Assembly: GCA_026389365.1 (NCBI GenBank)
Contig: JAPLHZ010000125.1
Span: 1 to 36,037 of the forward strand
DNA: 36,037 bases
Origin: Cyanobacteriota bacterium
GTDB taxonomy: Bacteria; Cyanobacteriota; Cyanobacteriia; Leptolyngbyales; Leptolyngbyaceae
Direction of reading: 5' to 3'
Positions 1 through 36,037 of this stretch are shown in pieces; the stretch's first letter is position 1; each line of letters begins with the position of its first letter. A program made the position numbers and the translations under genes. The notes below the pieces were generated by a model, which had not been told where the DNA came from, ran no database searches, and worked only from the letters and a program-made list of their open reading frames with translations.

Positions 1-77
1 ATAACCCACAGTTCATGACGACGACCTCGAAGGTGACGAGGGTCGGAAATTTGTTTTAATTGAGTGATGAGGGACAT
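1..77 (-). CDS. ISAs1-family transposase, N-terminal fragment cut by the window edge
   Basis: ATG at 75-77 on the minus strand opens an uninterrupted frame of 25 codons that runs off the left edge. The visible protein starts MSLITQLKQISDPRHLRGRR and continues HELWV. The Asp-Pro-Arg followed by Arg-Gly-Arg-Arg-His and a hydrophobic stretch is the usual start of ISAs1 (H-repeat associated) transposases, matching the N-terminal domain next to their DDE nuclease. The catalytic part is not visible, so intactness is unknown. Confidence 0.6.
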   Translation of the reverse strand, partial: MSLITQLKQISDPRHLRGRRHELWV

Positions 78-127
78 GGACTGACCAACGATTACAATAT
101 CAGTCCATCCTCATTTTCTTAGCCCTG
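1..127 (-). mobile_element. End of an ISAs1-type insertion sequence (partial)
   Basis: The minus strand begins a transposase-like frame at position 77. Fifty bases upstream of that start the minus strand reads CAGGGCTAAG (118-127). ISAs1-family terminal inverted repeats are known to begin with CAGGG, so 127 is the likely outer boundary. The other end lies outside the window, so the matching inverted repeat and the target duplication cannot be checked. Assignment to ISAs1 rests on the terminus plus the protein start. Confidence 0.6.
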
Positions 128-300
128 AATGATATAAATCTAGGCCCATTTATTTTATTTCCCTAGTATGAAACCACCCTGCCCAGAATTGGGGGTTGGG
201 GGCCTCCGGTAGGCTTATTCTTGGGAATCGCCTAACACCCTTTCAATCACTGCCCTAAATTACCCATCCGATTGAGATCGGTCAAGTACTCACCATGAAA

Positions 301-1941
301 TCATCGCTTTTGTAATCTACCAAATGAAATCTTCTGGGTTGCTTCTAGCGCTGCGCCCGCAATACGTTCTTGTACAAATAGATAATCTTTACTTTGCCAT
401 AGTGGAATGAACGGGACATCACGGGCTACGATCGTTTGCAATTCCCCATATACCGATCGGCGTTCTTCGGGATTAGTGGTTTTTCGGCTCTGACCAATTA
501 ACGTATTCACCCGATCGTTGAAATAAAACGAACCCTGTTGAGCGGATGCGCCTTCTTTACAGCCCGATGTTGTATCCCCTTTTGCACAATCGACAAAGGG
601 TTGAATATAGCTATCCGCATCTAAATAATCTGGAGACCAATCTAGCAAAAACATCGGGTATGCGCCTTTGTCGAGATTTTTATAGGCTGTCGCCGAATCT
701 ACTCCATTCAGTTCTATTTTCAATAAATCTGGTAATGTTTTTTTAATTACACCTTTGATTGTAATTGCCGCTAATTGATCATTAGGTAAGTTCGATCGGT
801 ACCAAAGCTCCAGAGTTAGTGGATTTTGTTTCGAGTATCCCGCTTTTGTTAATAGTTGCGTGGCCTTCTCGATATTCGCACTCGCCCCATAATCTGTTTT
901 AAAACTCGGAACCTGTTCACTCAAGGTATTCGGCAAAAGACTATACAGAGGTACGACTTGTTGATTAAATACCCGGTCTTCCAATACCGATCGATCCATC
1001 ACCGCCGCAACCGCCTGACGCACTTCAAGCCGATCGAGTGGAGCCGAATTCACATTCAAAGTCAAATAGTCCATACCACTTCCGGCTTGCTCAATCACTT
1101 GCCAACGTTTTTCCGTTGCTTGGGTTTGGAGTGATTTGATATGCTCGATCGCTAGCCCTTGTAATGCCATATCAATGCTTCCGGTGCGAAATGCATTAAA
1201 CAAATTCGATGCGCCGGAGAAGATTTGGATATCAACGCCTCCATTCTTTGGCTTGTCTCCCCAATATTGCCCGAAAGGTTCTAACCGAATCCGATCGACT
1301 CCAAACGATACTAATTTATAGGGACCAGTTCCCACAAATTCTTTGGGTTGAAAGCTTCCGGCTTTAATTTCATAGGCTTTTGGTGAAATGGGGCAAGTCC
1401 CCGAAAAGGCTAAGAGTGCCGTAAATGCCGTAAATGGCTTTTTGAGTTTGATTGTTAATTCATAGTCAGATGTCGCTTGAATGGTTTCTATTGCATCGGA
1501 TAGTAAAAACGAGGGTGCCCCGCCATTTTTAATAAACCGATTCAATGAAAACATCATTGATTTTGCATCAAATTTTTCGCCATCATGAAACACGATTCCC
1601 TGGCGTATTCCAATCACGTAGGTCAAACCATCAGGACTGACCTTCGGCATTGCGGTGGCAAGCTGGGGCACGAGTTCGGTGGTGCCCGGTTTATAAATAT
1701 AGAGCCGATCGCCCAAATTATGTAGCAGAATTCCCGCAATGCTGCTGTAAGCATCGGCTGGATCAACGGTGCTAACGCTGGCGGTGGTCCCGAAGGTAAT
1801 ACGATCGGCTGTAGTTGTAGCTGTGGGAACTGTTGACGTGCAACCGCTTAGAGTAAATAGGCTGAGGGCTATCGCTACAAATACAGATGATTTTAGACGA
1901 GATCGAAGAGTTGACCTTACTGTCTGAACAACGATCGTCAT
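301..1941 (-). CDS. Peptide/oligopeptide-type ABC transporter substrate-binding lipoprotein
   Basis: A 546-residue protein of the extracellular solute-binding family 5 (DppA/OppA/NikA type). A basic start and hydrophobic helix end in the lipobox LSGC, so Cys34 is the probable lipidated residue and the protein is probably anchored on the outer face of the cytoplasmic membrane. Family hallmarks include the early VDPADAYSS segment, YVIGIRQGIVFHDGEKFDAK and FVGTGPYKLVSF, and a C-terminal part rich in Trp and Tyr with NPEERRSVYGELQ before the final lobe. The length is normal. No permease or ATPase gene is next to it, so the partner transporter must be encoded elsewhere. The ligand cannot be predicted; di- or oligopeptides are only the family default. 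ATG at 1941 is preceded by GGAACGGGC, a weak ribosome site. Confidence 0.85.
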   Translation of the reverse strand: MTIVVQTVRSTLRSRLKSSVFVAIALSLFTLSGCTSTVPTATTTADRITFGTTASVSTVDPADAYSSIAGILLHNLGDRLYIYKPGTTELVPQLATAMPKVSPDGLTYVIGIRQGIVFHDGEKFDAKSMMFSLNRFIKNGGAPSFLLSDAIETIQATSDYELTIKLKKPFTAFTALLAFSGTCPISPKAYEIKAGSFQPKEFVGTGPYKLVSFGVDRIRLEPFGQYWGDKPKNGGVDIQIFSGASNLFNAFRTGSIDMALQGLAIEHIKSLQTQATEKRWQVIEQAGSGMDYLTLNVNSAPLDRLEVRQAVAAVMDRSVLEDRVFNQQVVPLYSLLPNTLSEQVPSFKTDYGASANIEKATQLLTKAGYSKQNPLTLELWYRSNLPNDQLAAITIKGVIKKTLPDLLKIELNGVDSATAYKNLDKGAYPMFLLDWSPDYLDADSYIQPFVDCAKGDTTSGCKEGASAQQGSFYFNDRVNTLIGQSRKTTNPEERRSVYGELQTIVARDVPFIPLWQSKDYLFVQERIAGAALEATQKISFGRLQKR

Positions 1942-1985
1942 TATGCCCGTTCCTAAAAATACTGTATTTGATTAAACCATAAATT

Positions 1986-2014
1986 CTTATACCGAATATT
2001 GTATTCAAATACAA
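1986..2014 (-). promoter_or_regulatory. Possible promoter with overlapping palindrome, upstream of the solute-binding protein gene
   Basis: On the minus strand TTGTAT (2009-2014) and TATAAG (1986-1991) are separated by 17 bases, a reasonable sigma-70-type pair about 45-70 bases upstream of the ATG at 1941. The -35 element lies within a perfect palindrome, TTGTATTCAAATACAA (1999-2014), which could be an operator. This is pattern matching only. Confidence 0.35.
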
Positions 2015-2040
2015 GTGCTCAAGTGCAACTTTGCTAGCAC

Positions 2041-2069
2041 AAAAATAGGTGGCTCAAAAATGAACCACC
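2041..2069 (-). terminator. Intrinsic terminator of psaK
   Basis: On the minus strand the arms GGTGGTTCA and TGAGCCACC form a nine-base-pair stem (one G-U) around a four-base loop. It is followed by TATTTTT. It lies about 75 bases past the psaK stop codon, the expected place and orientation. Confidence 0.7.
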
Positions 2070-2088
2070 CATCCACCGATTAAACGCT

Positions 2089-2122
2089 TAAAAGCGAAGA
2101 ATTTCTAAAAGCGAAGAATTTC
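2089..2122. repeat. 17-bp perfect tandem duplication behind psaK
   Basis: TAAAAGCGAAGAATTTC occurs twice head to tail (2089-2105 and 2106-2122), 21 bases past the psaK stop and before its terminator. It is one of several such duplications near gene ends in this window. Confidence 0.9.
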
Positions 2123-2143
2123 GCAATGAAACCTATTCAACCT

Positions 2144-2398
2144 TTACAGAACGCCCATTCTCGACAATCCTAGAATTGTACCCGCACCTAAAACATGGCC
2201 AAAGCTGGTTACGCCCAACATTGCTCCGTGGCTCATGCCGCCGAAGAATGGACCCGCAGGTAGTCCCAAGCCAACATTTTGCTGACGGATCGTCAATTTA
2301 CCAATCACGATCGCCAACACATTACAACCAATCATGACAGCCGCCACATTGGGATTCCACTCAATGGTGCGAACTGCTGCAAATAACATCGGGGACAT
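2144..2398 (-). CDS. psaK: Photosystem I reaction center subunit PsaK
   Basis: An 84-residue thylakoid membrane protein at the edge of photosystem I, where it binds chlorophyll and contacts mobile antenna. Two hydrophobic segments are visible (roughly residues 12-34 and 57-80), separated by the polar loop KLTIRQQNVGLGLPAGP. The Gly-rich second helix with SFGHVLGAGTILGL is typical of PsaK. The start chosen is the ATG at 2398, because GAAAGGAG lies seven bases upstream; a longer in-frame version from 2443 would place that ribosome site inside the gene. The short propeptide-like start MSPMLFAAV fits the family. Monocistronic, with its own terminator at 2041-2069. Confidence 0.9.
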   Translation of the reverse strand: MSPMLFAAVRTIEWNPNVAAVMIGCNVLAIVIGKLTIRQQNVGLGLPAGPFFGGMSHGAMLGVTSFGHVLGAGTILGLSRMGVL

Positions 2399-2556
2399 GA
2401 AATATTCTCCTTTCGGGTTAAGCAAGTCACTACATTGTTCCAAAAAGTGACGAAAAGTTCGATCGATCGCAGCAATTGTTAACGTTAGAGGCGATTGTCG
2501 GTGAATAGTTACACAAGACTATCCAGATCTGTAGTAAGTCAGCCTTATTAAAAGTA

Positions 2557-2643
2557 CGGAGAGGGGGGGATTCGAACCCCCGTTAGGTGTGACCCTAAAG
2601 CTGATTTCGAATCAGCCGCATTCAACCACTCTGCCACCTCTCC
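2557..2643 (-). tRNA. tRNA-Ser (anticodon CGA)
   Basis: The minus strand folds into a class II tRNA of 87 bases. Acceptor GGAGAGG pairs with CCTCTCC, the discriminator is G and no CCA is encoded. The anticodon stem GCTGA/TCAGC holds the loop TTCGAAA, giving anticodon CGA (reads UCG). A long variable arm and a GTTCGAA T-loop complete it. Confidence 0.95.
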
Positions 2644-2700
2644 AAGGCATTGCAATGTGTGGATTTCTCCAACAACTATCACACAGATATTAATACCATA

Positions 2701-4926
2701 CTACAGTCTGGCAAATTCTGCATCGTCCACGGAAAAACTAGTTTTAAATCCATCCCTCGGACTCCATTGCACTGCACCATCTTGTGCGAGATGGAATGTG
2801 GGAATTCTTTGCTGATCTAAGGTTTGAGCTACTTCAGGTCGGAGAGTTTTACCATAGGCGATCGCCCCCACTAGTTGCATCTCAGGGAGTTTTCCACCAT
2901 TCCACCACAGAATGGCAGGTGTTGAACTGAGAGTGTCCGAAGCTAATTTTCTCGGGAGTTTGTGCGCCAAAATCCAGGGCGCTTGATGGGGAAGTTGGAG
3001 TTGAAGTGCTGGGACGATCGGCTCGGGTCGGTCTTTGACCCTTGAGGTTAGACCAGGTTGAGGCAGTGGAATTGTCCGTAGGGTAATGTGGCCCAGATTG
3101 AGTTCTTGAAAATCATTTGTTGTTAGAACTTGCCGAATGGTGAGTCTATTTCGCAGGGCTTGAACTGCCTCTAGGTCAGTGGAATGCAATTGAATCAGTG
3201 CATCAACTTGATTAATGCCTTGCTTTTGTAAAAATGGGGTGATAGTCATTTCGGTCTCATTTCGATCGCCTGTATTCACGAGTACGACTTTTCCCTGTGC
3301 TTGCACCACTAGGATGGGTTGACGCGTGGTGGTGAGTGCTGTGATTTGAATTCGAGTTTTGGCTTGTTGCCATGCGGGAACAACAATGATGGACAATGCC
3401 GCGATCGTCATTCCTAATATCCAATAGCGTTTGGGTTGAATGAATTTGCTATTACCCACCGCAATGCCCAGAAAACCATAGAGAATGACTAGCACGCCCA
3501 CAGAAATCGTTCCAGCTGCCCACTGACTGCCGGGAAGACGACCCATTTGATCGACAATTCCGAGCAGGGCGACGATCGGATAATGCAAAAGCCCAGCGCT
3601 GAAACTGCCGAGTTTGGGAACGATCGCTGCTAGCAATGCACTGACCATTCCGCCCAAACTGATAATGCTAATCAAAACAGTTGTGAGAACATTGGCGGGA
3701 ATACTGTACGGCGAGACTAACCCAAACGCATAAAGCTGTAACGGTAATACCCAAATATAAGCTGCGATCGGTGTGGCGAAGGCGGCAGCGATCGGGCTTG
3801 GAAGCCAATCCAAATGATTTTGCAATGGTTCTGATGTGACTAGTAATCCTAAGGTTGCTAATGCACTGAGTTGAAAGCCTAAGTCCCAAATCCATAGTGG
3901 ATTCCAAACTAAAAGTAATACGCTAGCAAATAACAATGACCCAATCGGTTTAACCTTTTTCTCGGCCACGATCGCCACCAACACCGCCGCACCCATCACC
4001 CCAGCTCGCAATATGGCAGGTTGTGCCCCGGCTAATCCAATCAGAATGACGATCGCAATTCCGCCTGCAATTCCTTTGACTTGTTTGGAGGCTCGACTGC
4101 ATAATGCTAGTACGACAGATAAGGTCAGTGAAACCTGAAACCCAGATGCAGCAAGCGCATGGGACATTCCAATTTTAGTAAAGGCATCCTGCATATTACT
4201 GGGTAAATCAACTGCACGATTTCCTAAAACCATTGCAGCCAAAAGTAGTCCTTCTTCCCCTGGAAGCCCGACCATTTGGGCTTGAACAATTCGTTGTTGA
4301 AGTTGCCATAGTCCCCAGGTTTGTTTGGGCGGGGCGATAATTGTAAACTCATCAGCAGCCAATCCCGCAAAGCATCCTTCAATTGCTAATCGCTTTTTAA
4401 AATCAAACCCACCGGGATTCTGTGCGCCTTTGGGACTATACAGTTTTCCTTTGAATTTCACTTGAGTTCCGGGGGCAAATGAAGGGTGACGATCGCGAAT
4501 GGTGACATACAGCTTTCCATTTGCTTTGTCTGGCGCAATAGTTAACCGACTATTCAACTCACCCGCATCTATGCTTTGCACCGTCAGCCAAAGTTTAGTT
4601 TTACCACTGCGAGTAGTCCGAGGCAATTCATCAACGGTGCCTGTAATTTGAATAGTCGTCCGATCGATCGGCTCTACAAAACGACTAATATCAAAGGCTC
4701 CTGGCTCCGGTGTTCTGAAGTGATACCAGCCTAATGCTATCAATATAATCACACTCGCAATCAGCCAAGGTTGAACTTGATGGCTGGCGGGGCGTAGTTT
4801 CCGTAGGATTATTCCAATGCTGGGAAATGCGATCGCGGCAATGGCCGTAATCCACCATGGGGACTGAGCTGTGAGTAGTCCGATAATCCAAGCAATACAC
4901 CACAATGCACTTGAATAGCCTTGCAT
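2701..4926 (-). CDS. comEC: ComEC/Rec2-family DNA-uptake channel protein
   Basis: A 741-residue polytopic membrane protein resembling ComEC, the inner-membrane channel that passes single-stranded DNA during natural transformation. The N-terminal part (about residues 1-190) has membrane helices and an OB-like soluble domain (DUF4131). The central competence domain follows, with ALAASGFQVSLTLS around residue 255 and then many hydrophobic helices to about residue 520. The C-terminal part (about 530-741) aligns in position with the metallo-beta-lactamase-like domain. Where HxHxDH is expected it reads LIQLHSTDLEAVQAL (near residue 575), so the metal site is degraded and nuclease activity is unlikely. 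GGAAGA precedes the ATG at 4926. No other competence gene is adjacent, but cyanobacterial competence genes are commonly scattered. Confidence 0.85.
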   Translation of the reverse strand: MQGYSSALWCIAWIIGLLTAQSPWWITAIAAIAFPSIGIILRKLRPASHQVQPWLIASVIILIALGWYHFRTPEPGAFDISRFVEPIDRTTIQITGTVDELPRTTRSGKTKLWLTVQSIDAGELNSRLTIAPDKANGKLYVTIRDRHPSFAPGTQVKFKGKLYSPKGAQNPGGFDFKKRLAIEGCFAGLAADEFTIIAPPKQTWGLWQLQQRIVQAQMVGLPGEEGLLLAAMVLGNRAVDLPSNMQDAFTKIGMSHALAASGFQVSLTLSVVLALCSRASKQVKGIAGGIAIVILIGLAGAQPAILRAGVMGAAVLVAIVAEKKVKPIGSLLFASVLLLVWNPLWIWDLGFQLSALATLGLLVTSEPLQNHLDWLPSPIAAAFATPIAAYIWVLPLQLYAFGLVSPYSIPANVLTTVLISIISLGGMVSALLAAIVPKLGSFSAGLLHYPIVALLGIVDQMGRLPGSQWAAGTISVGVLVILYGFLGIAVGNSKFIQPKRYWILGMTIAALSIIVVPAWQQAKTRIQITALTTTRQPILVVQAQGKVVLVNTGDRNETEMTITPFLQKQGINQVDALIQLHSTDLEAVQALRNRLTIRQVLTTNDFQELNLGHITLRTIPLPQPGLTSRVKDRPEPIVPALQLQLPHQAPWILAHKLPRKLASDTLSSTPAILWWNGGKLPEMQLVGAIAYGKTLRPEVAQTLDQQRIPTFHLAQDGAVQWSPRDGFKTSFSVDDAEFARL

Positions 4927-4972
4927 GATAGTCTTCCGTTGCTTGCATTTTTTATATCATTTTAATATGCCC

Positions 4973-5037
4973 AAATCTTCAAAAAATAACCTTGGATTTG
5001 AGACTCCTAATGGCGAACTTTAAATCTAAGGTTAATG
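4973..5037 (-). terminator. Terminator repeat, copy A, behind the PEP-CTERM gene
   Basis: On the minus strand a 46-base hairpin (4988-5033) with 12-bp outer arms, AACCTTAGATTT against AAATCCAAGGTT (one G-T), is followed by ATTTTTTG. This is a textbook Rho-independent terminator placed 67 bases past the stop codon of the PEP-CTERM gene. The whole 65-base segment recurs at 6708-6772 with roughly 90 percent identity by eye. Confidence 0.75.
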
Positions 5038-5099
5038 ATCTCATCCGCTTCAAATTAAGAAGATAACAGTAGTTTTAAACTCACTAGTTTATTCTTCTG

Positions 5100-6059
5100 T
5101 CAAGAGGAAATTGTTATCGTCTTAGCACGACGACGTAGAGCAAATTTCCCCACGATCGCACCCATAGCCCATAGGAAGGCAGGCTCAGGAACATGCTTTG
5201 GAACGGGTGGCTTAATTTCAATGCTCGGTACAAGAGTAGAAAGCACAACTGGAGGGGTTGGGACTACAACTGGAGGTGTTGAGACTACAACTGGAGGGGT
5301 TGGGACTACAACTGGAGGTGCTGGGACTACAACCGGAGGTGCTGGGACTACAACCGGAGGTGCTGGGACTACAACTGGAGGTGTTGAGACTACAACTGGA
5401 GGTATTGGGGCTACAACTGGAGGTGTTGAGACTACAACTGGAGGTTTCACTGTGGGACGATTTACAAAAGCTTCACTCCCATCTTTCCCATTGATACCAA
5501 ATGCTTGAACATGTATCCCAACTCTCATAGAGCCGTTGGTCATATCATTGATGACATCTTGCAATGTCTTAGTAGGCGTTAAGTTAAAGAGTACATTTAC
5601 CCATTCTCCAGGGTTAACACCTTCCTGAGACACAGGAGTATTTGCTTCGATACCAAAATCTGAGACAAACTTATTCGTCAGACTGTTTCCCCCAGGAAGA
5701 TTTAAATTACCTGATGCTATGGAATAATCAACACCAATTCCACTATCTGCGATCGGTCCGATACTTTTTAAAATGCTACTATTATCAAAATAAATCTGGG
5801 TAATAGAGGAACCTACTGAACCAACATTAGAGAACTTAAACAAGACCGATGATGATGAGAGATTATCCTTTCCAGTAGCATCTGTCACATCCATAAACAA
5901 TTGACTTTCACCCGCAGCCACATTGGTCGCTTTATTACTAGTAATGTGACCAAAGTTAAACTGGAAAGCCTGGGCAGGTACAGCCGTGAGAATAATTCCT
6001 GAGATGCAAACAGACGAGGTTGCCAGAAGAAATTGAAAAGACTGAGTGTATTTAGACAT
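5100..6059 (-). CDS. PEP-CTERM sorted exported protein with Pro/Val heptad repeats
   Basis: A 319-residue exported protein. A Sec signal peptide ends at AVPAQA (about residue 31). The globular part (about 32-205) contains ITQIYFDNSS, GVNPGEWVNVLFNL and MRVGIHVQAFG followed by SEAFVN, a pattern common in cyanobacterial PEP-CTERM proteins of unknown function. Then come ten seven-residue repeats (PPVVVST or PPVVVPA type) that act as a stiff stalk. At the end is the sorting signal: VPEP, a hydrophobic helix WAMGAIVGKFAL and the basic cluster RRRAK. In the PEP-CTERM/exosortase system this end is recognised and processed at the membrane, usually for export to the surface or extracellular matrix. 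No exosortase gene is in the window. Function unknown; a repeat-driven length variation is likely. Confidence 0.8.
   Translation of the reverse strand: MSKYTQSFQFLLATSSVCISGIILTAVPAQAFQFNFGHITSNKATNVAAGESQLFMDVTDATGKDNLSSSSVLFKFSNVGSVGSSITQIYFDNSSILKSIGPIADSGIGVDYSIASGNLNLPGGNSLTNKFVSDFGIEANTPVSQEGVNPGEWVNVLFNLTPTKTLQDVINDMTNGSMRVGIHVQAFGINGKDGSEAFVNRPTVKPPVVVSTPPVVAPIPPVVVSTPPVVVPAPPVVVPAPPVVVPAPPVVVPTPPVVVSTPPVVVPTPPVVLSTLVPSIEIKPPVPKHVPEPAFLWAMGAIVGKFALRRRAKTITISS
5235..5444. repeat. Ten-copy 21-bp tandem repeat inside the PEP-CTERM gene
   Basis: The plus-strand unit is close to ACTACAACTGGAGGTGTTGAG. Ten contiguous copies encode ten PPVVxxx heptads on the minus strand. The period is a multiple of three, so gain or loss of units keeps the frame. 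Copies differ at a few positions (GTTGAG, GTTGGG, GCTGGG), giving ST, PT and PA variants; three adjacent PA units are almost identical, suggesting recent expansion. Confidence 0.95.
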
Positions 6060-6400
6060 TTTTAGGTAACCACCTTGGCCTATAAAACGAGATAAAAGTA
6101 AACAATATAATCTATTCAGATAAATTATGCTGTTTACTACCTGTATTTAATATTCAAGATGCCACCCATATCCAGTGGAGTACCCTAAGATAAAAATGTT
6201 TTCATCTCTACTTTACAAATTCATGTCAGTCATCCTATTTCCTTATTTGATTTTCAGGCAAAGATTAAATAAAGAAATGTTCTCCTTATTTTCACTATAC
6301 TCATATTGGATTCATCCTGTCTATTGAGAGGTTTGATCCGTACAATTATTTAAGTAAAGTTCGGTTATGGTGCAATCCTACCTAACAATTTTCTTGCTAG
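6060..6400. other. AT-rich intergenic stretch upstream of the PEP-CTERM gene
   Basis: No convincing gene on either strand. The right-hand side of the minus-strand PEP-CTERM gene must hold its promoter here; TATATTGTTTAC and TATAGG-like strings occur within 60 bases of the ATG, but no clean -35/-10 pair stands out. AAGGTGGTTACCT just upstream of the ATG contains a possible ribosome site. Confidence 0.4.
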
Positions 6401-6730
6401 TGGCTTAAGGCGATCGGAAACCTGACAGAATTACTGACGGTCAAAGACCGACCCAAGGTCATCACTGATGTTAAAATCATTCCGAATCAATCTTATTGAG
6501 TCATCGGAATTCCTGAACAACTTACTGCATTCATAGAGCCGATGAACCTTGGGTGGGGCGGAGAGCATCGGATTTTTATCAACAAGCGCGATCGTCCCGT
6601 TAGAAGTTACTTTAATCTGGGAGGCTTCGACGATGGTTTATGTCCGATCTTTGACCATTCGTTTAGTTATTATTGCGACTGGGAAATGGGTGATGATATC
6701 GTAACTGAAATCTCCAAAAAACAACCCTAG
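6401..6730 (+). pseudogene. Decayed reading frame with an in-frame stop (remnant, unknown family)
   Basis: One frame reads protein-like sequence across 6401-6730, interrupted only by TGA at 6497-6499. The first part reads AIGNLTELLTVKDRPKVITD. After the stop it reads VIGIPEQLTAFIEPMNLGWG and continues through INKRDRPVRSYFNLGGFDDG to the TAG at 6728-6730. An ATG at 6542 could start a 62-residue product, but no ribosome site precedes it and its last codons lie inside the terminator repeat at 6708-6772. I do not recognise the family. The most economical reading is the tail of a gene whose front has been lost. A small real ORF from 6542 cannot be excluded. Confidence 0.4.
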
Positions 6731-6772
6731 ATTTGAGACTCCTAATGGCGAATCTTAAATCTAGGGTTAACG
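6708..6772 (-). terminator. Terminator repeat, copy B, behind the DUF4079 gene
   Basis: The second copy of the 65-base module. Its arms AACCCTAGATTT and AAATCTAGGGTT (6723-6734 and 6757-6768) pair perfectly over 12 bp, and further pairs continue inward. On the minus strand the stem is followed by GTTTTTTGG. It lies 40 bases past the stop of the DUF4079 gene, in the right orientation to terminate it. Confidence 0.75.
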
Positions 6773-6780
6773 ATTTGAAA

Positions 6781-6813
6781 TGGTTCTAAATTGGTTCTGA
6801 ATTGGTTCTAAAT
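6781..6813. repeat. Three-copy 11-bp tandem repeat across the DUF4079 stop codon
   Basis: TGGTTCTAAAT, TGGTTCTGAAT and TGGTTCTAAAT follow each other (6781-6813). The minus-strand stop codon of the DUF4079 gene (6808-6810) lies in the third copy, so the repeat spans the end of the coding sequence. Confidence 0.9.
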
Positions 6814-7284
6814 TGAGAACCCGAGCTTCAGACCTAAGGCGGCATGAACGACAAATAACGCCATCAACCCACTGCCAATATAAGCATGAGCTTTCCGTGC
6901 GCCGTCGCCTGTACCTTTAAACCCAAAAGCCGCCAAACTTCCATTGATTAACAAAAGCGCAATCACGGCGGTTCCGGTAATGAAGTGAGGACTTTCCAAA
7001 ATGGGTTTGTTTTGCATCACGAGTGACAGCAATCCACCGGAATAGCCCGAGATTAAAAATACCGCCATCAATGGAGCCGCTTTACGGTGCATTTCGCGGT
7101 TTTTCAATTCTTCTTCTTTGTCTTCAGAGGTACGGGCTTTCCAACCTGCAATTGCAACCCCGCTTCCCATAACAAAGGCCACGATCGCCATCATCAATGG
7201 ATGTCCCCAATGAACAATCGGCTCCGGCACGCCCAAACTCCGAAACGTTGCTGCTGCGGGTTCAAGTATTTTTGCAATATCCAT
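6808..7284 (-). CDS. DUF4079 family membrane protein
   Basis: A 158-residue integral membrane protein of a cyanobacterial family annotated as DUF4079. Four hydrophobic segments can be seen (about residues 27-47, 70-90, 101-121 and 136-156), separated by a charged loop (KARTSEDKEEELKNREMHRK). Conserved-looking histidines occur near helix ends (HWGHP, MHRKA, HFITG, KAHAYIG, HAALG), an arrangement reminiscent of b-type cytochrome-like four-helix proteins; heme binding is inference only. The start at 7284 has only a weak purine stretch upstream. The gene is divergent from the RNase D-like gene and ends in a dedicated terminator repeat. Confidence 0.75.
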   Translation of the reverse strand: MDIAKILEPAAATFRSLGVPEPIVHWGHPLMMAIVAFVMGSGVAIAGWKARTSEDKEEELKNREMHRKAAPLMAVFLISGYSGGLLSLVMQNKPILESPHFITGTAVIALLLINGSLAAFGFKGTGDGARKAHAYIGSGLMALFVVHAALGLKLGFSI

Positions 7285-7336
7285 GTGATGATTCTCTCTA
7301 GATTCGGTCTACACTGAACGGCCTGAATGGTACCGC

Positions 7337-7342
7337 TATAAT
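7337..7342 (+). promoter_or_regulatory. Possible -10 element for the RNase D-like gene
   Basis: A perfect TATAAT lies 62 bases upstream of the ATG at 7404. No good -35 is seen at the right spacing. Its position argues against a start at the in-frame TTG at 7344, which would sit immediately behind it. Confidence 0.35.
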
Positions 7343-7403
7343 ATTGTATCGATTTTTTAATAATTTTTTAATAACTCTCCGATCGTTCGGTAAAACTGAC
7401 GCT

Positions 7404-8102
7404 ATGGAAAAATCCACCCCAACAAAACTCGAAACAGCGCTACTGAAGCCGTTCATCGGACTGCCGTTAAATCGTATTTTCGTTCCGGCTACGTTTGGGC
7501 AGTTCAGTGACGCATTTTGTGAAATTCAGGATTCTAGGTTTGTTGGATTTGACACCGAGTCTCGACCAACGTTTACGAAGGGCCGAATTTCTGATGGTCC
7601 CCACATTGTCCAGTTTGCGACCTTGGATAAAGCTTTTATTTTTCAACTCCATCGCCCAGAATGTTATCCGTTTTTGCGTGAGATCTTAGAGTCAAAAGAT
7701 ATTGTTAAAGTCGGGTTTGGGTTGAATGTCGATCAAGGTCAAATGCGCCGTAGGCTTAGGCTTCACTTGCGATCGATTCTAGATCTAGATATTATTTTTC
7801 GTAAGGATGGTTACTGCACGACGATCGGGGTCAGAGCCGCGATTGGCCTACTCCTCAACCAACAATTTCACAAATCTAGACGCGTTACCATTTCTAATTG
7901 GGCTATGCACGATCTCACTTCTACCCAACTGCTTTATGCCGCCAATGATGCCTATTCTGCCCTCCGTGTTCTAATCGCTCTAGAATCACAGCGCCCCTAT
8001 AATATTCTTCCGATCGCCGATCTCACTTATCGTCATGGAAGACCGAAGTCTAAACGATCGTTTCCCGGCCCCGAAATAAGCACGCTACAATCAGAAAACT
8101 GA
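7404..8102 (+). CDS. RNase D-like 3'-5' exonuclease (DEDDy family)
   Basis: A 232-residue single-domain exonuclease-fold protein. The catalytic acids are in place: motif I GFDTES (Asp50, Glu52), motif II GFGLNVD (Asp110) and motif III YAANDAY (Tyr178, Asp182). The Tyr-x3-Asp form marks the DEDDy subclass, which degrades RNA or DNA from the 3' end with two metal ions. The HRDC domains of full-length RNase D are absent, so this is the short stand-alone type common in cyanobacteria; the natural substrate is unknown. I chose ATG 7404 because an upstream TTG at 7344 directly follows a TATAAT and encodes an unlikely AT-rich leader. The next gene starts 26 bases downstream. Confidence 0.8.
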   Translation: MEKSTPTKLETALLKPFIGLPLNRIFVPATFGQFSDAFCEIQDSRFVGFDTESRPTFTKGRISDGPHIVQFATLDKAFIFQLHRPECYPFLREILESKDIVKVGFGLNVDQGQMRRRLRLHLRSILDLDIIFRKDGYCTTIGVRAAIGLLLNQQFHKSRRVTISNWAMHDLTSTQLLYAANDAYSALRVLIALESQRPYNILPIADLTYRHGRPKSKRSFPGPEISTLQSEN

Positions 8103-8128
8103 GTTATTCCCCACCGTCAAACTATTCC

Positions 8129-9001
8129 ATGCTTCAACCCAAACAGCGCCTCACTGGACTCAAAGCCAGCCAATTCCGTCATCCTTTAGATCTAGAAGCG
8201 ACCCAATCGTTGCAGCAACTCCCAGGATTAGATCTCTTGGTCCGTACGGCGCTTGGGGGGGTGGCAGAACAGTTTTTCTATATGGAAAATATCGCCACGA
8301 GTATTCGCGTCAGCGATCGTCAACTTCCCGATCTCCACGCATCTCTCTTAGAAGCTTGCGAAATCCTCGATCTAGATGTTCCCCATCTCTACATCAAGCA
8401 AAACCCGGTTCCCAATGCCTACACTATGGCGATTCGTGGTCAGCAGCCCTTTATTGTGGTGCATACGGCCTTGCTAGATTTGTTAACTCAAGAGGAAATT
8501 CAGGCGGTGATTGCCCATGAGTTAGGCCATTTGAAATGTGAACACGGCACCTATCTCACCCTTGCGAATCTGTTGTTGATGGCGACCAATTTGTTGCCTT
8601 GGGGTGGTCTGATGACCCAAGGCTTACAAGAGCAGATGATGCGTTGGGTGCGAAGTGCGGAGTTGACCTGCGATCGGGCCGCGCTCCTTGCTACCCAAGA
8701 CCCGCGCATTATTATGTCGGTTCTAATGAAACTCACGGGCGGGTCGCCTAAACTTGCGAGGCAGCTTAATCTTGATGCTTTTATCGACCAAGCTCGTGAT
8801 TATGACTTGGCGAGTCAAAGTGATATGGGCCGAGCCTTTCGTCAAATGCAAACGGCCCAGCTTAGTCACCCGCTTCCAGTGCTTCGAGCGAGAGAAGTCG
8901 ATCGGTGGGCTAAAAGTTCTGACTATCAAAGCTTGCTTTTAAAGAAATCAATAGGCTATAGTAATAAGGTGAAAAAAACGGGCGAGTGGTGGAATTGGTA
9001 G
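8129..9001 (+). CDS. M48-family zinc metalloprotease
   Basis: A 290-residue protease of the M48 (HtpX/Ste24-like) group. The zinc motif HELGH is at residues 130-134 and the third ligand lies in SAELTCDRA (Glu178). Hydrophobic segments around 141-160 could contact the membrane, but the long N-terminal helices of HtpX are absent. The upstream RNase D-like gene is only 26 bases away, so co-transcription is likely. The oddity is the 3' end: the last seven codons (GEWWNW and the stop TAG, 8981-9001) lie within the tRNA-Leu gene starting at 8980. The coding sequence therefore borrows the tRNA's D-arm sequence as its stop. Confidence 0.85.
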   Translation: MLQPKQRLTGLKASQFRHPLDLEATQSLQQLPGLDLLVRTALGGVAEQFFYMENIATSIRVSDRQLPDLHASLLEACEILDLDVPHLYIKQNPVPNAYTMAIRGQQPFIVVHTALLDLLTQEEIQAVIAHELGHLKCEHGTYLTLANLLLMATNLLPWGGLMTQGLQEQMMRWVRSAELTCDRAALLATQDPRIIMSVLMKLTGGSPKLARQLNLDAFIDQARDYDLASQSDMGRAFRQMQTAQLSHPLPVLRAREVDRWAKSSDYQSLLLKKSIGYSNKVKKTGEWWNW

Positions 9002-9059
9002 ACGCGCCGCACTCAAAATGCGGTACTTAGGTGTGCGAGTTCGAGTCTCGCCTCGCCCA
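8980..9059 (+). tRNA. tRNA-Leu (anticodon CAA)
   Basis: Acceptor GGGCGAG (8980-8986) pairs with CTCGCCC (9052-9058), the discriminator is A and CCA is not encoded. The anticodon stem CCGCA/TGCGG carries loop CTCAAAA, anticodon CAA (reads UUG). The T arm is GCGAG TTCGAGT CTCGC. The variable region is rather short for tRNA-Leu. Its first 22 bases overlap the end of the M48 protease frame. Confidence 0.95.
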
Positions 9060-9079
9060 TCCACTAGAAAGGTAGAGTA

Positions 9080-9247
9080 ATGCAACTCAAACGCTGGGAG
9101 TCTCCTCGTCGTGAGGGACGCAACGACAAAGGACACAAAAAGTCGGCGATGCAACGTCAGATTAAGAAAGCGACTCAATCGCTTCGTAAGAAGCTAAAGA
9201 GTAATGAAAAAGGGAAAGATGTTTATCTTTCCCTTTTTTATATTTAG
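9080..9247 (+). CDS. Small basic protein of unknown function (55 residues)
   Basis: An ATG at 9080, preceded by AGAAAGGTAGAG (a good ribosome site), opens a 55-codon frame 20 bases behind tRNA-Leu. The product starts MQLKRWESPRREGRNDKGHK and is about one third Lys plus Arg, suggesting nucleic-acid or ribosome contact. I do not recognise a family. The final codons (KGKDVYLSLFYI) are formed by the intrinsic terminator at 9207-9239, and the stop TAG falls beyond its T-run. Either the gene is real and its stop has drifted into the terminator, or the frame is fortuitous. The ribosome site and composition favour a real gene moderately. Confidence 0.45.
   Translation: MQLKRWESPRREGRNDKGHKKSAMQRQIKKATQSLRKKLKSNEKGKDVYLSLFYI
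9207..9239 (+). terminator. Strong intrinsic terminator behind tRNA-Leu and the small ORF
   Basis: AAAAAGGGAAAGAT (9207-9220) pairs perfectly with ATCTTTCCCTTTTT (9225-9238) around GTTT and ends in a run of six T. The stem overlaps the last codons of the 55-codon ORF. The A-rich 5' arm also gives a U-rich 3' arm on the minus strand, but the minus-strand apc operon has its own terminator further right at 9303-9326. Confidence 0.85.
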
Positions 9248-9302
9248 AGCTACTAAAAATAGTTTCTCTATATTAAGGATGAAAACTCAGAAAATATTTC
9301 TT

Positions 9303-9326
9303 AAAAAGGAGGCTAGCAATGCCTCC
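9303..9326 (-). terminator. Terminator of the apcABC operon
   Basis: On the minus strand GGAGGC, a seven-to-eight-base loop, GCCTCC and TTTTT follow one another about 35 bases past the apcC stop codon. Orientation and position match the end of the apc transcript. Confidence 0.8.
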
Positions 9327-9361
9327 GATCGTTCTTTAATTTATAAGGACAAAAAACTTAC

Positions 9362-9565
9362 CTAGCTTACACCAGTGTTAGCACCAGGCTTCCCAGCAAA
9401 CAGCTCAACCTTAACGATCTTACCGCCCATTTTTTGGATGCGTTGTTGCTCACGGAACCAATTGTCGTAAGGCACTAGTTTCGTGAAAAACGTATTCTGT
9501 AATTCACGCTGTGTGCGAATACGGGATTGGCTGGGAACACAAGCCGTCACCTTAAACATTCTCAT
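9362..9565 (-). CDS. apcC: Phycobilisome core linker ApcC (Lc 7.8)
   Basis: A 67-residue linker that sits in the central hole of allophycocyanin trimers and tunes their absorbance and stability. The start MRMFKVTACVPSQSRIRTQR and the end KMGGKIVKVELFAGKPG are characteristic of the CpcD/ApcC-type linker domain. The start at 9565 gives the normal length; AGGAG lies ten bases upstream. Third gene of the apc operon, 266 bases behind apcB, a gap with a hairpin (9633-9659) that may lower apcC expression relative to apcA and apcB. Confidence 0.95.
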   Translation of the reverse strand: MRMFKVTACVPSQSRIRTQRELQNTFFTKLVPYDNWFREQQRIQKMGGKIVKVELFAGKPGANTGVS

Positions 9566-9632
9566 GGATCCATATCTCCTAATGACAACGATTAGCAAGG
9601 CCAGACTGTAACAGACTCAAAATAAATTCTTA

Positions 9633-9659
9633 GATTGTGCCGGATGAAGGCACCGAATC
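9633..9659 (-). promoter_or_regulatory. Hairpin between apcB and apcC (possible attenuator or processing site)
   Basis: On the minus strand GATT-CG-GTGCC and GGCAC-AATC form a bulged stem over a seven-base loop, in the 266-base apcB-apcC spacer. There is no long T-run behind it, so it looks like a partial terminator or an RNA-stability element. In other cyanobacteria apcAB and apcABC transcripts of different abundance are known; the role here is inferred. Confidence 0.4.
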
Positions 9660-9831
9660 TTTTAGTAGTTTGATAAACCTGAAGCCTAAAATGACAATGC
9701 CAAGAGAGGAACTTAGATCGCTAAAACCAGTTTTTAAACTAGCCTTTGACAAGCTGAATCCCAACTCTTGACAGATTAGACCTCTAAAGCCTCGCAAGAC
9801 TTAATCCGTCTAATAAAACGACTCGCTATTT

Positions 9832-10317
9832 CTAGCTTAAGCCGCTGCAAATGTAGTCAAAGTAGACACCCATTTCCTTACCAGCATCAGCGCCGACTAA
9901 GGAAGCAGTAACTTCTTTCATAGCTTGAATTGCTTGAACAGTAGCGCCTACGGGAACTCCCAAGGAGTTGTAGGTTTCTTTCAAACCGTTGAGGACACGC
10001 TCATCTAGGATGGATGCGTCGCCTGCCAACATTGCGTAAGTCGCATAGCGCAAGTAGTAGTCCAAGTCACGGATGCAAGCTGCATAGCGACGAGTGGTGT
10101 ACATGTTGCCACCGGGACGGGTGATGTCCGAGTACAACAGGGACTTAGCCACAGCTTCCTTTACGATCGCGGCAGCATTAGCCGAGATGGAGCTAGCTGC
10201 ACGAACGCGAAGTTCGCCAGTTGCGAAGTAGCCCTTAAGTTTGTCCAGTGACGAAGAATCAAGGTACTTACCTTGAACGTCAGAGGAATTGATTACAGCA
10301 GTAATAGCGTCTTGCAT
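9832..10317 (-). CDS. apcB: Allophycocyanin beta subunit
   Basis: A 161-residue globin-like phycobiliprotein. Together with ApcA it forms the trimers of the phycobilisome core that pass energy to the photosystems. The chromophore region [20 protein letters not shown] contains the phycocyanobilin-binding Cys near residue 81, and the NMYTTRR segment with its Asn (usually methylated) precedes it. Length and sequence are typical. It follows apcA by 70 bases on the minus strand. An ATG start at 10317 is supported by AGGAAGTCGAAC upstream. Confidence 0.97.
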
Positions 10318-10387
10318 GTTCGACTTCCTTAATCTCGAATGTTTACTACAAAGTCAACGGGCTGAAACAGTCTCAGTATTCTGAAAA

Positions 10388-10873
10388 CTAGCTCATTGCG
10401 CCGATTACGTAGTCGAAGTAGGCTGCTGCTTCTGCGGCATCTTCGCCAGCAAGCAAGGACGTTGCAACACTCTTCATCGCACGTACGCCTTCGACAACGG
10501 CATCAATGGGGGTTCCCAAGGACTTGTACATTTCTCTAACGCCAACGATTCCGATTTCTTCAATAGGAGTAACGTCGCCAGAAACAACTCCGTACGTGAC
10601 CAAACGCAAGTAGTAGTCCATGTCACGCAAACAAGTTGCGGTCATTTCTTCGCCATATGCGTTGCCACCGGGGGAAACAACGTCAGGACGTTTTTGGAAC
10701 AGTTGGTCGCCTGCTTGCTTCACGATTCGCTCGCGAGCTCCTGTTAGGGTTTCAGCAATGCGAAGGCGCTTTTCACCACTGGTGACGAAGCCTTTAATGC
10801 GATCTAGTTCGCCTGGGCTGAGGTAACGAGCTTCAGCATCAGCGTTTACGATCGACTTCGTTACAATACTCAT
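10388..10873 (-). CDS. apcA: Allophycocyanin alpha subunit
   Basis: A 161-residue partner of ApcB in the phycobilisome core. The chromophore Cys lies in [19 protein letters not shown] (near residue 81). The N-terminal [20 protein letters not shown] is diagnostic for ApcA rather than ApcD or ApcF. A strong ribosome site (TTTTGGAGGAATCC) precedes the ATG at 10873. It is the first gene of a minus-strand apcA-apcB-apcC operon. The core-membrane linker gene apcE, which precedes apcA in many species, is not upstream here: the 460-base leader is followed by tRNA-Thr and fabG, so apcE must lie elsewhere. Confidence 0.97.
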
Positions 10874-11332
10874 GGATGGATTCCTCCAAAAGGATCTGAC
10901 CGACTTTATTTAATAGTAAGTTTCCTGTTCTGTTGCGCCTTTAAAATACTAATTAAAGAATCTTAAGTCACTCAGAAGGTTGTCTTATCTACCTTTCGAA
11001 ATCAATTCTGCGGCATCGTAGGTATCATTCCCATACCTGTGAAATATTTTGTAATAATCCTACTCAGATTTGCTGAAATGCTTTGGGACACTCTAATTCT
11101 ATTTAATCTGTCAATAGTGAATTTTCCCTATCAATTATGGTAATAGGACGATTGGGGACCATTCGCGACTCAATTTACAAGTCGCAACACTCCACCCATT
11201 ACGGTAACCTAATTGCAAAATTTCTCTTACTTGCTACCTAGCACCCATGTGATTTTGATCTGGTTATGTACCACTAACAGACCTATTAATCTGCTTCACT
11301 AGGAAAAGTGAACCAATAAACTACTTTCTAAA
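10874..11332 (-). promoter_or_regulatory. Long upstream region of the apcABC operon
   Basis: 459 bases with no gene. Phycobilisome core operons typically have long untranslated leaders and strong promoters, so this is the expected place. On the minus strand a TTGACA occurs near 11115, but no -10 at standard spacing was found. A short inverted repeat AGGTAT-7-ATACCT lies about 150 bases upstream of apcA. I cannot point to the start of transcription. Confidence 0.45.
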
Positions 11333-11405
11333 AGCTGGTGACAAGATTCGAACTTGCGACCGGCTGATTACAAATCAGCTGCTCTACCAACTGAGCTACA
11401 CCAGC
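11333..11405 (-). tRNA. tRNA-Thr (anticodon TGT)
   Basis: A 73-base cloverleaf on the minus strand. Acceptor GCTGGTG pairs with CACCAGC, discriminator T. The D arm GCTCAGTTGGTAGAGC and anticodon stem GCTGA/TCAGC with loop TTTGTAA give anticodon TGT (reads ACA). T-loop GTTCGAATC. No CCA is encoded. Confidence 0.95.
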
Positions 11406-11581
11406 AATTTGTGACCGCATCTTCGCGACTCACTAAAAACATAGTACCTGCTCCGACCACATTTGAGCAAGTCCTTAATTTTTTCTATTTTGCCTCACGT
11501 CAATACTTAGTGCCTTAGGTTTTTCCTGAATGGAAGTTCGTGTATGGAAGTTTCCGTTTTGTCGCTATGATCAATAGTTGA

Positions 11582-12349
<768 letters not shown>

Positions 12350-12352
<3 letters not shown>

Positions 12353-12375
12353 CTCATAAGTTCTCTAGCTCATAA
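12350..12375. repeat. Direct repeat beginning at the fabG stop codon
   Basis: TAGCTCATAA occurs at 12350-12359 and 12366-12375 (period 16). The first T-A-G is the fabG stop codon itself. Confidence 0.85.
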
Positions 12376-12378
12376 CAA

Positions 12379-12396
12379 GTGGGTAGCATTGCCCAC
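12379..12396. terminator. Weak hairpin between convergent fabG and hisD
   Basis: GTGGG and CCCAC (12379-12383 and 12392-12396) can pair around an eight-base loop. There is no T-run on either strand, so a terminator role for the convergent genes is only suggestive. Confidence 0.25.
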
Positions 12397-12420
12397 CATT
12401 AAGACTCGTCTGGTTCTTGA

Positions 12421-13725
12421 TTAACTTGGCGACTGGGTTCGTAAGGTCACTGAGGCTCCGTGAGAGGGAAGTCCTTCAGCGGTGGCAAGGGTGTCGATCG
12501 CTTTTGCGACGGATTCTAGGGCAGGCTGGGTGTACTGAATCAAGCTGGAATGTTTCAAAAAGGTTTCTACTCCCAGCGGTGACGCATAGCGAGCAGAGCC
12601 GGAGGTCGGTAGGGTGTGATTTGGACCTGCGAGATAATCTCCCACGGCTTCCGGTGTGGCATGGCCGAGGAAAATTGCGCCGGCATGACGAATTTTTGGT
12701 AACAACGCCCATGGATCTTCGACTTCTAGTTCTAAATGTTCTGTTGCGAACTCATTAGAAAGCTCGGCGGCTTGTTCTAAGGTTTCGACGACAATAATGA
12801 TGCCGAAGTTGACGATCGATTTTTCCGTTAAAACTCGTCGCGGGTGATTCTCCAGTTGCATTTGGACTTGCTCGGCTACTTTTCCCGCGAGATCTGTATT
12901 GGTCGTAATTAAAATAGCCGCTGCCATGGGATCATGTTCTGCTTGAGCCAATAGATCGGCTGCGACATGTTCTGGATTTGCGCTCGAATCGGCAATAATC
13001 AAAATTTCTGAGGGACCCGCCAAGGAGTCGATCCCCACGGTGCCATAAACCAATTTTTTGGCCAGCATCACGTAAATATTTCCGGGACCGCTAATCACAT
13101 CAACCTTAGGAATCGTTTCAGTTCCGTAGGCCAACGCCCCGATCGCCTGCGCCCCACCTACGCGATAAATTTCTTTGATCCCCGCCTCTTGAGCGGCCAC
13201 TAAAACCGCTGGATTAATCCCACCTTCACTGTTGGGTGGTGTCACCATGACAATCCGATCGACCCCAGCCACCAGTGCCGGAATCGCATTCATCAGCACC
13301 GTACTGGGATAGACCGCTCGTCCACCTGGGATATAAATGCCAGCTCGATCTACAGGAGTATAGCGTTTTCCCAAGACCACGCCTTGGTCAGCGAAGTGAA
13401 CCCAGCTTTTTGGAATGTTCATTCGGTGAAAGGTTTCAATTTTTTGTTTGGCGAGGCGAATTGCCTCTAGCAAATCGTGATCCACCCGTTGATAGGCTGC
13501 GTCTAACTCCGCCGGGGTAACGAGAAGACTTTGACCTGTTTCAAAGCGCTGACCATCAAATTCAGCGGTGTAGTCCAGCAGCGCACGATCGCCCAAGCGC
13601 TTGATGGATTGCAGAATCTCACGAACCGTTGCTTCTTTGTTGAAGACTTGTTCATCCTGGGTCCGATCGCAGATCCGGCGTAGTTCGGCTTGGGCTTCAG
13701 TCCATTCGGTGATAATTCGCAGCAT
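12421..13725 (-). CDS. hisD: Histidinol dehydrogenase
   Basis: A 434-residue zinc enzyme that oxidises L-histidinol to L-histidine in two NAD-dependent steps, the end of histidine synthesis. Hallmarks are YIPGGRAVYPSTVLMNAIPA, ISGPGNIYVMLAKK, the signature GIDSLAGPSEILIIAD, ADLLAQAEHDPMA and NHTLPTSGSARYASPLGV. The length matches the family. The ATG at 13725 is preceded by only a weak purine stretch. It stands alone: no other his gene is adjacent, as is usual in cyanobacteria, where histidine genes are dispersed. It diverges from rpsT across 132 bases. Confidence 0.95.
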   Translation of the reverse strand: MLRIITEWTEAQAELRRICDRTQDEQVFNKEATVREILQSIKRLGDRALLDYTAEFDGQRFETGQSLLVTPAELDAAYQRVDHDLLEAIRLAKQKIETFHRMNIPKSWVHFADQGVVLGKRYTPVDRAGIYIPGGRAVYPSTVLMNAIPALVAGVDRIVMVTPPNSEGGINPAVLVAAQEAGIKEIYRVGGAQAIGALAYGTETIPKVDVISGPGNIYVMLAKKLVYGTVGIDSLAGPSEILIIADSSANPEHVAADLLAQAEHDPMAAAILITTNTDLAGKVAEQVQMQLENHPRRVLTEKSIVNFGIIIVVETLEQAAELSNEFATEHLELEVEDPWALLPKIRHAGAIFLGHATPEAVGDYLAGPNHTLPTSGSARYASPLGVETFLKHSSLIQYTQPALESVAKAIDTLATAEGLPSHGASVTLRTQSPS

Positions 13726-13857
13726 GGATGGTAGGGGAAGTGAGTTCGTCTTAATAGCTTAACTGGATTTTCGTAAATCATGTTCTATGAACAATCAGTG
13801 CTACACTAATAAGCCGGGAAAACCGTTAAATATTCGTCGTTACCTTCGAGAGCTGCT

Positions 13858-14148
13858 GTGCCTAATATTAAATCTTCTGTCAAACGGGTCGAAATTGCTG
13901 AGCGTAATCGCGTTCGCAACAAAAACTATTCTTCTGCTATGAAGACACTGGTTAAAAAATGTATGGTCGCAGTAGACAAGTATGCTACCGCGCCTTCTGA
14001 TGAAGTGCTAAAAGAAATCACCGCGTCCATGTCGGCTGCAACCAGCAAAATCGACAAGGCTGTGAAATGTGGAGTCATCCATCGCAACAATGCAGCGCGT
14101 AAAAAGTCGAATTTGGCAAATGCAATCAAGAAAGCGACGGCCAAATAG
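13858..14148 (+). CDS. rpsT: 30S ribosomal protein S20
   Basis: A 96-residue basic helical protein that binds 16S rRNA early in 30S assembly. The start PNIKSSVKRVEIAERNRVRN and the end RKKSNLANAIKKATAK are typical. It uses a GTG start codon at 13858. The tatD gene follows 39 bases behind the stop, so the two are probably co-transcribed. Confidence 0.95.
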   Translation: MPNIKSSVKRVEIAERNRVRNKNYSSAMKTLVKKCMVAVDKYATAPSDEVLKEITASMSAATSKIDKAVKCGVIHRNNAARKKSNLANAIKKATAK

Positions 14149-14187
14149 CTCCGCGTTCATGTTCAGTTGATAGGGATGAATTGGCCA

Positions 14188-14991
14188 ATGCAGCTCATTG
14201 ACACTCATGTCCATATAAATTTTGAGACGTTTGAGCCAGATCTAGATGCTGTAGCAGCCCGTTGGCGGGAAGCAGGTGTCGTCAGACTGGTTCATTCGTG
14301 CGTTGAGCCGTCAGAATTTGGCCGAATTCAAACGATTGCCGATCGTTTCCCTGAGGTAGCCTTTGCAGTGGGACTTCATCCATTGGATGTATCAACCCTC
14401 TGGACTCATGCGCTCGCTGAAGAAATTAAGTCTTTGGCTCAGTCCGATGTTCGCGTTGTAGCGATCGGAGAAACCGGGCTTGATTTCTTTAAGGCGGATA
14501 ATCCAGATCAGCAAATCGTTGCCTTAAATTCACAGCTCGAAATTGCGGCTGAATTGGATCTTCCCGTGATCATTCATTGTCGAGACGCAGCCGCTCAAAT
14601 GGCTGATTGTCTCCGACAGTTTAAGAATCGAGGCCGATCGGTGCGGGGCGTAATGCACTGTTGGGGTGGCACTCCAGAAGAAACGAGTTGGTTTCTTGAT
14701 CTGGGAATGTACATTAGTTTCAGTGGAACTGTAACCTTTAAAAAAGCAGAACAAATTCACGCCTCTGCTCAGATGGTTCCCTTAGATCGGTTGTTGATTG
14801 AAACGGATTGCCCGTTTTTATCCCCTGTGCCTAAGCGGGGTGAAAAACGAAATGAACCCTCCTATGTTCAGCATGTCGCTCATCAACTCGCCCATCTCAA
14901 AACTCTTCCTGTGGAAACGATCGCAATGCAAACTACACTCAATGCCTGTCGCTTGTTTGGTTTGGATTTAATCCCGGCTCCGGTCCCCTAG
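14188..14991 (+). CDS. TatD-family metal-dependent hydrolase (deoxyribonuclease)
   Basis: A 267-residue TIM-barrel hydrolase. Metal ligands are visible in order: DTHVH at the N-terminus (His7, His9), the Glu in IGETGLDFF, the His in IIHCRD, the His in MHCWGG and the Asp in ETDCPFLSP. TatD proteins act as 3'-5' DNA/RNA exonucleases in DNA repair or nucleic acid turnover. I chose ATG 14188 because [15 protein letters not shown] aligns with the family; ATG 14176 would add four residues and is a valid alternative. The gene lies between rpsT and rpoB, a common cyanobacterial arrangement. Confidence 0.9.
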
Positions 14992-15008
14992 ACCGTCCTT
15001 TAATCCTT

Positions 15009-15038
15009 AAATTTCTGAAAAATGTATTTCAGAAATTT
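15009..15038. promoter_or_regulatory. Perfect 12-bp inverted repeat just upstream of the rpoB promoter
   Basis: AAATTTCTGAAA (15009-15020) and TTTCAGAAATTT (15027-15038) form an exact inverted repeat with a six-base loop, ending six bases before the -35 element of rpoB. It may terminate tatD (a short T-run follows), or be an operator for the rpo operon. A/T-rich arms make it a weak terminator. Confidence 0.5.
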
Positions 15039-15044
15039 TCGATA

Positions 15045-15073
15045 TTGACATATTTGTAAAAGCAACCTAGAAT
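15045..15073 (+). promoter_or_regulatory. Sigma-70-type promoter of rpoB-rpoC1-rpoC2
   Basis: TTGACA (15045-15050), a 17-base spacer and TAGAAT (15068-15073) form a near-consensus promoter. Transcription should begin near 15080, leaving a leader of about 35 bases that contains the ribosome site AGAGGAG before the rpoB ATG at 15115. Confidence 0.75.
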
Positions 15074-15114
15074 ATGGGGTTCGCGTTTTCGACGTGGCCC
15101 CTTAGAGGAGACGC

Positions 15115-18100
15115 ATGACTGAGCTAGCCTACACCGCCCCTGCATTCGTTCTGCCAGACCTAGTTGAAATCCAGCGGGCAAGCTTCCGTTGGTTTCTTGA
15201 AGAAGGTTTGGTGGAGGAATTAGATAGTTTTTCTCCCATCACTGATTATACTGGGAAATTAGAGCTTCACTTTGTCGGTAAAGAATACAAGCTAAAGCGT
15301 CCGAAATACGATGTAGATGAAGCGAAGCGAAGGGATTCCACCTACGCTGTACAGATGTATGTCCCTACCCGACTGATCAATAAAGAAACGGGTGAAATTA
15401 CAGAGCAGGAAGTCTTCATTGGTGATTTACCCTTGATGACCGATCGGGGAACCTTCATTATTAACGGTGCAGAACGGGTCATCGTCAATCAGATTGTGCG
15501 TAGTCCAGGAGTCTATTACAAGTCGGAAACCGATAAAAATGGTCGCCGGACTTACAATGCTAGCCTGATTCCCAACCGAGGGGCATGGCTTAAGTTTGAG
15601 ACCGACAAAAATGGACTAGTGTGGGTCCGTATTGATAAAACTCGCAAACTCTCAGCTCAGGTCTTGCTTAAGTCTCTTGGGTTGTCCACCAGTGAAATCC
15701 TGGATGCGCTTCGCCATCCCGAGTATTTCCAGAAGACGATCGAAAAAGAAGGTGAATTCACTGAAGACGATGCCCTGATGGAGTTGTATCGCAAGCTGCG
15801 TCCGGGCGAACCTCCGACCGTTGCAGGGGGAGCACAACTCCTAGAATCACGCTTCTTTGATCCTAAGCGCTACGACTTGGGTAAAGTTGGTCGCTACAAA
15901 CTCAATCGTAAGCTTCATCTTACAGTGCCTGATTCCATGCGGGTTCTCACGCCTCAGGACATCCTGACGGCGATCGATTATTTGATCAACTTGGAATTTG
16001 ACATCGGCCAAGTTGATGACATCGATCACTTGGGAAATCGTCGAGTACGGTCCGTGGGTGAGCTACTACAAAACCAGGTTCGGGTCGGCTTAAACCGATT
16101 AGAGCGAATTATCCGTGAACGGATGACCGTTTCAGATTCGGCCACATTGACTCCTGCGTCTTTGGTTAACCCCAAGCCACTAGTCGCCGCGATTAAGGAG
16201 TTCTTCGGATCTTCTCAGCTTTCTCAATTTATGGATCAAACTAATCCCCTCGCGGAATTGACCCACAAACGTCGGATTAGCGCCCTTGGACCTGGGGGAT
16301 TGACCCGTGAACGTGCCGGATTTGCCGTGCGTGATATTCACCCGTCTCACTACGGACGGATTTGCCCCGTTGAAACGCCGGAAGGTCCAAATGCTGGATT
16401 GATTGGTTCCCTTGCGACCCATGCCAGCGTAAATTCCTACGGCTTTATCTCCACACCGTTCTACCGAGTTGAAAACGGAGTTGTCCGTCGAGATTTGGGT
16501 TGGATCAGCATGACAGCCGATGAGGAAGATGACTTCCGGGTTGCGGCTGGAGATATCTCTACCGACGAATCCAATCGAATTACCAGTGATAAGCTCACAG
16601 TTCGATATCGTCAAGATTTCACCGTTGCGCTTCCTGAAGATGTCGATTATGTGGCGGTCTCTCCTGTACAGATTATCTCTGTGGCCACCTCACTAATTCC
16701 ATTCCTTGAGCATGACGATGCCAACCGAGCGCTTATGGGATCGAACATGCAGCGTCAAGCGGTACCCCTATTAAGACCTGAACGGCCTTTGGTTGGTACA
16801 GGCTTGGAAGCACAAGCGGCTCGTGATAGTGGAATGGTGATTATCAGCCGGACTAACGGTCAAGTGAGTTACGTAGACGCGACTCGTATCCGCATTAAGC
16901 CCAGCGATGGTACCCGTGAACAGGATTATTTTGTTCAGAAGTATCAACGATCGAACCAAGACACCTGTCTAAACCAAAAGCCTATTGTGAAATTGGGTGA
17001 AAAGGTTCTAGAAGGCCAAATTTTGGCTGATGGCTCAGCGACTGAAAAGGGTGAACTTGCCTTGGGGCAGAACGTCTTGGTCGCTTACATGCCTTGGGAA
17101 GGTTACAACTATGAGGATGCAATTCTCATCAGCGAACGCCTTGTCTTTGATGACGTGTACACCTCGATTCACATTGAAAAATTTGAAATCGAAGCCCGTC
17201 AAACCAAGCTTGGCCCTGAAGAAATCACCCGAGAAATTCCAAACGTTGGTGAGGATGCTCTGCGTAATCTAGATGAGAATGGAATTATTCGGGTGGGGGC
17301 ATGGGTCACATCCGGCGATATCTTGGTCGGTAAAGTAACGCCTAAGGGTGAATCTGATCAACCGCCAGAAGAAAAACTACTGCGCGCTATTTTTGGAGAG
17401 AAAGCCAGAGACGTTCGTGATAACTCACTTCGCGTTCCAAACGGAGAAAAAGGTCGCATCGTTGATGTTCGTCTCTTCACGCGTGAACAAGGTGACGAGT
17501 TGCCCCCCGGAGCCAACATGGTTGTGCGGGTCTACGTTGCCCAAAAACGGAAAATCCAAGTGGGTGACAAAATGGCTGGGCGGCACGGAAACAAGGGAAT
17601 TATTTCCCGGATTCTGCCGATCGAAGACATGCCTTACTTGCCAGATGGCACGCCAATGGATATCGTGCTTAATCCACTTGGGGTACCAAGTCGGATGAAT
17701 GTGGGACAGGTTTACGAATGCTTGCTCGGGTGGGCCGCAGATAACTTGAATGTGCGCTTTAAAATTGTGCCATTTGATGAAATGCATGGGGAGCAAAAAT
17801 CCCGCGAAACAGTGCATCACAAGCTCTATATGGCTCGTGAGCATCGGATTGATCACACTGGGGAAGGCGAATGGCTTTTTGCTGAGGATAATCCTGGCAA
17901 AATTCCGGTTTTTGACGGACGAACTGGGGAAGCATTCGATCGTGCCGTCACGGTTGGAAAGGCTTACATGCTAAAACTTGTCCACTTGGTGGATGACAAG
18001 ATTCATGCCCGATCGACAGGTCCATATTCCTTGGTTACGCAGCAGCCCTTGGGTGGTAAAGCCCAACAAGGTGGTCAGCGATTTGGAGAAATGGAAGTCT

Positions 18101-18429
18101 GGGCACTGGAAGCATTTGGGGCCGCTTACATTCTGCAAGAGCTACTGACGGTCAAGTCCGATGACATGCAAGGCCGAAACGAAGCGCTCAATGCGATCGT
18201 CAAGGGTAAAGCAATCCCTCGCCCAGGGACACCGGAGTCATTCAAGGTCTTGATGCGAGAGCTTCAGTCTCTCTGTCTAGATGTGGCTGTCCATAAAGTC
18301 GAGACTCGTGAAGACGGCAGTAGCCGCGATATTGAAGTAGATCTCATGGCCGATGTGAACTCTAAAAAAGCGCCAGCACGTCCGGTCTATGAATCTATTG
18401 CCAGCGGGTCTTCCATGGAAGAAGACTAA
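15115..18429 (+). CDS. rpoB: RNA polymerase beta subunit
   Basis: A 1104-residue catalytic subunit of RNA polymerase. Family landmarks include [22 protein letters not shown], the rifampicin-region [20 protein letters not shown] with [39 protein letters not shown], the basic KVTPKGES segment, [13 protein letters not shown] and the C-terminal [18 protein letters not shown]. The cyanobacterial protein lacks the lineage-specific inserts of the E. coli subunit, which explains its shorter length. AGAGGAG precedes the ATG. First gene of the rpo operon; rpoC1 begins 120 bases downstream. Confidence 0.98.
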
Positions 18430-18549
18430 CGATCGTCGAGAGATTGGGTCGGTAGAGTTGTGAGTCTATCGACCTGTATGCATCTGAATTTATGCTGTCT
18501 CATTCCTCCTCATTCAATCCCCATTCAGCACCTCAGGAAGTGGAACGCG

Positions 18550-20424
18550 ATGCCAAAAATTGAACAGCGATTTGACTACGTAAAAATTGGTCTAGCATCC
18601 CCCGAGCGGATCCGTGAATGGGGGGAGCGAAGCTTACCCAACGGCCAAGTGGTGGGTGAAGTGACCAAGCCCGAAACCATCAATTACCGCACCCTCAAGC
18701 CGGAAATGGATGGTCTTTTCTGCGAGCGAATCTTTGGCCCAGCGAAAGATTGGGAATGTCATTGTGGTAAATACAAGCGCGTCCGTCACCGTGGCATTGT
18801 GTGTGAACGGTGTGGTGTTGAAGTCACTGAGTCCCGTGTGCGCCGTCACCGTATGGGCTATATCAAACTCGCGGCTCCTGTAGCTCATGTTTGGTATCTC
18901 AAAGGGATTCCAAGTTACATGGCGATCTTACTAGACATGCCATTACGCGATGTCGAGCAAATCGTCTACTTCAATGCCTACGTGGTGTTGAATGCGGGGA
19001 ACTCAGAAAATCTGACCTACAAGCAGTTGCTGACCGAAGATCAGTGGATTGAAGTGGAGGACGAGCTATATAGCGAAGATTCCAAAATTGAGGGTGTTGA
19101 AGTGGGTATCGGAGCCGAAGCCCTTCAGCAGCTATTGTCTGATATTCCTCTTGATGAAGAGGCTGAGCGACTTCGAGAAGAAATCGCAGTCTCCAAGGGC
19201 CAAAAACGTGCGAAATATATCAAACGTTTGCGAGTGATCGACAATTTCATCGCAACAGGGTCTAAACCAAGTTGGATGATTCTAGATCTCATTCCTGTGA
19301 TTCCACCGGATTTACGTCCCATGGTTCAGCTTGATGGCGGTCGTTTTGCGACTTCTGACTTGAATGATTTGTACCGTCGGGTAATTAACCGAAACAATCG
19401 TCTCGCCCGTCTCCAAGAAATTCTCGCCCCTGAAATCATCGTCCGTAACGAAAAACGGATGCTTCAGGAAGCCGTCGATGCTTTGATCGATAATGGTCGC
19501 CGAGGTCGAACGGTTGTTGGTGCGAACAATCGTCCGCTGAAATCCTTGTCTGACATTATCGAAGGGAAACAAGGACGCTTCCGTCAAAACCTTCTGGGTA
19601 AACGGGTTGACTACTCTGGACGGAGTGTCATCGTTGTTGGCCCTAATCTGAAGATTCATCAGTGCGGCTTGCCTAAGGAAATGGCGATCGAACTCTTCCA
19701 ACCTTTCGTGATTCATCGCTTGATTCGTCAAGGCTTAGTGAATAACATCAAGGCGGCAAAAAAGCTGATTCAGCGCAACGATCCCCAAATCTGGGATGTC
19801 TTGGACGAGGTGATCGAAGGACACCCTGTCATGCTGAACCGAGCGCCGACCCTTCACCGTTTGGGAATTCAAGCGTTTGAGCCAATTTTAGTAGATGGTC
19901 GGGCCATTCAGCTTCACCCTCTCGTATGTCCAGCGTTTAACGCGGATTTCGACGGAGACCAAATGGCGGTGCATGTCCCGCTTTCCATTGAAGCTCAAGC
20001 TGAAGCTCGTCTTCTGATGTTGGCGTCTAATAATATTCTGTCCCCGGCAACAGGCGGACCGATTATCACCCCATCTCAGGATATGGTCCTTGGATGCTAC
20101 TACCTCACGGCAGAAAACCCTAAGGCTACGATGGGTGCAGGCCGTTATTTCGCCGATCTAGATGATGCCATCATGGCCTATGAGCAGAAGCTGGTGGAAA
20201 TCCACGCCTATGTGTGGGTTCGATTTGATGGCGATGTCGAATCTGATTTCCCGGACGAACTCAAAGAAGAACAAACGACAGATGAGGGGGTTGTGACGCG
20301 CCTTTATGAGTATCGTCGAACCCGACACGATCGGGATGGAGTGTTAATTTCCCAATACGTTAAGACGACACCGGGTCGAATTATCTACAACAAAACGATT
20401 ATTGACGTCCTAACAGACTACTAA
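18550..20424 (+). CDS. rpoC1: RNA polymerase subunit gamma (beta' N-terminal part)
   Basis: A 624-residue product of the split beta' gene, a hallmark of cyanobacteria and plastids. The zinc site Cys70-x-Cys72 with Cys85-x2-Cys88 and the active-site NADFDGD (residues 464-470, three Mg-binding Asp) are intact. ATG 18550, giving [20 protein letters not shown], matches the family; an in-frame upstream start at 18460 would add 30 residues unlike any RpoC1. AGGAAG lies eleven bases upstream. rpoC2 follows after 79 bases. Confidence 0.97.
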
Positions 20425-20503
20425 TTGTCGGTAGAGCGAGTAGCATCTGCGACTTGCCCTTGAATCATAAAAATCGAACATCCAGTATTCCGGTGGGGCA
20501 CCC

Positions 20504-23500
20504 ATGGCAGAGCAGCAGCCTAAGCAAATTTTTCGTAACAAGGTCATCAACAAGAAGCAGCTTCAAAATTTAGTCGCTTGGTCATTCCGGACCCATGGAA
20601 CAGCTCGAACAGCCCAAATGGCTGATGCTGTGAAGGAGATGGGATTCAAGTACGCAACTAAAGCTGGCGTATCAATTTCGGTGGATGACCTTCAAATTCC
20701 GCCGATTAAGAAAGCCTTGCTAGAAGCGGCTGAAGAAACCATTCGAGTGACAGAAGAGAAGTACACACGCGGTGAAATTACCGAGGTGGAACGATTCCAG
20801 AAGGTCATTGACACTTGGAATGGAGCATCTGAAGATCTTAAGGATGAAGTGGTTAAGCACTTTAGATCTAATGATCCCCTGAACTCTGTCTACATGATGG
20901 CCTTCTCTGGTGCTCGGGGGAATATCTCCCAAGTGCGTCAGCTTGTCGGAATGCGGGGTCTGATGGCTAACCCTCAAGGGGAAATCATTGACTTGCCGAT
21001 TAAGACAAATTTCCGGGAAGGACTCACCGTAACGGAATACATTATCTCCTCCTACGGTGCCCGTAAAGGATTGGTAGATACGGCATTGCGGACAGCGGAT
21101 TCCGGGTATCTGACTCGTCGTCTTGTGGATGTTTCCCAGGACATGATTATTCGTGAAATCGACTGTGGCACTACGCGGAACATCCCTGTTCGAGCCATGA
21201 TGGATGACGATCAAGTATTGATTCCGGTAAAAGATCGCCTACTGGGTCGTGTGGTTGCGGTAGACGTTATTCATCCTGAAACGGGTGAAGTGATCGTTTC
21301 TCGTAACGAAGCTGTTTCTGATGCAATGGCTGAACGAGTCGGTCAGGCTAAAGTTTCTGAGGTCCTAGTCCGATCGCCCCTTACCTGTGAATCGACCCGA
21401 TCGGTTTGCCAGCTTTGTTATGGTTGGAGTCTGGCCCATGGTCACTTTGTGGACATCGGCGAAGCCGTCGGGATCATTGCTGCTCAGTCTATTGGTGAAC
21501 CGGGAACCCAGCTCACTATGCGGACATTCCACACGGGTGGTGTGTTCACGGGTGAAGTTGCTCGTCAAGATAAGGCACCGTTTGCCGGAACCGTTAAGTT
21601 TGGTAAGAAGCTTAAAGTTCGGACATTCCGAACCCGACATGGGGAAGATGTTTACACTGTCGAGTCGGCAACGGATGTCAACAACAAAATTACGGTAGAT
21701 GGCCCAGAGGGGGATCAGACCTTTACCTTCACCCAAGGTACGACCGTCATGGTTCGGGATGGGCAAAAGGTCAAGAAGGGTCAAATTCTGACTGAAGTTC
21801 CGCTGTCTGGACGATCGCGCAAAACTACCGAAAAAGCGGCAATGGATGTGTCCTCCCACTTGGCGGGTGAAGTTAACTTTGCCGATGTGGTTCCAGAAGA
21901 TAAAAAAGATAGACAAGGTAATACTACCCGCGTTGCGCAACGCGGTGGCTTGATTTGGGTGCTATCGGGTGATGTCTACAACCTTCCGCCTAGTGCTGAA
22001 CCGACCGTTAAAAACGGTGATGCGGTAGAAGTCGGTAGCATTATTGCTGAAACGAAGCTCACCACTGAAAATGGTGGGATGGTCCGGCTTCCAGAAGGCA
22101 GCGAAGGTAAAGGCGGGCGTGAGATTCAAATCATCACCTCTTCGGTGTTGTTGGATGAAGCGCAGGTACGCAAAATTGAGACCCACCAAGGTGGAGACCA
22201 ATATCGGATGGAACTTACCAACGGTCAGGTCTACTCCCTTAAGGCGGCTCCAGGAAGCCAAGTGGCAGCAGGGCAAATTGTTGCTGAGCTGATTGACGAT
22301 CGGTATCGGACTAAAACTGGTGGCATCATCAAGTTCTCGGGTCTTGAAGTTGGCAAACGTGGCAAGGCAAAACAAGGCTACGAAATTCTCAAAGGTGGGA
22401 CCATTCTTTGGGTTCCGGAAGAATCTCATGAAGTCAACAAGGATATTTCTTTGTTAATGGTTGAGGACGGTCAATTCGTTGAAGCGGGGACAGAAGTCGT
22501 CAAGGAAGTCTTCTGTCAAAGCAGCGGAATTGTTGAAGTAACCCAAAAGAACGACATCTTGAGAGAGATTGTTGTCAAACCGGGTGACTTACACATGGTC
22601 GATAGCTTGGATGGCCTTGTCACCCGTGAAGCGACCCTTGTTAGCCCTGGCCAAGAAATTATGCCGGGACTAATAGCCACCGAGTTGCGCTATGCCGAAT
22701 TCGTGGAAACTCCCGAAGGGCCAGCGATGCTTCTGCGTCCCGTGGAGGAATTTGAAGTTCCCGATGAGCCACCTGCACCCAATCAATCTGTATCTGGTCC
22801 CGGATCGGGTCGTGGTATTCGTTTGCGATCGATTCAACGAACAGCATTCAAAGATGGCGAACGGGTCCGATCCATTGAAGGTATTGACCTAATACGCACC
22901 CAACTCGTTTTGGATGTAGACCAAGAGGGGAATCAAATTGCCGCAGACATCGAACTACTAGAAGATGAAACATTAGGCGATGATTTGATGCGCCTTCAAT
23001 TGGTGATTCTAGAATCGCTAGTTGTTCGTCGTGATATTGCTGCTGATACGACTCAAGGCCCAACCAATACCCGCATCTTGGTCCAAGATGGCGACCAAAT
23101 TGATCCCGGTTCTGTTGTTGCGCGCATCGAAACGCTATGTAAGGAAACTGGAGTTGTTCAGGGGATCCGAGAAGATGGAGAAGCGATTCGTCGAATTCTA
23201 GTGGTGCGTGAAGCTGATACTGTGACGATCGAAACTAAAGGCCGCACGGTTGAAGTGGATGAGTTGGTGGTGGCAGATGACGACATTACCGAATCTGGCC
23301 AAGTTATCTCCGTGTCTGGGGAGCAGGTGAAAATGCGATCGGCTCGTCCCTATCGTGTGTCGCCCGGTGCCGTTTTACACATTGATAATGGCGATCTCGT
23401 CCAACGGGGTGATAACCTCGTGCTTCTGATTTTTGAACGGGCAAAAACTGGAGATATCATCCAAGGTTTACCTCGGATTGAAGAACTTCTTGAAGCTCGT

Positions 23501-24460
23501 AAGCCCAAAGAACCCGGCGTTTTGGCTCGTCAAGATGGCGTAGCGCAGGTGGTTTACGGGGATGATGAATCCGTGGAAATCAAAGTGATCGATAATGACG
23601 GCTTGATTACGGAATATCCGATCGGACCTGGTCAACAATCCATTGTGATTGACGGCGATCGTGTCACAGCCGGCGATCGGTTGACCGATGGCCCAGCCAA
23701 CCCCCACGAACTTCTGGAAACCTTGTTCATGGCAAAAGTCGAGCGACTCGGTGTCTACGAAGCTGCTTTGGCAAGTTTGCAAGTGGTTCAGTCCCTGTTG
23801 GTGAATGAAGTCCAAGGGGTGTATCAATCCCAAGGCATTACCATTTCCGACAAACACATTGAAGTCGTTGTCCGTCAAATGACTTCTAAGGTGCGGGTAG
23901 ACGATGGGGGTGACACTACGATGCTTCCGGGTGAACTCGTTGAAATGTATCAAATTGAGCAGGTTAACGAAGCGATGTCCATCACGGGCGGCGCTCCAGC
24001 GAAGTACACTCCTGTCTTGTTGGGAATTACCAAAGCCTCTCTGAATACTGACAGCTTCATCTCTGCTGCATCCTTCCAAGAGACTACCCGTGTCTTGACC
24101 GAGGCTGCGATCGAAGGGAAATCTGATTGGCTCCGTGGCCTTAAGGAAAACGTCATCATTGGTCGCTTGATTCCAGCAGGAACAGGCTTCAATGCTTACG
24201 AGGATCAAGGGACTCCGGAAGTCGATTTGACCTTCGATGTGCTGGATGATGACCTGATGGAAATGTCTGAAATTGTGGACGATCGGACGGCACGGGCTTA
24301 CGGTCTAGACAGTTTTGAGGATCGCCCAACTTTTAGCTTTGAAAGCTTTGGCGCGCCAGTAGTTGGCGAGGAACTAACTTCTGGATTCTCTCCTGTTGTG
24401 GATGATGACGAGTTAATTGATGACACATCTTCCCTCGTATTGGACGAAGATGATCTGTAG
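20504..24460 (+). CDS. rpoC2: RNA polymerase beta' subunit (C-terminal part)
   Basis: A 1318-residue protein that completes beta'. The N-terminal quarter holds the trigger-loop region, including [20 protein letters not shown]. The second zinc site (Cys221, Cys295, Cys302, Cys305) is complete, followed by [27 protein letters not shown] of the bridge-helix neighbourhood. Between about residue 350 and 980 lies the large insertion of repeated sandwich-barrel hybrid motifs found in cyanobacterial RpoC2. The conserved C-terminal part resumes with [19 protein letters not shown] and ends in an acidic tail. A terminator follows at 24534-24560. Confidence 0.97.
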
Positions 24461-24461
24461 T

Positions 24462-24485
24462 GATTTACTCAGAGATTTACTCAGA
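24462..24485. repeat. 12-bp perfect tandem duplication behind rpoC2
   Basis: GATTTACTCAGA is repeated head to tail (24462-24473 and 24474-24485), starting two bases after the rpoC2 stop codon. Confidence 0.9.
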
Positions 24486-24533
24486 GGTCCGATTTAAGGC
24501 GGACTCAATTGCACCGGACTAGATTCCGGATTT

Positions 24534-24560
24534 AAAGGAGGGCAATGTCCCTCCTTTTTT
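24534..24560 (+). terminator. Intrinsic terminator of the rpoBC1C2 operon
   Basis: AAAGGAGGG (24534-24542) pairs with CCCTCCTTT (24549-24557) over a six-base loop and runs into six T. It lies 74 bases behind the rpoC2 stop codon. Confidence 0.9.
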
Positions 24561-24645
24561 ATTGGTTTTCCTCCAGAAATCCGAAGTGGCCTTTCCCTAA
24601 AAACCGTCTTAGACTATTGAAAGTAAGCTATTTCACAAAATCTTC

Positions 24646-25245
24646 ATGAGTTCTTGGACCGATCGCTTTAACTCCTTAACTGGCAAACACCGTATTGTTG
24701 TGGCCCGGTTATTTATTGCCTTGATAGGTGCAGAATCGACCACACTCTTAGGCGTTTTAAATCGGGCGGCCCAAGATGCGATCGAATCGGATGGAGACTT
24801 GGCAATCATGGGTGAATCCTTGGTTGAAATCTGTGAAAGCCTGCTTCAACGTGAAGCCAATTGGTCCTCTGTTCATAATGAAGGAGACGTTTTTTGGTCT
24901 GAAGAAGAGGCTAGCGACTATTTGAATGAATTATTTACCGATGCCACTCGCCGCTACCTGAGTGAGACGGATCAGTCTTCGGATGATCCCAATCAATCGC
25001 TCACCCTTCCCATGACCCCCAACGTCGTGGTGATGTTGACATTAGCTCTAGAAGGTGAAGCCCCCGATCTGGAAGCCGATCTGTCGAACGTTGAAGCGCT
25101 GCGCCGTGGATTAGCTCAAATCTGTACTATTCAGGCTCAGCGACGGTTACGGGCGATTCAAGTCAATTTTTCCCCTGATCAAATGGGTTATGTATTAACG
25201 GACGATCACCTGATACAGCAATTTCCCGAACTTATTCCGTTGTAG
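24646..25245 (+). CDS. Conserved cyanobacterial protein, DUF1517-like
   Basis: A 199-residue soluble acidic protein with no signal peptide or membrane segment. The first part is helical. The C-terminal third, VVVMLTLALEGEAPDLEADL followed by RRLRAIQVNFSPDQM and LTDDHLIQQFPELIPL, matches the pattern I know from DUF1517 proteins (a 'TL-A-EG' strand, then 'AV-V-W-P-' and 'L--DYP-L-PL'). Plant DUF1517 members are linked to acclimation of photosynthesis to fluctuating light, but that does not transfer safely to this short version. The start at 24646 has no clear ribosome site. The stop codon lies in a 17-bp tandem duplication. Confidence 0.6.
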   Translation: MSSWTDRFNSLTGKHRIVVARLFIALIGAESTTLLGVLNRAAQDAIESDGDLAIMGESLVEICESLLQREANWSSVHNEGDVFWSEEEASDYLNELFTDATRRYLSETDQSSDDPNQSLTLPMTPNVVVMLTLALEGEAPDLEADLSNVEALRRGLAQICTIQAQRRLRAIQVNFSPDQMGYVLTDDHLIQQFPELIPL

Positions 25246-25261
25246 AACTTATTCCGTTGTA
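25228..25261. repeat. 17-bp perfect tandem duplication across a stop codon
   Basis: GAACTTATTCCGTTGTA is present twice (25228-25244 and 25245-25261). The first copy encodes the final residues (ELIPL) of the DUF1517-like protein; its TAG stop straddles the junction at 25243-25245. The second copy is noncoding. Confidence 0.95.
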
Positions 25262-25311
25262 GAAATTTCTTTCCCTATGTTCTATTGATTTCCCCTATGG
25301 ATGGTGTTTTG

Positions 25312-26214
25312 ATGTTACCTAAATGTTGTCTTTTCCTATTGCTCCCCTTTGCCCTCACGGCCTGTGCTTCATCTGAACCCGCGATCGGTCCCGATACCAA
25401 TTCGCCCGCAGAGGTTCGGTCCGGCGACCAAAAAAAAGCTGATGCTCCGATCGCATCTCAAACTCCAATTCCTGATGGTGAGTATCCAGTTCAACAGGCT
25501 AGCTTCGATGACTCAGACGGTGAATATTCCTTGATGCTCTTGGATGCTCCTAGTGCAAGTTTTAAAACGCGCAAACTCCAAATGGCTCGTCTGACTGATG
25601 AAGAAATTAAAGAAGGTAAAAAACCTTATCTTAAAGTTGAAAATCAACAGCCTTCGCTTTATTTAACGGAAGACTTCAAGCTTCAATATGTTCATAATGT
25701 CTCTGAAGAACGAGTGAATCCCAACACTGGACGTACCGAAACCACCGTTGTCCGTCAAGAATCAAACTTTTGGTCGCCCTTTGCTGGATCCTTGGCGGGT
25801 GGTTTGGCTGGTCAGGCGATCGGCAGTATGCTCTTTCGGCCCCAATACTATGTGCCACCCCAGTTCCAGTCTGGTGGAGGACCCCTGTCTGGCTATGGTG
25901 GCTATGGACGAACCTATGGCGATGCCGTCAATACCTATCAACAACGCTATCAGCAGCCCCCCGCCGTCGAACGGAACCGCACAGCATTTCGCACCAATGG
26001 CCAAATCCGATCGGGTTCGACTGGAGGCGATTCAGCCAGACCTCCTCAGGACATGACTGGGCGCGATCGTTCAACTGGATCCGGTTTTGGGTCAAGTGAT
26101 TTGAAAAACGGGACAACCACACCATCTCGAACCGAATCCAAACCTCGGTCCGGTAGCTTTGGCAGTGGTCGGAGTTCCAAGTCGTCCGGCTTCGGCAGTG
26201 GTCGTCGTCGCTAG
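25312..26214 (+). CDS. Predicted lipoprotein with Gly/Ser/Arg-rich tail, unknown function
   Basis: A 300-residue protein from ATG 25312. The N-terminus is a lipoprotein signal: MLPKCCLFLLLPFALTAC, lipobox LTAC with Cys18. Upstream in-frame starts (25285 TTG, 25297 ATG) only lengthen the signal. A moderately conserved-looking middle (about 60-150) is followed by a glycine-rich possible membrane-inserting stretch, FAGSLAGGLAGQAIGSMLF (about 155-175), then low-complexity sequence (QFQSGGGPLSGYGGYGR, then many Ser, Arg and Gly residues) ending SSGFGSGRRR. I do not recognise a named family. Glycine-zipper plus disordered tail suggests an envelope role. It follows the DUF1517-like gene by 66 bases. 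Confidence 0.65.
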   Translation: MLPKCCLFLLLPFALTACASSEPAIGPDTNSPAEVRSGDQKKADAPIASQTPIPDGEYPVQQASFDDSDGEYSLMLLDAPSASFKTRKLQMARLTDEEIKEGKKPYLKVENQQPSLYLTEDFKLQYVHNVSEERVNPNTGRTETTVVRQESNFWSPFAGSLAGGLAGQAIGSMLFRPQYYVPPQFQSGGGPLSGYGGYGRTYGDAVNTYQQRYQQPPAVERNRTAFRTNGQIRSGSTGGDSARPPQDMTGRDRSTGSGFGSSDLKNGTTTPSRTESKPRSGSFGSGRSSKSSGFGSGRRR

Positions 26215-26259
26215 TTGGGGATATAACCTAGTTATCTATCTTTTGAGTGAAATTCAATC

Positions 26260-27885
26260 GTGATTGAAGTCGAAGTGCATCAACAACTCCGGGCCTTACT
26301 GCGGCAACAGACCGATCCCCACTGGACTCATCATCTAACAATGGCCCGTCTAGTGGCTCGGGCCTTACGTTTGGGTCGAAGTGCCTTAATTCAGACGGGG
26401 ACAGAATCCGGATCCGGTGCGCCCTACCGATTGAGCTATTTAATGCCCTTATTGGTATGGAAGGCCCCGGCGATCGTTGTTGCTTCTGAATCCGTGCAGC
26501 AATGGTTATTGCAAGTTGAGGTGCCTCGTCTTCAACAGTGGCTGGATGTCTCGAAATCAGTGCAGATTATTACTCCCAACTCAACGCCCACTGAATTCTC
26601 TGGCCTTGCCTTTGTAACGCCGCAACTGTGGCTAGAGGATGCTCTACGACCGACCGGAGGTCATCAGTTCAAATCTCCAAAAATTCTCCCGGCAGGCATA
26701 TTAACCCTGATTGACGGCGTAGACGATCTTGATGGTTGGGTGCAAGAAGTCTTGAGTTTAAAAATTTATGGACACGACTGGGATCAGTTGATGTTGTCCC
26801 ATCCCGGCTTTCGAGAAACGATTCGAGATCTGCGGATTCGTATCACCCACAGTCTCTTCCAACATCCTGCCAATCCTTATAATTGCCATGTTTTAGAGGA
26901 CGACGATCGTCTCCCAATTTACGAAATACTATCCCAGCTTCAGCAATATTCACCCCTACCCAAATCTTGGGCTGAACTGCTGAACCATCTGACACCCCGA
27001 TCGCAAATTGCCTCTAATCGAGAGTCCAATGGAGAATCCTTGTCCGCTTATACCCATGATCCCGGATTGTTGTCAGCCCAAGTCGATCGTCAATCCGGCA
27101 CCTTCACCCTTCAGCACAGCCCCATTCGCCTTGCGTCGCTCCTACGACCGATTTGGCAACAGCAACCCACTGTCTTAATTGGCAGCGCCTTGGATCTTGA
27201 TGCCAGTGCTGATACCTATCGCCAAACCCACGGTCTCGACGACTTGACCTGTATAAAATTCGCTCCCCCGCGTCATGAATCCTGCGTTCAGCTTTATCAG
27301 CCCGATCGCATTCCCATGCCTAACACCCCCCAGTTTCAGCCAGCGCTCCTAGCCGAACTTCGACAAATTCTGTCGCGATCGCACATTGCAGCGGGCTTAG
27401 TGGTTATTCTGGTTGGCGATACTCCATTGCGAACTCAAGTCGGCGCAACCCTCGCGGCTGAATGGGGATCACGAGTTCAAGTCGATCGAATCCCTGAAGC
27501 CTCAAACGGCATTTTGGTCGCAGGTTGGGATGAATGGACTCAGTTTCAACAAGCAGGAATCGTGGGCGTGCCACGCTGCATTGTAATTGCAACCTTACCC
27601 ATGCCATCGTTGGAGAATCCCCTAGTGGCAGCCCGTGTCAAAGATTACAAGCAATTGCGGCAGGATTGGTTTCGCTTGTATTTGCTCCCGACCGCACTGA
27701 TGGCAATTCAACGGGCTGTGTTTCCAGTCCGATCGGCGCGTGGGTTGGTGGCGCTTTTAGATAGCAGAGTTATCCACCGGATCTATGGCACCCAGGTACT
27801 CGCCGCGCTCGGTCCCTATGCCCGGTTGAATTATCTGGACGATCGCTGGAATGAAAATTGGGACGACAGCGGAGACGATCGGTAG
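26260..27885 (+). CDS. DinG-related helicase-like protein with degenerate ATPase motifs
   Basis: A 541-residue protein with the layout of a DinG/XPD-type superfamily 2 helicase. The N-terminal HLTMARLVARALRLGRSALIQTG corresponds to the Q-motif/Walker A region, and the C-terminal LPMPSLENPLVAARVKDYKQ, LPTALMAIQRAVFPVRS and GLVALLDSRVIHRIYG match DinG motifs IV-VI. But Walker A reads TGTESGSGAPY (residues 46-56) without GKS/T, the DEAH box reads IDGVDDL (151-157), and the QGxGRxIR motif VI reads QRAVFPVRS (484-492). Iron-sulfur cysteines are not apparent. It is therefore probably not an active helicase. I believe this form recurs across cyanobacteria, which would mean a conserved non-ATPase role. 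GTG start at 26260. Confidence 0.65.
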   Translation: MIEVEVHQQLRALLRQQTDPHWTHHLTMARLVARALRLGRSALIQTGTESGSGAPYRLSYLMPLLVWKAPAIVVASESVQQWLLQVEVPRLQQWLDVSKSVQIITPNSTPTEFSGLAFVTPQLWLEDALRPTGGHQFKSPKILPAGILTLIDGVDDLDGWVQEVLSLKIYGHDWDQLMLSHPGFRETIRDLRIRITHSLFQHPANPYNCHVLEDDDRLPIYEILSQLQQYSPLPKSWAELLNHLTPRSQIASNRESNGESLSAYTHDPGLLSAQVDRQSGTFTLQHSPIRLASLLRPIWQQQPTVLIGSALDLDASADTYRQTHGLDDLTCIKFAPPRHESCVQLYQPDRIPMPNTPQFQPALLAELRQILSRSHIAAGLVVILVGDTPLRTQVGATLAAEWGSRVQVDRIPEASNGILVAGWDEWTQFQQAGIVGVPRCIVIATLPMPSLENPLVAARVKDYKQLRQDWFRLYLLPTALMAIQRAVFPVRSARGLVALLDSRVIHRIYGTQVLAALGPYARLNYLDDRWNENWDDSGDDR

Positions 27886-27935
27886 CATGTCCTCTTAATC
27901 CCGCTATGATTATAATTGAGGTAATCTATTTAACC

Positions 27936-28015
27936 TACCTGCTTGACTTACCTGCTCACCTCAGGGAAAAGCCAATCAGATTGTTACTATTGAACTCACC
28001 CCAATAAACTCACCC
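27936..28015. repeat. Short direct repeats between the helicase-like gene and the next gene
   Basis: TACCTGCT at 27936-27943 and 27949-27956 (period 13), and AACTCACCC at 27993-28001 and 28007-28015 (period 14). They resemble the other small duplications in noncoding parts of the window. Confidence 0.6.
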
Positions 28016-28026
28016 AGAGTCTGAAG

Positions 28027-28269
28027 ATGGCAAATTCCGATCGCCCGAATCAAAAAAAGTCTCCTCAGCGCCTAAAAGCTGAGCGCGCTGAACAAGCCCG
28101 TCTTCAAGAGAAAATTCTTCCTTGGACCAGTATCACCCGTCAGCAAGCTAACCAATTTGTCTCTATCACCACCACTGGCGCTTGGGTTAGTATTGGCATC
28201 CTGATTGCGTTCTGGGTGACGGTGCGCTTTCTGGGTCCAGCGTTTGGCTGGTGGGTTCTGTCGGACTGA
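28027..28269 (+). CDS. Small one-helix membrane protein, cyanobacterial, unknown function
   Basis: An 80-residue protein with a charged N-terminal half rich in Lys, Arg, Gln and Glu (SPQRLKAERAEQARLQEKIL), then PWTSITRQQANQFVSITTTG and a single hydrophobic helix (about residues 52-74) ending WWVLSD. This pattern occurs in a small conserved cyanobacterial family that I cannot name with certainty. The charged part should face the cytoplasm. The start has no strong ribosome site; ATG 28027 is the only reasonable one. Confidence 0.65.
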   Translation: MANSDRPNQKKSPQRLKAERAEQARLQEKILPWTSITRQQANQFVSITTTGAWVSIGILIAFWVTVRFLGPAFGWWVLSD

Positions 28270-28496
28270 GAAGACCCTAACTGAGACATCGGTTTAGACC
28301 CTACTGATAACCTTTGTCATTCTTGATACCCATTAATCTTGGGGACGCAACTATTATGGAGAAATGTTAGGTTATGCAGGCATTCTCAGAATTCAATATC
28401 TTTTGAAACTTAAGTCGCAGCTTCGAAGTTTTGCGGTATATTAAGAAACTTAAATAATTATTTTTAGAGTTGTGATAGACGAAAGGAGATTTTATA

Positions 28497-28892
28497 GTGT
28501 TCACAAGACTTGCTCAACACCACAGTCAATTTGTGAAGGATTTGGTAATGAACCTTCAAGCACTGGCCATTGTCCTTGAAAATCAAGGTTACATCGCTTC
28601 TTGCTATACCTGTGGCGGCGAAATGAATAGCGCATCATTCATGGTTAGTTTGGCCGATAGTCATTTGATTCGGTTTTTAGTCTCTGACTATGGGATCACT
28701 TGGACTGAGATGCGAGACGATCGTGAACTCATGAAACTTGAAGGAGCCGAAGCCATTAGCCAACTTCAGGAGCTAGAAAACATTTCTAAATTCCCGAGCC
28801 AAGCGCAAGACATGTTGATGGAAAAAGCAACTCCCATTCATCCTGTTAAGCGATCGCCCATGATGGATTTAGAAGCTGAGCTAGTCGGATGA
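28497..28892 (+). CDS. DUF1815 family protein
   Basis: A 131-residue soluble protein whose first 95 residues (FVKDLVMNLQALAIVLENQG, CYTCGGEMNSASFMVSL, IRFLVSDYGITWTEMRDDRE) match what I know of the cyanobacterial DUF1815 family. The tail after about residue 97 is variable. The start is GTG at 28497: AAAGGAG (28482-28488) is eight bases upstream, an unusually clear ribosome site. The CYTCGG pair of cysteines could bind metal or be redox active, which is speculation. It is separated by four bases from the hydrolase gene, so the two are probably translated from one message together with pipY. Confidence 0.7.
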   Translation: MFTRLAQHHSQFVKDLVMNLQALAIVLENQGYIASCYTCGGEMNSASFMVSLADSHLIRFLVSDYGITWTEMRDDRELMKLEGAEAISQLQELENISKFPSQAQDMLMEKATPIHPVKRSPMMDLEAELVG

Positions 28893-28896
28893 TCCC

Positions 28897-29784
28897 GTGA
28901 TACAGCATCATTTCATCCAAGCAAATCGCATCCGTTTGCACTACGTGACTCAAGGCGAAGGCGATTTGGTAGTTTTGCTCCATGGATTTCCGGAATTTTG
29001 GTATTCTTGGCGTTATCAAATTCCTGTGTTAGCACGTAATTTCAAAGTTGTCGTGCCCGATTTGCGTGGCTACAATCAGTCCGATAAGCCTGCCACAGGC
29101 TACGACCTAACGACGTTAGCGTCCGATATTAATAGTTTGATTGAAAATCTCGGCTACAAGCGTGCCCACATTGTCGGTCATGATTTTGGTGGAGCGATCG
29201 CGTGGCGATTTGCGCAAAAATTCCCTCACATGTTGAATCGATTAGTGATTCTGAGCGCCCCACATCCCTCACGTTTCGCCGCCAACTTGATTCAAGATTT
29301 AAATCAGTTGCGTCGAAGCTGGTACATCCTTGCATTTCAGGTTCCTGGATTGCCTGAGTGGCTAATTCAACAAAACTTAAAGAATTTTGTCCAGACTGTG
29401 TTCCGAGGATTGGCTGTCCGAAAAGGAGTCTTTACTCGTGAAACCTCTGCAATCTACGAAGCCGCTTTACGGCAGCCCGGTGCGATCGCTAGCGCCCTAA
29501 ATTATTATCGTCAGCTTTTTTCGCCCTTGATTTGGATTAGTGATACTTGGTCTATGACGACGTCTGGATCGCCTCAATTGATTACGGCTCCCACCTTAGT
29601 GTTGTGGGGCGAAGAGGATGCTGTGTTGAGTCGGCGGGTTGCCGAGGATCTTCGACATGCGGTATCAGCCTCGTTTGAGCTTAAATTTTTACCCAACTGC
29701 GGTCACTGGATCCAACAAGAAAGTCCTCAAACCGTTAATCGTGAATTACTCGCATTTTTTGGAATGTCAGAAGAGGAAAATTAA
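28897..29784 (+). CDS. Alpha/beta hydrolase, epoxide-hydrolase-like
   Basis: A 295-residue alpha/beta hydrolase. The oxyanion-hole motif HGFPEFWYSW begins at residue 29. The nucleophile elbow GHDFGG places Asp96 as the nucleophile, as in epoxide hydrolases and haloalkane dehalogenases rather than esterases. The acid lies in WGEEDAVL (Asp241) and the catalytic His in NCGHW (His270). Lid tyrosines cannot be fixed confidently. Physiological substrate unknown. GTG start at 28897, four bases after the DUF1815 stop; its TAA directly abuts the pipY ATG. Confidence 0.8.
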   Translation: MIQHHFIQANRIRLHYVTQGEGDLVVLLHGFPEFWYSWRYQIPVLARNFKVVVPDLRGYNQSDKPATGYDLTTLASDINSLIENLGYKRAHIVGHDFGGAIAWRFAQKFPHMLNRLVILSAPHPSRFAANLIQDLNQLRRSWYILAFQVPGLPEWLIQQNLKNFVQTVFRGLAVRKGVFTRETSAIYEAALRQPGAIASALNYYRQLFSPLIWISDTWSMTTSGSPQLITAPTLVLWGEEDAVLSRRVAEDLRHAVSASFELKFLPNCGHWIQQESPQTVNRELLAFFGMSEEEN

Positions 29785-30477
29785 ATGACAGAATCAAATC
29801 CCGTGACACTTGAGCAAGTGTCGCATATTCGTCATTTTTGCGATCAAATTCCTAACGCGGTGCGAATCGTGGCGGTGACAAAACAGGTTCCTGTCCTCGC
29901 CATGCGATCGGCCTATCTGGCTGGACTTCGAGACTTTGGGGAAAACCGAATCCAAGAAACCATCGAAAAACAGGAGGTACTGAAAGATCTCAGCGGATTG
30001 ACCTGGCATTTTATTGGGCACTTACAACGCAATAAAGTCCTCAAAGCTGTTCAATATTTTGACTGGATCCAATCCATCGACAGCTTAGCCCTAGCGCAAC
30101 GGATCGATCGGATCGCCCAAGACCAAGCCAAAATTATCCAAGGCTGTCTGCAAGTCAAGCTCCGCCCCGATGACACCAAATCTGGGTGGTTGCCGGAAGA
30201 CTTGCTCCGATCCCTCCCCCAACTAGCTGTCCTCAGCGCCCTTCAGATCCAAGGCTTAATGCTCATCCCCCCGGCCCAACTCAGCGGGAACGAACTGCAA
30301 GCCTGCTTTGCTGACGCGGCCCGTCTCGCTGCCGAAATCCGTCAGCAGTCTATCCCTAGCCTGCCAATGCTCCAGCTTTCTATGGGTATGTCCAACGATT
30401 ATCAACTCGCACTTCAAACAGGTGCTACAATTATTCGCCCTGGCACCATCCTCTTTGGTCCAAGAAGCTATATCTAG
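29785..30477 (+). CDS. pipY: Pyridoxal-phosphate homeostasis protein PipY (YggS family)
   Basis: A 230-residue alanine-racemase-fold protein binding PLP without known catalysis, involved in vitamin B6 and amino-acid homeostasis. Lys33 in VAVTKQVP is the Schiff-base lysine. FGENRIQE, WHFIGHLQRNKV, IQSIDS, LSMGMSNDY and RPGTILFGPRSY are all present. Directly contiguous with the upstream hydrolase gene (TAA ATG). In many cyanobacteria pipX, encoding the NtcA coactivator, immediately precedes pipY; here a hydrolase occupies that place. sepF and proC follow, the usual order. Confidence 0.93.
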   Translation: MTESNPVTLEQVSHIRHFCDQIPNAVRIVAVTKQVPVLAMRSAYLAGLRDFGENRIQETIEKQEVLKDLSGLTWHFIGHLQRNKVLKAVQYFDWIQSIDSLALAQRIDRIAQDQAKIIQGCLQVKLRPDDTKSGWLPEDLLRSLPQLAVLSALQIQGLMLIPPAQLSGNELQACFADAARLAAEIRQQSIPSLPMLQLSMGMSNDYQLALQTGATIIRPGTILFGPRSYI

Positions 30478-30671
30478 CGCCGATCGTCCAAAAAATAGAA
30501 AATAACGCTAGACCTAGTAGATCATTCCAAGCACTTGTGCTAGATTATGTCCACTACCGATTAAGCAAATTACTGAATCCTAATTGAATGATTGCTAAAT
30601 AGTTACATTAATCAATCAGCCATTAATTCGTATATTTCAAGATTCACAATGTGTTTCTAATGGAATACCAC

Positions 30672-30704
30672 CTACTGGTTAATCATCTAATTATCAACCA
30701 GTAG
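30672..30704. repeat. Inverted repeat in the pipY-sepF spacer
   Basis: Perfect nine-base arms CTACTGGTT and AACCAGTAG around a 15-base AT-rich loop. No T-run follows on the plus strand. Possible regulatory hairpin or operator. Confidence 0.45.
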
Positions 30705-31059
30705 ACTAAATGGATTCATGAGCCTGATTGCATTCAACAGAGTGGTGGAGAAATCGGTTTAAATCTGATGTATTTATTCCATCCTTCAAGATCTGTAGAT
30801 TTATTCCGTTATTTTGCAGTATTCTTTTAATCTTGACAGATTCAACTGTTGGCAAGTGACTCATTTTATTTTGAAGCATGCTATCAACTGTATCTTTACG
30901 GATAATTATTTGGACTGCAATTGTAGTTGAATTTTAGTCTCAGAAAAAGAGTTTGATTTAGTACACAAGTTCTTTTTAAAACAAGTTCTGTATCTCATTC
31001 CTATCTCTATCTTGTTTTTTCCTGTCATCATTGTGTGTCTCATCAATTTAGTCAGGTTG

Positions 31060-31098
31060 TTAGAGTGTTCAGATTCCGATAACGGCTGAACACCCTAA
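31060..31098 (+). promoter_or_regulatory. Hairpin in the sepF leader
   Basis: A 13-base stem with one mismatch (TTAGAGTGTTCAG against CTGAACACCCTAA) and 13-base loop, ending 59 bases upstream of the sepF ATG. If transcription starts further upstream this is a stable leader structure. The role is unknown. Confidence 0.45.
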
Positions 31099-31157
31099 TT
31101 CATCCCTTACGATTTTGTTTCTTAGATACGTCCGATTATTAATGGAGAGTGTGACTC

Positions 31158-31739
31158 ATGGGTATTTTCAATAAGATTCGGGATTTCGTCGGGTTTAATG
31201 AGCCTGTAGACTATGAATACGAGTATGACGAAATGGACGGTCAAGAGTATCAGGATTTGTACCGTGATGAAGCTGCTCCTATCCCTCAGGAAGATGACAG
31301 TCGATCGCGTCGTCGTCTGCGCGATCGTGCTTCCTTCGTTGGTACTGAAGTTTCCCCGGTTAGTGCTGTGAGTAATGTAATTGGTATGCCTGGAACGTCG
31401 AACGGATTGTCCGAAGTGGTTGTAATTGAGCCTCGTACGTTTGAAGAAATGCCCCAAGTCATTCAAGCTTTGCGCGAACGTAAGTCTGTTGTATTGAATT
31501 TGACTATCATGGATCCCGACCAAGCCCAACGTGCTGTTGACTTCGTTGCGGGTGGGACCTATGCGATCGATGGCCATCAAGAACGTATTGGTGAAAGTAT
31601 CTTTTTGTTCACACCAAGTTGTGTTCAAGTCAGCACTCAAGCAGGGGCTGTTAATGAAACAGTTCAACCGATTCGTGCGACCCGTCCCACGGTAACACCT
31701 TCACCTTGGGCAGCTGAACCAATGCGTATGGCGCAGTAA
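31158..31739 (+). CDS. sepF: Cell division protein SepF
   Basis: A 193-residue Z-ring-associated protein (called Cdv2 in Synechococcus). The N-terminal amphipathic helix [15 protein letters not shown] should bind membrane. A disordered acidic/arginine-rich linker follows, and the SepF core spans about residues 83-160 ([52 protein letters not shown]). It binds FtsZ and tethers it to the membrane, replacing FtsA, which cyanobacteria lack. ATG 31158 is preceded by GGAGAG. The proC gene follows after about 100 bases. Confidence 0.94.
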
Positions 31740-31846
31740 TTGTTATTTTGGGGTAGCGGTCTAATTGGTGTTGTAAATCCAGGTTTACTAGACATTTCTT
31801 GTATTTAAGCCTGCTATCTTTTAGGACGCTCAGGAAGAAAATAAGT

Positions 31847-32650
31847 TTGACTACTCAATTCGGAATGATTGGTGGCGGGATGATGGGCGAAGCGCTCCTC
31901 TCTCGCCTTGTTTTTGAAAATATTTTCGATGCTGGTGAAATTCTGATTAGCGATCCTGTGGTCGATCGACAGAATTTTTTAGCCGATCGCTATGGTGTTC
32001 AAGTGACGGGCAACAATGTTGAAGCTGCTGAAGCTTCAGAGCTTTTATTGCTTGCCATTAAGCCTCAAATTTTCTCCCAAGTGACCCAGCAGATTCTGGG
32101 TTCATTGAATTCATCTGCGGTCATCGTCTCTATACTAGCTGGGATTTCCCTGCCCCAATTAGAATCTGCGTTCCCAAGTCATGCGGTTATTCGCGCTATG
32201 CCCAATACTCCGGCTCAAGTGGGTGCAGGTGTAACCGCGATCGCACGGGGAACTCATGTTAGTGATGATCAATTCAACTTGGCTAAAAAAGTTTTGTCGG
32301 CGGTTGGTTCAGTCGTCGAAGTGCCCGAATCCATGATGGATGCAGTAACAGGGTTGTCTGGATCCGGACCCGGATATATTGCATTGGTTGTGGAAGCATT
32401 GGCCGATGGCGGGGTCGCTTCAGGGTTGTCGAGGGCGATCGCGATGCAACTTGCCATAGATACTGTTTTAGGGACGGCAAAACTTCTAAAAGAGTCCCAG
32501 CTCCATCCCGGTGAACTTAAAGACCGAGTTACGAGTCCCGGTGGAACGACAATAGCAGGGGTTGCCATGTTAGAAGAACGAGGTCTGCGATCGGCGTTAA
32601 TTGAGGCTGTCAAAGCGGCCACTGCTCGATCGAAAGAATTAGGAGCGTAG
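31847..32650 (+). CDS. proC: Pyrroline-5-carboxylate reductase
   Basis: A 267-residue enzyme making L-proline from pyrroline-5-carboxylate with NAD(P)H. FGMIGGGMMGEALL is the dinucleotide motif; RAMPNTPAQVGAGVTAIARG, TGLSGSGPGYIALVVEALADGGV and TSPGGTTIAGVAMLE are the ProC signatures. No ATG gives the right length: the TTG at 31847 is nine bases behind AGGAAG and begins four residues before the first strand, so I take it as the start. The in-frame codon at 31799 would add a leader unlike the family. Confidence 0.93.
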   Translation: MTTQFGMIGGGMMGEALLSRLVFENIFDAGEILISDPVVDRQNFLADRYGVQVTGNNVEAAEASELLLLAIKPQIFSQVTQQILGSLNSSAVIVSILAGISLPQLESAFPSHAVIRAMPNTPAQVGAGVTAIARGTHVSDDQFNLAKKVLSAVGSVVEVPESMMDAVTGLSGSGPGYIALVVEALADGGVASGLSRAIAMQLAIDTVLGTAKLLKESQLHPGELKDRVTSPGGTTIAGVAMLEERGLRSALIEAVKAATARSKELGA

Positions 32651-32689
32651 TCTTTGGTCTTGAGTTATTAATTTGATCGGTGGGGTAAA

Positions 32690-33169
32690 TTACGGCGCAA
32701 ACAAATCTAAGGGCAAGTGTCCAAAGGTTTCATTCACCTCGTCATCATAGGACGACTGACAGGAAACAATAACCCCGCGATGATCCCCATCGTAGGGTTT
32801 TGAGTAACAGGCTTCCGTTTTAGAGTTGTACTTGATATAGATGGGCTGACCTGGATCTCTAAAGGTTGGCGTTGCTTCGTAGCCAAATGCAGCTAAATAT
32901 TGTTGAAGTGCTAGCGCGCCTTCCGCGTAATTTTCAGCGCAAATGCCAATTAATTGATATTCGGATCCATCCAGCACCAATGTCAGGGCTTCATATATCG
33001 ATTCTCGAGATAATTCAGCGGGTAATTTTTTGACGCTGCTTGCTAAAGTCGATGCGTCCATTGCCGTGTCAATCACCGTGAACCGTTGTAATAGCTCGAT
33101 CGCAGCTCTGACTTCAGCGGTGGATCCAGAAATTTTACGATCGTGTCTGAGCGGATATGGATTATACAT
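32690..33169 (-). CDS. DUF1824 family protein
   Basis: A 159-residue soluble protein from ATG 33169. The pattern ALTLVLDGSEYQLIGICAEN, QYLAAFGYEATP, GQPIYIKYNSKTEACYSKPY and GVIVSCQSSYDDEVNETFGHLPLDLF matches the cyanobacterial DUF1824 family as I know it. Function unknown. Longer in-frame starts exist at 33217 (ATG) and 33232 (TTG), but the added residues (MTWFAKRTAIQYFFPN) do not look like the family. It is divergent from the thioredoxin gene and converges on proC with a 39-base gap. Confidence 0.75.
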   Translation of the reverse strand: MYNPYPLRHDRKISGSTAEVRAAIELLQRFTVIDTAMDASTLASSVKKLPAELSRESIYEALTLVLDGSEYQLIGICAENYAEGALALQQYLAAFGYEATPTFRDPGQPIYIKYNSKTEACYSKPYDGDHRGVIVSCQSSYDDEVNETFGHLPLDLFAP

Positions 33170-33307
33170 GTTAGGGAAAAAATATTGGATAGCTGTTCTT
33201 TTAGCAAACCATGTCATCAAGTGGAGACGCAAATAGATGGAAGACTAGTAAAGCTCAAACTAGACTGCTAGACTTGATCCCATAAGATTAATAATTACTT
33301 AACAATT

Positions 33308-33640
33308 ATGGCACGCATCAATACCGAGCAGGCATTCAAGGATGAAGTTTTGCAATCATCAACTCCCGTATTAGTTCATTTTTGGGCACCTTGGTGCGGA
33401 TTGTGCCGAATGATTGATCCCATATTGGAGCGAACACGCGCTGAATTTGGGGACAATTTCAAGCTGGTGGGTGTTAATGCCGATGAAAATCTGAATCTAG
33501 CCAGTAGCTATCGCATCACTAACTTGCCCACAGTGCTGTTATTTCAAGAGGGAAAGTTAGTTCATCGTGTAGAAGACTTCAAACGTAAAGAGCAGGTTAG
33601 GGATGTGTTGGATAGAGTGTTGTCGTCGGTCGTAAGATAG
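33308..33640 (+). CDS. Thioredoxin-family protein with WCGLC active site
   Basis: A 110-residue thioredoxin fold. The active site reads FWAPWCGLCRMIDP (Cys30, Cys33), with Leu in place of the canonical Pro between the cysteines; the cis-Pro loop is TNLPTVLLF. Changing the CxxC dipeptide normally alters redox potential and partner choice, so this is probably not the main housekeeping thioredoxin. The length is standard and the start at 33308 is the only candidate. An 8-bp tandem repeat CTAGACTG/CTAGACTT (33260-33275) lies just upstream. Confidence 0.85.
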   Translation: MARINTEQAFKDEVLQSSTPVLVHFWAPWCGLCRMIDPILERTRAEFGDNFKLVGVNADENLNLASSYRITNLPTVLLFQEGKLVHRVEDFKRKEQVRDVLDRVLSSVVR

Positions 33641-33757
33641 GACTGTAAGTTAAGATTAATTTACGGGGGTGGCTTTAATAGCTGTCCCCTTTTTAATGCT
33701 TTGGGCTAGGCTTATAAGGAATTGAAACCATTTCGTAGTTTTTGAGTGGCGATCGGT

Positions 33758-35815
33758 ATGGATGCAATATATGAGTATGCCTGGATGATTCCGGTGTTGC
33801 CGCTGATGGGGGCAATGCTAGTGGGTCTAGGATTAATTTCCTTCAATAAAGATACGAACCGTTTGCGAGGCCTTGCATCCGGCTTTCTGGTGTCATTGAT
33901 TGGCACGGCCATGGTGTTGTCCTTCGGGATTCTCGCCAGCCAGCTTGGGGGTCATGCTCCCTACGTAAGAATGTTTGAGTGGGCTTCCGCTGGAGATTTT
34001 AAACTTCAGATGGGCTACATAGTGGATCCGCTGACATCAATGATGTTGGTAGTGGTGACGACGGTGGCGCTGTTGGTGATGATCTACACCGATGGTTACA
34101 TGGCGCACGATGCTAGCTATGTGCGGTTTTATGCCTATCTGAGTTTATTTAGCTCCTCCATGTTGGGCCTTGTCATCAGTCCAAATCTCGTGCAGGTGTA
34201 CGTGTTTTGGGAGTTGGTGGGGATGTGTTCCTATCTACTGATCGGCTTTTGGTACGATCGCAAGGCTGCCGCAGATGCTTGTCAGAAAGCCTTCGTGACC
34301 AACCGAGTGGGTGACTTTGGGTTATTGCTGGGTATTTTGGGGTTGTTTTGGGCAACGCGGAGTTTTGATTTTGCCATCATGGGCGATCGGCTCCATACAA
34401 TGGTTGAGAATGGGACATTAAGTGGTTCTATTTCAGCCTTGTTTGCAATTTTGGTGTTTTTAGGCCCAGTAGCGAAATCGGCTCAGTTCCCGCTTCATGT
34501 GTGGCTACCGGATGCCATGGAAGGGCCAACCCCGATTTCAGCCTTGATCCATGCGGCGACGATGGTGGCGGCGGGTGTGTTTTTGATTGCCCGCATGTTC
34601 CCGGTGTTTAGTCAGATTCCGGTGGTGATGGATACGATCGCTTGGACGGGTGCCATCACGGCATTCATTGGCGCAACCACTGCTATTACCCAGAATGATA
34701 TTAAGAAAGGCTTGGCCTATTCCACGATGTCTCAGTTGGGTTATATGGTCCTAGCGATGGGTGTTGGGGCTTATAGTGCGGGATTGTTTCACCTAGTGAC
34801 TCATGCATTCTTTAAGGCGATGTTGTTCTTGGGATCTGGGTCTGTGATTCACGGCATGGAAGAAGCAGTAGGCCATAATCCGGCTTACGCTCAAGATATG
34901 CGCTTGATGGGTGGCTTACGGAAGTTGATGCCGATTACTGCAACGACCTTTTTGATTGGAACCTTGGCGATTTGTGGAATTCCTCCGTTTGCTGGGTTTT
35001 GGTCGAAGGATGAGATTCTTCACCGTGCTTATGAAGCGAATCCAAATCTTTGGTTTATTGGCTTTTTGACGGCGGGGATCACGGCCTTCTATATGTTCCG
35101 CATGTACTTCCAGACCTTTGAAGGGGAATTGCGGGCCACGGATGCTGGGATTCTCAACATCATCGAAGGCGAACAGCTTCGGAAGATGGGAATTGCGGCG
35201 GGTCCGGGCGCTATGAATGCCAAAGAATTGGGCGCAGTGGCAACGCTGTCTCACGAGGATCATGACGAGCATCATGGTGATCCTCACGAGTCTCCGTTGA
35301 CCATGACGTTGCCGTTAATGGTGTTGGCGATTCCCTCCATGTTTATTGGTTTATTGGGTACGCCCTTTGCCAATTATTTTGAAGCGTTTATCCATGCGCC
35401 GGGAGAAGTGTTTGTTCAGGAACCTGTCGATTTGCCAGAGTTTTTGATCATGGGTGGTAGTTCTGTGGGCATTGGTCTCGTGGGGATTTCGATCGCCATC
35501 CTGATGTATCTTCAGAAAAAAATGGATCCGTCAGTTTGGGCCAATCGGTTCCCGACTTTGTATGCACTCTCGAAAAACAAATGGTATTTCGATGAAATTT
35601 ACGATGCGGTGTTTGTCCGTCCGTCTCGTGGCCTAGCGCGTCAAGTGTTAGAAGTGGATTACAAAGTTGTGGATGGCGTGGTGAATCTAACCGGATTCTT
35701 AACGTTGCTCACGGGCGAAGGTCTGAAGTACATCGAAAATGGTCGAGCGCAGTTCTATGCCTTGATCATATTTGGTGCCGTTATTGTGTTTGTGATTGCT
35801 TCTGGATTTGCTTAA
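33758..35815 (+). CDS. ndhF: NAD(P)H-quinone oxidoreductase subunit 5 (NdhF)
   Basis: A 685-residue polytopic subunit of thylakoid NDH-1, used in cyclic electron flow and respiration; one of the antiporter-like proton pumping subunits. The start MDAIYEYAWMIPVLPLMGAM, the core YVFWELVGMCSYLLIGFWYD, HVWLPDAMEGPTPISALIHAATMVAAGVFLIAR, KKGLAYSTMSQLGYMVLAMG and LVTHAFFKAMLFLGSGSVIH are classic. A His-rich loop (HEDHDEHHGDPHES) precedes the C-terminal lateral helix region ending IENGRAQFYALIIFGAVIVFVIASGFA, which fits the NdhF1 type. ATG 33758 is preferred over the in-frame GTG 33746. ndhD, which commonly follows, is not seen; an IS element starts instead. Confidence 0.93.
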   Translation: MDAIYEYAWMIPVLPLMGAMLVGLGLISFNKDTNRLRGLASGFLVSLIGTAMVLSFGILASQLGGHAPYVRMFEWASAGDFKLQMGYIVDPLTSMMLVVVTTVALLVMIYTDGYMAHDASYVRFYAYLSLFSSSMLGLVISPNLVQVYVFWELVGMCSYLLIGFWYDRKAAADACQKAFVTNRVGDFGLLLGILGLFWATRSFDFAIMGDRLHTMVENGTLSGSISALFAILVFLGPVAKSAQFPLHVWLPDAMEGPTPISALIHAATMVAAGVFLIARMFPVFSQIPVVMDTIAWTGAITAFIGATTAITQNDIKKGLAYSTMSQLGYMVLAMGVGAYSAGLFHLVTHAFFKAMLFLGSGSVIHGMEEAVGHNPAYAQDMRLMGGLRKLMPITATTFLIGTLAICGIPPFAGFWSKDEILHRAYEANPNLWFIGFLTAGITAFYMFRMYFQTFEGELRATDAGILNIIEGEQLRKMGIAAGPGAMNAKELGAVATLSHEDHDEHHGDPHESPLTMTLPLMVLAIPSMFIGLLGTPFANYFEAFIHAPGEVFVQEPVDLPEFLIMGGSSVGIGLVGISIAILMYLQKKMDPSVWANRFPTLYALSKNKWYFDEIYDAVFVRPSRGLARQVLEVDYKVVDGVVNLTGFLTLLTGEGLKYIENGRAQFYALIIFGAVIVFVIASGFA

Positions 35816-35831
35816 GTCTGATTGACTAGAA

Positions 35832-35863
35832 AGCCGATCGTTCCTTGTTTGGGGCGATCGGCT
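35832..35863. terminator. GC-rich hairpin behind ndhF built from HIP1 cores
   Basis: AGCCGATCG (35832-35840) and CGATCGGCT (35855-35863) pair perfectly around a 14-base loop, 16 bases behind the ndhF stop. No T-run follows, so it is not a standard terminator; it may protect the 3' end. Both arms contain the CGATCG core. Confidence 0.4.
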
Positions 35864-35897
35864 GCACGATATTAAATCGCGATAATATTCTAATTCA

Positions 35898-36037
35898 CGT
35901 CAGTTTTGGATAAGGTAGACGGCTAGAAAAGTCAAAAAAAGGAGGATCCGTTAGGCTGAAGTTGTAAACCAATCAGCAGGTTCCTCCCCTATGTCTAGCT
36001 TAGAAGAACTGTTTTGCCCTGTCGATGATTTTTGCCA
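35898..36037 (+). mobile_element. Left part of an IS982-type element (boundary uncertain)
   Basis: A transposase frame opens at 35991. The terminal inverted repeat should lie within about 100 bases upstream. A start near ACGTCAGTTTTGGATAAGG (35898) is possible because IS982 ends begin with AC, but the other end is outside the window, so the boundary is a guess. AGGAGGA (35940-35946) and TCCTCCC (35982-35988) in the leader can pair, just before the transposase ATG. Confidence 0.4.
35991..36037 (+). CDS. IS982-family transposase, N-terminal fragment cut by the window edge
   Basis: ATG 35991 opens MSSLEELFCPVDDFC and runs off the right edge after 15 codons. The LFC-x-VDDFC string is the usual beginning of IS982-family DDE transposases. 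The catalytic domain is not visible, so intactness is unknown. Confidence 0.6.
   Translation, partial: MSSLEELFCPVDDFC

Follow-up and report, generated by a model that had tools for sequence, protein, structure and literature searches.

Why should a DinG-like helicase keep an intact reading frame once the motifs needed for ATP hydrolysis have gone? The question is raised by a gene in a 36,037-nucleotide stretch of cyanobacterial DNA (hereafter the window), which the initial annotation had described as an intact 541-codon frame with a DinG-like layout, altered Walker A, DEAH and motif VI sequences and a retained non-helicase role, for example as a scaffold or DNA clamp. The frame proved to be single and uninterrupted, with zero internal stops, and the gene is present as one copy in the source genome. 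Its product belongs to a group already named sDinG (short-type DinG) in a 2025 review (PMC11981726), the available text of which gives the function as unstudied. The positions of the gene, its altered and remaining motifs and its conserved neighbours are collected in Table 1.

Table 1 Features of the sDinG locus in the window.
Feature	Position	Strand	Basis or remark
sDinG-type DinG homologue, predicted ATPase-dead, 541 aa, GTG start	26260..27885	+	ORF, profiles, model, patterns
Former Walker A, TGTESGSGAPY (residues 46-56)	26395..26427	+	Alignment with canonical relatives
Former DEAH box / motif II, IDGVDDL (residues 151-157)	26710..26730	+	Catalytic Glu and His gone
P-motif equivalent LPMPSLE, motor domain 2 (E. 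coli DinG 614-619 region)	27595..27615	+	Profile alignment
W470-F471, invariant in 47-row alignment	27667..27672	+	F471 aligns with ssDNA-stacking F638 of E. coli DinG
Former motif VI, QRAVFPVRS (residues 484-492)	27709..27735	+	GR of QGxGRLxR gone
DUF2839 protein, 80 aa, conserved downstream neighbour	28027..28269	+	Pfam; basic N-terminus, one hydrophobic C-terminal segment by eye
DUF1815 protein, second conserved downstream neighbour	28497..28892	+	Pfam

The relationship to DinG was assessed with profiles and with predicted structures. Pfam Helicase_C_2 matched the window protein with an E value of 3.7e-4, under its gathering cut-off, and a sequence search of the PDB with the single protein as query returned only one chance match (E 0.68). 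Profile-profile comparison with E. coli DinG and 15 canonical relatives covered residues 22-528 with a probability of 99.9 and an E value of 9e-37. An AlphaFold2 model built from a 47-row family alignment reached a mean pLDDT of 91.0 and a pTM of 0.89, and with this model as query DinG structures ranked first in Foldseek (6fwr_A, E. coli DinG, E 3.7e-19), while VIA-align superposed it on S. aureus DinG (8zef_A) over 477 residues with a Z score of 31.7 and an rmsd of 3.3. The model contains two RecA-like motor domains arranged as in DinG, and the DinG-like layout of the initial annotation, for which the lack of such a fold had been named as a refuting outcome, stands over the full length of the protein. 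A highly divergent family member from a 1.7 Mb genome (L031) likewise adopts the DinG fold (pLDDT 86.8; 9ii8_A, E 8.5e-16). On the combined evidence of profiles and predicted structure, both the ancestry and the fold of the window protein are those of DinG.

The three altered strings align where canonical relatives carry GxGK[ST], DEAH and QGxGRLxR. To see how far this loss extends, the same patterns were searched in 154 distinct family sequences, of which 153 are full length in one frame and one (L004), a fragment without its N-terminal half, was excluded for motifs I and II. GxGK[ST] and DE[ACMG]H were found in 0 of 153 and QxxGRxxR in 0 of 154, so that the altered motifs are fixed, as the orthologue alignment proposed in the initial annotation was meant to establish, and their loss is the state of the whole sDinG group rather than a peculiarity of the source genome. 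Canonical controls gave motif I in 16/16, motif II in 16/16 and motif VI in 15/16, the one miss (L189) being explained by a truncated frame split over contigs. Scored by aligned position, motifs I and II are kept in all 14 canonical rows and motif VI in 13, one row being cut at the locus end (four of the 14 are second loci of genomes already counted); the canonical DinGs fetched from other classes retain the ATPase motifs. The initial annotation had understated the loss: alignments with canonical DinGs show that the insert forming the Fe-S domain, located between motifs I and II, has gone too, and the only cysteines of the window protein are residues 209, 331, 342 and 440. By sequence, then, the ATP site is gone across the whole family, with no single new motif in its stead, and we infer that sDinG proteins have no ATPase activity.

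In a sample of the phylum, 195 of 386 genomes gave a match, 183 of them in the class of the source genome and 12 in other classes. Within the class the family is present in 183 of 186 genomes, a total made up of the matches and the three misses listed, which agrees with a DUF2839 search (185 matches and one class miss); both searches scored the first few candidates per genome. The three genomes without sDinG (G056, G327, G389) belong to one genus (f23 g41), possibly Gloeobacter, a genus without thylakoids; they gave no sDinG match even at E <= 1 and no canonical DinG match, and they retain DUF2839. A search of relatives found the family in 57 of 58 genomes, including the source genome, and a wider locus search, silent on homologues outside the phylum, yielded 551 confirmed loci, the 80 listed all having cyanobacterial titles. 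Proteins of Nostoc records also belong to the family, for example that of N. punctiforme NIES-2108 (L123, 49% identity).

The matches in other classes are of a different kind, since the loci fetched from 8 of the 12 genomes all encode canonical DinG (8/8). In a 43-row tree, in which L031 and E. coli DinG form long branches, the sDinG group makes up one side of a branch with 100/100 support that occurs in all 200 bootstrap trees; sDinG would have a single origin if the root falls among the canonical rows, a placement that the tree itself leaves unproved. A canonical DinG from another class (L173) matched the window protein with 94.0 bits (2e-24), against 47.0 bits for L050, a canonical DinG from the class of the source genome, and a DWF..Y.LP.A stretch is common to the other-class DinGs and sDinG; few as these comparisons are, they fit vertical descent. 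Only 9 of 184 class genomes yielded a clearly canonical DinG (E below 1e-70), and all nine carry sDinG as well (eight by a second match, the ninth being G455).

The Fe-S cysteines of the canonical proteins vary. All eight own-class canonical DinGs (L049, L050, L185, L187, L188, L189, L190 and L191) have Ser at the first position (C120 in E. coli) and keep the other three, and among seven other-class DinGs six keep the first cysteine and lose the last, while L172 loses the second.

The gene order sDinG-DUF2839-DUF1815 is conserved. Of 149 distinct loci for which 600 bases or more of downstream sequence are available, 112 have DUF2839 on the same strand within those first 600 bases and 37 do not; in the f2 clade (genomes of 1.6-3.7 Mb) it is present in 13 of 13 loci, 32-78 bases from the sDinG match. 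DUF1815 follows within 1500 bases in 68 of the 143 loci that extend at least 1450 bases downstream. The presence of DUF2839 in the three genomes without sDinG indicates that the linkage is not obligate. Judged by eye from its sequence, the DUF2839 product looks like a single-span membrane protein. Further out, at least 34 of 94 wide loci have a prephenate/arogenate dehydrogenase gene on the opposite strand no more than about 8 kb upstream (adjoining sDinG in 15), and at least 8, among them 5 of 5 f2 loci, have a convergent recA on the opposite strand downstream; the identities of these two neighbours were checked on two examples each, and the counts are lower bounds, since only 71 of the wide loci, which may repeat genomes, have 7500 bases upstream and only 66 have them downstream. 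The ancestral order looks like tyrA / sDinG-DUF2839-DUF1815 / recA, since broken up in many lineages.

Other features of the region can be noted briefly. Identified neighbours in the window are rpoB, rpoC1, rpoC2, DUF1517, DUF2839, DUF1815, SepF, P5CR, an alpha/beta hydrolase and YggS. The interval between rpoC2 and sDinG (24646-26211) encodes a DUF1517 protein and a second, lipoprotein-like protein that is rich in Gly, Ser and Arg and has no Pfam family; relatives of both likewise precede sDinG in L053 and L083. Two adjacent 161-aa phycobilisome proteins are encoded at 9832-10873 (-), a length typical of allophycocyanin subunits. No structured RNA reached its gathering score between 24400 and 30600.

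What the protein might still do was approached by mapping the ssDNA contacts of E. coli DinG given in the available text of its structural description (PMC6300356: F638, the P motif 614-619, F615, Y636, R117 and R211) through the profile-profile alignment. F638 corresponds to F471, which is invariant in 47/47 sequences, as are P447 and W470, and the P motif corresponds to LPxPSLE, well conserved in the family. F615 is replaced by Ile or Met and Y636 by Asp, a residue also found in 7/7 other-class canonical DinGs, while R117 and R211, which lie beside the Fe-S domain, are without counterpart. As far as the alignments tell, motor domain 2 retains part of the ssDNA track, in agreement with the available text of the review (PMC11981726), in which DNA was modelled on motor domain 2 alone.

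From these observations we propose, with roughly even credence, that sDinG, dead as an ATPase, works independently of nucleotide as a scaffold or ssDNA holder, with the DUF2839 protein as candidate partner or anchor. A DinG/XPD-type helicase, most likely vertically inherited, would early in the class have lost the Fe-S domain, the ATP-binding residues, the catalytic glutamate and the arginine finger, and would afterwards have been retained as a non-motor protein. It would most likely serve as a static, nucleotide-independent platform: the P motif and the invariant Trp-Phe pair would let motor domain 2 hold on to a single strand, or to a junction with an exposed strand, and a partner would dock at the conserved N-terminal helices and the remodelled cleft that once took ATP, the genetically linked DUF2839 protein being the best candidate for this partner. 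Several findings count against parts of this proposal. The window protein and the family are slightly acidic (pI 6.3 and median 6.1, respectively), with no hint of strong DNA binding, four of the mapped contact residues are replaced or lost, and the review found motor domain 2 to be the only part on which DNA could be modelled. A LexA box in its cyanobacterial form occurred in 0 of 145 upstream regions (0.66 expected from shuffles), and 11 further f2 loci have yet other replacement stretches. DUF2839 is found in three sDinG-less genomes and is missing close downstream at 37 of 149 loci, and the sDinG frame is split in three draft genomes. The role suggested in the initial annotation is supported in its general form, with the motif loss fixed and the gene under purifying selection; its specific identity as scaffold or DNA clamp does not follow, the ssDNA elements being kept in part and the contacts beside the Fe-S domain being gone. 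A much broader version strikes us as improbable: that in one ancient event the phylum's DinG motor became an ATPase-dead, DUF2839-tethered membrane holder of single strands or junctions, serving core DNA maintenance in most photosynthetic cyanobacteria and replacing the active DinG that nearly all of them lack.

The same acidity and the missing Fe-S domain, together with the conserved order of sDinG, DUF2839 and DUF1815, would also suit a protein that has left nucleic acids entirely and acts as a pure protein scaffold, for instance as an assembly factor on the membrane side that joins DUF2839 and DUF1815 in a process peculiar to most photosynthetic cyanobacteria, and the restriction of sDinG absence in the class sample to the f23 genus points the same way. 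We consider this a real possibility, if one we tend to doubt: the elements of motor domain 2 that contact ssDNA in DinG are invariant or well conserved, the f23 genomes have DUF2839 without sDinG, and convergent recA, in 8 of 94 wide loci and 5 of 5 f2 loci, is a weak pointer to DNA metabolism.

That sDinG still hydrolyses ATP by way of non-standard residues is, by comparison with the ssDNA-holder proposal, very unlikely. Such an activity could appeal to the intact two-motor fold and to the Walker B aspartate (D152), which 43 of 47 aligned members retain, but that residue is Pro in all 11 f2 loci L161-L171, and the P-loop, DEAH and motif VI patterns occur in none of the tested members. In the 47-row alignment, which includes one f2 row, the former P-loop (GTESGSGAP) is variable, with 2.02 bits of entropy versus a mean of 1.38, and according to the available text of the review (PMC11981726) ATP could not be modelled in the Nostoc protein. 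Other stretches at the former ATP site are well conserved against the same mean (YRLSYL 0.41, DGVDDL 0.67 and QRAVFPVR 0.57 bits); YRLSYL, directly after the former Walker A, is conserved in most members and not in the f2 clade.

The family is under purifying selection. Estimates of dN/dS (Nei-Gojobori) fell between 0.036 and 0.101 in nine of nine pairs of relatives, the four values from pairs with dS above 1.5 being rough, and were 0.129 and 0.147 in two canonical DinG pairs; 31 columns are invariant over the 47 aligned sequences. The check for purifying selection asked for at the outset is therefore positive. In the draft genomes G011, G012 and G013 the two parts of the gene occupy different frames on the same contig, through either assembly error or real breakage, and in G178 two sDinG matches within one 590-aa frame reflect an insertion. 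A decaying pseudogene or annotation accident, as the dead motifs, the Pfam score under its cut-off and the three split frames might suggest, is refuted by the intact frame here, dN/dS of 0.04-0.10, a motif loss fixed in the orthologues, the presence of the gene in 183/186 class genomes, full-length single frames in 153/154 distinct sequences and confidently predicted folds for two highly divergent members. With starts placed by alignment, 129 of 149 distinct orthologues begin with GTG (16 with ATG, of which 11 are low-scoring f2-like members; 3 with TTG; one unclear), which may reflect selected low expression.

If the proposed history is right, a single loss of the motor left a helicase shell that nearly all sampled genomes of a major bacterial class have retained, mostly without an active enzyme alongside; sDinG would then be a core cyanobacterial protein and a clean test of what a helicase fold can do without ATP. 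Two warnings for annotation follow. A DinG-derived name would imply a helicase activity that is very probably absent from sDinG, and the PADLOC model PDLC01439, labelled type IV CRISPR DinG, also matches sDinG. That model is a generic DinG model, on which E. coli DinG scores 515 bits, and assignment to type IV CRISPR was rejected. A phage origin was rejected as well: none of 19 pattern matches in IMG/VR was confirmed as a relative, and no PHROGs family matched at E <= 0.1.

Compared with known systems, the window protein has the fold and domain order of DinG/YoaA (E. coli 6fwr and 6fws; S. aureus 8zef and 9ii8; NF053712) and the WF and D.R...YG stretches of motor domain 2, but differs in having no Walker A, DEAH box, motif VI or Fe-S domain, and its score with NCBIfam YoaA (NF053712; E 1.8e-23, 83.1 bits) is far below the equivalog cut-off of 680. 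The fold is shared with the wider XPD family, represented by CasDinG/Csf4 (7xf0_B, Z 29.8, rmsd 3.7, 460 residues aligned) and XPD (8rev_A, Z 24.6, rmsd 4.2, 473 residues aligned); unlike CasDinG of type IV CRISPR systems, sDinG has no cas gene among its identified neighbours. RecC and AddB, of the SF1 lineage, are inactivated helicase subunits that serve as scaffolds and are partners of an active motor; by analogy, sDinG may have retained a helicase fold for holding DNA without ATP hydrolysis.

The closest comparison is with sDinG as described in the available text of the review (PMC11981726), where ten DinG-like subgroups were drawn from one representative per order across 192 orders. There, as here, the proteins are cyanobacterial, consist of two motor domains and a small Arch with no Fe-S or pseudo-Fe-S domain, and have lost the ATP-binding residues and the DNA-binding residues of motor domain 1; the window protein has the same layout (motor domain 1 - Arch - motor domain 2, no insert) and the same loss of ATP-binding residues. 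On one detail the models give a mixed picture: for the Nostoc protein an extra helix alpha3a in the ATP site is described between beta1 and alpha3; DSSP assigned no helix between E42-45 and H57-66 of the window model and a 4-residue helix (46-49) in the L031 model. Among the literature matches listed for essentiality, none concerned this gene. Near-universality in the class, clade support, constraint, the near-absence of active DinG and the DUF2839 linkage are new relative to the available text of the review, and none was seen in print among the open-licence papers listed. The range given there, three orders (Nostocales, Chroococcidiopsidales and Pleurocapsales), widens here to 183 of 186 class genomes, including the f2 genomes, and the window protein is thus a new member of a group that had been described without being characterised and whose known range is greatly extended.
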